64,000 nt of DNA, taken from Herbiconiux gentiana (lineage in GTDB: Bacteria > Actinomycetota > Actinomycetes > Actinomycetales > Microbacteriaceae). Positions within the stretch are counted from its first letter, which is position 1. Every line of letters begins with the position of its first letter. The stretch is taken from positions 248,001 through 312,000 of the forward strand of contig NZ_JANTEZ010000001.1 of NCBI RefSeq assembly GCF_024978135.1, read 5' to 3'. The notes beneath the pieces are model-generated. The model made no database searches. It had not been told where the DNA came from and saw only the letters and a list, made by a program, of their open reading frames with translations. Shown in pieces: positions 1 to 64,000 of this stretch. A program made the translations under genes and the position numbers.

Positions 1-1
1 G

Positions 2-97
2 GCCTACAACCCCCGGAGCGCCGCGCGCGCCTGGGAGTCGACCACCCGCCTCCTCGGCGAACTGTTTCCCGAAATCAAGGAGAAGAACCATGCCTGA
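2..97 (+). CDS. C-terminal end of a dienelactone-hydrolase-like protein (partial)
   Basis: The last 31 codons of a gene that begins before the window are readable in frame 2, ending at TGA 95-97 and overlapping the next start by 8 bases. The readable tail (YNPRSAARAWESTTRLLGEL, then a Lys/Glu-rich end) resembles the C-terminal helix of dienelactone-hydrolase-family alpha/beta hydrolases, where the product is often a lactone or ester opened during aromatic catabolism. The overlap and shared strand make it the upstream member of the catabolic operon. The assignment rests on about 31 residues and is tentative. Confidence 0.5.
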   Translation, partial: AYNPRSAARAWESTTRLLGELFPEIKEKNHA

Positions 98-1388
98 CAC
101 CGACATCGACGTCGCCATCATCGGAGCAGGGCCGGCTGGCCTCGCCGCCGCCCTGCGGCTGCACCAGAGGGGATTCCGCCCGAAGATCTACGAGTCGGTC
201 GAAGAGCTCAAGCCACTCGGCGTCGGCATCGACGTGAAGGTCTACGGCTCGAAGGAGCTCGACGAGCTCGGCCTGCTCGAGGAGTTCCGGGCGATCTCCG
301 TCGACGCCCAGGAGTCGATCTTCTTCAACAAGTACGGCCAGGAGATCTACGCCGAGCTCTGCGGCGTGCACATGGGCTACCTCTACGAGCAGCGCTTCGT
401 GCACCGCGGCTACCTGCAGATGCTGCTCTACCGCACCGTTCTCGAGCGACTCGGCGACGACGCCGTCATCAAGGGGCAGCGCTTTCTGGGGTACACGCAG
501 GATGCCGACGGCGTGACCCTCGACCTGCAGAACCGCGACGGCAGCTCGAGCACGGCCCGCGCCGACCTCGTGATCGCCGCCGACGGCATCAACTCCACCA
601 CCCGTCGCCAGATGCACCCCGAGAGCTCGGAGCCCGTCTACTCGGGCATCACCATGTGGCGGGGAACCACCCTCATGAAGCCGTTCAAGACCGGCGGCAC
701 CATCCTGCACATCGGGGCGCCGCAGATCTCCAGCATGATCGTGTACCCGATCGCCGACGACTTTGAGGGCTCGGGTCTCACCCTGGTGAACTGGGTGGTC
801 GAGGCGACCCGCGACCAGTCCGTCGAGGACTGGAACCAGCTCGGCAGCGTCGACGAGATCATCCACTACTACGACGACACCCACATCGAGTTCCTCGACT
901 TGCAGCAGATGCTGCGCGACGCACGGGAGGTCTACCTCTTCCCGCTCATCCGGCACGACCCGCTCGACAGCTGGATCGACGGCCGGGTCGTGATGATCGG
1001 CGACGCCGCCCACGCCATGTACCCGCGCGGCGGGAACGGTGCGTGCCAGGCGATCGTCGACGGCGGCGCCCTGGCCGAGAAGCTCGCCACCATCGACGAC
1101 GTGGACGAGGCACTGCAGGCGTTCCAGGACCAGCGGCTCAAGGCCGTCAACGGCATCGTGATGGCGCACCGCGGCGAGGGTTACGAGGTCATACGCCGCA
1201 TGGTCGAGGAGCGCACCGGCGGCGAGCGCATCGGCGACATCGAAGACGTGCTGCCGCTGGCCGAGGCCGACGAGATCTTCAGCAAGTACCACAAGCTCGT
1301 GGGCCAGGAGCGGCCGGGCCGCGACGCCGGCGAGGCCACCGGCTTCCGCACCTGGGATCTCGCGGAGAGCGAGGCGGGAACCCGATGA
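90..1388 (+). CDS. FAD-dependent aromatic-ring monooxygenase
   Basis: 432 residues, normal for single-component class A flavin hydroxylases (salicylate / 6-hydroxynicotinate hydroxylase type). The N-terminal Rossmann motif GAGPAG is at residues 12-17 and the second FAD motif GDAAHAMYP at 304-312. Such enzymes use NAD(P)H and O2 to hydroxylate, and sometimes decarboxylate, an aromatic or heteroaromatic ring in the cytoplasm. The AAGGAG ribosome site sits 7 bases before the ATG. The stop overlaps the next start as ATGA. Its partners (SnoaL-like, FAH family, RidA, semialdehyde dehydrogenase) suggest it starts a ring-degradation route; the substrate cannot be read from sequence. Confidence 0.88.
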   Translation: MPDTDIDVAIIGAGPAGLAAALRLHQRGFRPKIYESVEELKPLGVGIDVKVYGSKELDELGLLEEFRAISVDAQESIFFNKYGQEIYAELCGVHMGYLYEQRFVHRGYLQMLLYRTVLERLGDDAVIKGQRFLGYTQDADGVTLDLQNRDGSSSTARADLVIAADGINSTTRRQMHPESSEPVYSGITMWRGTTLMKPFKTGGTILHIGAPQISSMIVYPIADDFEGSGLTLVNWVVEATRDQSVEDWNQLGSVDEIIHYYDDTHIEFLDLQQMLRDAREVYLFPLIRHDPLDSWIDGRVVMIGDAAHAMYPRGGNGACQAIVDGGALAEKLATIDDVDEALQAFQDQRLKAVNGIVMAHRGEGYEVIRRMVEERTGGERIGDIEDVLPLAEADEIFSKYHKLVGQERPGRDAGEATGFRTWDLAESEAGTR

Positions 1389-1825
1389 GCGACGCGGATG
1401 TCGCGGCGGTGCTCGAGACGGAGGCGCGTCGCATCCGGGCCCTGATCGACGGCGACGTGGCGGCTCTCGACGAGCTCTACGACGACAGCCTCGTGCACAT
1501 CCACGCCCCCGGACTCGTACAGAACAAGATTCAGCTGCTCGAGCACGTGGCCGTGCGCCGGGCGTATCTCGACATCACCCGGGGCGAGCTGACCGTTCGG
1601 GTCTTCGGAGACGTGGCCGTCGTGACGGGGCCGATGCTCAACCGGCTCCGCACCGCCGAGGGCGGCGAGCGCACGGTGGACGGGGTCGTCACGCAGGTGC
1701 TCCGACGAAACGGAGCCGATTGGCGGTTCGTGAGCTTTCAGATGACCCCCATCGCGGAGCAGGCCTGGGGCGCCCTGCCCTCCGAGCAGAGAACCCCCGA
1801 GCCCGCAGAGGGGCAGAAAGCATGA
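1385..1825 (+). CDS. SnoaL/NTF2-like small protein of the ring-degradation operon
   Basis: 146 residues, one NTF2-like fold: an N-terminal helical part (residues 5-35, ARRIRALIDGDVAALDELYDDSLVHIHAPG) followed by strands ending in VLRRNGADWRFVSFQMTPI. The start was set at ATG 1385, which overlaps the monooxygenase stop (ATGA), rather than further upstream inside that gene. NTF2-like proteins in catabolic operons act as isomerases, hydrolases or dehydratases, or have no known activity. Its stop overlaps the next gene by 4 bases, so translation is probably coupled. The enzymatic role is unknown. Confidence 0.75.
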   Translation: MSDADVAAVLETEARRIRALIDGDVAALDELYDDSLVHIHAPGLVQNKIQLLEHVAVRRAYLDITRGELTVRVFGDVAVVTGPMLNRLRTAEGGERTVDGVVTQVLRRNGADWRFVSFQMTPIAEQAWGALPSEQRTPEPAEGQKA

Positions 1826-2676
1826 AGCTCGCCCGCTACCGCACCGCCGACGGCCCGATCCGGCTCGGCCGGGTCGACGGCGACCAGATCACCGACATCT
1901 CGGATGTCGCGGGCGTCGGCACCTCGCTCCGCGCCATCCTGCCCGAACTCGACTCGCTCCGCGACGCCATCCTCGCCTCCGACGGAGCGGTGCTCCCGCT
2001 CAGCGACGTGGTGCTCGAGGCACCGATCGACGACCCGCAGAAGTATCTCGGCATCGGCATGAACTACAAGGAGCACGCGGAGGAGGCGCGGGCCGCCGGC
2101 ATCCCCACCCCCACCAGCCAGCTCTGGTTCAACAAGCAGGTCTCTTGCATCGGCGCACCGAGCAGCGAGATCGTGAAGCCCGACATCTCCGACGCCCTCG
2201 ACTACGAGGTGGAGCTCGCCGTGGTGATCGCCCGGAGGTGCAAGCACGTCGCGGTGGAGGATGCGCGCTCGGTGATCGCCGGCTACCTCGTGGCGAACGA
2301 CGTCTCGGTGCGCGACTGGCTGCAGAAGCGCTCCCCCACGTTCACGCTCGGCAAGTCGTTCGACACACACGGGCCGATCGGGCCGTGGCTGACGACGGAT
2401 GACGAGATCGCCGATCCGCTCGCCCTGCGCATGCGCCTCAGCGTGAACGGCGAGGAGCGGCAGAACTGGGTCACCGACGACATGATCTACGACATCTACG
2501 AGCAGATCGCCTACCTCACGCAGGTGATGACGCTCATGCCGGGCGACATCCTCGCCACCGGCACCCCGGCCGGCATCGGAGCGCCGACGGGCAACTTCTT
2601 GAAGGTCGGCGATGTGGTGCGAGCCGAGATCGAGGGGCTCGGCGCGATCGAGAACCGCGTCGTCGCGGAGGGCTGA
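1822..2676 (+). CDS. fumarylacetoacetate hydrolase family enzyme
   Basis: 284 residues, standard for the single-domain FAH family (2-hydroxyhepta-2,4-diene-1,7-dioate isomerase / acylpyruvase type). A short N-terminal domain (1-65) precedes the catalytic domain, with the family signatures KYLGIGMNYKEHAEE, DYEVELAVVI and NDVSVRDWL, and the C-terminal GDILATGTPAGIG. The DYEVELA acidic residues bind the divalent metal. These enzymes cleave or isomerise beta-dicarbonyl ring-opening products. The start at ATG 1822 overlaps the previous stop. It probably acts after ring opening by the upstream monooxygenase and hydrolase. Confidence 0.88.
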   Translation: MKLARYRTADGPIRLGRVDGDQITDISDVAGVGTSLRAILPELDSLRDAILASDGAVLPLSDVVLEAPIDDPQKYLGIGMNYKEHAEEARAAGIPTPTSQLWFNKQVSCIGAPSSEIVKPDISDALDYEVELAVVIARRCKHVAVEDARSVIAGYLVANDVSVRDWLQKRSPTFTLGKSFDTHGPIGPWLTTDDEIADPLALRMRLSVNGEERQNWVTDDMIYDIYEQIAYLTQVMTLMPGDILATGTPAGIGAPTGNFLKVGDVVRAEIEGLGAIENRVVAEG

Positions 2677-2679
2677 GCG

Positions 2680-3066
2680 GTGCCTCCCCGCGAGAGCATC
2701 GAGCTGCCCGGCTTCGGGCACGCCAACCCGATCCCGGCGGCGTCGCGCATCAGCCCGTTCCTCTTCTCCGGCGTGCTGACCGGCCGCGATCCGTCGACCC
2801 GTGAGTTGCCCGAGACGCTCGACGAGCAATGCGTCAACGTGTTCCACCACGTGCGCGCCTTGATGTCGGCGGCGGGTGGCTCCCCCGACGACATCGTGAA
2901 GCTCACCTTCTGGCTCGCCGACTACCGCGACCGAGCAGCCCTCAACCGGGAGTGGCTCGCTCTGTTCCCGGATGCCGCGAGCCGCCCCGCGCGCCAGGCG
3001 ATGGCCGCGCAGCTCGACGGCGGGTCGCTCATCCAGTGCGATCTGGTGGCCGTGCTCGATTCCTGA
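2680..3066 (+). CDS. RidA/YjgF-family enamine deaminase
   Basis: 128 residues starting at GTG 2680, three bases after the FAH-family stop. Family features are the N-terminal ANPIPAASRISPFLFSGVLTGRD stretch, the helix DEQCVNVFHHVRALMSAAGGSPDDIVKLTFWLAD, and SRPARQAMAA, where the family's ligand-binding Arg lies (RPA). RidA proteins hydrolyse enamine/imine intermediates, and in nitrogen-heterocycle and aminomuconate pathways a RidA-like enzyme removes nitrogen as ammonia. Its presence hints that the substrate of this operon contains nitrogen; this is inference. Confidence 0.8.
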   Translation: MPPRESIELPGFGHANPIPAASRISPFLFSGVLTGRDPSTRELPETLDEQCVNVFHHVRALMSAAGGSPDDIVKLTFWLADYRDRAALNREWLALFPDAASRPARQAMAAQLDGGSLIQCDLVAVLDS

Positions 3067-3089
3067 ACCTGAACCCGGAAAGACCCGTC

Positions 3090-4553
3090 ATGACCGCAAC
3101 CGACGAACGCGAACTGCTCGCCCGCATCCCGAACCGTCTGCTGATCGATGGTTCGTGGGTCGAGGCGTCGACCGGCGGCACCCTCGACGTGCTCGACCCG
3201 GCGACCGGTGAGGTGCTGGCATCCATCGCTGACGCCTCGCCCGCCGACGGCCTCCGGGCCCTCGACGCGGCGGTGGCGGCTCAGGATGCCTGGGCCGCCA
3301 CCGCGCCGCGGGTGCGCGCCGAGATCCTCCGGCGCACCTTCGACCTGCTGCAGGAGCACCGCGACGACGTGGCCCTGCTCATGACCCTGGAGATGGGCAA
3401 GCCGTTCGCGGAGGCGCTCGGCGAGGTCTCGTCCGGCGGCGAGTTTCTGCGCTGGTTCAGCGAAGAGGCGGTGCGGATCGGCGGCCGATACGGCTCCAAC
3501 CCCGAGGGCACGGGGCAGATGGTGGTGTCGCAGCGACCCGTCGGGCCCTGTTACCTCATCACCCCCTGGAATTTTCCGCTCGCGATGGCGACCCGCAAGA
3601 TCGCGCCCGCCCTGGCCGCGGGCTGCACCGTGGTGATCAAGCCCGCCGAGCTCACACCGCTCACAACGCTCCTGCTCGCCACCCTCTTCGAGCGGGCCGG
3701 GCTGCCCGCCGGGGTACTCAACGTGATCACCACCTCGGCGTCGGCCGAGGTCTCCGCTCCGATCATCTCCGACCCGCGCCTGCGTAAGCTCTCCTTCACC
3801 GGGTCGACCCCGGTCGGCCGGGCTCTCATCACACAGGCCGCCGAGAACGTGCTGCGCACCTCGATGGAGCTCGGGGGAAATGCGCCTTTCGTCGTGTTCG
3901 ACGACGCCGACCTCGACAAGGCCGTCGCGGGGGCCCTCGCCGCCAAGTTCCGCAACACGGGGCAGGCCTGCACCGCGGCGAACCGCTTCATCGTGCACTC
4001 CTCCGTGGGCGGCGAGTTCGCCACGCGATTGGCGGCCGCGGTGACCGCGATGCGGATCGGCCGCGGCACCGAGGAGGGTGTCGCCGTCGGCCCGCTCATC
4101 AACGACAAGGCGGTCGACAAGGCCGACGAGCTGGTGCAGGATGCGGTGTCCCGCGGCGCCACGGTCATCGCCGGCGGTCACAGGATCGACGGGCCGGGTA
4201 GCTTCTACGCGCCGACCGTTGTCACCGGGGTGCCGCTCGGCAGCGACATCCTGCGCGATGAGATCTTCGGGCCGGTGGTGTCGATCGTGGAGTTCACCGA
4301 AGAGGCCGAGGCCGTGCGCCTCGCCAATGACACCGAGTACGGGCTGGTGTCGTACGTGTTCACCGAGAACCTCGCGCGCGGCCAGCGGATGATCGACCGA
4401 CTCGACACCGGGATGATGGGCCTAAACGTGGGAGTGCTCTCGAACGCCGCCGCACCGTTCGGCGGCGTCAAGCAGTCGGGGATCGGCCGCGAGGGCGGGG
4501 CTGAGGGGATTCACGAGTACCTGTCGACGAAGTACACGCTCATCCCGAACTGA
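3090..4553 (+). CDS. NAD(P)-dependent succinate-semialdehyde-type dehydrogenase
   Basis: 487 residues, typical aldehyde dehydrogenase length. The coenzyme-binding segment contains TPWNFPLAMATRK and FTGSTPVGR; the general base is Glu260 in MELGGNAP and the nucleophile Cys294 in GQACTAANR. The C-terminal FGGVKQSGIGREGG motif is typical of the succinate-semialdehyde dehydrogenase (GabD) clade. It oxidises a semialdehyde to the acid for entry into the TCA cycle. Placed last in the ring-degradation block, it suggests that the route ends in succinic semialdehyde, as in pyridine-type degradation. GGAAAG precedes ATG 3090. Confidence 0.87.
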   Translation: MTATDERELLARIPNRLLIDGSWVEASTGGTLDVLDPATGEVLASIADASPADGLRALDAAVAAQDAWAATAPRVRAEILRRTFDLLQEHRDDVALLMTLEMGKPFAEALGEVSSGGEFLRWFSEEAVRIGGRYGSNPEGTGQMVVSQRPVGPCYLITPWNFPLAMATRKIAPALAAGCTVVIKPAELTPLTTLLLATLFERAGLPAGVLNVITTSASAEVSAPIISDPRLRKLSFTGSTPVGRALITQAAENVLRTSMELGGNAPFVVFDDADLDKAVAGALAAKFRNTGQACTAANRFIVHSSVGGEFATRLAAAVTAMRIGRGTEEGVAVGPLINDKAVDKADELVQDAVSRGATVIAGGHRIDGPGSFYAPTVVTGVPLGSDILRDEIFGPVVSIVEFTEEAEAVRLANDTEYGLVSYVFTENLARGQRMIDRLDTGMMGLNVGVLSNAAAPFGGVKQSGIGREGGAEGIHEYLSTKYTLIPN

Positions 4554-4592
4554 AGCACGAGGTCGGGGTCCCGGCCGATCGAGAGGAACGCT

Positions 4593-5390
4593 ATGACCAC
4601 GACGCTCACCGTGACGGGAACGACCTGGGTCACACCGACCATCCGCCGCGTCCACCTGCACTCCGCCGATCTGTCGGCATTCGCCGAGTCGGTCTTCACA
4701 GACCGCTACGTGAAACTGATCTTTCCGCGGCCCGGGGTGAACTACCCCGACCCGATCGACGTGCGAGCACTCCGGGGCACCATGCCTCCGGAACAGCTGC
4801 CGGAGGTGCGCACCTACACCGCGCTGAGCCCCGACGTCGACGCCGGAACCATGGCGATCGACTTCGTGGTGCATGGCGACGAGGGGGTCGCCGGGAGATG
4901 GGCCGCCCGCGCCCGAGAAGGCGACGGCCTCATGGTCAGCGGACCCGGCGGAGCCTACCGACCCGACCCCGATGCGGATTGGCATCTGCTGGTCGGCGAC
5001 GAGTCGGCGCTCCCCGCCGTGCTCGCGGCGTTGGACGCCCTCGACACCGACGCCGCCGTCTCGCTCGTCGCCCTGGTGGAGTCGCCGGAACACGAGCCCG
5101 CTATCGCTCGACGCCGGAACGTGGATGTGCGTTTCGTGCACCGGAGCACCACACCCGGGCCCGGCGCCCTCGAGGCCGCCGTGCGCGCGGTGCCGTGGCG
5201 TGACGGCATCGTGCAGGCGTTCGTGCACGGCGAAGCGGATGAGGTGATGCACCGCATCCGCCCTTATCTGAAGAATGAGCGGGGCCTCCCGCGGGAGCGG
5301 TTGTCGATCTCCGGGTACTGGAGAGAAGGCCGCACCGAGGAGGGCTTCCGGGCATGGAAGTCGGAACTGGCGGCCGCTGAACGGTCGTGA
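4593..5390 (+). CDS. siderophore-interacting protein-family FAD reductase
   Basis: 265 residues with the FAD-binding RTYT motif at 73-76, HGDEGVAGRWA, the NAD(P)H-side motif GDESALPA, and the family's C-terminal SGYWREGRTEEGFR. Family members (ViuB / FscN type) reduce Fe(III)-siderophores in the cytoplasm with NAD(P)H. It follows the dehydrogenase by 39 bases with a good ribosome site (GAGAGGAA) and could be the last operon gene, but no siderophore genes are nearby. It may instead supply electrons to another reaction. It converges on the minus-strand block with only four bases between stops. Confidence 0.8.
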   Translation: MTTTLTVTGTTWVTPTIRRVHLHSADLSAFAESVFTDRYVKLIFPRPGVNYPDPIDVRALRGTMPPEQLPEVRTYTALSPDVDAGTMAIDFVVHGDEGVAGRWAARAREGDGLMVSGPGGAYRPDPDADWHLLVGDESALPAVLAALDALDTDAAVSLVALVESPEHEPAIARRRNVDVRFVHRSTTPGPGALEAAVRAVPWRDGIVQAFVHGEADEVMHRIRPYLKNERGLPRERLSISGYWREGRTEEGFRAWKSELAAAERS

Positions 5391-5394
5391 CCGG

Positions 5395-6858
5395 CTAGTT
5401 CGCCCGCGCTCCCTCGTCGGCTTCCGCTCCGGCGACGCCATCCAGTTGCGCCGCGAACCACTCTGCCGGAGACCAGGTGCGCACACCGTGACGCATGCGC
5501 CCGAGACGTTCCTGCCGGGCGTCTTTCGGCACGAGGAGTGCCTCGTGCATCGCCCGGGCCGTCGCTGTGACATCGAGCGCATCGACGACCGCTGCATCGT
5601 GGGGGAAGAGCTCCGCGACGCCACTGGTTCGAGAGAAGACGAACGCGGCAGAACGCTCGTTGAGCTCGATCGCCTCCCAGGTGGTGATGCTCATGGATTC
5701 GACAGTGGGGGTCGCGACGAACACGTCGGCGATGCGCATGAGCGCGAGCGAGCGCGCGTAGTCGACCCCTGAAGCGAAGTCGACGGGCAGCCAATCGGAT
5801 GTGCCGAACTCCGCGTTGATCAGATCGGCCAGGTGTTTGGCCGCGGCGAGTACTGAACCGCCCGCGATGTCCTCTCCCCCGGGAAACACGGCGTTGAGGT
5901 GCACGACCCGCTCCCGCCATTGCGGGTAAAGCGAGAGCATCTCCCGGTAGGCCGCCAACCCGCCCAGGAGGTTCGCCGGCCGCTCGGCCCGCTCCGCCCG
6001 AGCGATGATCCGCAGCGACGCGCTATCGCGCGCGAGCTCGTCGACGAGGGTCTCCGTTGCGGGCGCAAGGGCTTTTCCGGCGATCTCTGCGCTGTCGATG
6101 GGAAGCCGGTAGGCCGCACTTCGCGGAACCGTGCCGGAGCACCGGTCGCGCATCGCGTCGTAGAATCGCCGAACGCTGCCCGAGGACAGGAAGCCCACGT
6201 CGGCGGGAGCCGACAGCGCATCCACGATCACGTCGTCGAGCCAGCGCGGGAGTCGGCGGAGCGCTTCCGAGGTGCCCCACGGCGCGAAGGTGAAGAACGC
6301 GACGGAGAGATCGGGGCGCGAGCGCCGGAGAAGACCGGGCACGAGAAGGAGCGCCAGTTCACGCACCATCACCCGCGCCCCGGATGCCGCATGGTCGTCG
6401 ACATAGCGGGCGAACGCCTCGTTGACGGCGCAGAACGCCGACCAATCGGCTGTGCTCGGTGTGACGACAGAAGCGGCGGCCTCGTTCTCGGCGAGGGAGA
6501 ACAACGGCCACAGGGTGGCCGTGAGCACCCGGCGGTGTCCGGCGAGGATCTCGGCGTCGAGGTTCAGGAGCGCGAAATCGGTGGTGACCGAGCCGATTCT
6601 GTCGACCGTCCTCTCGGCGAGCACGGCAGCGGCTTCGTGGTCGTCGGTCGAGGCCGGGGGAAACACCCACAGGGCGGTTCCCGCCGCGAGTGCCGCGGCA
6701 GACATCCCGGGGCCCAGCGCGTTCTTGGCCGGCACGAATTGCGGGTCGCCCCCCGACGCGGGAACGAGCGCCGCCGGGCCGTCGAAAGCCGCGATCACCA
6801 CCTGGTATCGCTGCCCGTCGCTCGCCCTGTCGTGCTGCCGGGTGAGTTCTACCGGCAT
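5395..6858 (-). CDS. divergent GT20 (trehalose-6-phosphate synthase-like) glycosyltransferase
   Basis: 487 residues. The overall pattern follows GT-B family 20: an N-terminal AAFDGPAALVP strand, a mid-domain VNEAFARYVDD / MVRELALLLVPGLLRR region where synthases have the WVHDYHL motif, then LGGLAAYREMLSLYPQWRERVVHLNAVFPG and ADVFVATPTVESMSITTWEAIE. The usual synthase residues are largely degenerate, so donor or acceptor specificity probably differs or activity is lost. ATG 6858 overlaps the upstream stop by one base (a GTG at 6861 is possible). It is the last gene of an operon with two esterase-type enzymes, so it may modify a sugar lipid or glycoside. Function is uncertain. Confidence 0.62.
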   Translation of the reverse strand: MPVELTRQHDRASDGQRYQVVIAAFDGPAALVPASGGDPQFVPAKNALGPGMSAAALAAGTALWVFPPASTDDHEAAAVLAERTVDRIGSVTTDFALLNLDAEILAGHRRVLTATLWPLFSLAENEAAASVVTPSTADWSAFCAVNEAFARYVDDHAASGARVMVRELALLLVPGLLRRSRPDLSVAFFTFAPWGTSEALRRLPRWLDDVIVDALSAPADVGFLSSGSVRRFYDAMRDRCSGTVPRSAAYRLPIDSAEIAGKALAPATETLVDELARDSASLRIIARAERAERPANLLGGLAAYREMLSLYPQWRERVVHLNAVFPGGEDIAGGSVLAAAKHLADLINAEFGTSDWLPVDFASGVDYARSLALMRIADVFVATPTVESMSITTWEAIELNERSAAFVFSRTSGVAELFPHDAAVVDALDVTATARAMHEALLVPKDARQERLGRMRHGVRTWSPAEWFAAQLDGVAGAEADEGARAN

Positions 6859-9191
6859 CACGATGCCCTCGGCGCGCGACGGATGCCGTCGAGAACGACC
6901 GGGCTGTGAACGCTCGCGCCGGTCGATTCGTTCTTGCTGAAGTGTCGCAGGAAGTCCCAGATGATGGGCACGTGAGACGCGGTCTGCGCGTGCGGCAGCC
7001 CTACGCCGGCCGCGAAACGCGCACGCGCTACTCCATCGTGGTCGAGAAAGTCTCCGAAGAGCCAGTCGAGGTCTTCGAAGTCGGCGGTGAACGTGCGATC
7101 GAAGTCGATACCGAAAGCGCGCTTCACCGGGTCAGGTGACGACTCTGCGATGGCGCGAGTCTGAGCAAGGCTGATGGCGCGGTAGGCGGGCAGCTTGACG
7201 ATGTGCTCCATCCAGATGTCGAAGTTCCGCAGGTGGTCCGCGGCCGCCAAGGGAAATCGGTCTCCGCCGTCGAGCGTGCCGCCGACCGCGATGAACGGAA
7301 GTCCGTGGTCCGTGTTGCGTGCGTACGACGCGGGATCCTGATACCAGCGACCTTTGGCGAAGAGGTTGCCGCTCGGGCTCGGAGAGACGGCGGCGAGAAC
7401 GTCCGGGTACACGCATGCGAGCACGCCCGTCGCGTCGGAGCCGGCGGAATAGCCCACGGCGTACACGCGGCCGAGGTCCACCGGATATCCGCGGCGCAGG
7501 AGGTCGTCGAGGATGCGCGGGAACTCCTGCTCGACGTCCTCGTTGGACGGTCCACCGTTCCACGGCAGCACTGCGATGAACTTCTGGATGCCGGCGAGTG
7601 CCGGGAATCCGCGCGTCTCCGTGCGATTGATGGGTTCCCTCCCACCATGCGACACGTACACGAGTGCGTAGCGTTGGGTGGAGTCCAGATCGGTGGGGGT
7701 GAAGACCGCGTAAGCCCGATCGGTGCCGATCTCGAAGGCTTCTTTGCGCACGCCACGGGCCGCCCAGTGAGCGATGACATCAGCGCCGAGCTCATCGTCG
7801 GGGTACCGGTCGTAGATCTCCTGCATGCGCACGAGATTCTTGCCTGCCCGGGATGCGGCGAAGGCCTCTTCATCGAATTCGGGATGAGCCCACGCAGACG
7901 GGGAACCGCCTGGAGGAGGCCCGACCGGCATGAACTGAGCCCCGGGGTTTCCCTTGAGCAGGTGCACCGCGGCCGAAGCCACCGTCTCGGCCGCCCCCTG
8001 GGCATACGAAGACGACAGCGCCTCGTAGGTGATCCGCTGGTAGGCGGCCGCTTCGGGGAGGTACTTCGCGGCGCCGTCAGCCATCGTGACGACCAGTATC
8101 GGCTCGCCGGTGACCGCTGATCGAATCGTCTGCCCGGTTCGGACGGACAGCTCGGGTTGCACGCAGAGCAGACGCACCCCGCCTATCCGCAGAACGGCCA
8201 GGGGCACGTCGCGCGGCTCGTCCGGGGTGAAACGGTGAGTCCGCGTGGGTGCGATCTTCTCGCGAGGCAGAGCTTGCTGTCCGGGAACGGTGACGACCGC
8301 GCGATCCACCACGGTGGGGAGCGAACGTCGAGCGACGCGGCCCTCCGTCATGCAGCGCGCCACCTCCGCCCGCATGAGGTGGGCGATGCGGCGCACCTCG
8401 CTGTACGGATCACTCCGCACAGCAGACGGGTCGACACGCGGGGCTTGATCGCCGGCGGCGCCCGGGAGGAAGAAGGCCGTGCTCCCCGGGAACTCGTCTT
8501 CGATCAGTGCGCAGAAGACACCAGCGAGGTCGCCGCTGACGAGAAGTCCGCCGTCGTCGCCGCGTGCACCATTCATCACGGATGGCTGCACCGCGACATT
8601 GACGAGCACGGCGATCGGCGTGCCGTCGAATCCGCGGAGGGTCAGGACATCCAGTCGGGGATCGGTCGGGCTCGACTCATTCATGCCCAGACCCCATCCG
8701 TCGGACGTCTCCACATCGCGGTTGACCCCAACCGGGCAATCGCCCCGCGCGGTCTCGACTCGAGCGGCTCTCAGCTGCACGACGGCGATGCGGGCGGCAT
8801 CGGCGCACGCGGCGACCAGACGATCCTCGAACGCGTCGTTGCGGAGCTCGGCTGACCTCTCGGTGGACGTGCTGGCCGGGTGCACATGCGGAGCACTGAA
8901 CGTGTGGCTGGCGACCACGATGACCTGATCGTGCGGAGCACCCGTCTCAGCGCTGACCGCCTGCTTCGCCCGCTCTAGGGTGCGATCGGGCACGGAGGTG
9001 ACGTCGAGTGTCGTGAGCACCGTGCGGCCATGTCCACCATCGAAGAGCACCACGCGAGCGACGAGAGGATCGAGGATCGTCGTGAAGCCGTCGTGGGGCA
9101 GAATGCCCTCGAGATTGACGACAGATCGACCTCCGCCGACCCTCAAGGAAGACGAATCCCGCAGATCCTCCGCATCCTGCGTGTTCACCAT
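6858..9191 (-). CDS. neutral-ceramidase-like domain fused to an alpha/beta-hydrolase esterase
   Basis: 777 residues. Residues 15-410 follow the neutral/alkaline ceramidase N-terminal domain: SHTFSAPH (95-102) matches the family's THTHSAP zinc-site motif with its first His replaced, GAAGD (245-249) matches the active-site loop, and ADGAAKYLPEAAAYQRITYE (371-390) matches the family's NDSIGYLP...YE motif. Residues 490-750 form a poly-hydroxybutyrate-depolymerase/feruloyl-esterase-like alpha/beta hydrolase with nucleophile Ser582 in GYSAGS. No signal peptide is evident. It overlaps the carboxylesterase stop and the GT20-like start, so it lies mid-operon. It may hydrolyse amide and ester bonds of one compound; the substrate is unknown. 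Confidence 0.72.
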   Translation of the reverse strand: MVNTQDAEDLRDSSSLRVGGGRSVVNLEGILPHDGFTTILDPLVARVVLFDGGHGRTVLTTLDVTSVPDRTLERAKQAVSAETGAPHDQVIVVASHTFSAPHVHPASTSTERSAELRNDAFEDRLVAACADAARIAVVQLRAARVETARGDCPVGVNRDVETSDGWGLGMNESSPTDPRLDVLTLRGFDGTPIAVLVNVAVQPSVMNGARGDDGGLLVSGDLAGVFCALIEDEFPGSTAFFLPGAAGDQAPRVDPSAVRSDPYSEVRRIAHLMRAEVARCMTEGRVARRSLPTVVDRAVVTVPGQQALPREKIAPTRTHRFTPDEPRDVPLAVLRIGGVRLLCVQPELSVRTGQTIRSAVTGEPILVVTMADGAAKYLPEAAAYQRITYEALSSSYAQGAAETVASAAVHLLKGNPGAQFMPVGPPPGGSPSAWAHPEFDEEAFAASRAGKNLVRMQEIYDRYPDDELGADVIAHWAARGVRKEAFEIGTDRAYAVFTPTDLDSTQRYALVYVSHGGREPINRTETRGFPALAGIQKFIAVLPWNGGPSNEDVEQEFPRILDDLLRRGYPVDLGRVYAVGYSAGSDATGVLACVYPDVLAAVSPSPSGNLFAKGRWYQDPASYARNTDHGLPFIAVGGTLDGGDRFPLAAADHLRNFDIWMEHIVKLPAYRAISLAQTRAIAESSPDPVKRAFGIDFDRTFTADFEDLDWLFGDFLDHDGVARARFAAGVGLPHAQTASHVPIIWDFLRHFSKNESTGASVHSPVVLDGIRRAPRAS

Positions 9192-10702
9192 GAGCGCTGG
9201 GTGGCGAAGAAGCGGCGGAAGAAATCGACGTGGTCGCTCGGAGCAATGAGCATCGGTGACCAGACCGGGCCGAGCTCGAACGTCACCGGTGCGTCACCGA
9301 CGGGAGGCCAGACTGGCAGGCCGACACCGTTGGGGTCTCCCGAGGCGATGAAGTCGACGAGGTAGTCGACCATGATCGACGAGATCTCCCGGTCGACGGT
9401 CTGATAGTCAAGGTTCTCGACCTGCAGATTCCCGAGGAAGTAAGGCATCTCCGACCCGTGGTACGCGCCCCGCTCGGCACCGGCATCGCTCGGCGGACGG
9501 TGCGTCCAGTAGTAGGTGTAGAACGGGGCCCTCACTGTGCGTTGCCACTCCTGGGCCAAGAGCCAGGTCGAGATCCGGGTGCCCTCCTGCAAGGCCCGGT
9601 TGTGCGACGCGCGCGCCGTCTCGTCGTCATCGGCCGGGTAGAGGGCCAGAAACTCGTCCACCTGGTCGCCATAGCGAGCCGACGCATACGCGAGATATTC
9701 CGCGAGCGTGATCGTCGGGCGCGGTTTCGCACCCGACTCGTCGAGATTGTTGCCGCACAGTACCCGAACAGGATTCTGTGTACCCGACGCCACCACGTCC
9801 CAGTACGAGCTCGGCAGCACCCAGCCATCGACCGTCGGGCGAAACAGCGGCGGCCCGGGGGTGCCGGGAACGCTCGGGTCAGTGAGCATGGTCGGAGTCC
9901 TCAGCCGATCGGTGGGGAGTGCCCGCAGCTGTGCCACCGTCTCTGCGCCGAGGGACGCGGCGAAGGCCGCACCATCGTTCTCCGCCTGTGCGAGTTCGCG
10001 ATGTGAGGGACTGAGCGTTGCGATCGCCGGGTCTCGAGGAAAGAGTGCGGCGCTCTCGACGATGACCTGATGGAACAGGCCACGGGCGAGCGGTGAATAC
10101 GTCAGCATCAGCGTCGATGCGCCCCCACCGGATTGACCCGCGACGGTGACCCGATCGGGGTCGCCACCGAACTGCCCGATGTTGCGTTGCACCCAGCGGA
10201 GTGCAGAGATCTGGTCGAGAAGGCCGTAGTTCCCGGATGCACCATGGCCGCTCTCGTCACTGAGCTCGGGGTGGGCGAGAAATCCGAAGGCGCCGGTGCG
10301 GTAGTTGAACGTGACGACGGTGACGCCCTTGGAGGCGAGCGTCGAGCCGTCGAAATACGGGTCGGAGCCGTGTCCGAAAGCGAACCGGCCGCCGTAGATC
10401 CACACCAGCACGGGGCGCGGGGCGTCGCTGGGCTCGACGCTCGTCCAGACGTTCACGTGGAGACAGTCTTCGTCTTGAGCGAGCCCGGCCGCCTCTTCCT
10501 CCTGCGGGGGAACAGGGCCGAACGTATCGGCGGTGCGCACCTCGGTCCAGGGCGTGACCGGCCCGGCTGGGCGCCAGCGCGCTTCGCCTGCGGTCGACGC
10601 CCCGAATGGGATCCCCTTGTAGACCGCAACACCGGGGAGACGCGCGGGTACTCCCAGAACGGGGCCGGATTCGGTCGTGACGGGAGTGTTCAATCTGGTC
10701 AT
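9185..10702 (-). CDS. type-B carboxylesterase
   Basis: 505 residues, the usual length of the PnbA-type carboxylesterase family. Landmarks are the EDCLHVNVWTS signature (78-88), an oxyanion-hole segment WIYGGRFAFG (103-110; commonly HGGGF, here with Arg), nucleophile Ser191 in GQSGGGAS, and a C-terminal His in GAYHGSEMPYFLG. It hydrolyses carboxylic esters in the cytoplasm; no export signal is visible. Its end overlaps the start of the ceramidase-like fusion by 7 bases, so the two esterase-type enzymes are translationally coupled. Confidence 0.88.
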   Translation of the reverse strand: MTRLNTPVTTESGPVLGVPARLPGVAVYKGIPFGASTAGEARWRPAGPVTPWTEVRTADTFGPVPPQEEEAAGLAQDEDCLHVNVWTSVEPSDAPRPVLVWIYGGRFAFGHGSDPYFDGSTLASKGVTVVTFNYRTGAFGFLAHPELSDESGHGASGNYGLLDQISALRWVQRNIGQFGGDPDRVTVAGQSGGGASTLMLTYSPLARGLFHQVIVESAALFPRDPAIATLSPSHRELAQAENDGAAFAASLGAETVAQLRALPTDRLRTPTMLTDPSVPGTPGPPLFRPTVDGWVLPSSYWDVVASGTQNPVRVLCGNNLDESGAKPRPTITLAEYLAYASARYGDQVDEFLALYPADDDETARASHNRALQEGTRISTWLLAQEWQRTVRAPFYTYYWTHRPPSDAGAERGAYHGSEMPYFLGNLQVENLDYQTVDREISSIMVDYLVDFIASGDPNGVGLPVWPPVGDAPVTFELGPVWSPMLIAPSDHVDFFRRFFATQRSW

Positions 10703-10717
10703 GATGCGTGCGTCCTG

Positions 10718-11137
10718 TCAGGCGGAGATGTCGTCGAAGCCCAGAGTGCGCAGAACACCCTGGATGATGGTGTCCTCCAGCTCTGGAGCGCCGGACATGC
10801 CGACACCGCCGATGACCTTGCCCTCGCGGAGAATGGGCATGCCCCCGTCGCCGGGCACGATGGGATACTGACCGAGCTGGGACAGTGCGGACAACACGAT
10901 CGGGCGCGTCTGCTGCCAGTCGTCGAGGGTTCGGGAGGGCTTCCGCATGATGGCGGCCGTGTACGCCTTCGCGAGCGAGAGCCGGAGCGTGAGGCCGGTC
11001 TTCTCCTCGCTGCGGCGCGCCACGAGTGCATCACCATGCTCGTCGGCGACAGCGATCCCGACCTCGTAGCCGTGCTCCCGCGCAGCGGCGGCGCAGGCGG
11101 CGAGGATCTGTTCGGCTTCTTCGGTGGTGAGAGACAT
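10718..11137 (-). CDS. GlcG/HbpS-family (DUF336) protein
   Basis: 139 residues covering the complete heme-degrading/GlcG-type domain: N-terminal helix LTTEEAEQILAACAAAAREHGYEVGIAVADEHGD, then LSLAKAYTAAIMRKPSRTL, and the glycine-rich PGDGGMPILREGKVIGGVGMSG typical of the family. ATG 11137 was chosen because AGGAGA lies 6 bases upstream. Members bind heme or small molecules, or assist oxidases such as glycolate or diol systems; the role is rarely known. It sits between the aldo/keto reductase and the esterases, 15 bases before the carboxylesterase. Confidence 0.82.
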   Translation of the reverse strand: MSLTTEEAEQILAACAAAAREHGYEVGIAVADEHGDALVARRSEEKTGLTLRLSLAKAYTAAIMRKPSRTLDDWQQTRPIVLSALSQLGQYPIVPGDGGMPILREGKVIGGVGMSGAPELEDTIIQGVLRTLGFDDISA

Positions 11138-11217
11138 GGGTTCTCCTGACTGGTGTTCTAGGGGCGGTGTGGATGACGGGGTTCGGAGCGCACCGGCGGG
11201 TGCCTTCTGCAGGGCGC

Positions 11218-12078
11218 TCAGAACTCTTCGTGAGTCCGCGGGTCGTGTCCGACCCGCATCTGCGGGAATGCCGACGTGATCTCCGCCACTTCGGCAGCGG
11301 TGAGCGCGAAACCGAACACGTCGCGGTTCTCCCGCTGGCGTTCGGGAGAGGCTGAACGGGGAAGGGGGATGACCGCTTGTTCGAGGTGCCAACGGAGCAC
11401 GATCTGTGCCGGTGTCACTCCATGACGCCGGGCCAGCTCGCTCAGCACCGGTGATGAGAGAACCCCGGTACCTCGGCCCAACGGGCTGTACGCCATGGTT
11501 CGAATGCCGTGAGCTCGATGCCACTCCCTGATCGCGTCCTGGCTGAAACCCGGATGCACCTCGATCTGGTTGACCGTGGGGAGTTCACCCGTCTCGAGCT
11601 CGAGACGCTCGAGATGCTCCGGGAGGAAATTCGAGGTCCCGATGCTCCTGATCAACCCCTGATCACGCAGCCGGATCATCGTGCTGAAGGAATCGGCGTA
11701 CTTGCCGACCGCCGGGAGCGGCCAATGGATCAGATAAAGGTCGACGTAGTCGAGCCCCAATCGCTCCAGCGACTCGTGCACCGCGCGCTCGGTGTCGCGC
11801 CCACCCTGATCGGCGCCACGCAGCTTCGTGATCACCTTCACGTCAGCGCGCGGAAGGCCTGCGTGCCGGAGACCGTCTCCGACGCCGACTTCGTTTCCGT
11901 ACGCCGACCCGGTGTCGATGAGTCTGTACCCGCACGCGACTGCGCTGGCTACGGCCTGTGCCGTCTCATCGACACCCATCGGTGCGGTACCGAGCCCGAC
12001 GGAATCGACGACGAAACCGTCGGACAACACCACCTCGGTCGCGTTGGCCGTGCGGTCGGCTCGCTCGTTGACGCCCAT
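11218..12078 (-). CDS. aldo/keto reductase
   Basis: 286 residues with the intact AKR tetrad Asp55, Tyr60 (GYRLIDTGSAYGNE), Lys85 (VITKL) and His118 (LYLIHWP), and the cofactor-loop IPLPRSASPERQRENRDVF. It resembles the AKR5-type (2,5-diketo-D-gluconate reductase-like) group and reduces carbonyls with NADPH. The start at ATG 12078 is preferred over codons further upstream because AGGAGG is 5 bases before it. It is the first gene of the minus-strand esterase operon and lies about 50 bases downstream of a promoter-like pair at 12135-12163. Confidence 0.88.
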   Translation of the reverse strand: MGVNERADRTANATEVVLSDGFVVDSVGLGTAPMGVDETAQAVASAVACGYRLIDTGSAYGNEVGVGDGLRHAGLPRADVKVITKLRGADQGGRDTERAVHESLERLGLDYVDLYLIHWPLPAVGKYADSFSTMIRLRDQGLIRSIGTSNFLPEHLERLELETGELPTVNQIEVHPGFSQDAIREWHRAHGIRTMAYSPLGRGTGVLSSPVLSELARRHGVTPAQIVLRWHLEQAVIPLPRSASPERQRENRDVFGFALTAAEVAEITSAFPQMRVGHDPRTHEEF

Positions 12079-12445
12079 GGGGCCTCCTTGCCTCGTGTGC
12101 CGGCGGTTTCTGAAGAACTCGCGGCGTTTCGATGAGCATAGCCGGGACAATTAGTTTTGTCACCTACTGGTGTTGACTTCTGAATGTGCCATTGAGTCGC
12201 GAGAAGCCGTGACCAAATCGTCACCTCGATCTCGCTTATCGTCCGGATTTACTGACAAGTCGGCTGATCGAAGCGGCGAGGAGTCGATGCGGGAGGTAGT
12301 TTCTCGTCGGACAGGTATTGATTTCTTGACAAACCTATGGGACCTTCTGTTCACGACATCGAATGCTGCACGATACTGAGTGAAGATCGAAGCAATCGAT
12401 CGTCGTTACCTAACCCCTGCTCAACGAAGACAGATTGGTTGCACG
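12079..12445. other. divergent intergenic region between esterase operon and sugar importer
   Basis: 367 bases without a convincing gene. It holds the minus-strand promoter described separately. On the plus strand a consensus TTGACA lies at 12326-12331 about 115 bases before the binding-protein gene, but I could not find a good -10 at the right distance. The base composition is clearly more AT-rich than the flanking genes, as expected for a regulatory region. Possible MarR sites for the regulator at 15534 were looked for; no strong palindrome was found. Confidence 0.5.
12135..12163 (-). promoter_or_regulatory. sigma-A-type promoter of the esterase operon
   Basis: Read on the minus strand, GTGACA (12163-12158) is followed by 17 bases and then TATGCT (12140-12135), a good match to a housekeeping promoter. 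The predicted start of transcription would be about 50 bases before the aldo/keto reductase ATG. A small inverted repeat, CACC-TACT-GGTG (12161-12172), overlaps the -35 and might be a regulator site. Confidence 0.5.
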
Positions 12446-13744
12446 ATGATGCGTATCCGAACCGGTGGGGTCGCAGCCCTCACCATCCTCGCTTTAGGAG
12501 TGAGCCTCACGGCATGCTCCGCGGGCTCGAGCGAGGGAACAGACTCCGGCGACCCGCCCACGGGACTGACCCTCACGCTCTGGCACCCGGCGTTCGACTC
12601 CCCCGAACTTCTCGATCTCTATCACGCCTGGGAAGAGGAGTCGGGCAACAAGCTCGACATCTTCGACGTTCCTCCGCCCGAGCTCATGAATGTCATCCAG
12701 ACGAAGTGGGCGGCCGGCGAGAAGCCGGACATCCTCGGTTGGCTCGGCGACCCGGCTCCGATGCTTGCACTCAACCCGCTTCAGAACCTCCAAGACCTCA
12801 GCGACATGACGTTCGTCAAGACCGCCGATGCCGTCGCGTTGAACGGTGGAACCTTCGACGATAAGGTCTACTCGGCTCAGCTCGGCCCTCTGGCCGTCAC
12901 CGGCGTGTACTACAACAAGAAGGTGTTCGCCGACGCCGGGCTCGAAGCGCCCCAGAGCTATGACGATCTCGCGTCCATCTGCTCGACGCTCCTCGGCTCC
13001 ACCCCCGGCGTCACTCCGATCTATGAAGCCGGCACCACAGGGGCGGTCATGAATCTCGCCTCGAGCAACTACATCGCCGAGAGCAACGTCGACTCCGCTT
13101 TCTCCGACGCCATCGCCGACGGTAGCGAGAAGATCAACGACCCCGACGGTCCGATCGTCAAGGGGTTCGAGGCCTACGCCGGGCTGCGCGATCAGGGCTG
13201 CTTCAACGACGACGCCACGACCGGCACGGAGGAAGCGCAGGCCAAGGGTCTGATGGACGGTTCCGTGGCGATGTTCGCCAGCGACACGAACGCCGTCAGC
13301 CGGCTCGACGCGCTTGCCGATGCAGCCACGGTGGATGCGACAGTCGGTTTCGTCGCGGTTTCCGCAACCTCACCCGTCGCCAACAGCCACGGCAACCCGT
13401 CGGGCACGCTGTACCTGCCGAAGACCGGCGACAGCGCCAAAGAGGCAGCCGCGCGCGACTTCATCAACTTCGTCACCGGGCCTGCCTACCAGGACTACCT
13501 CGATGCCGCGAAGATCATCCCCACCTTCAGTGGGGTCACCACCCCGGAGCTCCAGGGCCTCATGCAGGACATCGACAAGGCCTCAACCGACGGCACGGCG
13601 ACGTACTGGGTCGGCCTCCCGGGCTTCGGTGGTGGCCTCAGTGGCGAGGTGCAGAAGCTTCTCGCCGGCCAGTCCACCCCTCAGCAGGCAGCCGACTCCG
13701 TGCAGACGCTGTACGAGCAGGCCAAAGCCGCAATCGGCGAGTGA
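12446..13744 (+). CDS. sugar ABC transporter substrate-binding lipoprotein (CUT1)
   Basis: 432 residues with an Arg-containing N-terminus, a hydrophobic core, and lipobox LTAC (Cys about 25), so an exported lipoprotein. The mature part is an extracellular solute-binding family 1 domain (TLTLWHPAFDSPELLDLYHAWEEESG, EKPDILGWLGDPAPM, GSVAMFASDTNAVSRL). ATG 12446 (or the adjacent ATG 12449) was chosen because it begins the signal peptide; the open frame continues 22 codons upstream without that logic. It captures an oligosaccharide or glycoside for the two permeases that follow directly. No ATPase is encoded here. Confidence 0.87.
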   Translation: MMRIRTGGVAALTILALGVSLTACSAGSSEGTDSGDPPTGLTLTLWHPAFDSPELLDLYHAWEEESGNKLDIFDVPPPELMNVIQTKWAAGEKPDILGWLGDPAPMLALNPLQNLQDLSDMTFVKTADAVALNGGTFDDKVYSAQLGPLAVTGVYYNKKVFADAGLEAPQSYDDLASICSTLLGSTPGVTPIYEAGTTGAVMNLASSNYIAESNVDSAFSDAIADGSEKINDPDGPIVKGFEAYAGLRDQGCFNDDATTGTEEAQAKGLMDGSVAMFASDTNAVSRLDALADAATVDATVGFVAVSATSPVANSHGNPSGTLYLPKTGDSAKEAAARDFINFVTGPAYQDYLDAAKIIPTFSGVTTPELQGLMQDIDKASTDGTATYWVGLPGFGGGLSGEVQKLLAGQSTPQQAADSVQTLYEQAKAAIGE

Positions 13745-13762
13745 CCTAGGTAGACATCCACA

Positions 13763-14689
13763 ATGACTAGCACAACCCGACAGGGTCGCCGCGGCGCGTT
13801 CAACGCTCCGCGGCGACCCCGCCGCTTCCATCCCACCTGGCACTTCTGGTTCGCACTCCCGGCGATCATCCTCGTGCTGGCGTTCTTCCTGGTCCCGTTC
13901 CTGGCGAATGCCGGCTTCGCATTCACTCAGTGGACGGCCTACAGCAGCGACATCACCTGGAACGGCTTCGAGAACTTCCGAACGCTCGCCGACCTGGGGG
14001 TTCTCGGGCACGCCGTGCTCATCACGCTCGTCTACGCGGCGGTTTCGATGCTCGTTCAGAACGTCGGGGGTCTCTTCCTCGCAAACGCCTTGCAGGAGCC
14101 CACCCGGGTGAACAACGTCTTCCGAGCGGTCTTCTTCATCCCGGTTCTCGTCTCAGGTCTCGCCGCCGGCTACATCTGGGCGGCTCTTCTCGCCGCGCAA
14201 GGCCCCCTCAACCAGTTCCTCTCCGCAATCCTGCCCGGCGGCTTCGTGTACTCCTGGCTGGGGAACCCCGTCAGCGCCCTCGTCGCCGTCGCGTTCGTCG
14301 ATGCGTGGAAATGGGTGGGGTTGGCCATGACCGTCTACATCGCGGGCCTGAACGCCATCCCCAAGCAGCTCTTCGAAGCTGCAGCGCTCGATGGCGCCGG
14401 TCCCTGGCGACGTTTCTGGAAGGTGAAGGTGCCTCTGCTTGCACCGGCCTTCTCCTTCAACGTCGTGATCGGCATCGTGGGGGCACTGAGCTCTCTCGAC
14501 ATCATCTTCGCGGCCACTGGCGGCGGCCCCGGAGACGCGACCACCGTCCTGCAAGTGGCGTCCTACCGCCAGTACGGTCAGGGCCTGTTCGGAACAGCCA
14601 GCGCCCTCAGCCTCGTCATCGCGGTCATCGGTGTCGTCATCGCCATCCCGCTGATCTCCGCACTTCGTCGCCGGGAGGTACGACTGTGA
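13763..14689 (+). CDS. sugar ABC transporter permease (MalF-type)
   Basis: 308 residues, about six membrane segments, and the CUT1 ATPase-docking EAA loop EAAALDGAGPWRRFWKVKVPLL. The N-terminus (RRGAFNAPRRPRRFHPTWHFWF) is basic and cytoplasmic. It starts 18 bases after the binding-protein gene and its stop overlaps the next GTG start by 4 bases. With the next gene it forms the membrane channel of the importer. Confidence 0.9.
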   Translation: MTSTTRQGRRGAFNAPRRPRRFHPTWHFWFALPAIILVLAFFLVPFLANAGFAFTQWTAYSSDITWNGFENFRTLADLGVLGHAVLITLVYAAVSMLVQNVGGLFLANALQEPTRVNNVFRAVFFIPVLVSGLAAGYIWAALLAAQGPLNQFLSAILPGGFVYSWLGNPVSALVAVAFVDAWKWVGLAMTVYIAGLNAIPKQLFEAAALDGAGPWRRFWKVKVPLLAPAFSFNVVIGIVGALSSLDIIFAATGGGPGDATTVLQVASYRQYGQGLFGTASALSLVIAVIGVVIAIPLISALRRREVRL

Positions 14690-15537
14690 GCACCACGTCA
14701 CCCATGCAGGCATCCCGCCTGCAGCAGACACTCAAGTACATCTTCCTCGGGATCTTCGCGGTTCCGTGGGTGGCCGTCCCCCTCTGGATGCTCCTCGTGA
14801 ACTCCTTCAAGACGGAGGGCGAATCGTCGGTACTGTCACTCGCTCTGCCCACCGAATGGGCAGCCGTCGAGAACTACACCAAGGTCTTCACCGAGGGCAA
14901 CTACTTCGTCGGACTCGGGAACAGTCTTCTGATCGCCATTCCGGTCGTGGTCGTCGTGCTCATTCTCGGGTCGATGGCCGCCTGGGCCTACGCACGGTCG
15001 AATGCCATGGGCCTCCGTGTCACATTCTTCATCTCGGCCATGTCGATCATGCTGCCGCCGGCCATCATCCCGACGATCTTCATTCTCACGAAGATCGGGC
15101 TGCAGGGAACGACCTGGGGATACATGCTCGTGCTCACCGCCACTAAGGTCGGTGTCATCATCTTCCTCGCCGTCGGGTTCGTCCGCACGCTTCCGACCGA
15201 TTACGAGGAGGCCGCGCAGTTGGACGGCGCCGGACGGCTCCGCACCTACTGGCACGTGATTCTTCCTCTCATGCGCCCCGTGCTGTTCACCGGGGCGGTC
15301 ATGCTGGTCATCGGAGTCTGGAACGACTTCCTGTTCGCGCTGTTCCTGCTTGCCGGCAAGGCGAATGCCACCCTGCCACTGACCCTCTACTCATTCGCCC
15401 TCGCGCCAACGGGTGCCGTGCGCTGGAACCTCGTCTTCGCGAGTGTCGTGATGACCAGCATCCCGCTGTTCATCGCCTACGTCGTCCTTCAGCGCCGCGT
15501 GCTGTCCGGCCTGACCGAGGGGGGGACGACCGGATGA
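14686..15537 (+). CDS. sugar ABC transporter permease (MalG-type)
   Basis: 283 residues starting at GTG 14686, which overlaps the previous stop (GTGA) and follows a GGGAGGT ribosome site. It has six predicted membrane segments and the EAA loop EEAAQLDGAGRLRTYWHVILPLM. The WNDFLFALFLL segment is typical of MalG-type partners. It completes the CUT1 permease; the energising ATPase must be encoded elsewhere, as with MsiK-type shared ATPases in actinobacteria. The MarR gene starts inside its stop codon. Confidence 0.9.
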   Translation: MSTTSPMQASRLQQTLKYIFLGIFAVPWVAVPLWMLLVNSFKTEGESSVLSLALPTEWAAVENYTKVFTEGNYFVGLGNSLLIAIPVVVVVLILGSMAAWAYARSNAMGLRVTFFISAMSIMLPPAIIPTIFILTKIGLQGTTWGYMLVLTATKVGVIIFLAVGFVRTLPTDYEEAAQLDGAGRLRTYWHVILPLMRPVLFTGAVMLVIGVWNDFLFALFLLAGKANATLPLTLYSFALAPTGAVRWNLVFASVVMTSIPLFIAYVVLQRRVLSGLTEGGTTG

Positions 15538-16121
15538 GCGGACTCGACGCAGATCGCCCGAATCAGGATGGCCTCCCGGACGATCCCGAGGGTTCCGCGG
15601 CCACTCGACGGAAGCCAGTCCCTGAGGTCGTCTCCGCGGGGAACGGCACGACTGCGGCTCGGCTCTCGCACCTGTTCCCCGCAGTCTGGCGCACCGTGAC
15701 CCGCGCCTCCCGAGCCGCCGAGTCGATGCCGTCCGTCGAATCGCAGGTGACCATCCTGCGCCGCCTCGTGGCCCTCGGGGAGTCCACACCCGCTCAACTC
15801 GCGGATGAGTTGCGGCTGGCCCGGCCCACGGTCAGCAACCTGCTCAAACGGTTGGAGAAGGACGGCCTGGTCGTCAGAGCACGCTCCCTCGAGGATGCGC
15901 GCTCCATCCTGGTTGTCTCCACCGAACGCGGGCGATCGGTGCTCAATGAGTTCCGGCGCGATCGACTGGTGATTCTCAACGACGCCCTCGGGCGATTGTC
16001 GAGAAAAGATCGCGAGATCATCGAGGGTGCGTTGCCCGCCCTGGAGAATCTGCTCGAAGAACTCGAACTCATCGATCACGAGCACGCAGAGTCCGATCAA
16101 GAATCCGCCGAATCGGCCTAA
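15534..16121 (+). CDS. MarR-family transcriptional regulator
   Basis: 195 residues: a disordered polar N-terminus (1-40), then a winged helix-turn-helix (ESTPAQLADELRLARPTVSNLLKRLEKDGLVVRARSLEDAR) and a C-terminal dimerisation helix (ALPALENLLEELELI). The ATG overlaps the permease stop (ATGA), so it is the fourth gene of the importer operon and probably controls it. It is a paralogue of the MarR at 16753-17277: both share LARPT[VI]SNL and the ending LPxLxxLxEELE-like helix. Confidence 0.87.
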   Translation: MSGLDADRPNQDGLPDDPEGSAATRRKPVPEVVSAGNGTTAARLSHLFPAVWRTVTRASRAAESMPSVESQVTILRRLVALGESTPAQLADELRLARPTVSNLLKRLEKDGLVVRARSLEDARSILVVSTERGRSVLNEFRRDRLVILNDALGRLSRKDREIIEGALPALENLLEELELIDHEHAESDQESAESA

Positions 16122-16129
16122 GGAGTCCC

Positions 16130-16777
16130 TTGTCCAACCCCCTCTCACTGGCGCCTTCGTCAGTGACACATCAAGAACTGTCGGCCCTCGTCAAACGAGA
16201 GCGGATGGCCCGCGATACCGCCGCTTGGGATGAATTGTCGACACTGTACTGGCCGGGCGCCGCGGTTCGGGTGACCTGGTTCGATGGCACCATCGAGGAG
16301 TTCGTCGACATCTCCCGCGATCAGGAGCAGCGGGGGCGTGGACGCGGAATCCATGCCATCACGCCGGTCCGCGTCAACGCCTCCGGCGATCGAGCAACCG
16401 TCGAGAGCGCGGGTCAGATCCTCATCCGGCCCACCATCGACGGCATCCAGTGCGACGTCACCAGCTGGTGCCGCTTCTTCTCCCGGTTCGAGCGCCGCGA
16501 CGGCCACTGGCGGATGGGCTCCTTCGACTCCATCTACTGCAAGGACAGGATCGATACGGTCAGCCCCGGTGTTCAGCTCGATCTCGACCAGGAGACGCTG
16601 GCGAGCGGACGGGCGTCCTATCGGCACCTGCGCTATCTGAATCTCCGCGCGGGGTACACCGTGCCGGACGACCTGCCCGGGGACGATCGGCTCGACCTGC
16701 TCGAGAAGTTCTATGCGGATGCCCACTCGTGGCTCACGACGGACACCCGGGACTACTCCTCGACTTCTGTGAGGTAG
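16130..16777 (+). CDS. SnoaL-like (NTF2-fold) protein
   Basis: 215 residues with an NTF2/SnoaL-like domain: helix HQELSALVKRERMARDTAAWDELSTLYWPGAAVRVTWFDGT, then strands through VTSWCRFFSRFERRDGHWRMGSFDSIYCKDR, and a C-terminal extension (residues 150-215). The start is TTG 16130, four bases after an AGGAG that overlaps the MarR stop. Relatives annotated as nuclear-transport-factor-2 family often act on small aromatic or terpenoid substrates; the function here is unknown. Its last 25 bases overlap the end of the opposing MarR gene. Confidence 0.72.
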   Translation: MSNPLSLAPSSVTHQELSALVKRERMARDTAAWDELSTLYWPGAAVRVTWFDGTIEEFVDISRDQEQRGRGRGIHAITPVRVNASGDRATVESAGQILIRPTIDGIQCDVTSWCRFFSRFERRDGHWRMGSFDSIYCKDRIDTVSPGVQLDLDQETLASGRASYRHLRYLNLRAGYTVPDDLPGDDRLDLLEKFYADAHSWLTTDTRDYSSTSVR

Positions 16778-17277
16778 GCCGCAGGGCTCTGCTGACTCAC
16801 CGTCACCTGCTCGAGCTTCTCGGTGAGCTGGCGCAGCGAGGGAAGCACGGCGAGCGCCCAGCGGCGATCCGGTTCACTCAACCCCTCGAGAGCCACAGCC
16901 ACCAGGTCGTCCCTCTGCCTGAGGAATGTCGTGGTCATCTCGACTGCGGCGGGGGTGGCGTCCAGGATGACCGCACGGCCATCGGACTCGCTCGGACGCC
17001 GTGTGAGGAGCCCCTCGGCGACCATCACCTTGACGAGGTTGCTGATCGTCGGCCGGGCAAGGCCCAGCTCTGACGCGAGGGCCACGAAGGTGAGCGGGCC
17101 CTTGGCCACCAGCTTGCCGATTACCTCCGCCTGCGCGGTGGGCAGGGGAGGAAGACTCGCCATCGTGCGGGCGCTCCGGACGATGGAGCGTTGCAGGGCG
17201 ATGATGGTGACGGCCAGTTCACGAGCCCCGTCCGAAAGCCCTCGACCGACGATCGCGAGATCCTCAGGCTCGCTCAC
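16753..17277 (-). CDS. MarR-family transcriptional regulator
   Basis: 174 residues beginning at GTG 17277, 18 bases after the GH43-like gene, so it is the last gene of the glycosidase operon. The winged helix is KGPLTFVALASELGLARPTISNLVKVMVAEGLLTRRPSESDGRAVILDATPAA; a long C-terminal helix mediates dimerisation. It is a paralogue of the MarR at 15534 and the two genes converge on either side of the SnoaL-like gene, suggesting duplication and inverted placement or acquisition of two related modules. Confidence 0.86.
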   Translation of the reverse strand: MSEPEDLAIVGRGLSDGARELAVTIIALQRSIVRSARTMASLPPLPTAQAEVIGKLVAKGPLTFVALASELGLARPTISNLVKVMVAEGLLTRRPSESDGRAVILDATPAAVEMTTTFLRQRDDLVAVALEGLSEPDRRWALAVLPSLRQLTEKLEQVTVSQQSPAAYLTEVEE

Positions 17278-17295
17278 GGTGCGCCCTCGTCTTCG

Positions 17296-18300
17296 TCACG
17301 CTCGAGCTCCTCCGTCGCATCCGATGGCGGGCGTCTTCACCGGCGTCGCCTGTGTCCACATTACAAGTGAGTTCGCCACGTGTTCCCACTCCGCTCGGGC
17401 GAGGTGCAGAATGCCGCCGTGCTTCGTGCCGGGCCGGATCACGACGCGGGCAGGGTCGACAGAACGCCAGTCGCCCGTGAGGAGATCATCCGTCTCGAGT
17501 GCGAAGTAGCCCTGCGGGGATTCGGCGTATTGGTCGAGGTAGAGATACCACCGAGCGACCCGATGATCGCGAACGATGATGGGTGCCTCCACGCGATCGT
17601 AGGTCTCGGCGGCGATTCTCGACGCGAGCGTGCGGAAGTCGTTCGAGAACAGCGTGGAACCGACCTCGTGGTAGACACCCGGCGACGAGGAACCGATCTC
17701 TTCGGCCTTTCCGAAACGATGGACCCGGCCGCCCTCGATCAGGATCGTCGTATCGATCACGTCACGTCCCGAATCGATGAAGATCTCCGCGGGCGAGAAG
17801 GTCACGAAGTCACGGGTGCGAGCAGAGAGAATCCGGCTGTACGCCTCACCCTGATGGGACGGATCCTGGCTCGAGTAGAGCTTCGACGACCAGAACACGA
17901 GGTGCTCTCCCGTCTCGGGGTCGAGGATGGACTCCGGGGCCCACGCCATCCCGGCTTCCGGCGGTGCGATCTCCACGAGTCGCGGGCCGGACCACGTGAC
18001 GAGGTCGGCGGAATCCCACAGCACCAGCGAGCGACTGCCCGATCGAACCCAGGTCCCCCAGTCACCCTCGCCGGATTCGACGTTCAGATCTGTGGCCAGA
18101 ATATGGAATCCGCCCATGGCGTCGCGAACCAGCACGGGGTCGCGTACCCCCCGGGTGCCGACGTCACTGGCCAGAACTGGTTCCCCGCCGCGCAGAGGGC
18201 GCCAGCGAAGAGGGTCGTCGCCGTCGCTCAGGGAGAAGTAGATCTTCTCTCCCCCGGGTTCGTCCCGAAAATGCACGAAGAGGTATCCGTACTCATTCAT
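17296..18300 (-). CDS. GH43-like five-bladed beta-propeller glycosidase
   Basis: 334 residues with no signal peptide. Blade-like repeats start at the N-terminus (NEYGYLFVHFRDEP...IYFSLSDGDDPLRW). Candidate catalytic acids by family pattern are Asp in GVRDPVLVRD, Asp in VIDTTILIEG and Glu in RVEAPIIVRD. Members of this clan release arabinose or xylose from side chains. The first 8 bases overlap the upstream GH gene's end, so the two are coupled. It is cytoplasmic and presumably trims imported oligosaccharides. Confidence 0.78.
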   Translation of the reverse strand: MNEYGYLFVHFRDEPGGEKIYFSLSDGDDPLRWRPLRGGEPVLASDVGTRGVRDPVLVRDAMGGFHILATDLNVESGEGDWGTWVRSGSRSLVLWDSADLVTWSGPRLVEIAPPEAGMAWAPESILDPETGEHLVFWSSKLYSSQDPSHQGEAYSRILSARTRDFVTFSPAEIFIDSGRDVIDTTILIEGGRVHRFGKAEEIGSSSPGVYHEVGSTLFSNDFRTLASRIAAETYDRVEAPIIVRDHRVARWYLYLDQYAESPQGYFALETDDLLTGDWRSVDPARVVIRPGTKHGGILHLARAEWEHVANSLVMWTQATPVKTPAIGCDGGARA

Positions 18301-19261
18301 CGCCGAGCCGCCCGAGCTGATCGGGCGCGGTCAAGAACGGCCCCGCGATCAGCTCATCGCGATCGCAGGTCAGCCGGCCTTCTTCCACTCGCAGGCGGGC
18401 GACTTGGATCGACGATCGCCGATGCTCGTACAGCCTGTCATCGACCGGCATCCCTGGTTCCCGACCGGGATGGGTGAAGTAGAACACGTAACCGGACTGA
18501 CCGTCGACCACCACATCGGCGTGGTAACCCACGCCACCGTCGTCGGTACGTGCTCCTGGTTCATCGAGGATGCGATCGTGTTGAGCCCAGGTCACGAGAT
18601 CAGTCGAGCGGAACACCCGAAGGCCCCGCCACTCATCCGTGAGCATCCAGTAGTACCCGCCGAGTCGGAAGACGTTCGGCCCTTCATGAGGGCACGTCTC
18701 GATGGTCGGTCCGTCGACGGCCCAGGTGCGGAGATCGTCGCTGGAGGCCCGATAGGTATGGGATCCGTCCGCTTCATCCTTGTACCACATGAGGTATCGA
18801 CCATCCTCGGCGCGGATGATGCCGGCATCGATGACCCGATCGGAACTCAGACACAGGGTCGACCGAAAGCTCCGGGTGTGCAGGTCGGCGCTGGTGTAGT
18901 GACGTATGGCGCGTGGTTTGTCGGACCAGGCGGTCGGCACACCGTCGATGACCGTCACGAACATGTGGAAGAGATCACCGTCGTCGACGACCTCCGGGGC
19001 CCAGAAGGTGTGGCGACCGGGTTCGGTGCACAGACCCTCCGCGATCCCGCGATGGAGCCAGGTCACTCCGCCGTCGACACTCGTCGCGATTCCGATGTCG
19101 GTGCCGTGCACCCAGCCGAAGCCCCCGATCGGCGGAGACCACGCGCGCCGATTGGTGTAGAACATCCACCACTCCCGCCGCACTCGATTCCAGATCACCG
19201 TGGGATCGGCGGCGCCGTCGAGAAGTGGGTCGCGGCACAGGGGGCTGGGAACGGTCATCAT
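18293..19261 (-). CDS. GH43-like glycosyl hydrolase
   Basis: 322 residues, beta-propeller glycosidase. The three expected acids are Asp19 (GAADPTVIW, base), Asp145 (DRVIDAGII, pKa modulator) and Glu193 (CPHEGPNVFR, acid), and the EGP-N-x-F pattern is typical of clan GH-F. No export signal. ATG 19261 (or 19258) follows AAGGAG. It lies between the ABC exporter and a second GH43-like gene. Substrate inferred from the locus: arabinose- or galactose-containing oligosaccharide. Confidence 0.78.
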   Translation of the reverse strand: MMTVPSPLCRDPLLDGAADPTVIWNRVRREWWMFYTNRRAWSPPIGGFGWVHGTDIGIATSVDGGVTWLHRGIAEGLCTEPGRHTFWAPEVVDDGDLFHMFVTVIDGVPTAWSDKPRAIRHYTSADLHTRSFRSTLCLSSDRVIDAGIIRAEDGRYLMWYKDEADGSHTYRASSDDLRTWAVDGPTIETCPHEGPNVFRLGGYYWMLTDEWRGLRVFRSTDLVTWAQHDRILDEPGARTDDGGVGYHADVVVDGQSGYVFYFTHPGREPGMPVDDRLYEHRRSSIQVARLRVEEGRLTCDRDELIAGPFLTAPDQLGRLGDE

Positions 19262-19303
19262 CGGGCTCCTTTTCGGCTGAGGTCGTTGTCGTGGCGAGGG
19301 GAT

Positions 19304-21058
19304 TCAGGGCGACGTGCCGGTCTGGAGCGCCCAAAGACGCGCGTATTGGCATCCGGCGGAGACCAACTGGTCGTGAGTGCCACGTTCGACGATCGTCCCG
19401 CGGTCCAGCACCACGATGGTGTCTGCGCGGCGGACGGTCGACAAGCGGTGGGCGACGACGAGGGTCGTCCTGTTCTGCATCAGCGTGTCGAGAGCGGTCT
19501 GCACCTTGGCCTCGGATTCGGAGTCGAGCGCGCTCGTCGCCTCATCCAAGAGCAGGATCAGGGGGTTCCGGATGAGAGCGCGAGCGATCGATAACCGCTG
19601 CCGCTGCCCTCCGGAGAGCCGAGCGCCGCGCTCGCCCACCATGGTGTCCAGGCCTCGGGGAAGTTGATCGACGATCTCCAGTGCGTTAGCGTCGCGGAGC
19701 GCCTGGATCACTGCGCTGTCGTCGACACTGTCGAGTCCGTAGGTGACATTGTCCCTGATCGATCCCTCGAACATGACGGACTCTTGGGGCACGACGGATA
19801 CGTCACGTCGCACGGTGCGGAGATCGAGCTCCTGCATGTCTCTGCCATCGAGCAGCACCTGGCCGGACGACGGGCGCACGAACCCCAGGACGGTGTTCAT
19901 CAGCGTCGACTTTCCCGAACCGGAACGTCCCACGAGAGCAACCGTCTCGCCGGGCGAGATCACCAGATCGATGGCTTTGACCGCCGGCGGCTCGTCGCCG
20001 TATCTCACGCTGACGTTCCGCAGCTCGATCCGGCCGGTGACGGATGCGACGACGTGCTTTCCCTCGTTGAATTCGAGATCGGGCTCCTGCATGATCTCAG
20101 CGAGAGACTTCACCGATTCGGTGCCCCGCGCAAGGAGGGGGTAGAGGTTCAACACCGAGGTCACGGTGCCGGTCAGCATGGCGAAGTAGGTGCTCAGGAG
20201 CACGACCTGTCCCGGCGTGATCGTCGCCCAACCCATCACGGCGACGAGCCCAGCCAGACAGAGGCAGCCGAGCGAGAGCAACTGTAGCGCCACCCAGCTG
20301 ATGGCTCCGAAGCCACCGTTGAGCATGTCCAGCCGGAGGCCCTGAACCCTCACCCCCTCGGCGACTTCCGAGACACGGTCTCGAGCGATGTGCTCGAGAC
20401 CGTGTGCCCGCGTGATCGGCAGGAGCGTCGCCATTTCACCGATTCGAGAGGAGAAGCGTTCCATCTCCACCCGGAACTCCTGGTTTCGGAGGGAAGACCT
20501 CCGCCGCATGGCCCACCACACCCCCACCCCGGCAGGAACCGACAGAGCGAACACGGGCAAGAACTGGGGAACGGTGACGGCGGTCATGGTGACGGCACCG
20601 ATGAACACGAACACCGCCGAGAGCCCGGGATTTCCCGCCTGCAGGAACATCAGCTCGAGGTTCTCGACATCACGAACCACTTTGCTCTGGATGACCGACG
20701 CGCTCGATCGCGCGTGAAAGCCGATCGAGAGCGTCTGAAGCCGGTCGGCGAGCGCGTTGCGGAGGTTCGCGGCCATTCCTCGAACCGAACTCATGTAGAG
20801 CCGGGTGAAAGCCAGATGGGTGGGGTAGTTCTGCAGCACCAACGCCGCTCCCGCAAGAGCGAGCCAGCCGATCTCGGTTGCCGAGCGCCCGTCCACGACG
20901 ACATCGATCATCGCCGCAGTGATCACCGGCAGCAGCCACAGCGGCGAGTCCTTAACGATGAAGACGGCGATCGCGATCACCAGTCGGGTGCGAAAAGGGC
21001 GCAGCTCGTGCAGAAGGGAGGACAGCGGGCGATCAGCGTCGATCGAGCGCCTCGTCAC
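19304..21058 (-). CDS. ABC exporter, fused membrane and ATPase domains
   Basis: 584 residues starting at GTG 21058, which overlaps the beta-galactosidase stop (GTGA). Residues 1-310 hold six membrane segments of the ABC transporter type-1 (exporter) fold; 340-580 hold the ATPase with Walker A GRSGSGKST, Q-loop VVPQES, signature LSGGQRQR, Walker B LILLLDEATSALD and His-loop VVAHRLS. It is a half transporter and probably forms a homodimer. An exporter inside a glycosidase operon is unusual; it might expel a sugar or toxic aglycone, or deliver an oligosaccharide. Its substrate is unknown. Confidence 0.87.
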   Translation of the reverse strand: MTRRSIDADRPLSSLLHELRPFRTRLVIAIAVFIVKDSPLWLLPVITAAMIDVVVDGRSATEIGWLALAGAALVLQNYPTHLAFTRLYMSSVRGMAANLRNALADRLQTLSIGFHARSSASVIQSKVVRDVENLELMFLQAGNPGLSAVFVFIGAVTMTAVTVPQFLPVFALSVPAGVGVWWAMRRRSSLRNQEFRVEMERFSSRIGEMATLLPITRAHGLEHIARDRVSEVAEGVRVQGLRLDMLNGGFGAISWVALQLLSLGCLCLAGLVAVMGWATITPGQVVLLSTYFAMLTGTVTSVLNLYPLLARGTESVKSLAEIMQEPDLEFNEGKHVVASVTGRIELRNVSVRYGDEPPAVKAIDLVISPGETVALVGRSGSGKSTLMNTVLGFVRPSSGQVLLDGRDMQELDLRTVRRDVSVVPQESVMFEGSIRDNVTYGLDSVDDSAVIQALRDANALEIVDQLPRGLDTMVGERGARLSGGQRQRLSIARALIRNPLILLLDEATSALDSESEAKVQTALDTLMQNRTTLVVAHRLSTVRRADTIVVLDRGTIVERGTHDQLVSAGCQYARLWALQTGTSP

Positions 21059-22971
21059 ATCTCGGCGCCCCGAAGGTGCACGACTTCGAAGGGGCCGAGT
21101 GTGACCGGGCCCACGGGGAGGGCGATCTCCACCGACCCCTCCCCCTGGTTGATCACGGTGATGCCCTGCGCCGTACGCACTGCCTCGATGATCGGGGCGG
21201 CGCCGGCCAGCACGGACTCGACGCGTGCAACCTCCAGGGCGCGGCGGAGAGTCCATTCGATGCCCTCGGCGTCGAAGAACGTCGTGAGATGGAATGAGAC
21301 GCCCAGACCGAATCGGTTGACCACGACCGCCGGCGCTCCGGTGTCGAGGAGAGCCAGGATCTCGCCGTCCGCGACGACGAAGTCCTCGATCAGGATCGTC
21401 GGCTCGAGAATAGACCCGTCACTCGTGTGCACCGTGCGTCCATCCGTCGGCTCGATACCGGAGAAGTCGATCGGCTCTCCCCCCAGAACACCGGCGAGCT
21501 GCACGCTGTAGCCTCCCGCGCGGAAGTGATCCCTCGTGTCGACAACGTCGACAAAGGCGGTGGTGAGGAGCACGCCCCCACCATCGACGAACGTCTCGAG
21601 CGAGCGAGCTCCCGCCTCGCCCAGGAGATAGAGTGCGGGCGCGACGACCATCGCGAAGGTGGAGAGGTCATCGGTCGGGCGAACGAAACTGACCTGGACG
21701 TTCTGGTCGTGGAGCGCTTTGTACCAGGCGAAGACCACCGAGTAGTAGTCGATGTCGGCAGGCAGATCGGGCTGGCGCAGCGCCCACCAGTTCTCCCAGT
21801 CGAACACGATCGCGACGTCGCCGCGCGGAGGATCCGACCAGACTCTGTTCTCGAGAGAGCATCCCAACTCCACCACCTCGCGCCACGTCCGCGAGCGCAC
21901 GCCGGAGTGCGGGACCATGGCGGAGTGGAACTTCTCTTGGCCGGCACGCGACTGTCGCCACTGGAAGAAGAGCACACCGTCAGACCCGCGGGCGATCGCC
22001 TGCTCGCTCCACGCAGCCATCTGGCCCGGCTTCTTCGCGGCGTTGTTCGACCTCCATTGCACGGAGTTCGGGGCCTGTTCCATCAACAGCCACGGCACCC
22101 CCGGTTTCAGAGACCGCATCAGGTCACGCGCGAAGGCCGCGTGCCGGAATGCTTCAAGATCTCGAGGATCGGGGTAGTTGTCGTCTGAGACGAAGTCGAC
22201 TTCATCTGCCCAGTCCCAGTAGTTGAGATCTGGAAACGGCCCCATGAAATTGGTGGTGATGGGCTGTGATGCCCCCGCCGCGCGGATGATGTCGCGCTCC
22301 ATGGTGTACAGCGACAGGATCGAATCCGATGTGAAGCGACGGAAATCTAGCACAGCACAGGGATTCTGAGTGGTGGGCGCTTTTCGGGGCGGGTCGACTT
22401 CGGCGAACGAACCGTAGCTCTGAGACCAGAAGCTCGTTCCCCAGGCGGTGTTGAGCTGCTCGATGTCGACGTAGCGGGCCTCGAGCCAGACACGGAACGC
22501 CGAGGCCGCGTGCATCGAGTAATCGGCGCGGACGTGGCAGGCGTACTCGTTGTTCACGTGCCACATGACGACCGCCGGATGATTCGCGTAACGCCGGGCG
22601 ATCTCGGTGACCAGCTCGCCCGCGAGTCGGCGGTAATCAGGCGATGTCGGAGCGTAGTGCTGGCGACTCCCCAGCCCGAGCACCTCTCCCGAGTCGGTGA
22701 CCGGCAAAACGTCGGGGTATGCACGCACCAGCCACGGCGGGGGCGACGCGGTCGCGGTCGCGAGGTCGACCGCGATCCCGTTCGCGTGCAGCTTGTCGAG
22801 AATGCGATCAAGCCACTCGAAGTCGAAGACCCCTTCGGCCGGCTGGAGTCGGGCCCAGGAGAAGATGCCCACGCTGACGAGGTTCACACCCGCCTGTGCC
22901 ATGAGCGAGACGTCCTCGTCCCACACCGAATCGGGCCACTGTTCGGGGTTGTAGTCTCCACCGAAATACAT
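21055..22971 (-). CDS. GH42 beta-galactosidase
   Basis: 638 residues, family GH42 length and architecture: TIM barrel (1-375), trimerisation domain (about 380-570) and a small beta domain. The start FGGDYNPEQWP is the family hallmark. The acid/base is Glu142 in WHVNNEYACH and the nucleophile Glu298 in LLMEQAPNSVQW. It is cytoplasmic and cleaves beta-galactosides such as galactan- or arabinogalactan-derived oligosaccharides. It is the first gene of the minus-strand operon, 121 bases from the divergent LacI gene, with an imperfect palindrome between them. Confidence 0.93.
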   Translation of the reverse strand: MYFGGDYNPEQWPDSVWDEDVSLMAQAGVNLVSVGIFSWARLQPAEGVFDFEWLDRILDKLHANGIAVDLATATASPPPWLVRAYPDVLPVTDSGEVLGLGSRQHYAPTSPDYRRLAGELVTEIARRYANHPAVVMWHVNNEYACHVRADYSMHAASAFRVWLEARYVDIEQLNTAWGTSFWSQSYGSFAEVDPPRKAPTTQNPCAVLDFRRFTSDSILSLYTMERDIIRAAGASQPITTNFMGPFPDLNYWDWADEVDFVSDDNYPDPRDLEAFRHAAFARDLMRSLKPGVPWLLMEQAPNSVQWRSNNAAKKPGQMAAWSEQAIARGSDGVLFFQWRQSRAGQEKFHSAMVPHSGVRSRTWREVVELGCSLENRVWSDPPRGDVAIVFDWENWWALRQPDLPADIDYYSVVFAWYKALHDQNVQVSFVRPTDDLSTFAMVVAPALYLLGEAGARSLETFVDGGGVLLTTAFVDVVDTRDHFRAGGYSVQLAGVLGGEPIDFSGIEPTDGRTVHTSDGSILEPTILIEDFVVADGEILALLDTGAPAVVVNRFGLGVSFHLTTFFDAEGIEWTLRRALEVARVESVLAGAAPIIEAVRTAQGITVINQGEGSVEIALPVGPVTLGPFEVVHLRGAEM

Positions 22972-23004
22972 GTCGTCCCTTCGCGGCCTCGCGCCGGTTA
23001 TTGA

Positions 23005-23021
23005 ATGTTATCGATAGACAT
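23005..23021. promoter_or_regulatory. candidate LacI-type operator between GH42 and LacI genes
   Basis: A CG-centred perfect palindrome TATCGATA (23009-23016) is flanked by ATGT on the left and ACAT on the right, with one extra G on the right arm (ATGTTATCGATAGACAT). LacI-family operators are typically CG-centred palindromes, and the site lies in the divergent interval of its likely regulator and target. The one-base bulge weakens the case. Confidence 0.4.
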
Positions 23022-23091
23022 CGTAGTTCTGCGATGCATCTCCGCGCCAGTTGAACCTCGTCCGCTGGGCTGGCGACGCGCGTCCGCGATA

Positions 23092-24093
23092 ATGAACTCC
23101 ATGCCCCACAATGTGACCATCGAGGACATCGCCGCGGAAGCCGGCGTCTCGAGGCAAACCGTCAGCCGGGCCATGAACGGCATGCCGCGAATCAGCGAGA
23201 AGACCCGGGCCCGAGTGCTCGAGGTGAGCGAACGCTTGGGCTACCGCCCGAGTCGCTTCGCATCCAACCTGGCTCGCGTCGCCAAAGCCAAGACGGTCGG
23301 GCTGGTGGTCGACTCACTTCGTAACCCGTACTACTCCGAGCTCGCCGCCGAGCTGCTGGATGCCGCCTCACTCAACGGCTGGCAGCTCACGATCTCCTCG
23401 CACGAGAACGAACCGGTTCTGCCGATGGTCGCACGGCTGGCCGGCGAGGTCGACGCCGTCGTGGGCTACTTCGGCGAAGACAACGAAGAAGAACTCCTCG
23501 CCGCAGCTCGGGGCGTGCCGGTCGTGCTGCTCGGCCGCACGGCCACCGTACCCGGGTTGCACTCGGTCGACATCGACTTCGATTCCGGATTCGTCGCACT
23601 CATCGACGAGCTGAGACGGCGAGGCGCAGCCCGTTTCGGAATGCTGGAAAGCCACATCCACGGCACAGAGTACGCACCCAGTTCCCGGCGGCTGGCCTAC
23701 GAGCGCTCGACCGAGCATCCGTCATCGAGCGCTGTCATCGTGTGCGAGGCCGAGATGCAGTCGGTCGATGCCGGCGAAGCCGGAATGCACGCTCTGCTCG
23801 ATCGCTACCCTGACACGGACACCGTCATCGCATTCAGCGATCTGATGGCCATGGGAGCCCTGCGGGCCGCTCACAGCAGGGGTATCGATATTCCGAGCCG
23901 GCTGAAAGTCGTCGGCATCGACGGGCTGTCGCTCGGCGCGGTCACCAGTCCGGCGCTCACCAGCCTTGCGATCGTGGGGAGTCCGATCATCGAACAAGTC
24001 GCCGAGGTCGTGCGCGCCGCCTTACAACCCGGCGCGGTCGGCGAGCAGCACCGGCGGGCCATACCGGCACCTCTCTGGCGCGAATCCGCCTGA
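23092..24093 (+). CDS. LacI-family transcriptional regulator
   Basis: 333 residues from ATG 23092 (330 from ATG 23101, equally possible; neither has a clear ribosome site, so the message may be leaderless). The N-terminal helix-turn-helix is VTIEDIAAEAGVSRQTVSRAMNGMPRISEKTRARVLEVSERLGYRPSRFASNLAR, followed by the periplasmic-binding-like sugar domain (KTVGLVVDSLRNPYYSELAAELLDAA, LKVVGIDGLSLGAVTSPALTSL). It lies divergent to the GH42 operon and upstream of the importer operon, and probably represses one or both in the absence of a sugar inducer. Confidence 0.92.
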   Translation: MNSMPHNVTIEDIAAEAGVSRQTVSRAMNGMPRISEKTRARVLEVSERLGYRPSRFASNLARVAKAKTVGLVVDSLRNPYYSELAAELLDAASLNGWQLTISSHENEPVLPMVARLAGEVDAVVGYFGEDNEEELLAAARGVPVVLLGRTATVPGLHSVDIDFDSGFVALIDELRRRGAARFGMLESHIHGTEYAPSSRRLAYERSTEHPSSSAVIVCEAEMQSVDAGEAGMHALLDRYPDTDTVIAFSDLMAMGALRAAHSRGIDIPSRLKVVGIDGLSLGAVTSPALTSLAIVGSPIIEQVAEVVRAALQPGAVGEQHRRAIPAPLWRESA

Positions 24094-24130
24094 GCCTCCG
24101 ATCCGGATCTGAGCTGGGTAATTCTTGCGG

Positions 24131-24160
24131 TTGCGTGAGCGCTCACGCAATGCATATACT
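24131..24160 (+). promoter_or_regulatory. LacI-type operator overlapping the promoter of the importer operon
   Basis: TTGCGTGAGCGCTCACGCAA (24131-24150) is a perfect 20-base palindrome with the classic TGAGCGCTCA LacI-family core. A TATACT -10 element follows at 24155-24160, and TTGCGT at 24131 lies 18 bases upstream of it as a -35, so a bound repressor would block RNA polymerase. The binding-protein gene starts 109 bases further on. The likely regulator is either LacI-family protein of this locus. Confidence 0.8.
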
Positions 24161-24268
24161 CGACCCGTCGTGAGGCTGAGAATGACCCTGAGGCTCTCGT
24201 AGGTTCATCGCACCCACCGATCGACGACTCCATCTGTGAGGAAAACACTCGACCAAGAGAGGTCTTCA

Positions 24269-25522
24269 ATGAAGAAGAGGACGATCCGTATCGCATCGAT
24301 TGCGATCGCGGCGGCAATCGGCGTGAGCTTGTCCGCGTGCTCCAGCAGCACCGGCTCCACCGGTTCTGACCAGACCCTGACCATCTACGGATGGAAAGGA
24401 AACGAGGCCCAGCCGGCAGGCGTGCCCGAGATCAATGCCGCCTTCGAGGCAGCCAACCCGGGAGTCACGGTGAACTACGAGTTCATCGATGCCGGTGCCA
24501 CGATAGCCCAGCGACTCCAGCCGGAGTTGTTGGCCGGAACCGGTCCCGACGTGTTCATGGTCACCAGCTCGGAGATCACGCAGTACCAGGGCAACGGGTA
24601 CCTGACAGACCTGAGCGACGAGCCCTGGGTTTCGACGATCTCCGACCAGGTCAAGCCCTTCGTCGAGGCCGACGGCGCGACCTACGCGGTACCGCTCGGA
24701 ATCATCCCCATCGGCCTGTGGGCCAACATGGATGTGTTGGGACAGGCCGGCATCACGACGTTCCCCACCACGTACTCCGAGCTGATCGGCGACCTGGAAA
24801 CACTGAAAGCGGCCGGGATCACGGGGCTGTCCGTGCCCAACAAGGGCGCCTACACGGCCGATGCCCTCCTGAACGGCATCGCCAGCACTCTCGTCTACCG
24901 CGATAACCCGCAGTGGGACGCCAACTTCATGAGCGGCTCGACGGACTTCAGCGACTGGAAGCCCTCCGTCGATCAGCTCGTGGCACTGGGCGACGACGGC
25001 CTCGTCGACTGGAAGTCCTCGCTCGGCGTCGACGAATGGGGACAGGGCCTGCAGGACTTCAAGGCCGGCAAGTCCGCCTTCCTCTACCAGGGTGGATGGA
25101 ACCTGGCCGACTTCCAGACGGCCATCCCTTCGGTTCAGTTCGGACCGTGGCCCGCTTCGAACGAAGGTCCGCAGTGGGCCACCATGTTCGCCGGGGTGAA
25201 CTGGGCCGTCAACGCCGCAAGCGACAAGCAGGAGCTGGCGAAGAAGTACCTGGCCTTCTGGGCGGACTCGGAGAACGATCAGGAGTTCCTCGAGGCAGAG
25301 GCGTCGTACTCTCCGTTCGATGGCGGCACGTCGCCCACGAACGACGCGACCACTCTGATCGCCGACGCCGTCGGCGCCGGTGACTACCGGCTGCTCGCCG
25401 CGACGACGTGGTTCCCCCAGACGAACGAGGACGAGTTCGGTCAGGACCTCCAGAGCCTCTTCCTCGGCCAGACCACCACCGATGATCTCCTCTCGAAGTG
25501 GGACTCGTTCCGCGAGAAGTAA
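24269..25522 (+). CDS. sugar ABC transporter substrate-binding lipoprotein (CUT1)
   Basis: 417 residues: signal peptide MKKRTIRIASIAIAAAIGVS with lipobox LSAC, Cys about 24, then a family-1 solute-binding domain (TLTIYGWKGNEAQ, GTGPDVFMVTSSEITQYQGNGYLTDLSDEPW, GKSAFLYQGGWNLADFQ). ATG 24269 was chosen because it begins the signal peptide and follows AGAGAGG. It is membrane-anchored outside the cell and delivers an oligosaccharide to the two downstream permeases. The arabinofuranosidase in the same operon suggests arabino-oligosaccharides. Confidence 0.9.
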   Translation: MKKRTIRIASIAIAAAIGVSLSACSSSTGSTGSDQTLTIYGWKGNEAQPAGVPEINAAFEAANPGVTVNYEFIDAGATIAQRLQPELLAGTGPDVFMVTSSEITQYQGNGYLTDLSDEPWVSTISDQVKPFVEADGATYAVPLGIIPIGLWANMDVLGQAGITTFPTTYSELIGDLETLKAAGITGLSVPNKGAYTADALLNGIASTLVYRDNPQWDANFMSGSTDFSDWKPSVDQLVALGDDGLVDWKSSLGVDEWGQGLQDFKAGKSAFLYQGGWNLADFQTAIPSVQFGPWPASNEGPQWATMFAGVNWAVNAASDKQELAKKYLAFWADSENDQEFLEAEASYSPFDGGTSPTNDATTLIADAVGAGDYRLLAATTWFPQTNEDEFGQDLQSLFLGQTTTDDLLSKWDSFREK

Positions 25523-25543
25523 GAACGTCTCCCTTTCCCCGAT

Positions 25544-25573
25544 GCGGTCCCCGGTCCTCGGGCCGGGGACCGC
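25544..25573 (+). terminator. strong hairpin between binding-protein and permease genes
   Basis: An 11-base-pair perfect stem, GCGGTCCCCGG (25544-25554) and CCGGGGACCGC (25563-25573), closes an 8-base loop in the 67-base gap after the binding-protein gene. No U-tract follows and the next gene continues the operon, so it probably acts as a partial terminator or as a block to 3' exonucleases, giving more binding protein than permease. That arrangement is well known for ABC importer operons. Confidence 0.7.
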
Positions 25574-25589
25574 ACAAGTGAGGTAATCA

Positions 25590-26468
25590 ATGCTGACTCG
25601 CCGCCCACTCGTCGCGCTGTCCTTCGCGCTCCCCGCGCTGCTGTTGTACTCCGTGATCGTCATCTACCCACTGTTCAGCGGTGCGTATCTGAGTCTCACC
25701 GACAGCAGCGGCGGACCCAAGGCCGACTTCGTCGGTCTCGACAACTACGTGCGCCTCTTCGGTGACGGAGATGTCTGGGACGCCCTTCGCGTGACCCTGC
25801 TCTACGCCGTCGTCGTCGTGGTGTTCCAGAATCTGTTCGGACTCCTCCTCGCACGCGGGCTCTACAACCGTCCTCGTGCGCGAAAGATAGTAACCGCCTT
25901 CGTGTTGCTTCCGAGCCTGGTCGCGCCCGTCATGGCAGCGTTCATCTTCTCCTACATCTTCGCGCCGGAGGGAGCCCTCAATTCCTTCCTCGGAGCGATC
26001 GGCCTCGACTCCCTACAGCGCGTGTGGCTGGGCGACCCCTCAACAGCCCTGTTCGCGGTGGCTGCCGTGAACATCTGGGGGTTCGCCGGCTACTCCGGCA
26101 TCATCTATCTCGCCGGCTACAGCGCGATCGACAAAGATGTCCTCAATGCGGCGGCCATCGACGGCGCCAGCGGGTTCAGCAGGTTCCGCTACATCGAGTG
26201 GCCCCTCATCACCCCGGCTCTGACGGTCAACCTCGCCCTCAACGTCATCGGTGCGCTTCGAGTGTTCGAGCTCCCGCTCGTCATGACGAACGGAGGGCCC
26301 GCCAATTCGACTACGACGATCACCATGCTGATCTACCGCAATCTCTTCGGTTCAGCAGGTGGGTTCGCCTATGCGACCGCCCTCGCCGTGTTCTTCCTCC
26401 TTCTCGTCGTCGTCGTCGCAGTGACGATGACGACCCTGCTTCGCGCTCGCGAACGGAGAATGTTTTGA
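25590..26468 (+). CDS. sugar ABC transporter permease (MalF-type)
   Basis: 292 residues with six predicted membrane segments and the EAA-type loop NAAAIDGASGFSRFRYIEWPLI, in which the usual first Glu is Asn (LNAAAIDGAS). TNGGPANSTTTITMLIYRNLF is typical of MalF-type CUT1 permeases. Its stop is used with a TTG start of the partner permease (TTGA overlap at 26465). The pair imports the sugar captured by the preceding lipoprotein. Confidence 0.9.
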   Translation: MLTRRPLVALSFALPALLLYSVIVIYPLFSGAYLSLTDSSGGPKADFVGLDNYVRLFGDGDVWDALRVTLLYAVVVVVFQNLFGLLLARGLYNRPRARKIVTAFVLLPSLVAPVMAAFIFSYIFAPEGALNSFLGAIGLDSLQRVWLGDPSTALFAVAAVNIWGFAGYSGIIYLAGYSAIDKDVLNAAAIDGASGFSRFRYIEWPLITPALTVNLALNVIGALRVFELPLVMTNGGPANSTTTITMLIYRNLFGSAGGFAYATALAVFFLLLVVVVAVTMTTLLRARERRMF

Positions 26469-27322
26469 AATCACACGCTGAAGCCGCCCGCGCCCCACGG
26501 GTGTCCCATCTCGTTCTGCGGAGGCTGGGTGACCTCGGGCTCATCGTGGGAATCGCCGCACTGGTCATCCCGTTCATAATCGCCCTCGTGATCGCACTCC
26601 GGCCGGCTGCGGATGTCGCCGCCGACCCCCTGGGTTTTCCGACGACGCTCACTCTGGACAACTTCTTCCGAACCGCTCAACAACTGAACTACGGCCGGAG
26701 TCTTCTTAACTCGACGATCTTCACGGTGGGTTCCTCGATCGTGATTGTGATCGTCGGAGCGATGGTCAGTTATCCCATCGCACGACTCGCACGCGGATGG
26801 ACCAACTCGCTGTATCGGTATTTCATTCTCGGCCTGACCATCCCGATCTTCGTGCTCCTGGCACCGCTCTATCTGCTGTTCCGCGATCTGCACCTTCTGA
26901 ACACGCACATCGGCACGATCTTGATCTATTCGGCGATGAACCTTCCGATCGCCGTGTTCTTCTTCTCCAGCTTCATGCGAAGTGTTCCGGTCGAGTTGGA
27001 AGAGGCTGCCGCCCTCGATGGTTCGGGGCCGTACCGAACGTTCTTCACGATCGTCTTCCCTTTGATGAGACCGATCGTCGCAACGCTCGCCGTGACTCTC
27101 GTGCTGAGCCTCTGGAACGACCTCATCGTGCCGCTGATCTTCATGCAGGGCACCGACAACAGAACCGTGATGTCGAACGCTTTCGCCCTGATCGACCCCC
27201 GTAAGGCCGACCCGACCACTCTGTTCCCGGCGGCCCTCCTGGGTGTGGCGCCACTCATCATCGTCTTCTTCATCCTGCAACGGCAGATCGTCGACGGCAT
27301 CGCCGCCGGTGCCGTCAAGTAG
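26465..27322 (+). CDS. sugar ABC transporter permease (MalG-type)
   Basis: 285 residues, start TTG 26465 overlapping the previous stop. It has six membrane segments, the loop EEAAALDGSGPYRTFFTIVFPLM, and the C-terminal RQIVDGIAAGAVK ending usual for this partner. The open frame extends far upstream inside the other permease, but only the TTG fits operon coupling and the normal family N-terminus. No ATPase gene is present, so a shared MsiK-type ATPase is expected elsewhere. Confidence 0.9.
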   Translation: MKSHAEAARAPRVSHLVLRRLGDLGLIVGIAALVIPFIIALVIALRPAADVAADPLGFPTTLTLDNFFRTAQQLNYGRSLLNSTIFTVGSSIVIVIVGAMVSYPIARLARGWTNSLYRYFILGLTIPIFVLLAPLYLLFRDLHLLNTHIGTILIYSAMNLPIAVFFFSSFMRSVPVELEEAAALDGSGPYRTFFTIVFPLMRPIVATLAVTLVLSLWNDLIVPLIFMQGTDNRTVMSNAFALIDPRKADPTTLFPAALLGVAPLIIVFFILQRQIVDGIAAGAVK

Positions 27323-27354
27323 TCACGTCACGCATTAAGGACACTTCTTTCCGC

Positions 27355-28860
27355 ATGCTCACCGCATCCATCGTCGTCGACCGCCGTTTCACGTCGGGCA
27401 CCGTGCCTCGACGCCTCTTCGGAGGTTTCATCGAGCAGGCGGGTCGTGGCGTCTACCACGGCCTCTTCGAACCGGAACATCCCCTGGCTGACTCTCACGG
27501 ATTCCGTCGCGACGTGATCGAACTCATCCGCGAGCTCGGAGTCACGACGGTTCGCTATCCCGGCGGAAATTACGTCAGCGGGCATCGCTGGGAGGACGGC
27601 ACGGGGCCCGTGGATCTGCGTCCGTCCCGGCTCGACCTTGCCTGGCATGCGACAGAACCGAACACCTTCGGTCTCGACGAGTTCATCACCTGGAGCAGCG
27701 AGGCGGGAGTCGAACCCATGCTCGCCCTGAATCTGGGCACCCGGGGAGTACTCGAAGCCCTCGACATGCTCGAGTACTGCAACGGAGCCGGCGGCACGTT
27801 CCAAGCCGACCGACGGAGGGCCAACGGCTTCGAGAAGCCCTTCGACGTGAGGATGTGGTGCCTCGGAAACGAGCCCGACGGCCACTGGCAACTCGGCCAC
27901 ACCGACGCGGCACACTACGGTCTGATCGCACGTCAGACGGCCAGCGCCATGCGGATGTTCGACCCGACACTCGAACTCGTGGTCGCCGGGAGCTCGGGCA
28001 CGGAGATGGCCACCTACGGCAGCTGGGAGCGAACCGTGCTCGAGGCGAGCTACGACGATGTCGACTTCATCTCCGCGCACCAGTACTACTACGAGCGCGA
28101 TGGCGATCTCGCCAGCTACCTCGCCTCATCGACCGACTTCGACGCCTACATCCGAAGCGTCATCGCCACCATCGACCACGTCAGGAGCGTGAAGCGCAGC
28201 AGTCGGATCGTGAACGTGTCCGTCGACGAATGGGGGGTCTGGTATCAGCCCGACCATGTGGACGAGGTGCCGGCGGGACTCTGGCCGGTCGGAGGACACC
28301 GTCTCGAAGACTTCTACTCCACGGCAGATGCTGTCGTCTACGGGTCGATGCTGATCACCCTTCTCAAACACGTCGATCGAGTACGTTCTGCCAGCATCGC
28401 TCAGCTGGTCAACGTGATCGCCCCGATCATGACGGTCGATGGAGGCGAAGCGTGGAAGCAGACGATCTTCCATCCCTTCGCGCAAGCGAGTGCGTCGATC
28501 GGCGACATGGTGCTTCAGACCCTGGTCACGAGCACGCCGATGACGGCGGATCGATTCGGAGAGGTCCCCGCGGTCGATGCGGTCGCCACATTCGATGACG
28601 ATGCGGGCGTGCTCAGGATCTTCGTGGTGAACCGTTCTCACGAACCTGCGGAGTTCGCCGCCGACCTAAGCTCGTTCGGTCAGGTCTTCGAAGGCGAGAT
28701 GGCCGTGCTCGCGAGTGATGAGCCGCGCCGCAAGGGCGCGGGAGGCGAGCTCGATCCCAGGCCGCGCGTCAGCCCGCTTCGCCCCACGCACGGACAACTG
28801 GCGGTCACACTGGCCCCCGTCTCGTGGAGCACGCTCACCGTGCAGTTCGGGGCACGCTGA
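27355..28860 (+). CDS. GH51 alpha-L-arabinofuranosidase
   Basis: 501 residues, typical GH51 with a catalytic TIM barrel and a C-terminal beta-sandwich. The N-terminal LFGGFIEQAGRGVYHGLFEP and TTVRYPGGNYVSGHRWEDG are family signatures; the acid/base is Glu173 in CLGNEPDGHWQLG and the nucleophile Glu292 in VSVDEWGVWY. It is cytoplasmic and removes terminal arabinofuranose from imported arabino-oligosaccharides. It starts 32 bases after the permease and is followed 37 bases later by a LacI regulator, so it belongs to the importer operon. Confidence 0.93.
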   Translation: MLTASIVVDRRFTSGTVPRRLFGGFIEQAGRGVYHGLFEPEHPLADSHGFRRDVIELIRELGVTTVRYPGGNYVSGHRWEDGTGPVDLRPSRLDLAWHATEPNTFGLDEFITWSSEAGVEPMLALNLGTRGVLEALDMLEYCNGAGGTFQADRRRANGFEKPFDVRMWCLGNEPDGHWQLGHTDAAHYGLIARQTASAMRMFDPTLELVVAGSSGTEMATYGSWERTVLEASYDDVDFISAHQYYYERDGDLASYLASSTDFDAYIRSVIATIDHVRSVKRSSRIVNVSVDEWGVWYQPDHVDEVPAGLWPVGGHRLEDFYSTADAVVYGSMLITLLKHVDRVRSASIAQLVNVIAPIMTVDGGEAWKQTIFHPFAQASASIGDMVLQTLVTSTPMTADRFGEVPAVDAVATFDDDAGVLRIFVVNRSHEPAEFAADLSSFGQVFEGEMAVLASDEPRRKGAGGELDPRPRVSPLRPTHGQLAVTLAPVSWSTLTVQFGAR

Positions 28861-28897
28861 AAGCCTGATCCGCGATCTCATCGGCAATGATGGGTGC

Positions 28898-29938
28898 ATG
28901 CAAACACGTTCCGCAGGGCGCAGCCACCCGCCCACCGGGCCTGCAACCATACGATCAGTGGCCACTCACGCCGGTGTATCGACGCAAACGGTCGTGCGCT
29001 ATCTGCGGAATTTCGAGGGGATCCGCCCCGCAACGCGCGAGAAGGTTCGGCAGGCCCTCGAACAACTGGACTACCGCCCTAACCCGATCGCCCGTGCCCT
29101 ACGAACAAATACGGGCAATCGAATACTCCTGTTCCTCCACGAGATCAGCGAGGCCGGGCCGAGCAGTATCGCCCTCGCCGCGACCACGAGAGCCCGCGAG
29201 TTCGGTTTCATCGTCGAAGTCATCCCTCTGGAGTCCACCGACGCCGCCGCAATCAGATCCATCGTCGATACCGTCGACCAGGCATATACCGCCGGCGTCC
29301 TGGCTTTCGCTCCGACGCCCGCGCTGGAAGAGTTGTTCTCACTGATCCGATTCACGGCGCCCGTCCTCGTGGAGAGAAACGGAAACGGCTTCGATGCCGA
29401 CACGCTCCACGACGACGTCGAGCCGGCGATGGACCTGCTTGTCGCGCATCTCCACCATCTCGGACACCGCCGATTGTTTCTCATCAACGGTCCGGAACAG
29501 TGGTACTCCGCCCAGAGACGGCGCGAGGGAGCCCGCCGCGCGGCGAAGAACCTCGGTCTGGAGATCGTGGGCGAAGAGTTCGGCGACTGGTCGGCACGGT
29601 CGGGATCGGAGATCGCCGCCGGCGATCTCCGAGACGCAACGGCCGTCATCGCGGCCAACGACGAGATGGCCATCGGAGCGATCTCCTCGTTGGCGGCACG
29701 CGGTTTCCGGGTCCCATCCGACATCAGCATCGTGGGGTTCGACGACATCCGACTAGCGGCCTACACGAACCCGCCGCTTACGACGATCCGGATCGACTTC
29801 TCCGCTTCCGGGCGCCTTGCCATCGACCGCCTACTTTCTCTGATCTCCCCCGACGTGCCTCGAGGTGTCGGTGAGGCCATCGGTCGAGCGTTCGTGCCGC
29901 GCCAATCGAGTGGGCCGGCAGCGAGCGATCATCCCTGA
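28898..29938 (+). CDS. LacI-family transcriptional regulator
   Basis: 346 residues. The start at ATG 28898 gives a 17-residue polar tail before the helix-turn-helix TIRSVATHAGVSTQTVVRYLRNFEGIRPATREKVRQALEQLDYRPNPIARALRT; the frame is open further upstream inside the GH51 gene. The C-terminal sugar-binding domain ends with the normal VGFDDIRLAAYTNPPLTTIRIDF. It is the last gene of the arabinofuranosidase operon and may bind the 20-base palindrome at 24131. Confidence 0.9.
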   Translation: MQTRSAGRSHPPTGPATIRSVATHAGVSTQTVVRYLRNFEGIRPATREKVRQALEQLDYRPNPIARALRTNTGNRILLFLHEISEAGPSSIALAATTRAREFGFIVEVIPLESTDAAAIRSIVDTVDQAYTAGVLAFAPTPALEELFSLIRFTAPVLVERNGNGFDADTLHDDVEPAMDLLVAHLHHLGHRRLFLINGPEQWYSAQRRREGARRAAKNLGLEIVGEEFGDWSARSGSEIAAGDLRDATAVIAANDEMAIGAISSLAARGFRVPSDISIVGFDDIRLAAYTNPPLTTIRIDFSASGRLAIDRLLSLISPDVPRGVGEAIGRAFVPRQSSGPAASDHP

Positions 29939-30143
29939 CACCGTCGAAGCGGTCAAGATCGATACCGGGTCGAAATTGATGCGATTTTGGGCAATCACAT
30001 AGCCATACGCTCGGAAGTGCTCCTTCCCCCGCAAAGGATCGAAGTCGACATATCCGGATCGCTCGGGATCTCGGGGCATCCGTCGTCACGGACGCTAAAC
30101 TCGATCGCGGTCTGATCGATGATGCGGTGGGCGAGGGATGTCG

Positions 30144-31316
30144 ATGTCTGAACGATGGGGTACAGACATCCGCGACTACAACCGGGGCCGCATCCTCGCC
30201 TATCTCGAGCGCTCGGCCGCCGCTACGCGCACCGAGCTGGCCTCCGTCACCGGACTCTCGCGTGCCACCGTCACGTCGATCATCGCTGAGCTCATCCGCG
30301 ACGGCACCATCCAGTCCGTCGCCTTCGCCGGCGGCGCCGGCACGACATCAGGCGCGGGCCGGCGGCCGCAGTTCGTGGGCCTGGTGCGGGAGGCGGGCTT
30401 CGGTCTGGCGATCGAGATCGGTCACGAGCGCATCCAGGTCGTCCACGCGCGCGCCGACGGGCACGTCGTCTCCCACGAGTCCGCGCACCTCGCCCCCTCC
30501 GACGATTCGGCCGACGCCGTGCGGGCGACCCGTGCCCTGACCGCATCGCTGCTCAAACGAGACGGGCTCGACCTGGCGGCGTGCCTCGGCACGGTCGTCA
30601 GCATCCCCGAGCCGCTCGACCGCAACGGCGACGTCGCGCGGGCCCGGCAGGACACCCGGTGGCGGGGCACGAACCCGAGGGTTCTGCTCGGCGAGGCGCT
30701 CGGCAACGACGTCTGGGTCGAGAACGACGCGAATCTGGCCGTCATCGGGGAGATGGTGTTCGGTGTGGGGGCCGGCGTCGAAGACCTCTTCTACGTGAAG
30801 ATCGCCCACGGCATCGGCATGGGGCTCGTGCTCAACGGTCACCTGGTGCGAGGCGCGAACGGCCTGGCGGGCGAGATCGGCCACACGCAGGTGCGCGACG
30901 ACGGCTTGGCCTGCGTCTGCGGCAATCGCGGATGCCTCTACACGCTCGTCACCGGCCAGTTCCTCTCGCACCACCTACAGCCGGTCACCCGCAATCCCGA
31001 GTTGGGGCTCGCCGAGGTGTCTCTGATGGGGCGTCGATCCGATCCGGGGGCCCGTCGTATCCTCCAGGATGCCGGGTTCGAGGTGGGGCACTCGCTCGCG
31101 AACCTGGCGAACGCGCTGAACCCGCGCATGATCGTGGTGGGCGGCATCCTCGCCGAGAGCGGGCCGTGGATGCACGACGGCATCGCGCAGGGGATCGGGC
31201 GCTACGCAGAGCCTCAGATCGCCGACTCGCTGTCGATTCAGAAGTCCGCTCTGTCGAACCGGGGCGAGTTGATGGGCGCCGTCGCCATGGCGGTCGGCAT
31301 CGCGCCGATCACCTAG
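30144..31316 (+). CDS. ROK-family transcriptional regulator
   Basis: 390 residues: N-terminal winged helix (RGRILAYLERSAAATRTELASVTGLSRATVTSIIAELIRDG) and a ROK sugar-kinase-like domain with the zinc site CVCGNRGC. In sugar kinases this site continues with Leu/x-Glu; here it reads LY, consistent with a regulator rather than a kinase. ATG 30144 is preferred to 30138 because GAGGG is then 6 bases upstream. It probably controls the CUT2 operon on the opposite strand. Its TAG stop lies inside the target duplication of the IS481 element, but the protein is intact. Confidence 0.87.
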   Translation: MSERWGTDIRDYNRGRILAYLERSAAATRTELASVTGLSRATVTSIIAELIRDGTIQSVAFAGGAGTTSGAGRRPQFVGLVREAGFGLAIEIGHERIQVVHARADGHVVSHESAHLAPSDDSADAVRATRALTASLLKRDGLDLAACLGTVVSIPEPLDRNGDVARARQDTRWRGTNPRVLLGEALGNDVWVENDANLAVIGEMVFGVGAGVEDLFYVKIAHGIGMGLVLNGHLVRGANGLAGEIGHTQVRDDGLACVCGNRGCLYTLVTGQFLSHHLQPVTRNPELGLAEVSLMGRRSDPGARRILQDAGFEVGHSLANLANALNPRMIVVGGILAESGPWMHDGIAQGIGRYAEPQIADSLSIQKSALSNRGELMGAVAMAVGIAPIT

Positions 31317-31317
31317 G
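31312..31317. repeat. target-site duplication, left copy (CCTAGG)
   Basis: CCTAGG directly precedes the TGT end of the IS481-family element and is repeated at 32447-32452 after its ACA end. The six-base length and CTAG core match the known NCTAGN preference of IS481. The ROK stop codon TAG (31314-31316) is part of it. Confidence 0.88.
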
Positions 31318-32446
31318 TGTGATGTCCAGGGACGTTGTTTCGTGACACGTCGTGGATGTGCGAACGGGCGAAGGCCTCCGGTTGTGAAGTGGAGCTGTTC
31401 AAGGAACCGCTTCACTGACCAGGAGGCCTTCGTGTCCCACGCTAATGCGGCTTTAACGCCGCGTGCTCGTCTGAAACTCGCAATCCTGATTGTCGATTCC
31501 GGTTGGCCTCCGACGGTCGCGGCGAAGATGTTCATGGTCTCGACGGTGACCGCCCGCAAATGGGCTGCTCGCTATCGTGCAGCCCGCAAATGGGCTGCTC
31601 GCTATCGTGCCGAGGGCGCTGGGGGGATGGTGGATCGGTCGAGTCGGCCGCACTCGATGCCGGCCAAGACCCCACCGGAGCTGGTGAAGAGCATCGTCCG
31701 GCTGCGGTGGCGGCACCGACTCGGCCCGGTCCAGATCAGCGGGCAGTTGGGCGTTCCCGCCTCGACCGTTCACGCGGTCCTCGTCCGCTGCCGGACCAAT
31801 CGTCTCTCCCGCATCGACGAGCTCGTCGGGGAACCCGTGCGCCGCTACGAGCACCCCTATCCGGGCGCGATGATCCACGTCGATGTCACCAAGTTCGGCA
31901 ACATCCCCGACGGCGGCGGACACCGGTTCGTCGGCCGTCAGCAGGGCTACCAGAACCAGATCGCCACGGCCGGACTGCCTCGCGGCAAGGACTACAAGCC
32001 CCGCACCGGGAAGTCGTTCCTGCACACCGTGATCGACGACCACTCTCGCGTCGCCTATGTCGAGATCTGTTCCGACGAGACCGCTACCACCGCAGTCGGC
32101 GTGCTCCGACGAGCATTCACCTGGTTCGCCGACCGCGGCGTGACCGTCGAACGGGTCCTCTCCGAAAACGGCTCCGCCTACCGTTCCTTCGCCTGGCGAG
32201 ACGCCTGCGCAGACCTCGGAATCACCCCGAAACGCACCCGCCCCTACCAACCTCAGACCAACGGCAAGATCGAACGCTTCCACCGCACCCTGGCCGACGG
32301 TTGGGCCTACGCCCGCTTCTATGGTTCAGAAACCGAACGCCGACAAGCACTCCCGGGCTGGCTGCACTTCTACAATCAACACAGATTCCACTCCGCAATC
32401 GGAGCCCCACCCACCAGCAGACTCAACAATCTGCCTGGGCAGTACA
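31318..32446 (+). mobile_element. IS481-family insertion sequence
   Basis: 1129 bases bounded by imperfect terminal inverted repeats starting TGT: left TGTGATGTCCAGGG, right (reverse complement) TGTACTGCCCAGGC, about 16 of 22 positions matching, and by the duplicated target CCTAGG. It holds one transposase gene. The insertion lies exactly between the convergent ROK and SMP-30 genes without disrupting either; before insertion their stop codons would have been about 16 bases apart. Confidence 0.9.
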
Positions 32447-32451
32447 CCTAG
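31432..32451 (+). CDS. IS481-family transposase, probably defective
   Basis: 339 residues from GTG 31432 (AGGAGG 5 bases before). An N-terminal helix-turn-helix pair is followed by an rve-type DDE domain: first Asp151 in MIHVDVTKF, the IDDHSR motif at 201-206, and Glu281 in NGKIERFHRTL. The position of the second catalytic Asp, normally in a DNG motif, reads SENGSAY, so Asp is replaced by Glu245. A 10-residue tandem duplication (ARKWAARYRA, residues 41-60) interrupts the first DNA-binding region. The TAG stop lies outside the element, in the target duplication. These changes suggest loss of activity. Confidence 0.88.
   Translation: MSHANAALTPRARLKLAILIVDSGWPPTVAAKMFMVSTVTARKWAARYRAARKWAARYRAEGAGGMVDRSSRPHSMPAKTPPELVKSIVRLRWRHRLGPVQISGQLGVPASTVHAVLVRCRTNRLSRIDELVGEPVRRYEHPYPGAMIHVDVTKFGNIPDGGGHRFVGRQQGYQNQIATAGLPRGKDYKPRTGKSFLHTVIDDHSRVAYVEICSDETATTAVGVLRRAFTWFADRGVTVERVLSENGSAYRSFAWRDACADLGITPKRTRPYQPQTNGKIERFHRTLADGWAYARFYGSETERRQALPGWLHFYNQHRFHSAIGAPPTSRLNNLPGQYT
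31552..31611 (+). repeat. 30-base tandem duplication within the transposase gene
   Basis: Two adjacent 30-base copies, 31552-31581 and 31582-31611, begin GCCCGCAAATGGGCTGCTCG and differ only at the final base (A against C). The duplication is in frame and doubles the peptide ARKWAARYRA after the first helix-turn-helix. It looks like a recent replication-slippage event. Confidence 0.9.
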
Positions 32452-32452
32452 G
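32447..32452. repeat. target-site duplication, right copy (CCTAGG)
   Basis: This second CCTAGG copy supplies the TAG stop codon (32449-32451) of the transposase frame, so the element depends on its CTAG target for translation termination. Confidence 0.88.
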
Positions 32453-32469
32453 GCGCGGCACCCGCCGGC

Positions 32470-33402
32470 TCAGCGCAGCGGCTGCACCGCCAGCGGGCTG
32501 CCGGGGAAGTCCCACGCGAGGCTCACGACCCGGCCGGTCTCCGCCTGGGTCACGAACAGCGTGCTGAAGTCGGGCCCGCCGAAACAGACGTTCGTCAGGT
32601 CGCGGTCGTCCATCGGGATCTCCCGCTCGACGCTGCCGAGAGCACCGACCACGAACAGCCGCCCCGACCCGGTCCCCGCGACGATCAGCCGGCCACGGGC
32701 GTCGAAACACATCCCGTCCGGGAACGACTGCTCGCCGAGGCGGGCGTAGATCGACCAGTCGCCGACGCGTCCGGGCGCGATCAGGTCGGCCACGAGGATG
32801 TCCCCCGTGCCCGTCTCCCCGACCACCAGTCGATCGCCCTCGGGCGTGATCGCGATCCCGTTGGGAAAGACAAGGTCGTCCCGCACGATGGTCACGACAC
32901 CGTCGGCTCCGACGTATCGAACGGCACCGGGCGGCGACGCGGAGGCGGGCGCCGAGCCGGCGGCGTCGCGCGGGGCCCAGGCCGGATCGGTGAACCAAAT
33001 CCCGCCGAAGCCATCCAGCACGAGATCGTTGGGCCCGTTCAAGGGCTGTCCGTCACAGCTGTCGGCCACGGTAGAGACGACCCCGGCCGGGTCGACCGAC
33101 TGGATGAGGGCCGGCTGACCGCCCAGCCCGGCGATCATCCCGGTCGAGGCGTTCGGCCCCCAGTTCCCGCCGTTGTTGCAGAAGTAGAGGGTGCCGTCAG
33201 CGCCGAATGCCGCGCCGTTGGGCGAACCACCCGGCCGCACCCAGACCTCGCGCTCACCGTCGATGGTGCGGGAGACCACGCCTCCCGCAAGCTCCACCGT
33301 GTAGAGCACTCCGGCCGCGTCGAAGCACGGCCCTTCGGGGTAGGTGAATCCCGTCGACACGACCGTCACGTGAGGGGCATCCGGCCCGCCCGCATCCGTC
33401 AT
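32470..33402 (-). CDS. SMP-30/gluconolactonase-family lactonase
   Basis: 310 residues, six-bladed beta-propeller. Metal-binding signature positions are visible: Glu in TYPEGPCFD (residue 23), Asn in NGPNDLVLDG, Asn in FPNGIAIT and Asp in FPDGMCFD. These enzymes hydrolyse sugar-acid lactones using a divalent metal in the cytoplasm. Its first 4 bases overlap the stop of the upstream TIM-barrel gene, so it is the last gene of the CUT2 sugar operon and points to an oxidative sugar route producing a lactone. Confidence 0.88.
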   Translation of the reverse strand: MTDAGGPDAPHVTVVSTGFTYPEGPCFDAAGVLYTVELAGGVVSRTIDGEREVWVRPGGSPNGAAFGADGTLYFCNNGGNWGPNASTGMIAGLGGQPALIQSVDPAGVVSTVADSCDGQPLNGPNDLVLDGFGGIWFTDPAWAPRDAAGSAPASASPPGAVRYVGADGVVTIVRDDLVFPNGIAITPEGDRLVVGETGTGDILVADLIAPGRVGDWSIYARLGEQSFPDGMCFDARGRLIVAGTGSGRLFVVGALGSVEREIPMDDRDLTNVCFGGPDFSTLFVTQAETGRVVSLAWDFPGSPLAVQPLR

Positions 33403-34535
33403 CGCAGCTCACCCGCCTTGTAGTCGCGCAGCGCCCGCGCCATCACGCCGTCCGCCATCAGCTCATCAGCCAGGATGTCGACCCAGTGGTACATCGAGAC
33501 CCCATCGGCACCGGAGCGGGCCACCGCCGCGAGCGCGTCGCGCACCTCGGTCGGCGGCAGGTCGCTGCGTCGCCCCAGCCCGAGGTGCGGCGGCGCGGTA
33601 TAGGTGGCCGTGGTCTGCAGCGACGCCAGCAACGTGCCCTGCACACGGGGCCGCAGGTCGGCGAGCACCCGTTCGACCCATGGGTCGGGCTCGTACCCGA
33701 GGATCTGGTGGTAGACCATCGTCTCTATGTGCTCGGCGATGCCGGAGAGGGCGCCCAGATCCTGCCCACAGATCTCCCGGGCCACGTCGCCGCGGTCGGC
33801 GAGCGGGAACGCGAGGCCGTTGATCAAGATCTCGGTTCCGGGACGCACCCGCTCCGCCGCATCCTTGATCGCCTGCACGTTGCGCTCGACGACCGAGCAC
33901 TTCCAGGCGGTCCACTCGGCTCGGAGCTCGTGCTGCAGCGTGCGGTTGCGCCGCGCGGCCGGACCCTCGCCGAGATCGTGGCCGGTCTCCGCCTCGAACC
34001 GCCGCACCGCATCCGGAGCGAACGAGTACTCGGGAATCTCCGACCGCTCCACGACCCGCGTCCAGCTCTCCCAGAAACCCGGAAAGCGGATGAAGTTGAG
34101 GAACAGACCGTCGGGCTGGAGGTCGCCGACCACCTCACTCATCACGGCGATTCGGCGCTCGAGGTAGTCCTGGCTGTGCGGACTCACACCGAGGTACCAA
34201 TCGTAAGGCACCATCGGCTCGTCGTCGGCATCCCGGGGGTTGAGATCGGGGTGGGCCGCGTTCTCCGACGGCCGGAAGTAGACGGCACTCGTCTCGAAGG
34301 TGCGGATGCCGCGCTCCCGCAGCGCATCGCGGAACCGGTGGTCGTCGTAAGCGTCCGCCGACGGCAGCACCTGCTCGACATCGCTCGTCGGCACCGGATC
34401 GCGCCGGTTCTGCAGGATCACCCAGTCGACACCGTGCGACCTCAGGCGATCGGCGGCCTGCACCTCGCTCAGTCCATATCGGGTGTTCCACTCGAATCCA
34501 TAGCACTTGACCCCGATGATGGGACTGTCGGTCAC
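33399..34535 (-). CDS. predicted TIM-barrel glycosidase-like protein, unassigned
   Basis: 378 residues starting at GTG 34535, which overlaps the ATPase stop (GTGA). The sequence has the rhythm of a TIM barrel: IIGVKCYGFEWN, RLRSHGVDWVILQN, GIRTFETSAVYF, LQPDGLFLNFIRFPGFWES, RPGTEILINGLAFPLADRGD, HIETMVYHQIL, and GADGVSMYHWVDIL near the end. Conserved acidic and aromatic residues at strand ends fit a carbohydrate-active enzyme such as the uncharacterised glycosyl-hydrolase-like families, but I do not recognise a known family. Its place between sugar importer and lactonase supports a role in carbohydrate breakdown. Confidence 0.6.
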   Translation of the reverse strand: MTDSPIIGVKCYGFEWNTRYGLSEVQAADRLRSHGVDWVILQNRRDPVPTSDVEQVLPSADAYDDHRFRDALRERGIRTFETSAVYFRPSENAAHPDLNPRDADDEPMVPYDWYLGVSPHSQDYLERRIAVMSEVVGDLQPDGLFLNFIRFPGFWESWTRVVERSEIPEYSFAPDAVRRFEAETGHDLGEGPAARRNRTLQHELRAEWTAWKCSVVERNVQAIKDAAERVRPGTEILINGLAFPLADRGDVAREICGQDLGALSGIAEHIETMVYHQILGYEPDPWVERVLADLRPRVQGTLLASLQTTATYTAPPHLGLGRRSDLPPTEVRDALAAVARSGADGVSMYHWVDILADELMADGVMARALRDYKAGELR

Positions 34536-36034
34536 GACGTGGGCACCTTTCCGGTGCTGATGACGGTGAGCAGCGTGGCGCGATCGATCTCGTCCGCGCC
34601 GATCTCGCGAACGAGCGACCCGCCGACGAGCACGAGCACGCGGTCGGCGAGTTCGAGCATCTCGTCGAGGTCGTCCGAGATGAGGAGGATGCCGCATCCG
34701 TCGACCGCGAGGTCGAGGATCTGGCGATGCAGTTCGGCCTTGGCGCCGATGTCGACGCCGGCGGTCGGCTGGTCGAGCAGCAGCACCGTGGGGTTGGCCG
34801 CCACGGTGCGGGCGAGCAGCACCTTCTGGGCGTTGCCGCCGCTCAGGTTGCCGACGATGGTGCCGGGGCGGTTGGGCTTGATCTGGAACTTCTTCATCAG
34901 GCCGTCGACCAGGCGGTCGCGACGCCGGCGACGCACGAAGCCGGCGGTCGTCAGCGAGCGGTCGAGCGCGGTGAGCTGCAGATTGGAACGGATGCTTGAG
35001 CTCAGCACGAGCCCGTTCTGCTTGCGGTCTTCCGGCAGCATGAGCAGTCCCGCGGCGGCCGACGACCCGGGCGACCGCCGTGGCAGCGACCTCTCGGCCA
35101 CGCTGACCTGCCCGCTCGACTTCACGTCGCCGACGATGGCGCGCGCCAGCCGGGTTCGACCCGAACCCACGAGCCCGGCGAGCGCCACGATCTCGCCCTT
35201 GTTGATGTTGAACGACACCGGCGGGCGGCCGGAGACGCCCAGCGCATCCACCACCAGCGCTTTCTGCGGCCGGATGCGGGTGCCCTGATCGCTCTCGGCC
35301 CGCTCGGCGATCGAGCCCTCGCTGTCGTCGACCAGGAGCCGCGCCAGCGAGTCCGTCGTGCACTCCGCGACATCGAGCGAGGAGATCACCTCGCCGTCGC
35401 GCATCACGGTGACCACATCGGCGACATCGATGACCTCGTCGAGGAAGTGGCTGATGTAGACGATGCCCACACCCTTGGCCGTGAGCGACCGCATGATCGC
35501 GAAGAGGTGCGCCCTCTCATCCGGGGCCAATCGGGCCGTCGGCTCGTCCATCACGAGGTAGCGCGCGTTGCGGGCCAGGGCGCGCACGATCTCGGTGAGC
35601 TGCTGGTCGGCCACCCCGAGTGAGCTGACCGGCCGGTCGAGCGGGAGGGAGATGCCGAAGCGTTCCGCCTCCTCGGCCGAGCGCTTGCGCAGCTTGCGGT
35701 GCGGCAGCAGACCGAACTGGGCCTTCGGCTCCCGCCCGAGCGCGATGTTATGGGCGACGTCGAGCTCGGGGATGAGCGCGAAGTCCTGATAGATCACGGC
35801 GACGCCGCTCTCGAGCGCCGTGCCCGGGCTCGAGAGCGGCACGGCGGCGCCGTCGATCTCGACGTCGCCCCCGTAGTCGGGGAAGACCCCTCCGAGCACC
35901 TTCATGAGGGTGCTCTTGCCGGCTCCGTTGTGGCCGATCAGGGCGTGCACGGTGCCCGGCTCGACCGCGAAGTCGACGCCGTGCAGCACCTCCACCGGCC
36001 CGAACGACTTTCGGATTCCCGTCATCTTCAGCAC
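34532..36034 (-). CDS. sugar ABC transporter ATPase with two nucleotide-binding domains (CUT2)
   Basis: 500 residues, RbsA/MglA-type. The first domain has Walker A GHNGAGKST, Q-loop IYQDF and Walker B YLVMDEPTA; its signature is degenerate (SLGVADQQ). The second domain has a degenerate Walker A (LVGSGRTR) and an intact LSGGNAQK signature with LLLDQPTAGVD. This asymmetric degeneracy is normal for CUT2 ATPases. It energises monosaccharide import by the permease and binding protein encoded upstream in the same operon. Confidence 0.92.
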   Translation of the reverse strand: MLKMTGIRKSFGPVEVLHGVDFAVEPGTVHALIGHNGAGKSTLMKVLGGVFPDYGGDVEIDGAAVPLSSPGTALESGVAVIYQDFALIPELDVAHNIALGREPKAQFGLLPHRKLRKRSAEEAERFGISLPLDRPVSSLGVADQQLTEIVRALARNARYLVMDEPTARLAPDERAHLFAIMRSLTAKGVGIVYISHFLDEVIDVADVVTVMRDGEVISSLDVAECTTDSLARLLVDDSEGSIAERAESDQGTRIRPQKALVVDALGVSGRPPVSFNINKGEIVALAGLVGSGRTRLARAIVGDVKSSGQVSVAERSLPRRSPGSSAAAGLLMLPEDRKQNGLVLSSSIRSNLQLTALDRSLTTAGFVRRRRRDRLVDGLMKKFQIKPNRPGTIVGNLSGGNAQKVLLARTVAANPTVLLLDQPTAGVDIGAKAELHRQILDLAVDGCGILLISDDLDEMLELADRVLVLVGGSLVREIGADEIDRATLLTVISTGKVPTS

Positions 36035-36094
36035 GTGTCACTGCTTCCCGTAGTCACTGATGATCTTTCGTGGCGTCGCCTGGGGCGACGGCCG

Positions 36095-37075
36095 TCACTC
36101 GCCCCAGGCGGCCGCGATGTCGTCGACGTTCGCAGAGGTGATGACGGGCATGTCGATGAAGGCCTGGGGCTGCGGAACCGCATCCTCGTCGCCGTTCAGC
36201 CAATCGACCGCGTACTGGATGGCCTGCTTGCCCTGGGGCGCCGGGTCCTGGTCGACGGTGCCGAACACGAAGCCGTCCTGGATGGCCTTCTTGACGTCGG
36301 CCGGGTAATCGCCGAGCACGAACGTCACATCGGTGCGGCCGCTCTCCGCCGCGTTCTTCGCGCCGCTGACGCTCTCCGGACCCTGGCTGACGATCGCGTC
36401 GAGCTGGCCGGAGGGGTACTTGCTCAGCATGTCCTGGATCACGCCGAGGGCCTCGGCGTTGTCCCAGTTCGCGGTCTGCTCGGCGACGATCTCGATGCCC
36501 GGGTAGTCGGCGAGACCCTCCTCGAGACCCTGCTTGCGCTGGATCTGCGCCGAGGTGCCGAGCGCTCCCATCACGTAGCCGACCTTGGCGTTCTCGCCCA
36601 CGGCCTCGACCAGCAGCTCGGCCTGGTGGCGGCCGAACTCCACGTCGTCGACGCCGACGTAGGTGATGACCTCGGCGCCGGTCGACGTGTCGGCCATGGT
36701 GTTGACCGCCATCACCGGGATGCCGGCGCTGTTGGCCTGGCGGATGGCGGGCACGATGCCCTGGGGATCGCTCGGGCTGATCAGGATCATGTCGACCTGA
36801 GCCGTCACGAAGTCCTGCACCACCGACACCTGGGTGGCGAGGTCGCCGTTGCCACTGCGGATGTCCAGATCGGCTCCCAGTTCATCAGCGGTGGCTTCGG
36901 CGTTCGAGATGAGGTTCGAGTAGAAGGGAACGGAGGTGTCCCAGATCATGTAGCCGATCTTCATCCCGCCGTCGGCGGATCCGGAGTCGGTGCTGCCCGA
37001 GGAGCAGGCGGCGAGGGATGCTGCGGCGAGGGTCGTGGCGATGACCGCTGCGACCGCGCGTGCTTTCTTGTGCAT
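36095..37075 (-). CDS. sugar-binding lipoprotein of a CUT2 importer
   Basis: 326 residues. The start at ATG 37075 begins a lipoprotein signal (MHKKARAVAAVIATTLAAAS, lipobox LAAC) preceded by AAAGAGG; the longer frame adds 10 unsupported codons. The mature part is a RbsB-type periplasmic-binding domain 4 (IGYMIWDTSVPFYSNLISNAEATADELGADLDI, MILISPSDPQGIVPAIRQANSAGIPVMAVNT). It binds a monosaccharide or similar small polyol outside the membrane. Confidence 0.91.
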   Translation of the reverse strand: MHKKARAVAAVIATTLAAASLAACSSGSTDSGSADGGMKIGYMIWDTSVPFYSNLISNAEATADELGADLDIRSGNGDLATQVSVVQDFVTAQVDMILISPSDPQGIVPAIRQANSAGIPVMAVNTMADTSTGAEVITYVGVDDVEFGRHQAELLVEAVGENAKVGYVMGALGTSAQIQRKQGLEEGLADYPGIEIVAEQTANWDNAEALGVIQDMLSKYPSGQLDAIVSQGPESVSGAKNAAESGRTDVTFVLGDYPADVKKAIQDGFVFGTVDQDPAPQGKQAIQYAVDWLNGDEDAVPQPQAFIDMPVITSANVDDIAAAWGE

Positions 37076-37140
37076 GAGTGCCTCTTTCTTGTGTGTCATG
37101 TCCACTTCGACATGGGTTCAGGGGTGTGTGGAGCGGGGAA

Positions 37141-38154
37141 CTATCGCAGTTGGCGTCGCTTGCGCTGGTAACTATCGACGCCGACGGCGAGCAGGATCAC
37201 GATGCCGGTGACGGCCGGCTGCCAGTAGGGCGAGACGCCGTTGAGGTTCAGGGCGTTCGCGACCACGCCGAGCAGCAGGGTGCCGAGCACGGCGGAACTG
37301 ACCTTGCCGACCCCGCCGGCGAGCGGCACGCCGCCGACGACCACGGCCGCGATGGAGGAGAGGGGCCATCCGGTCGCGCTGTTCGGCTGGCCGATACCGG
37401 TCTGACCGAGAAGCACGATGCCGGCGACGGCCGCGAGAACGGCGCCGATCACGTAGGTGACGATGATGACGAGCGTGACGTTGACGCCCGCGAGCCGCGC
37501 CGCGTCCTTGTTGCCGCCCACCGCGTAGATGTACTGCCCGAACTTCGTGAACGTCAGCAGCGCGAAGACGAGGAGGGCGACGACGATGAAGATTGCAGTG
37601 GCGATCGGCAGCGGGCCGATCCGGCCGAGGCCGATCTGGGTGAACGACTCGGGCACTCCGTAGACCGGCTGAGCCTCGGTGGCCACGAAGAGAAGCCCGG
37701 TCACGAGCACCTGGGTGCCGAGGGTCACGACGAACGGGTTCATGCCGATCACGGCGATGCAGAACCCGTTGAGCAGGCCCACCACCGCGCCGACGGCGAG
37801 AGCGACCAGGATTCCGAGCGCGGGGTTCGTGTTGACGATGAGCACGGCCGCGACCACCGAGGACATCGCCCCGACCGCGCCGACCGAGAGGTCGAAGCCG
37901 CCCACGATGATCATGAGCAGCATGCCGCACGCCACGATGCCGATGATCGAGTTCTGCTGCAGCACGTTGGCGATGTTGCCCCAATTGCCGAACGCCGGAG
38001 TCGTGGCCAGCAGCACGATCACCAGCAGAACGAAGATGGCGAGGATGGCGAGGCTGGCGAGGCGCTGCCGCACCTTCGCGAAGCCGAAGCCGCCGCCTCC
38101 GCTGGGGAAGCTCTCGCGGGCCCGTGTGCCTCCGGGGGTTGCTGATCTGGCCAT
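37141..38154 (-). CDS. sugar ABC transporter permease (CUT2, RbsC-type)
   Basis: 337 residues, eight to ten hydrophobic segments, with the family stretches GIVACGMLLMIIVGGFDLSVGAV and GLLNGFCIAVIGMNPFVVTLGT. ATG 38154 is preferred because GGAG lies 9 bases upstream; ATG 38181 and a start at 38220 are in frame but lack a suitable ribosome site. The permease is the first gene of the operon, followed by binding protein, ATPase, TIM-barrel protein and lactonase. Permease-first order is less common than binding-protein-first. Confidence 0.9.
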   Translation of the reverse strand: MARSATPGGTRARESFPSGGGGFGFAKVRQRLASLAILAIFVLLVIVLLATTPAFGNWGNIANVLQQNSIIGIVACGMLLMIIVGGFDLSVGAVGAMSSVVAAVLIVNTNPALGILVALAVGAVVGLLNGFCIAVIGMNPFVVTLGTQVLVTGLLFVATEAQPVYGVPESFTQIGLGRIGPLPIATAIFIVVALLVFALLTFTKFGQYIYAVGGNKDAARLAGVNVTLVIIVTYVIGAVLAAVAGIVLLGQTGIGQPNSATGWPLSSIAAVVVGGVPLAGGVGKVSSAVLGTLLLGVVANALNLNGVSPYWQPAVTGIVILLAVGVDSYQRKRRQLR

Positions 38155-38571
38155 TGACCTGGGCTCCGTTCGTTGCTCCATTGCGTCTTGTGAGGTCTCC
38201 GCAATGGTGACAACCAACATTCCTTACTGTCAAACATCAAACCGATTAACCAGCCAATTCAAATACGGATTAGGCAGATTGGCTTAGACCCCTGGCGTTT
38301 AGGCGATGAGCCAGCGCGTATGCGCGAAGTTACTGAAGGTGTTCAACTTGAGTTTGAGCAGAATGCGATCTCACGTGTGAATCAAAGTCTCGATAGCCTC
38401 CGTCGCCGCAGATACGTCTCGAAGCTAAAGGATTCTGAGACACCCGGGGTGGGCCCGGCCAACTACTCCCCTACCGCGGAATCTCGGCACCGCTCGGTGT
38501 CTCACAAAGTCATCTCATGTGCCTGCGCGTCTTAGGGCTGATCAAGAGGCTTTACGAGACATGATTGCTGC
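38155..38571. other. regulatory and repeat-rich interval between CUT2 operon and recombinase
   Basis: 417 bases without a convincing gene. It is AT-richer in 38200-38430. An inverted repeat AGCCAAT (38252-38258) and ATTGGCT (38278-38284) could be an operator for the ROK regulator, and TTGACA occurs on the minus strand at 38234-38229 upstream of the permease, without a clear -10. From 38436 on, GTGTCTC/GAGACAC motifs belong to the recombinase region. A 71-codon frame at 38320-38535 runs through these motifs and may be a gene remnant. Confidence 0.45.
38436..38561. repeat. GTGTCTC-type repeats upstream of the recombinase gene
   Basis: TGAGACACC (38436-38444) and GGTGTCTCA (38496-38504) form a perfect 9-base inverted repeat. 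TGTCTCACAAAG (38498-38509) and CTTTACGAGACA (38550-38561) form a second inverted pair (TGTCTC-2-AAAG). Spacing of the outer ends is 66-69 bases. The set directly precedes the serine recombinase start, as expected for res- or attachment-like sites. Confidence 0.6.
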
Positions 38572-39150
38572 ATGAGGCTTCTTGGCTACACACGTGTGAG
38601 CACCGCCGGCCAGGACCCGCAGCTCCAGATCGATTCACTCCTCTCTATCGGCGTACAGAAACGGGACATCTTCGCCGACGTCACATCCGGAAGCAAGACC
38701 GCCACATCACGACCGGGGATGCAGCGCCTCCTCGAGTACGCCGAGGCCGGCGATACCGTCGTCGTCTGGCGCGTCGACCGACTCGGTCGGTCCCTGATCG
38801 ATGTGCTGAATACCGTGAACGGGCTCCGCGACGCGGGCATCAACGTGCGATCCATCTCGGACGGCATCGATCCGGCGACTTCGACGGGCCGGCTGATGCT
38901 CAACATGCTCGCCACTTTGGCCGAGTACGAGCGAGAGCTCATCGTCGAACGCGTCAACGCCGGCATCGCCGTTGCTCGAGAAGCCGGCACCCAATTCGGA
39001 CGCCCGAAGTCCGACCCCGGTGTCGTCGGCGAAAAGCTCGCGATCGTCGCCCAGGCTCGATCCGCAGGCAAGACCGCGGCCGAGGCAGCGGAACTAGTCG
39101 GTTGGAGCCGGGCTACTCTCTACCGCAACCAAAGCGCGCAATCACGCTGA
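38572..39150 (+). CDS. serine recombinase (resolvase/invertase family)
   Basis: 192 residues, standard small resolvase/invertase. The catalytic domain begins GYTRVSTAGQDPQLQ with nucleophile Ser10, contains VVWRVDRLGRSLIDVLNTVNGLRDAGINVRSI, GRLMLNMLATLAEYERELIVERVNAGI, and a C-terminal helix-turn-helix (KTAAEAAELVGWSRATLYRNQ). It cuts and rejoins DNA at short paired sites. No transposase or invertible gene is adjacent, but GTGTCTC repeats flank it on both sides, so it may belong to a small autonomous element or be the remnant of a transposon or plasmid. Confidence 0.92.
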   Translation: MRLLGYTRVSTAGQDPQLQIDSLLSIGVQKRDIFADVTSGSKTATSRPGMQRLLEYAEAGDTVVVWRVDRLGRSLIDVLNTVNGLRDAGINVRSISDGIDPATSTGRLMLNMLATLAEYERELIVERVNAGIAVAREAGTQFGRPKSDPGVVGEKLAIVAQARSAGKTAAEAAELVGWSRATLYRNQSAQSR

Positions 39151-39162
39151 CCGCGGCGACCC

Positions 39163-39230
39163 GTGTCTCACAAGACTGCTCGAGCACGTGAACCACCGCG
39201 ACAGCTTTGAAGACATAGCTGCGAGACACC
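39163..39230. repeat. GTGTCTC-type repeat pair downstream of the recombinase gene
   Basis: GTGTCTCACAA (39163-39173) is a direct copy of the 11 bases at 38497-38507, and GAGACACC at 39223-39230 is its inverted partner about 68 bases away, the same spacing as the upstream pairs. The recombinase gene is thus bracketed by two similar sites in direct orientation 666 bases apart. Confidence 0.6.
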
Positions 39231-39387
39231 GCCGTCGCGCACTGAAGCCATTCAGACGCTGCCCGCCAAAACATTCACGAGACGCCTCGCATCCCTAGAG
39301 TTGAGAGACGCCGCACTGCCACGCGCTACTACGCCGTCCTCTGATCGAGATCGTGAGCCCTGCCTCGGCACAGGCCCCGCAGAAGCG

Positions 39388-40797
39388 CTATGCGGAAACG
39401 ACTGATGACAGGGGTGCGGTCCGGAGGTGCCAGTCGGTGACACGTTGGAACGCGTCTCCGGCACGCAGCACGAGTGCCTCCTCGAATGGTCGTCCTGCGA
39501 TCTGCATTCCCAGGGGCAGTCCCGCGGCGGTGAACCCATTGGGTACGGTCATCACGGGGTTGCCGACGACATCCCAGTAGGACGTGTTGACTGCTGCCAC
39601 GAAACTCGGGAGGTCGTGGAGTTCGTCCAGACCGGTCGCGCCGACGTTGTTCGTCGGCGTGATCACGAGGTCGACATCCTCGAACACGCGAGCGAGCTTC
39701 TGCTGCGACACCCGGCGAACCCGCTGTGCCTGGACGTAGTCCGCGGCCGTGTAATAGATGCTTCGTGCGATCATGTCGCGAGTGGCGGCGAAGTAGTCGC
39801 CCCATGCTCGTTCCGCGTCGGGTGCGTGGTATCCCAGAAGCTCCCCGCCTGTGGTGACGTACAACGCAGCGAGCGTCTCCTCGTACAACGGCAGCGACAC
39901 GTCCACCACGGTCGCACCGAGGGCACGCAGATGCTCGACCGCCACCGCCAGAGCGATCGGCACAGTCGGATCCTGGTCAGTCCAGGCCGTGAGCAAGTCG
40001 ACGCCGACCCGCACACCGGCGAGGTCGCCCGTGAGCGCCGCCGCGTAGTCCGGCACCGGTTCGACACGCTCGGAGACCGAGTTCACGTCTGCGGGGTCGA
40101 AACCTGCAAGCGCTTGCAGGAGGTGTGCGCAGTCCTCCGCGCTCCGAGCCATCGGCCCGATGTGGTCGAGGGACCAGACCGCGGGCACGCAGCCGGCCTT
40201 CGACACTCGACCGAAGGTCGGCACGAGTCCCGTGATGCCACAGAATGCCGCCGGAATACGGATGCTTCCCCCCGTGTCGGTTCCGATGGCGGCGAGGAAC
40301 ATACCGGCCATCACGCCGTTGCCGCTTCCCGAGCTCGATCCACCGGTGTACCTCTCCGTGTTCCACGGGTTGCGCGGGAGGGGAAATGGTTTCGTGAGGT
40401 CGGGCAGCCCGACAGCGAACTCCCACGTCGTGGTCTTGCCCATGACGATTCCGCCAGCGGCTCGAAGTCGCGCCACGGCGGAGGCATCGGCGCGACCGTT
40501 CCACTCCGGATCGTGGACGACGCTCTGAGCCGTCGTCGGTCCTTCGACCGTCGTCAGGATGTCCTTGATCCCGAGAGGGATTCCGTGCAGGGGGCCGACG
40601 TCTGCCCCGGCCGCGAGCAGCTCGTCGGCGACTTCGGCAGCCTCTAGTGCCGTCTCGGAATACCGCGCGAGGAAGGTTCCGAGATCGGCGTCATAAAGGT
40701 CAGCTTCGGCGATCGCGTGCTCGACCAGTTCGACGCTGGTGGTCGAGCCGTCTCGCAGCGCTGCAGCAGCGGCGGACAGGGTGAGAGGTGTGGTCAC
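39388..40797 (-). CDS. amidase-signature amidase (AtzE/GatA-like)
   Basis: 469 residues from GTG 40797, preceded by GGAG at 6 bases. The amidase-signature triad is visible: Lys78 in GIPLGIKDIL, the cis-Ser in TGGSSSGSGNG (about residue 155) and nucleophile Ser178 in GTDTGGSIRIPA. It hydrolyses an amide bond in the cytoplasm. A small AtzG-like gene directly upstream suggests a two-subunit GatA/GatC-like pair, as in 1-carboxybiuret hydrolase AtzEG. Being the last gene of a peptide-type importer operon, it probably processes the imported compound. Confidence 0.87.
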   Translation of the reverse strand: MTTPLTLSAAAAALRDGSTTSVELVEHAIAEADLYDADLGTFLARYSETALEAAEVADELLAAGADVGPLHGIPLGIKDILTTVEGPTTAQSVVHDPEWNGRADASAVARLRAAGGIVMGKTTTWEFAVGLPDLTKPFPLPRNPWNTERYTGGSSSGSGNGVMAGMFLAAIGTDTGGSIRIPAAFCGITGLVPTFGRVSKAGCVPAVWSLDHIGPMARSAEDCAHLLQALAGFDPADVNSVSERVEPVPDYAAALTGDLAGVRVGVDLLTAWTDQDPTVPIALAVAVEHLRALGATVVDVSLPLYEETLAALYVTTGGELLGYHAPDAERAWGDYFAATRDMIARSIYYTAADYVQAQRVRRVSQQKLARVFEDVDLVITPTNNVGATGLDELHDLPSFVAAVNTSYWDVVGNPVMTVPNGFTAAGLPLGMQIAGRPFEEALVLRAGDAFQRVTDWHLRTAPLSSVVSA

Positions 40798-40810
40798 GAT
40801 TTCTCCAGTG

Positions 40811-41062
40811 TTAGGGACGAGCACGGAACACCAGCGCCGGCTCGGCGTAGCGTGCTTCTGGGACGGCATAGAGCATCCGCACGGCGGCACGCGCCGGGGC
40901 GAACCCGGCGATCAGGCCGGAGATCTCCTCCTCTGAGGGTGAGATGCGTGCAAGTGCGAGCATCGTGCGCACGGCGCTCTCCGGATCAATGAACGGCTCG
41001 GCGTTCGCGACTGCTGATCCGGCCTCGGGTCCGACGCTCGAGTCAGATGTTCCGTGTTTCAT
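40811..41062 (-). CDS. AtzG-like amidase accessory subunit
   Basis: 83 residues. The C-terminal half (PSEEEISGLIAGFAPARAAVRMLYAVPEARYAEPALVFRARP) follows the DUF4089/AtzG pattern: a helix near the start, then a strand ending in EPA-x-VFR. AtzG-type subunits resemble GatC and stabilise their amidase partner. The ATG overlaps the ATPase stop (ATGA) and the gene lies 13 bases before the amidase. The assignment rests on pattern and neighbourhood. Confidence 0.7.
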   Translation of the reverse strand: MKHGTSDSSVGPEAGSAVANAEPFIDPESAVRTMLALARISPSEEEISGLIAGFAPARAAVRMLYAVPEARYAEPALVFRARP

Positions 41063-41889
41063 TGCGTGCTCCGATCGATGGTGGGGTCAGGGGCAGGAAG
41101 GGTCGGATCCAGAACGGCGTCCAAGAGCGTGCGGGTCACGGCGCTGCGCGGGTGGGTGAAGAGGTCGTCGACATCGCCCTGCTCGACGAGCTTTCCCTTG
41201 TCGAGCACCCCCGCGCGGTTGCACATGTATTCCACGAGAGAGAGGTCGTGGGTGATGAGGAGCATCGTCAGTCCGCGTTCGGCCTGGAGATCCTTGAGCA
41301 GGTTCAGGATCTGCGCCTGCACGGAGACGTCGAGAGCTGCTGTCGGTTCATCGAGGAGGAGGAAATCCGGTTCGGTCGCGAGTGCCCGGCAGATGCCGAG
41401 CCGCTGACGTTGACCGCCGGACAGCTCGTGGATGTAACGGTCGTAGTGAGCCTCGGTGAGCCCGACGCGTTCGAGCAGTTCGACTACCCGGCTCCGGGTG
41501 CGATCGGACTCGACGACACCGTGGCGGACGATAGAGAACGCGATCTGGTCGCCGACGGACCGGCGTGGGTTGAAAGTGGATCCGGAGTCCTGGAACACGA
41601 TCTGCATCCGCTTGCGGAAACGTCTGAGCTCGGTGCCCGCCATGCGGGTGACATCCACCCCGCCGAGGGTGACCACGCCACCGGTCGGCTTCTCGAGCGC
41701 CATGACCATCCGGCCGGTTGTCGTCTTGCCCGAGCCGGATTCACCAATCAGCCCCCACGTCTCACCGCGTTCGATCTCGAAGCTGATCTCGTCGACAGCG
41801 ACGAAATCGACGTGCTTACCCAAGCCCTTCTTCGCGGGATACGACTTGTGGAGGTCGCGAACCTCCAGGAAGGTGTCAGACGGTTGCAT
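41059..41889 (-). CDS. peptide/opine ABC transporter ATPase (DppF-type)
   Basis: 276 residues starting at ATG 41889 with AGAGGG 7 bases before; the longer frame lies inside the other ATPase gene. Walker A GESGSGKTT, Q-loop VFQDSGSTFNPR, signature LSGGQRQR, Walker B FLLLDEPTAALD and His-loop LITHD are all intact. It overlaps the DppD-type gene by 14 bases. With its partner it powers uptake through the two permeases of the operon. Confidence 0.92.
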   Translation of the reverse strand: MQPSDTFLEVRDLHKSYPAKKGLGKHVDFVAVDEISFEIERGETWGLIGESGSGKTTTGRMVMALEKPTGGVVTLGGVDVTRMAGTELRRFRKRMQIVFQDSGSTFNPRRSVGDQIAFSIVRHGVVESDRTRSRVVELLERVGLTEAHYDRYIHELSGGQRQRLGICRALATEPDFLLLDEPTAALDVSVQAQILNLLKDLQAERGLTMLLITHDLSLVEYMCNRAGVLDKGKLVEQGDVDDLFTHPRSAVTRTLLDAVLDPTLPAPDPTIDRSTQ

Positions 41890-42808
41890 AATCGGCCCTC
41901 TCTGCGAACGCCGACTCCTCGACGAAGACCGGAAGCCGCCTCTGCGAACGCGGCACTGCGCGTTCCGTCTCGGACAGACGCAACCGTGGGACGGCATTCA
42001 TGAGCCCCTGCGTGTACGGCTGCCGGGGGAACGAGATGATCTCTCCGGCCTCCCCCTGCTCCACGATCCGTCCCTTGCGCATCACGGCCACGGTGGTGCA
42101 CATGTGGGCCACGACACCGAAGTCATGCGTCACCATGAGCATCGAGGTGCCGAGGTTCTTATTGATGTCGAGAAGCAGATCCAGGATCTGCTGCTGCACG
42201 GTGGCGTCGAGGGCTGTGGTGGGCTCGTCGGCGATCAGCAGCTGGGGCCGGCAGGCGAGCGCGATCGCGATGACCACGCGCTGGCGTTGACCGCCGCTCA
42301 GCTCATGAGGGTAGGAACGCATCCGCCTGGCCGCATCCGGGAGGGCGACGATATCGAGAGAGTCGAGTGCGATTCGCGCAGCCGTCGCCTTGTCCACGTG
42401 TTGATGCAGACGGATGACCTCGATCAGCTGGTCGCCGATCCGGAAGGATGGGTCGAGGGCGCTGAGGGCGTTCTGCGAGACGAGTCCGATTCTTCCGCCT
42501 CGCACATCCCGCATCTGGCGCTCGGTCTTGGTCAACAGATCCTCGCCCTGGAAGCGAACTTCTCCGGAGGTGATCTTGGCGCGGCGGCTCCCGATGAGTC
42601 CGAGGATGCAGAGGGCTGTGACGCTTTTCCCTGAACCGGATTCACCGACGAGGCCGAGTATGCCGCCTTTCTCGACAGTCAGGTCGACGTGGTCGACGGC
42701 GCGGACGGTTCCGCTGTCGGTCGCGAACTCGACACTCAGGTCGCGGATCTCGAGCACGGGTGCGGTAGCCGGCGATCCGGTCTTCGCGGGAGGTGTGGGG
42801 GTGGTCAT
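41876..42808 (-). CDS. peptide/opine ABC transporter ATPase (DppD-type)
   Basis: 310 residues with intact Walker A GESGSGKS, Q-loop VSQNALSALDP, signature LSGGQRQR, Walker B LLIADEPTTALD and His-loop MVTHD, plus the C-terminal oligopeptide-transporter tail (FPRQPYTQGLMNAVPRL). It lies 9 bases after the DppC-type permease. Two different ATPase subunits per transporter is normal for the Opp/Dpp class. Confidence 0.92.
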   Translation of the reverse strand: MTTPTPPAKTGSPATAPVLEIRDLSVEFATDSGTVRAVDHVDLTVEKGGILGLVGESGSGKSVTALCILGLIGSRRAKITSGEVRFQGEDLLTKTERQMRDVRGGRIGLVSQNALSALDPSFRIGDQLIEVIRLHQHVDKATAARIALDSLDIVALPDAARRMRSYPHELSGGQRQRVVIAIALACRPQLLIADEPTTALDATVQQQILDLLLDINKNLGTSMLMVTHDFGVVAHMCTTVAVMRKGRIVEQGEAGEIISFPRQPYTQGLMNAVPRLRLSETERAVPRSQRRLPVFVEESAFAERADYATV

Positions 42809-42817
42809 GCTGGTCGC

Positions 42818-43738
42818 CTAACTCGTTTGCTTGCGAGGATCGAGAGCATCTCGGAGGCCGTCGCCAATGAGGTTGAACGCGAGCGAGACGATGAGGATGA
42901 CCGTCCCGGGAATCGCGGCCAGGTACACATAGCCCTCGAGGAGCACTTTGCCGCCGTCGGAGGTCATGATTCCCCAGTCGGGTGTCGGGGGGACGACGCC
43001 GATGCCGAGGAAGCTGAGCCCGGCAGTCACAACGATCGTGAGCCCGCAGAGCGTGGTGGCGTAGACGACGAGAGGCGAGACCACGTTCGGAAGCAGCTCG
43101 CGCCAGAGGATCTGCGGAACGGTCGCCCCGGCGGCCCGCGCCGCCTCCACGTAGTCCTTGCCGGTCTCCTGCACGGTGGCGGTGTAGGCCACCCGAGCCA
43201 GATAGGGCACGAGCGTGATGCCGACCGCGATCATGACGTTGCCGAGGCCGGCGCCGAAGACCGCAGCGATGGCGATGGCGAGGAGTACGAGCGGAAAGGC
43301 GAAGATCACGTCGAGGATGCGCATCAGCACCTCGCCCACCCGTCCTTTCGCGTATCCGGCGAGAAGACCGATCGTGAGTGCGATCGGGAACACCACGACC
43401 ACCGGGACCACCCCCGCCACCAGCGAGTTGCGGCCGCCGTAGAGGATGCGGGAGAGCACGTCTCGCCCCTGCCCGTCGAGACCGAGTGGGTGGCCCGGGG
43501 TGCCGATTCCCTGGAGCCGTTCGCTAGCGCTCCCCTCGGTGGGGCTGTACGGCGTCAGGAAGGGAGCCAGCATGGCCGCCAGAACCACGAGCACGAGCAC
43601 GATGAGGGCGACGACGGCCGCCTTGTCGCGCACGTAAGCACGCACGGCGAGGCGGAACCTGCTCGGACCTTCGTGCTCCATGCCGCCGGACACGGGCGGC
43701 ATCTCGACGCGGCGCGCCTTCTGAAGTGTGGCGGTCAC
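42818..43738 (-). CDS. peptide/opine ABC transporter permease (DppC-type)
   Basis: 306 residues from GTG 43738, overlapping the DppB-type stop (GTGA). It has the N-terminal OppC region (FRLAVRAYVRDKAAVVALIVLVLVVLAAM), HPLGLDGQGRDVLSRILYGGR and the ATPase-docking loop EAARAAGATVPQILWRELLPN. About six membrane segments. It partners the DppB-type permease to form the channel. Confidence 0.92.
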   Translation of the reverse strand: MTATLQKARRVEMPPVSGGMEHEGPSRFRLAVRAYVRDKAAVVALIVLVLVVLAAMLAPFLTPYSPTEGSASERLQGIGTPGHPLGLDGQGRDVLSRILYGGRNSLVAGVVPVVVVFPIALTIGLLAGYAKGRVGEVLMRILDVIFAFPLVLLAIAIAAVFGAGLGNVMIAVGITLVPYLARVAYTATVQETGKDYVEAARAAGATVPQILWRELLPNVVSPLVVYATTLCGLTIVVTAGLSFLGIGVVPPTPDWGIMTSDGGKVLLEGYVYLAAIPGTVILIVSLAFNLIGDGLRDALDPRKQTS

Positions 43739-44694
43739 GCTACTGCCTGCTTTCGGGATCGGGGGTCCAGGACTCCGACCGAGATGTCGGCAAGGAGGTT
43801 CACCGCCACGAACACCACGGCGATGAAGAGGACACCGGCTTGAATCGTCGGCATGTCACGCTGCGAGATCGAGGTGTAGAGCTGACCCCCCAATCCCGGC
43901 CAGCCGAACACCACCTCGACGAAGATGACTCCGCCGAGGAGGTAGCCCACCTGCAGGCCGATGACCGTGACGATCTGAGGCAGGGCGTTGCGGAGCGCGT
44001 GCCGCCAGAGGATGGTGCTTTCCGGAAGCCCGGATGCCCGGAGGGTGCGTACGTAGTCCTGCTCGAGGACTTCGAGGGTCACGCTGCGCGTCATCCGCGC
44101 GATGACGGCGAGGGGGACGAGTGCTGCGGCCACCGCGGGCAGGACGAGATGGAGCAGGAGGTCGGGGAGACCGCCGGGCTCCCGCGAGTCGTACATCCCC
44201 GAGGTCGGGAACCAGCCAAGCGTCAACCCGAAGAAGCCGATCAGCAGAAGAGCCATCCAGTAGACCGGAACGCTCGCGCCCGTCATCGAGATGAACATCG
44301 AGGCCCGGTCGAAGACGCTGTACTGCTTCTTCGCGGCGAGCAGTCCCAGCGGCACTCCCACACCCACGCAGATGATGAGAGCCGCGCCGGCGAGGATGAG
44401 TGTGTTCATGAACCGCGGGAGGACGATGTCGATCACAGGTGAGTTGACGATGAGCGATGTGCCCAGGTCGCCTCGCAGCAGCCCGCCGAGGTAGTCCATG
44501 AACTGCACCACGATCGGTTTGTCGAGACCCAGCGCCTGGCGCACCTCGGCGATCGCCGCCGGTGTGGCGTTCTGCCCGAGGATGACCCGCGCCGGGTCTC
44601 CCGGCACGAGTTGGACCAAGAGGAACACCACCACACTCACCCCGAGGAGCACCAGGAGGGTCGAGACGACCCTCCTGGTGATGAGAGCGGTCAT
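43735..44694 (-). CDS. peptide/opine ABC transporter permease (DppB-type)
   Basis: 319 residues. ATG 44694 overlaps the binding-protein stop (ATGA) and begins the normal family N-terminus (TALITRRVVSTLLVLLGVSVVVFLLVQLVPGDPA). The docking loop is RTLRASGLPESTILWRHALRNALPQ, followed by GVIFVEVVFGWPGLG. The first 45 bases of coding sequence contain a 13-base-pair perfect hairpin (44651-44679) that could lower expression relative to the binding protein. Confidence 0.92.
   Translation of the reverse strand: MTALITRRVVSTLLVLLGVSVVVFLLVQLVPGDPARVILGQNATPAAIAEVRQALGLDKPIVVQFMDYLGGLLRGDLGTSLIVNSPVIDIVLPRFMNTLILAGAALIICVGVGVPLGLLAAKKQYSVFDRASMFISMTGASVPVYWMALLLIGFFGLTLGWFPTSGMYDSREPGGLPDLLLHLVLPAVAAALVPLAVIARMTRSVTLEVLEQDYVRTLRASGLPESTILWRHALRNALPQIVTVIGLQVGYLLGGVIFVEVVFGWPGLGGQLYTSISQRDMPTIQAGVLFIAVVFVAVNLLADISVGVLDPRSRKQAVA
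44651..44679 (-). other. 13-bp perfect hairpin at the start of the DppB-type permease gene
   Basis: ACCAGGAGGGTCG (44651-44663) and CGACCCTCCTGGT (44667-44679) form a perfect 13-base-pair stem with a three-base loop, 15 bases inside the coding sequence. In the minus-strand message the stem sequesters an internal AGGAGG and would face the initiating ribosome. This could tune permease translation or mark an mRNA stability boundary after the binding-protein gene. Confidence 0.65.
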
Positions 44695-46313
44695 CAGTCG
44701 AGGCTCACGTTCGTGAGGTCGTACCACTCCTCGCTCGCCGAGACGAAGCCGCGCACGTTCGGCGCCAGGATGTAGGGAGCCTTGTCGTTCACGATCGGTG
44801 CGAACACCGCGTCCTCGGTAGCGATCTCGTTGGCCTGCTTCCACAGCTCCGTCGCCGCCGCGTCATCCGTCGCCGAGATCGCCTGGCCCATCACCGCGTC
44901 GAGCTCGGGATTGGAGTAATAGCCGACGTTCGGCCCGTTCGGAGCGATGAGCGAAGACGAGGTCTGCGTGTAGAGCCAGTAGGGCGACGTCATCCCCCAG
45001 GACAGCTGTGCGAGCCCCACGTCATCGGGTGTGCCCTGGAAGTAGGTGCCCAGGTACGAGGTCCACTCCGTGGCATCGATCTTCACGTCGATACCCACCT
45101 CGGCGAGGTTCTGCTGGATGTACTCCGCCATCGGTACCGGGACGATCTGTCCCGAGCCATCGGTGGAGGTGGTGAGGGTGGTCGTGAAGCCGTCTGGATA
45201 TCCCGCTTCAGCGAGAAGCGCTTTCGCTTCCTCGAGGTTGCGGGTGTAGGCATCGGTGCGTTCGACATAGGCGTCGTTGGCCGGTGCCTGGATGTCGTAG
45301 GCCGGGTTCGCGGTGCCTTGCAGCAGATCCTCCGCCATGCCCTCGCGGTCGATCGCGAGATTGATCGCCTGCCGAACGAGCTTGTTCTTCGTGTACTCGT
45401 TGTCGAAGTTGAACCGCAGGAACCAGACGTGCGGCGGGGTCCCCTCGGAGAGCTGGTAGCCCTCGTCGACGAGACCGGCGACGCTGTCCGGGCTCGGAAC
45501 AGCGATGATGTCGACATCCCCGCTTCGAAGGGCGGCCACCCGGGCCGAAGCGTCAGGCAAGGGTCGGAAGACCACTCTGTCGAGCTCAGGAACGTCGCCC
45601 CAATAATCGTCGTTGCGTTCCAGCGTGATGCGTTCGCCTCGCACACGGTCGACGAACTTGAACGGTCCGCTTCCCACCGGGTTGTCCCCGATGCCCTCGT
45701 CGCCGTACTTCTCCAGCGCGGCGGGGCTGATGATGCCACCACCACCGATACCAGCCAGCAGTCGAAGGAACGGCGAGAAGGGCTGGGCCATCGTCAGCGT
45801 CAGCGTCTGGCCGTCGGATGACACGTCGGCGAGGTTCTGCCACAGGTAGACCGAGCTGCCGGCCGCCTGCGGAGAGTACTGGGGTGAAGCCGGGTCCCAC
45901 ATGCGACGCACGTTGTACTCGACGGCGGCCGCATCCACGGGCGTACCGTCGGTGAAGTTCGCGTCGCGGATCGTGAAGGTGTAGACGAGTCCGTCAGGTG
46001 ACACCGTCCACGAACTCGCAAGACCGGGCTTGAGTTCGGTCACCGGAGCTTCTTCCGATGACTTGCTCAGGTCTTCGGTCACGAGGGTGTCGTAGATCTG
46101 GTAGTCGACGCGCCAGGTCACCCAGCCGGCCGGGGACTGCGGATCGAGTGCGCCCGCCTCGGACTCCATCCCGATGACGAGGGTCTGCCCTCCCGAAGTC
46201 GATGCCGCGGAGCCGGGGGCGCAGGCGGACAGCCCCAGGACGACGGCCACCCCTACGGCGGTGGTGGTGAGCAGCTTCTTGCTCGACGAGAGTCGGTTAG
46301 CTCGTTGCCTCAT
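44694..46313 (-). CDS. peptide/opine-binding lipoprotein (solute-binding family 5)
   Basis: 539 residues. ATG 46313 starts a lipoprotein signal (RQRANRLSSSKKLLTTTAVGVAVVLG, lipobox LSAC) with GAGGA 9 bases upstream. The mature protein is a full family-5 domain: TLVIGMESEAGALDPQSPAGW, LKPGLASSWTVSPDGLVYTFTIRDANFTDGTPVDAAAVEYNVRRM and NPVGSGPFKFV. It is anchored outside the cell and is the first gene of the importer-amidase operon. The ligand is probably an amide-containing small molecule, judged from the amidase. Confidence 0.92.
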   Translation of the reverse strand: MRQRANRLSSSKKLLTTTAVGVAVVLGLSACAPGSAASTSGGQTLVIGMESEAGALDPQSPAGWVTWRVDYQIYDTLVTEDLSKSSEEAPVTELKPGLASSWTVSPDGLVYTFTIRDANFTDGTPVDAAAVEYNVRRMWDPASPQYSPQAAGSSVYLWQNLADVSSDGQTLTLTMAQPFSPFLRLLAGIGGGGIISPAALEKYGDEGIGDNPVGSGPFKFVDRVRGERITLERNDDYWGDVPELDRVVFRPLPDASARVAALRSGDVDIIAVPSPDSVAGLVDEGYQLSEGTPPHVWFLRFNFDNEYTKNKLVRQAINLAIDREGMAEDLLQGTANPAYDIQAPANDAYVERTDAYTRNLEEAKALLAEAGYPDGFTTTLTTSTDGSGQIVPVPMAEYIQQNLAEVGIDVKIDATEWTSYLGTYFQGTPDDVGLAQLSWGMTSPYWLYTQTSSSLIAPNGPNVGYYSNPELDAVMGQAISATDDAAATELWKQANEIATEDAVFAPIVNDKAPYILAPNVRGFVSASEEWYDLTNVSLD

Positions 46314-46562
46314 GCGAATGGTCCTCAATAATCCGGTTACGCCCGCTGAAGAACTCAGGCATCTGCAAGCCCGGTAGTTGGGCATGCCGGAAGGTTATGG
46401 TCAGACACATTTCGAGCGACGGTCGTCACCGTTACGCCGCAATTACGCCGCCGCACCAGGGACCAGTCGGCTAATTCGCGCGGCTCTCCGGAACGAAAAG
46501 CAGCGATCCGCCGGTTTCACCGGTCGACATGCACACGAAACGCCGACCCTCGGACCGGCGGA

Positions 46563-47300
46563 CTAGGGCAGTCTGGCCCCAAAACCACTTCCTCGCGATG
46601 CTTCACTGAAGAGCGCGAAACGGTCACCCCGGCTGCGCCCGAACGCGACGTCGAACGGAATACCCTCTTCGTCGCGGATGACCTGCTCGAAGGCAAGCAC
46701 CGGCGAGCCTGGGCTGCACTCGAGGTGCATCGCAACGGACTCGTCGGCAACCATTGCCTCTATAAGGAAACTCGACGATCCGATTGTGAGCCCGGCTCGC
46801 TCCAGCAACTCATACCAATGCCAGTGCAACGGTATGTCGCGGAGGGCCTCCGCTTGAGGAAACCGGACGTAGTTGGTCCCCAGCGACCACGGTTGCCCTT
46901 CACCGAAGATGAGGTAGTCGACGAGCAATCCGGGCGCGCCCGGCTCCTGCTCGAGCTTTCGCGCGACAGGGGGTGGCAACGGCACCACTTCGCGGCGCAG
47001 CTCTCGCACGACGAGACGATGGAGGTTTCCGTTGACGCCCTGAGCCTCAAGGAGCGGCATCGCCTCTCGGCGAATGACGACAAAGGTGCCAGTGCCCTGC
47101 AGTCGGTCGATCAGCCCCTCGTCCCGCAGCAGCCCGAGCGCATCCCTCACCGTCTGTCGGGGACTGCTGTAGTGCGTCATGAGCTCAGTCTCGCTGGGCA
47201 ATCGACCGTCGCGAAATGCGCCGCTCAGCACCTCAGAACGAAGGGCGTCGCGCAGATGGCGAGTTTTGTCGAGGCGTGAGAATCGGCCGGGTGGGATCAT
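46563..47300 (-). CDS. GntR-family regulator (HutC/UTRA type)
   Basis: 245 residues: winged helix KTRHLRDALRSEVLSGAFRDGRLPSETELMTHYSSPRQTVRDALGLLRDEGLIDRLQGTGTFV and a UTRA ligand-binding domain ending VLAFEQVIRDEEGIPFDVAFGRSRGDRFALF. It lies 249 bases upstream of the importer operon on the same strand and is its likely regulator. A partial match to the HutC-type site TGGTCTAGACCA (TGGTCAGACA, 46398-46407) lies in the intervening region. Confidence 0.9.
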   Translation of the reverse strand: MIPPGRFSRLDKTRHLRDALRSEVLSGAFRDGRLPSETELMTHYSSPRQTVRDALGLLRDEGLIDRLQGTGTFVVIRREAMPLLEAQGVNGNLHRLVVRELRREVVPLPPPVARKLEQEPGAPGLLVDYLIFGEGQPWSLGTNYVRFPQAEALRDIPLHWHWYELLERAGLTIGSSSFLIEAMVADESVAMHLECSPGSPVLAFEQVIRDEEGIPFDVAFGRSRGDRFALFSEASRGSGFGARLP

Positions 47301-47371
47301 GACACCACTTTTCCACGCTGATTAGCCCTCACGCTGCCGCGGCACCGCAGATATCTTTCGGAGGCACGAAA

Positions 47372-47536
47372 GTGGCAACGGAGAACGACATTGATTCGTT
47401 GCGCAAAAAGCTCCCGCCGCGCAACGAATTTCTCGCGCCGCAGCTCAGAACTGTCGCGCAACCAGAGCGTCTCGTATCCGCAGGGTTGCGAAACGATGAG
47501 ACGCTAAGAATTCGCAGCATGCGCACAAACGACTGA
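47372..47536 (+). CDS. possible small protein (54 residues)
   Basis: A GTG at 47372 follows a strong GGAGG (47360-47364) at 7 bases and opens a 54-codon frame ending at TGA 47536. The predicted peptide is charged and soluble, beginning MATENDIDSLRKKLPPRNEF, with no recognised domain. Codon use resembles the AT-richer accessory genes that follow. It fills most of the otherwise empty 302-base gap between the GntR gene and the SHOCT gene. An 11-bp inverted repeat within it argues for caution, since the segment could instead be regulatory. Confidence 0.35.
   Translation: MATENDIDSLRKKLPPRNEFLAPQLRTVAQPERLVSAGLRNDETLRIRSMRTND
47394..47429. repeat. 11-bp perfect inverted repeat
   Basis: ATTCGTTGCGC (47394-47404) and GCGCAACGAAT (47419-47429) with a 14-base loop. 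It lies at the junction between the transporter locus and the accessory island, inside the candidate 54-codon gene. Related TTGCGCAA-like half motifs occur nearby. It could be an operator, a hairpin or an insertion scar. Confidence 0.6.
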
Positions 47537-47602
47537 GGGTCAATCGCGGGCAGAGTTGGCTACTCCTCCACAGGTGTCGGTGCGCATAGATAGAGTTGCG
47601 CC

Positions 47603-48247
47603 ATGGTGGGATACGGACGAGTCGTGGGTGGCGACTACCTGAACGCGGCGGTGTCGACTCCGATTGGGAGCACGGTAGTTGTGCAAGCAGGCTTTAAATT
47701 CCGCAAGCTCGTTCCTGAGAACGTTGCGGAATGGGACGAGGTCGTGCCCGATGGAAAAGGCAACGTGGTTAGTGCCGTTGGGAAGGCTGTCGCAGGCGCC
47801 GTAATCCCAGGCAAGCTCGGAAAGGCCGCTTCTGCCGCATTCGGCGCCACGATCGATTCCATCGGCCCCACGCACGTTGTGGACATCAGCTGGTCCGACG
47901 GCAAACGGTCGCTCATCAAATTGCCGGATGCAATGTTCAAGCACCTGGAGCTCGTGCTTCGATCTCAGCGAGCTGAGCCCGTCGAGCCGGCGCCGGGCAC
48001 TGACGTCGCACCGCCGGCTGTTGAGAAGCTCACGGTTACCGAGCAAGCATTCTCTCTTGTGTCCGGCATCGTTCGGGACCGCTTTCCTGCGCGTCCTGCC
48101 CAATCGCTCGTGTCCGCCAAGCCGACGCCACAGGTGCAGCTCGACGTCACAGAGCAACTCACTAAGCTCGCTTCTCTCCGCGACGCCGGAATCCTCACAG
48201 ATGAGGAGTTCACGGCGAAAAAGGCAGAACTGCTCGCACGCCTCTGA
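47603..48247 (+). CDS. SHOCT-domain protein of unknown function
   Basis: 214 residues. Residues 1-115 suggest a small beta-rich (PH-like) domain (STVVVQAGFKFRKLVPENVAEWDEVVPDG ... THVVDISWSDGKRSLIKLP) with a Gly/Ala-rich loop AVGKAVAGAVIPGKLGKAASAAFGA inserted between strands. A variable linker leads to a C-terminal SHOCT motif: TEQLTKLASLRDAGILTDEEFTAKKAELLARL. SHOCT motifs mediate oligomerisation or membrane association in proteins of mobile elements and stress systems. Codon use is AT-richer than the core genes. It may belong to the following nuclease/ATPase island, 124 bases away. Confidence 0.72.
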   Translation: MVGYGRVVGGDYLNAAVSTPIGSTVVVQAGFKFRKLVPENVAEWDEVVPDGKGNVVSAVGKAVAGAVIPGKLGKAASAAFGATIDSIGPTHVVDISWSDGKRSLIKLPDAMFKHLELVLRSQRAEPVEPAPGTDVAPPAVEKLTVTEQAFSLVSGIVRDRFPARPAQSLVSAKPTPQVQLDVTEQLTKLASLRDAGILTDEEFTAKKAELLARL

Positions 48248-48314
48248 CCACATCGTCGGCCGCGCCATCTCGCTAGCTCGGTACCCAAAACGCATATCCA
48301 AAGAGGCTGACCCC

Positions 48315-48371
48315 ATGATCGAATTGCGAAGCACCACGCTTGCCGACGTCGACACAACCGAGCTCGTCTAA
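48315..48371 (+). CDS. possible 18-codon leader peptide coupled to the nuclease gene
   Basis: ATG 48315 follows AAAGAGG and encodes MIELRSTTLADVDTTELV; its stop TAA overlaps the start of the next gene as TAATG (48369-48373). The nuclease gene itself has no ribosome site of its own, so translation could depend on reading this short frame. It may also be the remnant of a deleted gene. Confidence 0.35.
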   Translation: MIELRSTTLADVDTTELV

Positions 48372-49459
48372 TGGGCATCGAAATGGGGCTGTGGCGAGCA
48401 GACGGCGACGCTCTAACTCGCATCGTGCCCACAGCGGTGGGCTTGGAAGCACAACTAGAGTCCTACATCGAATCGGACCCAATGATCCTGGGCGAGGCGA
48501 TGCTCGTCATCGGACGCCAGGTACCCACCGCGCATGGCGGCTACATCGACCTCCTCGCGATCGATGAGACCGCCGCAGCCCATGTGATCGAACTCAAGCG
48601 CGACAAGACCCCCCGGGATGTGACTGCCCAGGCGCTCGACTACGGCTCATGGGTCGCCACACTCGGCCGCGCCGACATCCTCAACATATTTGCGAACTAC
48701 CAGCCCGGCGTCGCGCTGGAAGAAGCCTTCGACGCCCAGTTCGGCGGCACACTGCCGGAAGACGTCAACGCCACCCAGGTGCTGACGATCGTTGCAGCGT
48801 CAGTAGACGCCGCAACCGAACGCATCGTCCGCTTCCTCAACGAAGACTTCGGCGTGCCCATCAACGTCGTCTTCTTCCGCCACTTCCACGATAACGGCTC
48901 CTCCTATTTGGCCCGGACGTGGCTCGTCGAACACGACCCACAGACATCGACCGCCGTCACGCACTCACGGAGGGCGAAGTCCCGGGAACCCTGGAACGGA
49001 CAGGACTGGTACGTCTCGTTCGGAGAATCTTCCGATGGTCGCCAATGGCACGATGGCGCCACCTACGGATTCGTTTCGGGCGGCGGTGACAAGTGGTTTT
49101 CCAGAACGCTCAAGAACCTCACCCCCGGGTCGCGCGTCTTTGCGTGCATTCCCAAGGTCGGATACGTGGGCGTGGGAACCGTTCTGGGCGAGGCCAAGCG
49201 ATTTGATCAGACCACGGTTCTCAATGCGGGGGCTGAGACCTCACTGATCGGTCTTCCATTGCAAGGCAACTATCGGCGCGATGGTGACGAGGACGACGAC
49301 ATTGCTGAGTGGGCCGTCCCAGTCGAATGGACACACACCGTTCCTCGCGAAAAGGGCTTCTGGAAGCCAGGGATGTTCGCGAATCAGAACACCGCAGCAA
49401 AGATGCGGAACCAGTTCACCATCGACCAGGTGTCAGAAGCCTTTGGTCTGGACGCATGA
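48371..49459 (+). CDS. NucS-like PD-(D/E)XK nuclease with EVE/PUA-like C-terminal domain
   Basis: 362 residues. The N-terminal nuclease domain carries Glu30 (AQLESYIESDPMILG), Asp60 (GGYIDLLAID), Glu74-Leu-Lys76 (HVIELKRDKTPRD) and Gln87, the complete NucS/DUF91-type PD-(D/E)XK motif set. Residues about 205-355 form a second domain (DWYVSFGESSDGRQWHDGATYGFVSGGGDKWFSRTLKNL, SRVFACIPKVGYVGVGTVLG) resembling EVE/PUA-type readers of modified bases. ATG 48383 is an alternative start. A nuclease joined to a modified-base reader suggests defence or modification-dependent restriction; this is inference. Confidence 0.75.
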   Translation: MGIEMGLWRADGDALTRIVPTAVGLEAQLESYIESDPMILGEAMLVIGRQVPTAHGGYIDLLAIDETAAAHVIELKRDKTPRDVTAQALDYGSWVATLGRADILNIFANYQPGVALEEAFDAQFGGTLPEDVNATQVLTIVAASVDAATERIVRFLNEDFGVPINVVFFRHFHDNGSSYLARTWLVEHDPQTSTAVTHSRRAKSREPWNGQDWYVSFGESSDGRQWHDGATYGFVSGGGDKWFSRTLKNLTPGSRVFACIPKVGYVGVGTVLGEAKRFDQTTVLNAGAETSLIGLPLQGNYRRDGDEDDDIAEWAVPVEWTHTVPREKGFWKPGMFANQNTAAKMRNQFTIDQVSEAFGLDA

Positions 49460-49543
49460 ACCAACCACTTGTTGCTGGGGCCGAGGCCATCACAATACAG
49501 AGAGCACCTGTCGCGTGTAGCGGCGCGCGTGTGAGGATGAGCC

Positions 49544-51529
49544 GTGCCTGAAGTTCACGTCTCCGCGGGTCAGCCGCTTCTCGAGTCCTACACGAAGACA
49601 CCCGGTGTAGGGGTCTGCGAGCTCGTCTGGAACGCCTTCGATGAAGATGCTCGGAACGTTCATATCAACGTTGAGCGCAGCGAACTCGGAGCAGTCGAGC
49701 AAATCTTCATCAAGGATGATGGGCGCGGAATGACAGCGGAACGGGCAAACCTCGCGTTCTCCCGAGTCGGCGACAGCTGGAAGCGCATGCCGGGCACTCA
49801 AACCGAAGATGGGCGTGCGGTGCACGGCAAGCTCGGCCGTGGGCGCTATGCAGCTTTCTCCCTTGGCTCCAGCGTGGAGTGGAAGTCCACCAGCGAATCT
49901 GTCGAAAGCACTCTCGCGAGTATCTCGATCTCGGGTTCACGGGGCGCGTTAGATAAGTTCGATATCGAGCAACTTGATGCGTCGGCTGAGGAAACAGGCA
50001 CGACGGTCCGGATCGTCGGCGTCCCCCTGGCCGCAGCGCGTGAGTTTGACGAAGCCAATGCCCTGCGTGAACAGATCTTGTTCGAATTCGCGTTGCAGCT
50101 CGAGCGGCACCCAGACTTCCACATCTACTTCCTAGGTGAGGAGATCAAACCGTCGGAGGTGATCGACAAGCGCACAGAGGTGCTCCTCCCGGTCCCTGAT
50201 GAGATCGCAGGTGAAGCGAATCTCACGATCATCGATTGGAAACTTACAAACGTAGAGCGTCGCCTCTATCTCTGTTCTGAAGACGGAGCCATTATCGACG
50301 AGATGCCGCCGCGCGTGCAGGCCGTGGGTGCAGAGTTCACGGCCTATGTGAGCTGGCATGGGTTCCGTGCCGACTCGGGAATCATGGTCGATTTAGACGA
50401 CGAATCCCCCGCCTCGAAAGTCATTGAGGCGGCAAAGAACGCTCTACGTGAACATTTGTCCGACGCCGGCCGCAAACGCGAAGCAGAAACGATCGAGCGG
50501 TGGCGCTCCGAAGGCGTTTACCCGTACAAGAGCGCGCCAGCGAACGAACAGGAGCGCGCCACCCAGGACACGTTCAAATTTGTCGCAATGGCCGCAGCAC
50601 GAACCGTGGATGAATCGAAGGCGCTCAAGTCGAAGGCTCTGGCGCTAAGTCTGCTAAAGGAGACGTTCGAGACTGACCCAGAAGCGTTGCTGCCCATCCT
50701 GCGAAAGTTCTCGCAGCTGCCTCAGTCGCGCATTGATGAGCTGAAAGAGGTGCTGGAACATACGACGCTTTCACAATTGATTTCTCTTGGACACGAAGTG
50801 GGCAGCCGCGTTGACTTCTTGTCCGGACTGAATGCGCTCCTCTTCGACAAGCAGATCAAGCGTCGCATGCTCGAGCGCCGGCAGTTGCATCGTATTCTCG
50901 CCCATGAAACATGGCTCTTTGGCGAGGGTTGGGCGATCACGGGTGATGACGAGCGACTCACCGAAGTCTTAAAGAAGTACCTCGACAAGCTCGGGCTCGA
51001 CGTTGAGCTTGCGAACGGGCCGCCTCTTCTTCGCGAGGATGGTTCGGACGCCATTCCTGACTTAGTCCTCGGTCGGCAGTTGGAAACGCGCGAGAACTTC
51101 TTCTCACACCTCGTCATCGAACTAAAGCGTCCAAACCATCGCCTCACCGATGATGATGTGACCCAGATCCGGAGCTATGCCAGCGCCATCACGAACGACG
51201 AGCGCTTCGATCAGCCGAACTCGCACTGGGATTTCTGGCTGATTGGTAACGAGATGAAGGACACCGTGGAGGAAGCCCGTAACCAGGCCAACCTCCCACC
51301 GGGCGTCGTACAAAACAGCAAAAAATACACCATCACTGTCCGCACTTGGGCGGAGATCATCGGAGACGCTGAACACCGTTTGAAATTTGTGCAGGAGTCC
51401 TTGAAATACGAGTCAGACCGGGATCAAGGCCTGGTCAGCATGCGGGATAAATATAGCGAGTACCTACCCCAGGCGGCTCTCGATTCGGAAAATGGCACTT
51501 CACCGGAGGAGGAGTCAGAAGTCGCCTGA
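49544..51529 (+). CDS. GHKL ATPase fused to a PD-(D/E)XK nuclease, candidate defence protein
   Basis: 661 residues from GTG 49544 (GAGGATGA upstream). The N-terminal GHKL (Hsp90/MutL/MORC-like) ATPase has the N box Glu26-x3-Asn30-x2-Asp33 (ELVWNAFDED), the G1 box DDGRGM (58-63) and the lid glycine motif GKLGRGRYAAFSLG (95-108). A transducer-like region and a helical linker (about 300-480) follow. The C-terminus holds a restriction-nuclease motif: Asp506 in AIPDLVLG, then Glu526-x-Lys528 in VIELKRP. This resembles ATP-controlled DNA-cleaving defence proteins. It lies 84 bases after the NucS-like gene. Confidence 0.78.
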   Translation: MPEVHVSAGQPLLESYTKTPGVGVCELVWNAFDEDARNVHINVERSELGAVEQIFIKDDGRGMTAERANLAFSRVGDSWKRMPGTQTEDGRAVHGKLGRGRYAAFSLGSSVEWKSTSESVESTLASISISGSRGALDKFDIEQLDASAEETGTTVRIVGVPLAAAREFDEANALREQILFEFALQLERHPDFHIYFLGEEIKPSEVIDKRTEVLLPVPDEIAGEANLTIIDWKLTNVERRLYLCSEDGAIIDEMPPRVQAVGAEFTAYVSWHGFRADSGIMVDLDDESPASKVIEAAKNALREHLSDAGRKREAETIERWRSEGVYPYKSAPANEQERATQDTFKFVAMAAARTVDESKALKSKALALSLLKETFETDPEALLPILRKFSQLPQSRIDELKEVLEHTTLSQLISLGHEVGSRVDFLSGLNALLFDKQIKRRMLERRQLHRILAHETWLFGEGWAITGDDERLTEVLKKYLDKLGLDVELANGPPLLREDGSDAIPDLVLGRQLETRENFFSHLVIELKRPNHRLTDDDVTQIRSYASAITNDERFDQPNSHWDFWLIGNEMKDTVEEARNQANLPPGVVQNSKKYTITVRTWAEIIGDAEHRLKFVQESLKYESDRDQGLVSMRDKYSEYLPQAALDSENGTSPEEESEVA

Positions 51530-51612
51530 CCCCAGCGAGGGTAATGCGAACTGCCCCAAACCGACGTCTCTGTTAGCTCCCGGTTACCGGACTCTATTCG
51601 GATTTGGCATTT

Positions 51613-51636
51613 GGGACGCGCGGTTCGGCGCGTCCC
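51613..51636. terminator. hairpin after the GHKL ATPase/nuclease gene
   Basis: GGGACGCGC (51613-51621) and GCGCGTCCC (51628-51636) form a perfect 9-bp stem with a 6-base loop, 84 bases after the stop. No U-tract follows, which is common for actinobacterial terminators. Confidence 0.55.
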
Positions 51637-51760
51637 GCGTTCGGGCGACGCGTTCGGTGAGCGATCCCTTATCGAGACGGTTGCAAAAGGGTGTTGCAGA
51701 TAAGGCACCTCTGCAGGCAACTAAGTCGGGCGGGGTAAACGGGCATCCCAGCATCGACGC

Positions 51761-51792
51761 GGCCGACGCGGCGGGCCAGCGCCGCGTCGGCC
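51761..51792. terminator. 13-bp perfect hairpin, likely bidirectional terminator
   Basis: GGCCGACGCGGCG (51761-51773) and CGCCGCGTCGGCC (51780-51792) with a 6-base loop, between the ends of two convergent transcription units. It is very stable; a U-tract is absent on both sides. Confidence 0.6.
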
Positions 51793-51866
51793 GGGCAGTG
51801 CATCACGCATCTATGTGAGTCCCGGCCCCCGATCAATTGCAGTTCAGGTGTCTCTCATTCGACGCG

Positions 51867-52619
51867 TCACCGAGCCGAAGCGGCGATCCAGTCCTCGAAG
51901 CGGGTGTCGAAGATGGTGGCGTCGGGGCCGGGGAGGAGCATACGGTCGGTGAGTCGTTGCCCGAAGTAGGTGGCTTCGGGATCGGTCACGATCGTGCGGT
52001 GATCGGCGAGAGCGGCAAGGCCACGTCGCACGAAATCGTCGATACCGAATTCTTCGGGTCCCGCGATCTCGATGGTGCCGTTCAGGGGCTCACCCACGGT
52101 GACTTGGGCCACAGCCGTCGCAACGTCATCCGCGGCCAGAGGGCGGATGAGTGCGTGCGACAGATGGACCTCATCACCGACCGTGCCGGCGCCAGCGATC
52201 CCCGTGACGAACTCGAAGAACTGGGTGGCGTGCACGAGGGAGTAGGGGATGCCGCTGGCTTTGAGGATGCGCTCCTGCGCAACCTTGGCGCGCTGATAGC
52301 CGCTATCGACCATCCGGTCTGAGCCCACCACGGAGACGGCGACGTAGTGGTTAAGGCTCGCGGCCTTTGCGGCCTCGACGATGTTCGTCGTGCTCATGGT
52401 AAAAAAATTCATTACGTCGTCATCGGCGAATGACGGCGAGTTCGAGACGTCGAGCACGGTGTTGGCGCCCGCGAGCACCTCGGCGAGGCCTTCACCGGTG
52501 AGAGTGTTCACTCCCAAGCGAGGGGCCGCCGCCACTGCATCGTGGCCGTGCGTTGCGAGCCGCTGGATGACCTTGGAGCCGATGAGGCCGGTGCCTCCGA
52601 TGACAACGATTCTGCTCAT
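51867..52619 (-). CDS. NmrA-like NAD(P)-binding oxidoreductase (SDR copy 1)
   Basis: 250 residues, atypical short-chain dehydrogenase. The dinucleotide-binding motif is VVIGGTGLIGSKV; the family's active-site region reads HYVAVSVVGSDRMVDSGYQRAKVAQE, with a Tyr-x3-Lys-like YQRAK; SLVHATQFFEFV follows. The member probably acts on a small carbonyl or quinone compound or senses NAD(P)H. It shares long identical stretches with the copy at 55957 (VLDVSNSPSFADDDVMNFF). It is preceded by a GTCACA-N15-CGGTCAT promoter and divergent from the copy at 52823. Confidence 0.87.
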   Translation of the reverse strand: MSRIVVIGGTGLIGSKVIQRLATHGHDAVAAAPRLGVNTLTGEGLAEVLAGANTVLDVSNSPSFADDDVMNFFTMSTTNIVEAAKAASLNHYVAVSVVGSDRMVDSGYQRAKVAQERILKASGIPYSLVHATQFFEFVTGIAGAGTVGDEVHLSHALIRPLAADDVATAVAQVTVGEPLNGTIEIAGPEEFGIDDFVRRGLAALADHRTIVTDPEATYFGQRLTDRMLLPGPDATIFDTRFEDWIAASAR

Positions 52620-52672
52620 GGGGCGATCCTTTCGATACTGCGGTGGGGCGCTTCCTCACCCGTCTGATCGCT

Positions 52673-52700
52673 ATGACCGGCCGGCAGGCCTTTCTGTGAC
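52673..52700 (-). promoter_or_regulatory. ECF41-type promoter P1 for SDR copy 1
   Basis: Minus-strand GTCACA (52700-52695), 15 bases, then CGGTCAT (52679-52673), continuing AGC. It ends 53 bases before the SDR start codon. The same boxes and spacing occur at five other sites in this region. Confidence 0.72.
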
Positions 52701-52754
52701 GGATCGCCGAATATGCGCCGTTGAGGCATCGCGCTGCCGTGGTTTGAGATCGTT

Positions 52755-52782
52755 GTCACGATTTGGCTGCTCGCCCGGTCAG
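52755..52782 (+). promoter_or_regulatory. ECF41-type promoter P2 for SDR copy 2
   Basis: GTCACG (52755-52760), 15 bases, then CGGTCAG (52776-52782). This is the weakest of the six matches (one change in each box), but the spacing and the 40-base distance to the start codon are conserved. It is divergent from P1. Confidence 0.6.
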
Positions 52783-52822
52783 TACTGGTTAAGAGACCAC
52801 CTAGGGAACCAGGGAGAACGTC

Positions 52823-53581
52823 ATGCGAGTAGTTGTCGTCGGGGGAACCGGCTACGTGGGAAGGCGAGTTGTCGAGGCGGTGCAGCATCTCGGGCACGCC
52901 GTGGTGTCGGCCTCGCCGAGCAATGGTGTCAACACGGTTACGGGCCGGGGCATTGATCGTGCGCTGGAAAGGGCGGATGTCGTGATCGACGTCACGAACC
53001 CGACGAGCACCGACGCGGTCGCGGCGCGGGAGTTCTTCCAGGCGTCGACCAGACGACTGCTCAAGGCCGAGCGGGAGGTCGGGGTGAAGCACCACGTCGT
53101 GCTCTCCCTGGTGGGCGCGGACTCGTCGGCCAACGACGGTTACTTCTCCGCGAAGGCCGCCCAGGAGTCGATGGTCGAAGCAGGCAGCATCCCGTTCTCG
53201 ATTTTGCGCGCGACGCAGTTCTTCGAGTTTGCGCGCACGATTGCGGCTTGGAACACCCACGAAGACACCGTGCGTCTGCCCGGCACCGAGGTTGAGCCCA
53301 TCGCCGTGCACGACGTCGTCGCCGCCCTGGTGGAGGTCGCCTCCTCGGCCGCGCGCAACACCGTCGTCGACATCGCCGGCCCAGAACGCATGTCCTTGGA
53401 CGGCTTCGTGCGTCAAGTGCTGCTGAAAGACCACGACACCCGGTACGTCGTGCAGGATGCCAGCGCCCTTCCCCATGGGTTCAACGTCGGGGGGCGCCTT
53501 CTCGTCCCTGCTGGTTCAGACAGGATGATCGCCCCCACCACGCTCGGCCAATGGCTCGACACCTCGAATGGACGCCGCTAA
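52823..53581 (+). CDS. NmrA-like NAD(P)-binding oxidoreductase (SDR copy 2)
   Basis: 252 residues with VVVGGTGYVGRRVV at the N-terminus and SLVGADSSANDGYFSAKAAQE, giving an intact Tyr-x3-Lys (YFSAK). It is more diverged than copies 1 and 3. GGGAG precedes the ATG. It is followed after 122 bases by the MerR gene. The substrate is unknown; family members reduce or epimerise small carbonyl compounds or act as redox sensors. Confidence 0.86.
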   Translation: MRVVVVGGTGYVGRRVVEAVQHLGHAVVSASPSNGVNTVTGRGIDRALERADVVIDVTNPTSTDAVAAREFFQASTRRLLKAEREVGVKHHVVLSLVGADSSANDGYFSAKAAQESMVEAGSIPFSILRATQFFEFARTIAAWNTHEDTVRLPGTEVEPIAVHDVVAALVEVASSAARNTVVDIAGPERMSLDGFVRQVLLKDHDTRYVVQDASALPHGFNVGGRLLVPAGSDRMIAPTTLGQWLDTSNGRR

Positions 53582-53666
53582 TGCCGGCGGTGGTCATCGT
53601 CGGTGGGGCCCATCTTTCTCCGACACGGAGTAATGGTGCGTTCCGTGTTTTGGGTGTTCGTCGGGC

Positions 53667-53697
53667 TTGACCTGGAGCGCACTCCAGGTTGCACGAT
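53667..53697 (+). promoter_or_regulatory. MerR-type promoter with dyad operator
   Basis: TTGACC (53667-53672) is followed by an approximately 19-base spacer that contains the dyad ACCTGGAG-CGCA-CTCCAGGT (53670-53689), then a CACGAT -10 (53692-53697). Long spacers with a central dyad are the hallmark of MerR-activated promoters. Transcription would begin about at the ATG of the MerR gene (53704), implying a leaderless message and autoregulation. Confidence 0.75.
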
Positions 53698-53703
53698 GAG
53701 TTC

Positions 53704-54141
53704 ATGGCAGCCGTGATCTTACCCACGATCGACGCCGAGGTACCCGCCGGTGGCCTCTCGATCGGCGCCGTCTCCGAGGCGACCGGTCTCTCGATCGATA
53801 CGCTCCGCTATTACGAGAAGGCGGGGCTGCTCCTGGACCCGGCGCCGCGCGACCCGGGCGGCCGGCGCCGCTACGGTCACGACGACCTCGACTGGATCGC
53901 CGGCCTGATCATGCTCCGCGAGACCGGCATGAGCATCGCCGACGTGCGGCGCATGGCCGAACTCAGCCGCGTGCCCGACACGGAAGCTGAACGCCTCGTC
54001 GTGCTTGAAGCGCACCGGGAGCGTGTGCTCGCCGAGCTGGAACACACCCGGGCCCACCTCACGGCACTAGAGAAGAAGATTTCCGCGTACACCGCCGTGA
54101 TCGCCCTTACCGCCGACCATGACGACGATCCCGCATCCTGA
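53704..54141 (+). CDS. MerR-family transcriptional regulator
   Basis: 145 residues. The N-terminal winged helix (LSIGAVSEATGLSIDTLRYYEKAGLLLDPAPRDPGGRRRYGHDDLDWIAGLIMLRETGMSIADVRRMAEL) is followed by a coiled-coil helix (HRERVLAELEHTRAHLTALEKKISAY). No Cys-based metal site is present, so it resembles the AdhR/aldehyde- or redox-responsive group. ATG 53704 is chosen over the upstream ATG 53689-frame start because the promoter -10 lies directly before it. It activates itself and the aldo/keto reductase 18 bases downstream. Confidence 0.9.
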   Translation: MAAVILPTIDAEVPAGGLSIGAVSEATGLSIDTLRYYEKAGLLLDPAPRDPGGRRRYGHDDLDWIAGLIMLRETGMSIADVRRMAELSRVPDTEAERLVVLEAHRERVLAELEHTRAHLTALEKKISAYTAVIALTADHDDDPAS

Positions 54142-54159
54142 ACCCCGAAAAGGACAACC

Positions 54160-55158
<999 letters not shown>

Positions 55159-55172
55159 TCAACCGGAATCAC

Positions 55173-55200
55173 GTCACAGGGCCTGGTGCAGGTCGGTCTT
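55173..55200 (+). promoter_or_regulatory. ECF41-type promoter P6 for the 84-residue gene
   Basis: GTCACA (55173-55178), 15 bases, then CGGTCTT (55194-55200), continuing AGC. It ends 45 bases before ATG 55246 and starts 14 bases after the aldo/keto reductase stop. Confidence 0.7.
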
Positions 55201-55245
55201 AGCTGGGGAACGCTCGGACCTTCCGGGCCGATGAACGGAGCAGCC

Positions 55246-55500
55246 ATGAACCGCGTCCCTGAATCCGAACTCGTCCTCGTGCCGGGCGGAACCCTGATCA
55301 CCCCGACCCCCGAGGAAGGGCGAGCCCTTTCCATCACCATGGCCCGGCACAGCATCCACAACATCCAGCCCGACCTCGACGTGCTGAAGGGCGGCCGCCC
55401 GAACTACTCGACCACCCCCGACAGCCTGATCGCCGTCAGTCAGGTCATCGCCATCGAGTTCCAGACGGTGGCCGCCGCAAACAACTACTGGCGCAACTGA
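55246..55500 (+). CDS. small protein of unknown function (84 residues)
   Basis: ATG 55246 with GGAG 6 bases before opens an 84-codon gene. The peptide (NRVPESELVLVPGGTLITPTPEEGRALSITMARHSIHNIQPDLDVLKGGRPNYSTTPDS, ending NNYWRN) is soluble and has no domain I recognise. The frame extends upstream to a GTG at 55186, but that would overlap the P6 promoter. It lies 25 bases before a DUF1622 gene and probably forms an operon with it under ECF41 control. Confidence 0.65.
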   Translation: MNRVPESELVLVPGGTLITPTPEEGRALSITMARHSIHNIQPDLDVLKGGRPNYSTTPDSLIAVSQVIAIEFQTVAAANNYWRN

Positions 55501-55525
55501 GCTACCACCGGATCACCGTGTCCTG

Positions 55526-55903
55526 ATGGAGTTCTCACAGATCATCGCGGGCACAGGCCTCGTGCTGGACGCGAGCGGAGTCGTCGTCATCGCCGTCGGC
55601 TCCGCTCTTGCGGCAATCCGCGCTGCCGCGGATGCGGCGCACAAACGCCCGGATCTCTACCACCGTTTTCGCCGCCGGCTCGGCCGTTCCATCCTTCTCG
55701 GACTCGAACTCCTGGTCGCAGCCGACATCATCCGCACCGTGGCCGTCGCCCCGACGCTCCGGAGTGTCATCGTGCTGGGCATCATCGTCATCATCCCCAC
55801 GTTCCTCAGCTTCTCGCTGGAGCTGGAAGTCACCGGTTCCTGGCCATGGCAGAAACGAACTCTCGCGACACGTGTCACAGACCAGCCAGAAGCCCGGTCA
55901 TAG
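55526..55903 (+). CDS. DUF1622 membrane protein
   Basis: 125 residues with three hydrophobic segments (LVLDASGVVVIAVGSALAAI, SILLGLELLVAADIIRTV, SVIVLGIIVIIPTFLSFSLELEV) and the DUF1622 signature RRLGRSILLGLELLVAADIIRTVAVAPTL, ending in the typical GSWPWQK. One oddity: the usual IRTFLS reads IPTFLS. Function is unknown; the family occurs in bacterial inner membranes. Promoter P3 of the next SDR gene lies inside its 3' end. Confidence 0.82.
   Translation: MEFSQIIAGTGLVLDASGVVVIAVGSALAAIRAAADAAHKRPDLYHRFRRRLGRSILLGLELLVAADIIRTVAVAPTLRSVIVLGIIVIIPTFLSFSLELEVTGSWPWQKRTLATRVTDQPEARS
55874..55901 (+). promoter_or_regulatory. ECF41-type promoter P3 for SDR copy 3
   Basis: GTCACA (55874-55879), 15 bases, then CGGTCAT (55895-55901), continuing AGC. 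It lies within the last codons of the DUF1622 gene and ends 55 bases before ATG 55957. Confidence 0.74.
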
Positions 55904-55956
55904 CTTGTGACGGCCGCGGAACACACCGCGGGCCGCGCCGAGCGGAAGAAGCACTC

Positions 55957-56721
55957 ATGTCCAGGATCGTCGTCATCGGAGGCACCGGCCTCATCGGCTC
56001 CAAAGTCGTCACCAAGCTCACCGAGCACGGCCACACCGCCGTCTCCGCGTCGCCCAACTCGGGAGTGAACACCCTCTCCGGCGAAGGCCTCGCCGATGTG
56101 CTCGCCGGCGCCGACACCGTGCTCGACGTCTCGAACTCGCCCTCGTTCGCTGACGACGACGTGATGAACTTCTTCACCACCGCCACCACGAACACCCTCG
56201 CCGCCGCGAAGACCGCCGGCCTCAACCACTACGTCGCGCTCTCTGTCGTCGGCGCCGACCGGATGGTCGACAGCGGCTACATGCGCGCCAAAGTCGCGCA
56301 GGAGAACCTCATCAAGGCCAGCGGCATCCCCTACTCGCTCGTGCATGCCACCCAGTTCTTCGAGTTCGTCACCGCCATCGCCGGCAGCGCCACCGTCGGC
56401 GACGAGGTGCACCTCTCGCATGCTCTCATCCAGCCCATGGCCGCCGAGGACGTCGCCACCGCTGTCGCCCGCACCACCGCCGGCGCACCCCTGAACGCCA
56501 CCATCGAGGTCGCTGGCCCCGAAGAGCTGGGCCTGGACGACCTCATCCGCACTGGCCTCGCGTTCCGTGGCGACCCCCGCATCGTGGTCGCCGACCCCGA
56601 GGCCACCTACTTCGGCGAGAAGCTCACAGAACGGATGCTCCTCCCCGGACCCGACGCGACCGTCTTTACCACCCGCTTCGCCGACTGGCTGCCCGCCAAC
56701 CCGGCGCCGGCCGCGAAGTAG
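55957..56721 (+). CDS. NmrA-like NAD(P)-binding oxidoreductase (SDR copy 3)
   Basis: 254 residues, closest to copy 1: VVIGGTGLIGSKVV, NTVLSVSN-type strand VLDVSNSPSFADDDVMNFF, and YMRAKVAQENLIKASGIPYSLVHATQFFEFV. ATG 55957 is set by the family N-terminus; the longer upstream frame has no support. It is followed by the AhpD-like gene after 8 bases, so oxidoreductase and carboxymuconolactone-decarboxylase-like protein form the classical ECF41-linked pair. Confidence 0.88.
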   Translation: MSRIVVIGGTGLIGSKVVTKLTEHGHTAVSASPNSGVNTLSGEGLADVLAGADTVLDVSNSPSFADDDVMNFFTTATTNTLAAAKTAGLNHYVALSVVGADRMVDSGYMRAKVAQENLIKASGIPYSLVHATQFFEFVTAIAGSATVGDEVHLSHALIQPMAAEDVATAVARTTAGAPLNATIEVAGPEELGLDDLIRTGLAFRGDPRIVVADPEATYFGEKLTERMLLPGPDATVFTTRFADWLPANPAPAAK

Positions 56722-56729
56722 CACCAGCG

Positions 56730-57200
56730 ATGACCCACCTCGGGCACCTCGATTCGGCGGTCCCCGCCGCCTACCAGTCGCTTCTGGCGGCCGGTAAGGC
56801 GGCGGGCTTCGCCGCCCTCGACTCCGGCCTCGACATGCTGCTCATCGAACTCGTGAGGATTCGCTCCTCTCAGCTGAACGGGTGCGCGTTCTGCCTCAGG
56901 ATGCACACCCGCGACTCGATCGCCCACGGGGAGACCGCCGACCGACTCGCGGTGCTGCCCGCCTGGCGGGACAGCGGCTACTTCTCCCCCACCGAGCGCG
57001 CGGCCCTCGCAGTGGCCGAGGAGATCACCCTCATCGCAGACGTGCAGAACGACCGCCGCCCGGCCACCAGCGATGACACTGACTCCGACGCGCCGGAACC
57101 ATTGACACCTGAGCAGCTGGCCGCAGTGCGCTGGCTCACCATCGTGATCAACGCCTTCAACCGCATCGCTATCACCAGCCACTACGACGTCTCACCCTGA
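56730..57200 (+). CDS. carboxymuconolactone-decarboxylase/AhpD-family protein
   Basis: 156 residues with the AhpD-like redox motif Cys52-x2-Cys55 and His59 (LNGCAFCLRMHTRDS) and the second helix FSPTERAALAVAEEITLIAD. AhpD-type members act as thiol peroxidase partners or peroxidases; CMD-like genes are the most frequent companions of ECF41 sigma factors. It lies 8 bases after SDR copy 3 and is presumably transcribed from P3. An acidic insertion (NDRRPATSDDTDSDAPEP, about 108-125) is unusual. Confidence 0.87.
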   Translation: MTHLGHLDSAVPAAYQSLLAAGKAAGFAALDSGLDMLLIELVRIRSSQLNGCAFCLRMHTRDSIAHGETADRLAVLPAWRDSGYFSPTERAALAVAEEITLIADVQNDRRPATSDDTDSDAPEPLTPEQLAAVRWLTIVINAFNRIAITSHYDVSP

Positions 57201-57258
57201 CCGACCCCCAGCCAGGCCACCGTCGCCACCACTCGATGCACCGGAGAGAGAACAGATC

Positions 57259-58596
57259 ATGACCGAACCCCTCGTCATCATCGGCGGTGGCCTGGCCTCG
57301 GGCGGCGCCGTGCGCGCCATCCGAGACGGCGGACACGACGGCGACATCGTCGTCATCAGTACCGAACCGCACCACCCCTACGAACGGCCACCACTGTCGA
57401 GGGACTACCTGCGACGCGAGGCGACCCGCTCCAGCGTCTTCACCCTCGCCCCCGGCTGGTATGCCGAGAACCACGTCGACGTGCGAACAGCATCGACCGT
57501 GGTCGCACTCGATGTCCACAGCCACCGCCTGACCGTGGCCGATGGCCAGGACCTGAAGTACTCGAAACTGCTACTGGCGACCGGCTCCTCACCACGCTCC
57601 GCCGGGCTGCCCGGTGAAGACCTCCTCGGGGTGCTCTCGCTGCGAACACTGGAGAACTCGGACCTGTTGCACGCGACCCTGCAGGAGGCGGTCCGCGACG
57701 GCGGCGGCCGACTCGTCGTGATCGGTGACGGGTGGATCGGACTGGAAGTCGCCGCCTCCGCTCGCACGATGGGCCTGGAGGTGACCGTACTCGGACACGG
57801 AAGCCAGCCCCTCGGCAAAGTACTCGGCGAGACGATGGGCGCGTTCTACGCCGACGTGCACACCGCACACGGTGTCATTTTCCGCCGTCAAGTGGTCGTG
57901 GCGTCGATCGACGGAATCGACGGACGAGTCCACGGCGTCACCCTGGGTGACGGCAGCGTCATCGCCGCGGATGTGGTCCTCGTCGCCGTCGGAGCTGCCC
58001 CGAACACTGGCCTTGCCGTCTCGGCCGGCATCGCCGTGCGCGCCCGCGAGCTCGGCGGCGGCATCGCCGTGAACGGATGCCTGACCACCAGCGCACCCGA
58101 CGTGTACGCCGCCGGAGACGTCGCGAGCATCCCCTCGATCGTCTACGACAGACCACTCCGGGTCGAGCACTGGGACACCGCCCTCCGCTCCGGCCCCCAC
58201 GCCGGGGCAGCAATGATCGGCTCGGATACGCTCTACGATCACCTCCCCTACTTCTACAGCGACCAGTACGACGTCGGCATGGAATACACCGGCTTCACCG
58301 CCGGACCGGGCGACTACGACGACGTCGTGATCAGCGGCTCACTCCAATCACGCGAGTTCGTCGCGTTCTGGACCTCCCAGGGACGCGTACGCGCCGGGAT
58401 GGCGGTCAACAGCTGGGACCGCATCCCCGAGATCGACGCCCTCATCAGATCCCGCACCCGCGCCGCGCCCGACGAACTCGAACGCTTCCACGAACGGCCC
58501 GCCCGACCTCAGAACTGGTCCACACCAACCGCGGGAGGTACAGGTAGCGGTGAGGCGTGCACAGGCAGCAGCCCATCCCAGAAGAGCACGAAATAG
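57259..58596 (+). CDS. FAD-dependent NAD(P)H oxidoreductase (ferredoxin-reductase type)
   Basis: 445 residues: FAD-binding IIGGGLASGG, PHHPYERPPLSRDYLR, the NAD-binding segment GDGWIGLEVAASARTMG, the second FAD motif DVYAAGDVAS, and a reductase C-terminal domain (VEHWDTALRSGPHAG ... FYSDQYDVGMEYTGF). Such enzymes pass electrons from NAD(P)H to ferredoxin, rubredoxin or quinones. The last 30 or so residues (from FHERPARP) are low-complexity and run 88 bases into the 3' end of the opposing TetR gene. That suggests loss of an earlier stop. Confidence 0.88.
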   Translation: MTEPLVIIGGGLASGGAVRAIRDGGHDGDIVVISTEPHHPYERPPLSRDYLRREATRSSVFTLAPGWYAENHVDVRTASTVVALDVHSHRLTVADGQDLKYSKLLLATGSSPRSAGLPGEDLLGVLSLRTLENSDLLHATLQEAVRDGGGRLVVIGDGWIGLEVAASARTMGLEVTVLGHGSQPLGKVLGETMGAFYADVHTAHGVIFRRQVVVASIDGIDGRVHGVTLGDGSVIAADVVLVAVGAAPNTGLAVSAGIAVRARELGGGIAVNGCLTTSAPDVYAAGDVASIPSIVYDRPLRVEHWDTALRSGPHAGAAMIGSDTLYDHLPYFYSDQYDVGMEYTGFTAGPGDYDDVVISGSLQSREFVAFWTSQGRVRAGMAVNSWDRIPEIDALIRSRTRAAPDELERFHERPARPQNWSTPTAGGTGSGEACTGSSPSQKSTK

Positions 58597-59138
58597 CGGC
58601 GCCAAAGCTCTGGCTGCGTGGCCGCGCGAGGCGCGGCAGTCTGGTAGATGCCACTGATCAAGAGGGAAATATCAGCGCCCGTCACATCAGGGCGAATGTC
58701 TCCAGCCTTCACCGCAGTGTTGGTGAGGTCACGGACCAGCACATTGAAATCCTCGATTGCGCGACTCACTCGTACATTGTCTACCGACGCACCGGCAACG
58801 ACCTCGCAGAAAGCTCGATCGTTGGCCTGCAACTGAATGGCTTCGGCCACGAACTCACGCAGAGCATCTGTGCCGGTAAGGGACATCTGCAATTCGCGGC
58901 CTTGAGCGAGCAACCGCTCGAGCACCGCGCAGACGACATCGGCGACCAAGTCGTCTTTCGCCGCGTAGTGCCTGAATACGGTTCCCTTTCCCACACCAGC
59001 GCGGGCCGCGATCTCGGCGACGGACACGTCGATACCGCCCAGAGCGAGCAACTCCCCCGCCGCTTCAACCAGCCGCTCTCGGTTCCGTCGGGCATCGCTT
59101 CGCAGCGCATCGGGCGGACCAACTGCAATTTCACTCAT
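58509..59138 (-). CDS. TetR-family transcriptional regulator
   Basis: 209 residues with helix-turn-helix RRNRERLVEAAGELLALGGIDVSVAEIAARAGVGKGTVFRHYAAKDDLVADVV and a ligand-binding domain with an SBD-like tail. It is divergent from the SDR gene at 59238. Two 24-base near-identical dyads lie between them and are its probable operators, so it likely represses both genes until a ligand binds. Confidence 0.91.
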   Translation of the reverse strand: MSEIAVGPPDALRSDARRNRERLVEAAGELLALGGIDVSVAEIAARAGVGKGTVFRHYAAKDDLVADVVCAVLERLLAQGRELQMSLTGTDALREFVAEAIQLQANDRAFCEVVAGASVDNVRVSRAIEDFNVLVRDLTNTAVKAGDIRPDVTGADISLLISGIYQTAAPRAATQPELWRRYFVLFWDGLLPVHASPLPVPPAVGVDQF

Positions 59139-59148
59139 GACTCAATCC

Positions 59149-59172
59149 TAACCTGACCATTCGGTCCGTTTA
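59149..59172. promoter_or_regulatory. TetR operator, copy A
   Basis: A 24-base site: TAACCTGACC, then ATTC, then GGTCCGTTTA. The inner arms TGACC and GGTC form an inverted repeat around four variable bases. An almost identical copy follows 33 bases away. Confidence 0.75.
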
Positions 59173-59181
59173 AGGTACGTT

Positions 59182-59205
59182 TAACCTGACCGCATGGTCC
59201 GTTTA
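59182..59205. promoter_or_regulatory. TetR operator, copy B
   Basis: TAACCTGACC, then GCAT, then GGTCCGTTTA: identical to copy A outside the four central bases. The 33-base offset is about three helical turns, placing both on the same face of DNA. It ends 33 bases before the SDR start. Confidence 0.75.
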
Positions 59206-59237
59206 GGGCGCAGCGGAGACATCAGGAGATGAATCAA

Positions 59238-59993
59238 ATGACAGAACGAGCCAACGGATCGGGATCTTTGACCGGCAAGGTCGCACTTGTGACGGGCGCC
59301 TCGTCTGGTATCGGCGAGGCGATCGCGCTGTCCCTGTCTGGAGCTGGAGCGCTGGTGGCTGTGGGGGCTCGACGGTTCGACCTCCTGAAGGACCTCGCTG
59401 ATCGAGCCCCCGGGGAGGTGCTGCCCGTGCAACTCGACGTCGGTGACCAAGATTCCGTCCGCGCAGCGATAGCCGCAACGATCCAAAGGTTCGGTCGACT
59501 CGACATCCTCGTCAACAACGCGGGGATCATGCTAACCGGGATTGTTGACGGAGCAGACACGGCCGAGTGGGACGCAATGATCCGCACCAACCTGCTGGGC
59601 ACGATGTATGTCACTCACGCAGCACTCCCACATCTACTTTCCAGTCGCGGGACAGTGGTGCAGACGTCGTCGACGTCGGGGCGGATCGCCTCCGCCGGCG
59701 GCGCCGTAAACGCGGCCTCCAAGTTCGGCGTCACCGCCTTCTCTGAGGCGCTTCGTCAGGAGGTCACGGCGCAGGGAGTCAGGGTGGTGGTCGTCGCCCC
59801 GGGATTCACGGATACCGATCTCGCCAGCCATATCTCCGACCCTGTCTCGCGCGACATGGCCGCCCAACTGAAGACGATGATGCGCACACTGCAGCCCGAC
59901 GACATTGCAGCGGCCGTCCTCTACGCAGTCTCACAGCCCGAGCACGTGTCGGTAAACGAGATTCTCATCCGCCCGACCGATCAGCAGCAGTGA
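59238..59993 (+). CDS. classical-type SDR oxidoreductase lacking the catalytic tyrosine
   Basis: 251 residues with the cofactor motif VTGASSGIGEA, NNAG (residues about 93-96), and a Ser in VVQTSSTSGR. The position of the catalytic Tyr in Tyr-x3-Lys reads Asn (NAASK, Asn158 and Lys162), so normal SDR catalysis should be impaired. ATG 59238 is preferred to 59229 because GGAG is 9 bases upstream of it and only one base from the earlier ATG. It is probably repressed by the divergent TetR. Related enzymes reduce small carbonyls with NADPH. Confidence 0.85.
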   Translation: MTERANGSGSLTGKVALVTGASSGIGEAIALSLSGAGALVAVGARRFDLLKDLADRAPGEVLPVQLDVGDQDSVRAAIAATIQRFGRLDILVNNAGIMLTGIVDGADTAEWDAMIRTNLLGTMYVTHAALPHLLSSRGTVVQTSSTSGRIASAGGAVNAASKFGVTAFSEALRQEVTAQGVRVVVVAPGFTDTDLASHISDPVSRDMAAQLKTMMRTLQPDDIAAAVLYAVSQPEHVSVNEILIRPTDQQQ

Positions 59994-60055
59994 TCTGCTG
60001 ATTGCTCTGAGCTGTCTCGGCTGATGGGCCGGGACAGCTCGAGGCGCCATGTAGG

Positions 60056-60967
60056 TTATGCCGGGTTCCAGTGGCGTAGCTTGTCGGGATTGACGACGAC
60101 CCAGAGATCGACAATCTGCCCTGATTTCAGGTTCGCGCTCAAAACAGCGACCACCCGTTCGGCCTGGCGGAAAACCAGGCCCGCATGACCGTTGACGGAT
60201 CTCTCACTCGCTGTCGTCTCGCAGGCACCGGTGAAGTGCTGGGTGAGAAGGCGTGCGACTTGATCGATTCCCTGCACAGGCGTTTCTGCTGCGTCAACTT
60301 TTCCCCCACCGTCGATGACGATCGTGATCTCGGGGTGCAGCACCGCCTTGATGCGTTCCTCGTCGCCAGTCTCGCAACCGGCGAGCAGCTCGAGTACGAT
60401 CGCGCGATGCCGATTCCGCGGCACCCTGTCGGCCTTGCGTTGCTGGATTAGGTGCCGCGCGGCGTGGGCGAGTTGTCTGGTGCTGTCCGGTGTTCGTCCG
60501 ACGACGTCAGCGATTCCGTCGAAGGGAACACCGAAAACGTCATGCAGGATGAACGCGACGCGCTGCTCCGGCGCGAGCGTTTCGAGGACGACCAGCAGCA
60601 GCATATTCAATGACTCGTCGAGAGACACTCGGTCGAGCCGACCATCTGCATCCGGTTCGCCGTCGAGCCCGCCCTCACTGTGGGGATGTGGGATCGGTTC
60701 GGGTAGCCACTCCCCGACGTAGTGCTCACGTTCCGTTCGAGCCTGTCTGAGGTGGTCGAAGCAGGTTCGGGCGAGGATCTCGGTCAGCCATTCTCGTCGG
60801 GACTCGATCCGAGCGCGTTCGCCGCCGGACACGGCCGCCCAGAGGGTCATGGTCGCGTCGACGACGTTCTCGGCCTCGGCTGAGGAACCGAGCATGCGGA
60901 ACGCGATGTCGAGAAGCCTCGATCGCTCGCCGGCTAGATCGTCATCGCTTGGAACCGGAGCGTTCAC
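60056..60967 (-). CDS. ECF41-group (SigJ-type) sigma factor, second copy
   Basis: 303 residues from GTG 60967, overlapping the preceding sigma gene's stop (GTGA). Region 2 (LLDIAFRMLGSSAEAENVVDATMTLW) and region 4 (LAPEQRVAFILHDVFGVPFDGIADVVGRTPDSTRQLAHAARHLI) are joined by the ECF41 linker YVGEWLPEP (83-91). The SnoaL-like C-terminus holds DGGGK (219-223) and NPDKL (293-297), the other ECF41 hallmarks. This C-terminal domain replaces an anti-sigma factor and controls activity. It is the last gene of the hydrolase-sigma-sigma operon. Confidence 0.9.
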   Translation of the reverse strand: MNAPVPSDDDLAGERSRLLDIAFRMLGSSAEAENVVDATMTLWAAVSGGERARIESRREWLTEILARTCFDHLRQARTEREHYVGEWLPEPIPHPHSEGGLDGEPDADGRLDRVSLDESLNMLLLVVLETLAPEQRVAFILHDVFGVPFDGIADVVGRTPDSTRQLAHAARHLIQQRKADRVPRNRHRAIVLELLAGCETGDEERIKAVLHPEITIVIDGGGKVDAAETPVQGIDQVARLLTQHFTGACETTASERSVNGHAGLVFRQAERVVAVLSANLKSGQIVDLWVVVNPDKLRHWNPA

Positions 60968-61854
60968 GCGATCGGAGACGCAACGTGGGCGAGCTTGTCC
61001 GGGTTCATGATCCACAGCACCTGGTGGATGCTGTCGGCCCCGACGGTCACGGTCAGAGCGGTGGTGATGGCACCGTTCTCGGTCAGGGTCACGGCGGGCT
61101 GGCCGTTGAGCTCCACCCAACCGATCTCCTTGCCCTCCCAGAAATGGGACGAGAACGCGGCAACGAACTTCGCCACCCGGCCGCGGCCGATGATCGGGAT
61201 GCGGGCAGCGAGCTTCACACCATTGCCGTCGGAGTAGCTGACGACATCGGAGGCGAACAGTTCCTCCAGCGCCGTCACATCGCCGCGCTGTGCCGCCTGC
61301 AGGAACGCAGCCAGGAGGCGGCGTTGCTCGCTCGACTCCACGGGCACCCGCCGTTCCCCCGCCAGCCGTTTGCGTGCTCGGCTCACCAGCTGCCGGGTGG
61401 CAGGCTCCTTCAACTGTACGATGTGCGCAATCTGCGGGTAGGGGTAGTCAAAGGCTTCGCGCAGGATGTAGGCGGCGCGCTCGGTGGGGGTGAGCTTTTC
61501 CAGCAGCAGGAGCATGGCGAAGCCGAGGGCTTCGCCGCGCTCGGCGCCGAGCTCTGGGTCGTCGCTGGTGTTAACCGGCTCCGGCAGCCATGGACCGATG
61601 TAGGTCTCGCGGCGGGCGCGCGCCGACTGCAGCACGTTGATCGACAGGCGGGTCGTCGCGGTCGCCAGGAACGCTGTCGGGTCCAGCACGACGCTGCGAT
61701 CGCAGGTCTGCCAGCGTACCCAGACATCCTGCACGATGTCCTCCGCATCCGAGGAAGTGCCGAGCATGCGGTAGGCGATGCCGAACAGTCGGCGGCGCAC
61801 CGACGCGAAGATCGAGGCCGCATCCTCGAGCTCGGTCGTCGATTCAGTCGTCAT
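60964..61854 (-). CDS. sigJ: ECF41-group sigma factor SigJ, first copy
   Basis: 296 residues. Region 2 (RLFGIAYRMLGTSSDAEDIVQDVWVRW) and region 4 (LTPTERAAYILREAFDYPYPQIAHIVQLKEPATRQLVSRARKRL) flank the linker YIGPWLPEP (85-93). The C-terminal SnoaL-like domain carries DGNGVK (209-214, a variant of DGGGK) and NPDKL (284-288). ECF41 factors recognise promoters with a GTCACA -35, matching the six elements found here. It lies 9 bases after the alpha/beta hydrolase gene, whose promoter P5 has the same boxes, implying autoregulation. Confidence 0.92.
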   Translation of the reverse strand: MTTESTTELEDAASIFASVRRRLFGIAYRMLGTSSDAEDIVQDVWVRWQTCDRSVVLDPTAFLATATTRLSINVLQSARARRETYIGPWLPEPVNTSDDPELGAERGEALGFAMLLLLEKLTPTERAAYILREAFDYPYPQIAHIVQLKEPATRQLVSRARKRLAGERRVPVESSEQRRLLAAFLQAAQRGDVTALEELFASDVVSYSDGNGVKLAARIPIIGRGRVAKFVAAFSSHFWEGKEIGWVELNGQPAVTLTENGAITTALTVTVGADSIHQVLWIMNPDKLAHVASPIA

Positions 61855-61863
61855 CGGTGAGCC

Positions 61864-62727
<864 letters not shown>

Positions 62728-62749
62728 TCAGTTCGGCCCTCTGCTAACT

Positions 62750-62777
62750 ACGACCACGCGGCCGGATGATCTGTGAC
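62750..62777 (-). promoter_or_regulatory. ECF41-type promoter P5 for the hydrolase-sigma operon
   Basis: Minus-strand GTCACA (62777-62772), 15 bases, then TGGTCGT (62756-62750), a near match to CGGTCAT. It ends 50 bases before ATG 62700. Its -35 is 5 bases from the -35 of the divergent promoter P4, and together they create the apparent palindrome TGTGAC-N5-GTCACA. Confidence 0.68.
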
Positions 62778-62782
62778 CGGTT

Positions 62783-62810
62783 GTCACAAATACGTGGTGG
62801 ATGCGGTCAT
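62783..62810 (+). promoter_or_regulatory. ECF41-type promoter P4 for SDR copy 4
   Basis: GTCACA (62783-62788), 15 bases, then CGGTCAT (62804-62810), continuing AGC. It ends 46 bases before ATG 62857 and is divergent from P5, so SDR copy 4 is the classical divergent partner of the ECF41 operon. Confidence 0.74.
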
Positions 62811-62856
62811 AGCTGATCAGACGCCGCCGACCGGCAGCGCACAAGAGAGGGTCGTC

Positions 62857-63603
62857 ATGAGAATCGTCGTCGTCGGAGGAACAGGTCTCATCGGCTCGAA
62901 AGTCGTCGCGCAGCTCGCCGCCGCGGGACACGACGTGCTCGCCGCTTCGCGGGCCACCGGCATCAATTCCTATACCGCTCAAGGGCTGGAAGACGCCCTC
63001 GAGGGCGCCGAGACCGTCGTCGACCTGTCGAACTCGTCGAACACCGATCAAGCAGGCGCGCTCGACTTCTTCTACGCCTCCACCCTGAATCTCCTCACCT
63101 ACGGCCAAGCCGCCGGAGTACAGCACCACGTCGCCCTCTCCGTCGTGGGCACCGACCGGCTCGCCCAGACCGAGCGCGGCTATTTCTTCGCCAAAGACGC
63201 CCAGGAGACACTGATCCGACGCTCGTCGTCGCCGTACTCCCTCGTGCACGCGACCCAGTTCTTCGAATTCGTCCGCAGCATCGGCGACTCCGCATCCCAC
63301 GGCAACAGCGTGCGCCTCGCGGAGGCGCTCGTGCAACCGATCGCTGGAGACGACGTCGCCACCGCGGTGACCCAGACCGCTCTCGGCGCACCCACGAACA
63401 CGACGACAGAATTCACAGGACCCGAAGTCTTCGCGATGGCGGACCTGGTGAAACTCGAACTGCGTGCCCGTCGCGACCCCCGTGAGGTGGTGGCCGATCC
63501 GCTCGCCCGCTATTTCGGGAACACCCTGGCGCGGGACGAGCTCCTTCCCGCCCCAACCGCCCACCGCTTCACCACCCGCTTCGAAGACTGGCTGGTCAGC
63601 TGA
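62857..63603 (+). CDS. NmrA-like NAD(P)-binding oxidoreductase (SDR copy 4)
   Basis: 248 residues: VVVGGTGLIGSKVV, VVDLSNSSNTDQAGALDFFYASTLNLLTYG, the YFFAKDAQE Tyr-x3-Lys-like motif, and SLVHATQFFEFVRSI. ATG 62857 has AGAGAGG 6 bases before; the upstream frame runs through the promoter. Divergent from the sigma operon and preceded by P4, it is the best candidate for the primary ECF41 target. Its stop is immediately adjacent to the stop of the opposing copy 5. Confidence 0.89.
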   Translation: MRIVVVGGTGLIGSKVVAQLAAAGHDVLAASRATGINSYTAQGLEDALEGAETVVDLSNSSNTDQAGALDFFYASTLNLLTYGQAAGVQHHVALSVVGTDRLAQTERGYFFAKDAQETLIRRSSSPYSLVHATQFFEFVRSIGDSASHGNSVRLAEALVQPIAGDDVATAVTQTALGAPTNTTTEFTGPEVFAMADLVKLELRARRDPREVVADPLARYFGNTLARDELLPAPTAHRFTTRFEDWLVS

Positions 63604-64000
63604 TCAGCAGTCCCGGCTCTCCAACCATTGCGCGAATGTCTCGCGGCCTCGGCGAGTGCCGGGTGCTGGTAGAAGCGACCCGTCTCGCATTCCTCGCCCC
63701 CACCGGCCGGGAAGAGGTATCTGAATCACCGGTTTACGGTTTCCTTCCGCTCGGAGAAGGCGTTTCACGAGGTCAGCCATACGTTCTTCCTGCGGACCGG
63801 CCAGATCGGGCTCGAGCCCGCGAGGGTCGCCTGCGGCGATTGAGACGAGCTCGTCAGCGACCTCTGCTGCAGCTATGGGCTGCGATCGAATGGTGGGGAC
63901 GACCTGGAAGGGTCCGACTTTGCCGTGCTGAACGAGCTGTTGGGTGAACTCGTGGAATTGGGTGGTGCGAAGGAGTGACCAACCACCGCTCTCTGCATGA
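63604..64000 (-). CDS. NmrA-like oxidoreductase (SDR copy 5), 5' end beyond the window
   Basis: About 131 codons of the C-terminal half are readable on the minus strand up to stop 63606-63604, directly abutting the stop of copy 4 (TGATCA). The visible sequence, WSLLRTTQFHEFTQQLV, VVPTIRSQPIAAAEVADELV, DLAGPQEERMADLVKRLL and ETFAQWLESRDC, matches the second half of NmrA-like SDRs and aligns with SLVHATQFFEF in the other copies. The N-terminal cofactor domain lies outside the window. It is the most diverged of the five. Confidence 0.8.
   Translation of the reverse strand, partial: HAESGGWSLLRTTQFHEFTQQLVQHGKVGPFQVVPTIRSQPIAAAEVADELVSIAAGDPRGLEPDLAGPQEERMADLVKRLLRAEGNRKPVIQIPLPGRWGRGMRDGSLLPAPGTRRGRETFAQWLESRDC

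Follow-up and report, generated by a model that had tools for sequence, protein, structure and literature searches.

The locus raises the question of whether two adjacent genes, one encoding a NucS-like nuclease with an EVE-like C-terminal domain (NucS-EVE) and the other a fusion of a GHKL ATPase to a second nuclease (GHKL-nuclease), constitute a single defense module, as the first-pass annotation of this DNA had suggested, or are separate genes that happen to adjoin.

Setting and linkage of the two genes

Both open reading frames were recovered with the lengths and positions first annotated (Table 1), and the start codons of both agree in position with those in the family alignments. The deviant base composition noted at first reading was also confirmed: GC content is 0.61 in the NucS-EVE gene and 0.57 in the GHKL-nuclease gene, against 0.64 to 0.69 in most flanking genes, and GC3 is 0.74 and 0.68, against 0.79 to 0.85. 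The low-GC tract runs from ~47.0 to 51.9 kb of the window (the whole 64-kb stretch of DNA that was analyzed) and includes a gene for a SHOCT-domain protein besides the two nuclease genes. The rest of the window consists of genes for transport and catabolism, with a single resolvase; no other known defense genes were found in it, save weak matches to general MADS-system models, and nothing in the 64 kb matched any restriction methyltransferase model.

Table 1. Features of the low-GC tract and its surroundings (positions in the window)
Feature	Position	Strand	Size	Remarks
SHOCT-domain protein gene	47603-48247	+	214 aa	Inside low-GC tract
Leader ORF (MIELRSTTLADVDTTELV)	48315-48371	+	18 codons	TAA overlaps ATG of NucS-EVE gene
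NucS-EVE gene	48371-49459	+	362 aa	Start ATG
GHKL-nuclease gene	49544-51529	+	661 aa	Start GTG
Non-coding element	51691-51765	+	~50-75 nt	162 nt downstream of GHKL-nuclease gene

The search for conserved co-occurrence that the first-pass annotation had proposed turned up no second case of the pair. Among 395 whole genomes of the class, full-length NucS-EVE is encoded in about 19 and the full-length GHKL fusion in 9, with the genome of the window alone encoding both; the same genome is the only one with full-length matches to both proteins among 200 genomes of the family (about 595 genomes in all). In neighborhoods that extend ~9 to 10 kb to either side, contig ends permitting, the other gene is absent from all 22 cellular NucS-EVE loci and all 17 distinct cellular GHKL loci, and the two are not found together at any of 41 loci on viral contigs (11 NucS-EVE and 30 GHKL). 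The plasmid records for the two genes (52 and 53, 105 together) have zero accessions in common. There is no GHKL gene at the locus of the closest NucS-EVE relative, a 92%-identical protein encoded in another genome of the genus (G208), and none of the nearest GHKL-nuclease relatives, in Curtobacterium flaccumfaciens, Mycolicibacterium, and Gordonia, is accompanied by a NucS-EVE gene. The pair is a single-genome adjacency.

A true two-gene module, in which the EVE-NucS protein would find modified phage DNA and recruit or license the GHKL-nuclease, or in which one protein would guard the other, would fit the operon-like arrangement of the genes, which adjoin on the plus strand at a spacing of 84 nt with no terminator-like site between them on that strand; it would also fit the low GC content common to both, and a lineage-specific pairing is compatible with data from one genome. 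Given the uniformly negative linkage tests across genomes, neighborhoods, viral contigs, and plasmids, however, we rejected the pair as a module and consider such a system highly unlikely. The two genes are probably chance neighbors in a foreign tract and not a new two-gene system. The earlier proposal of a defense module stands to the extent that each gene is defense-like, as judged by a match to a listed candidate family (PDC-S11) and by the neighbors of relatives, but the pairing itself lacks conserved linkage, a lack that the first-pass annotation had named as counting against its proposal. Since the pair is not a new system, follow-up effort on it can be spared.

NucS-EVE and its recurrent association with type I R-M

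NucS-EVE comprises a NucS-type PD-(D/E)XK domain (residues ~23 to 110), a middle alpha/beta domain, and an EVE/YTH-like C-terminus (~208 to 345). All 20 aligned sequences have E26, D60, E74, K76, R82, and Q87, and E26/D60/E74/K76/Q87 align with E127/D160/E174/K176/Q187 of Pyrococcus abyssi NucS (2vld) in a phmmer match that covers residues 23 to 88 (positions counted by hand). D60, E74, K76, and Q87 had been correctly picked out in the first-pass annotation, but the Glu30 that it placed beside them is variable within the family, and E26 is the residue that aligns with E127. The structure prediction that it had recommended for both proteins gave, for NucS-EVE, a model with a mean pLDDT of 77.7 and a pTM of 0.49. 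Foldseek matched the N-terminal half of this model to NucS (2vld) and EndoMS (5gke) and, at weaker E-values, the C-terminus to 2g2x, 1zce, 2eve, and YTHDF2 (E 0.025 to 0.033; probability 0.87 to 0.98). Escherichia coli SduA was also among the weaker matches. The C-terminus has no Pfam EVE match, so that its earlier assignment as an EVE/PUA-like domain is supported by these predicted folds but is not certain.

The PD-(D/E)XK core and the E-D-ExK-Q residues are common to NucS-EVE and NucS/EndoMS, and the possibility that the protein works in mismatch repair alone had been raised in the first-pass annotation against its own proposal. We rejected this role, which is extremely unlikely, because the canonical NucS of the same genome is encoded elsewhere, on another contig (C14; 145.7 bits to NucS_C). 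NucS-EVE itself falls below the NucS cut-offs (NF003270, 29 bits versus 216; NF002876, 18.9 versus 252; NucS_C, 18.6 versus 24); the NucS N-terminal domain is not matched, an EVE-like C-terminal domain being present in its place, and the distribution of the family is patchy and includes plasmids and viral contigs.

Over its full length, NucS-EVE matches the PADLOC single-gene candidate PDC-S11 (483 bits; E 1.3e-145; residues 1 to 360 on model positions 1 to 356 of 358), with no family-level difference, and the gene is an orphan member of that candidate family in this window. PDC-S11 is named in a genome survey whose passages on it give no experimental test. Fusions of EVE and PD(D/E)XK domains have been described as putative type IV, modification-dependent restriction enzymes, and standalone EVE proteins as closely associated with type I restriction-modification (R-M), in a text that does not name NucS (Bell, Wolf and Koonin 2020, PMC7641849). 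With its putative EVE domain, NucS-EVE would have this domain combination in common with those enzymes, but it differs in that its nuclease is of the NucS type and N-terminal, and in that it is the fusion as such that is found inside hsd operons of actinobacteria. We infer that NucS-EVE is most likely a modification-dependent (type IV-like) DNA endonuclease, in which the EVE domain would bind a modified base of invading DNA and the NucS-type PD-(D/E)XK domain would then cut. Relatives are often located in type I R-M operons, and an enzyme of this kind would there catch phages whose modified DNA evades the HsdR cut.

Type I R-M is the strongest contextual signal for the family. By tblastn, 10 of 22 cellular NucS-EVE relatives and 6 of 11 viral ones have hsd genes nearby, compared with 1 of 17 cellular and 1 of 30 viral GHKL loci, which served as the control set; one-sided Fisher tests gave 0.007 for cellular and 0.0006 for viral loci, with the reservation that the control is small and the sequences are kin. 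The most frequent Pfam families nearby include HSDR_N (8), Methylase_S (7), and HsdM_N (6). The NucS-EVE relative begins 3 nt after hsdS in five genomes from at least three families; in three of the five, it also ends 9 nt before hsdR. In G208, hsdM-hsdS-hsdR and a resolvase precede the relative, one on a Kocuria plasmid is in a type I R-M context, and one in Deinococcus is in a locus with SNF2 plus hsdM/hsdS; the relative in the haloarchaeon Halomontanus is in a BREX locus, and those on conjugative enterobacterial plasmids adjoin a second PD-(D/E)XK gene. Mapped onto the NucS-EVE tree, the hsd-linkage label requires at least eight changes, and the linkage has therefore been gained or lost many times. 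Members in the Streptomyces-like clade (family f26) have no hsd genes near them; it follows that modification-dependent restriction is not the sole possible role of NucS-EVE.

This context might be taken to mean that NucS-EVE serves type I R-M as an accessory subunit and acts with HsdMSR, for example by cleaving modified DNA or helping DNA breakdown, and that the copy in the window is a partnerless leftover. The close packing of the gene between hsdS and hsdR in several families and the proportion of hsd-linked loci are in keeping with this, but many relatives, including the f26 clade and two of the three closest (G017 and G080), have no hsd genes within ~9 kb, and the orphan, which keeps its catalytic residues, is probably active by itself; a role of this kind seems unlikely to us. 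A further reading, possible but less likely than not, is that PDC-S11 recurs within type I R-M operons as a fourth component, with the orphans as detached, self-sufficient forms. If PDC-S11 is such a fourth component, one operon would restrict both unmodified DNA (type I) and modified DNA (type IV-like). The presence of PDC-S11 inside type I R-M operons offers a testable idea on how phages with DNA modified against type I restriction are countered, and the recurrent link itself is the main by-product of this analysis worth carrying forward.

The GHKL-nuclease protein

The second protein consists of a GHKL ATPase, a predicted S5-like domain, a helical linker, and a C-terminal PD-(D/E)XK domain, an architecture of the paraMORC3 type. 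Its ATPase matches HATPase_c_3 (6e-16) and contains the motif DDGRGM. The intact GHKL ATPase and second PD-(D/E)XK site described at first reading were corroborated: E26, N30, D33, D58, G60, G62, the lid glycines G95/G98/G100, D506, E526, K528, and Q541 are invariant across 14 cellular sequences and also across a set of 26 with relatives from viral contigs. The best folds for the predicted model (pLDDT 76.5, pTM 0.50) were MORC3, TRAP1, and MutL by Foldseek, and, in this model of pTM 0.50, the ~350 to 420 columns aligned to MORC3 and MutL cover the GHKL plus S5 portion. A PDB sequence search with the GHKL profile returned essentially only GHKL proteins; the nuclease was therefore judged by its conserved residues, by its predicted order of strands and helix (strand 507 to 512, strand 520 to 527 with E526, helix 536 to 550 with Q541, strand 560 to 568), and by HSDR_N_2, the commonest nuclease match (19 of 26 sequences).

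Three described groups bear comparison with this protein. ParaMORC3 proteins have an N-terminal GHKL, an S5-like domain, and a C-terminal restriction-endonuclease fold with D-ExK; standalone members without conserved neighbors occur, and the main hosts are proteobacteria and bacteroidetes (Iyer, Abhiman and Aravind 2008, PMC2292703). The GHKL-nuclease is predicted to have the same layout, with conserved GHKL motifs and a C-terminal restriction-endonuclease fold with D-ExK, a likeness of architecture, but it is actinobacterial. The single-gene VcSduA (Shedu type I-D), which protects against phages and requires the GHKL glutamate E27 and the nuclease lysine K557 (PMC12137116), also joins a GHKL ATPase to a C-terminal PD-(D/E)XK domain, and those two residues match in role E26 and K528 of the GHKL-nuclease; unlike Shedu, however, the family does not match SduA_C/DUF4263 (PF14082) in any of the 26 sequences at an E-value of 0.1, HSDR_N_2 being its usual match. 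Finally, the GHKL part matches BbrUII/HgiDII (NF050001) at 75 bits, far below the cut-off of 550, and the gene has no adjoining cognate methyltransferase. Actinobacterial single-gene GHKL-nuclease fusions, also worth carrying forward, are architectural relatives of a proven anti-phage protein.

By this likeness, the GHKL-nuclease is most likely an ATP-gated DNA nuclease that works alone: the GHKL domain would dimerize on ATP, the middle domains would clamp DNA, and the clamping would license cleavage of phage DNA by the C-terminal nuclease, in the manner proposed for VcSduA. Genes of Hachiman, type III R-M, type IIG, Uzume, and AbiE are found in the vicinity of relatives, and one relative on a Psychrobacter plasmid adjoins dcm, LlaMI, and Drt2; these neighbors, and the type I R-M and BREX loci of the other family, give each gene separately the look of a defense gene. 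A tRNA gene is located within a few hundred bases of relatives in some genomes (L014, L036, and L013), as expected for mobile genes.

The Curtobacterium relative of the gene is split by a frame change. Together with the low-GC, foreign character of the tract and the lack of R-M partners beside the NucS-EVE gene, this could suggest that both genes are decayed remnants without function, but both frames are open over their full length and all catalytic residues are retained, and we regard decay as improbable. Each gene, taken separately, is a plausible defense gene of a described or listed kind, and on balance we favor the view that two independent, laterally mobile defense-type genes stand side by side in a foreign tract and do not form one system.

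Other features of the low-GC tract

Attempts to delimit the island from flanking repeats yielded short, weak repeats only, and a comparison within the genus gave no clean empty site, as the genes on either side have diverged too far or exist in several copies (NmrA-like paralogues). A scan for sigma-70 promoters found nothing above chance. The SHOCT gene was considered as a third member of a system and rejected, since no such gene occurs within ~9 kb of relatives of either the NucS-EVE or the GHKL-nuclease gene; the sole good match to its protein in the genus (53%) is in G202, a genome in which NucS-EVE was not found at the DNA level.

Five further genomes of the genus have copies of the non-coding element downstream of the GHKL-nuclease gene. 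This element was rejected as a tRNA-derived attachment site, there being no tRNA in the window, and as a known RNA, with no Rfam match at the gathering level and one chance-level match at a relaxed threshold. At the other end of the pair, the overlap of the leader ORF with the start of the NucS-EVE gene (Table 1) has a counterpart in the 92%-identical relative from another species of the genus, which is preceded by a similar leader (MIELRTDTISTESI) with a TGATG overlap; judging from this arrangement, translational coupling of the leader and the NucS-EVE gene is possible.

Operon context of NucS-EVE relatives

The gene order hsdM-hsdS-nucS(EVE)-hsdR was found at relatives' loci L134, L139, L135, L140, and L141, which are spread over several actinobacterial families, and the hsdS-to-nucS gap is 3 nt in all five. 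In two species, the NucS-EVE gene is preceded by a leader ORF whose peptide begins MIELR and whose stop overlaps the NucS-EVE start codon; no such ORF was seen at the relatives' loci L030 and L031. A distant relative (28% identity) is carried by the conjugative enterobacterial plasmid pE16KP0218-1 of Klebsiella (L201), where it is flanked by a second PD-(D/E)XK nuclease gene and a lipase-family gene, and similar copies, also at 28% identity, by Providencia, Proteus, Morganella, and Klebsiella plasmids.

Repeated short element

A conserved element of ~50 to 75 nt, with the shared core GGGCGGGGTAAACGGGCATC, lies in or near intergenic stretches of six genomes of the genus, including that of the window; the two copies in G210 are 2.9 kb apart. 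The element, for which no Rfam family gave a match, could represent a repeat or an RNA not yet described.

Coordinates of features in the window and in compared genomes and loci
Feature	Sequence	Position
MIELR leader ORF	window	48315-48371
MIELR leader ORF	L143	about 9330-9375
NucS-EVE relative with flanking second PD-(D/E)XK nuclease and lipase-family genes	L201	6752-10243
Conserved element	window	51691-51765
Conserved element	G208:C1	1014175-1014231
Conserved element	G205:C2	468184-468239
Conserved element	G204:C23	469215-469276
Conserved element	G200:C1	1327931-1327979
Conserved element, two copies	G210:C62	14393-14466 and 17275-17348
NucS-like match	G134:C5	116361-116840
GHKL-nuclease gene	G134:C5	145573-147513
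GHKL relative	L014	10001-11925
NmrA-like paralogue	window	51867-52619
NmrA-like paralogue	window	52823-53581
NmrA-like paralogue	window	55846-56721

GHKL-nuclease relatives and downstream genes

In one other genome of the family, G134, a NucS-like match and a full-length GHKL-nuclease gene are separated by 29 kb; this was discounted as a second example of the pair because the match is too weak (E 1e-7) and too distant. In the closest GHKL relative (72 to 83% identical), from Curtobacterium flaccumfaciens, a frame change divides the gene, and a tRNA-Ser gene is located ~100 nt away. Downstream of the window's GHKL gene, three NmrA-like NAD(P)-binding paralogues within 5 kb (51867-56721) are adjoined by MerR-type and aldo/keto reductase genes.
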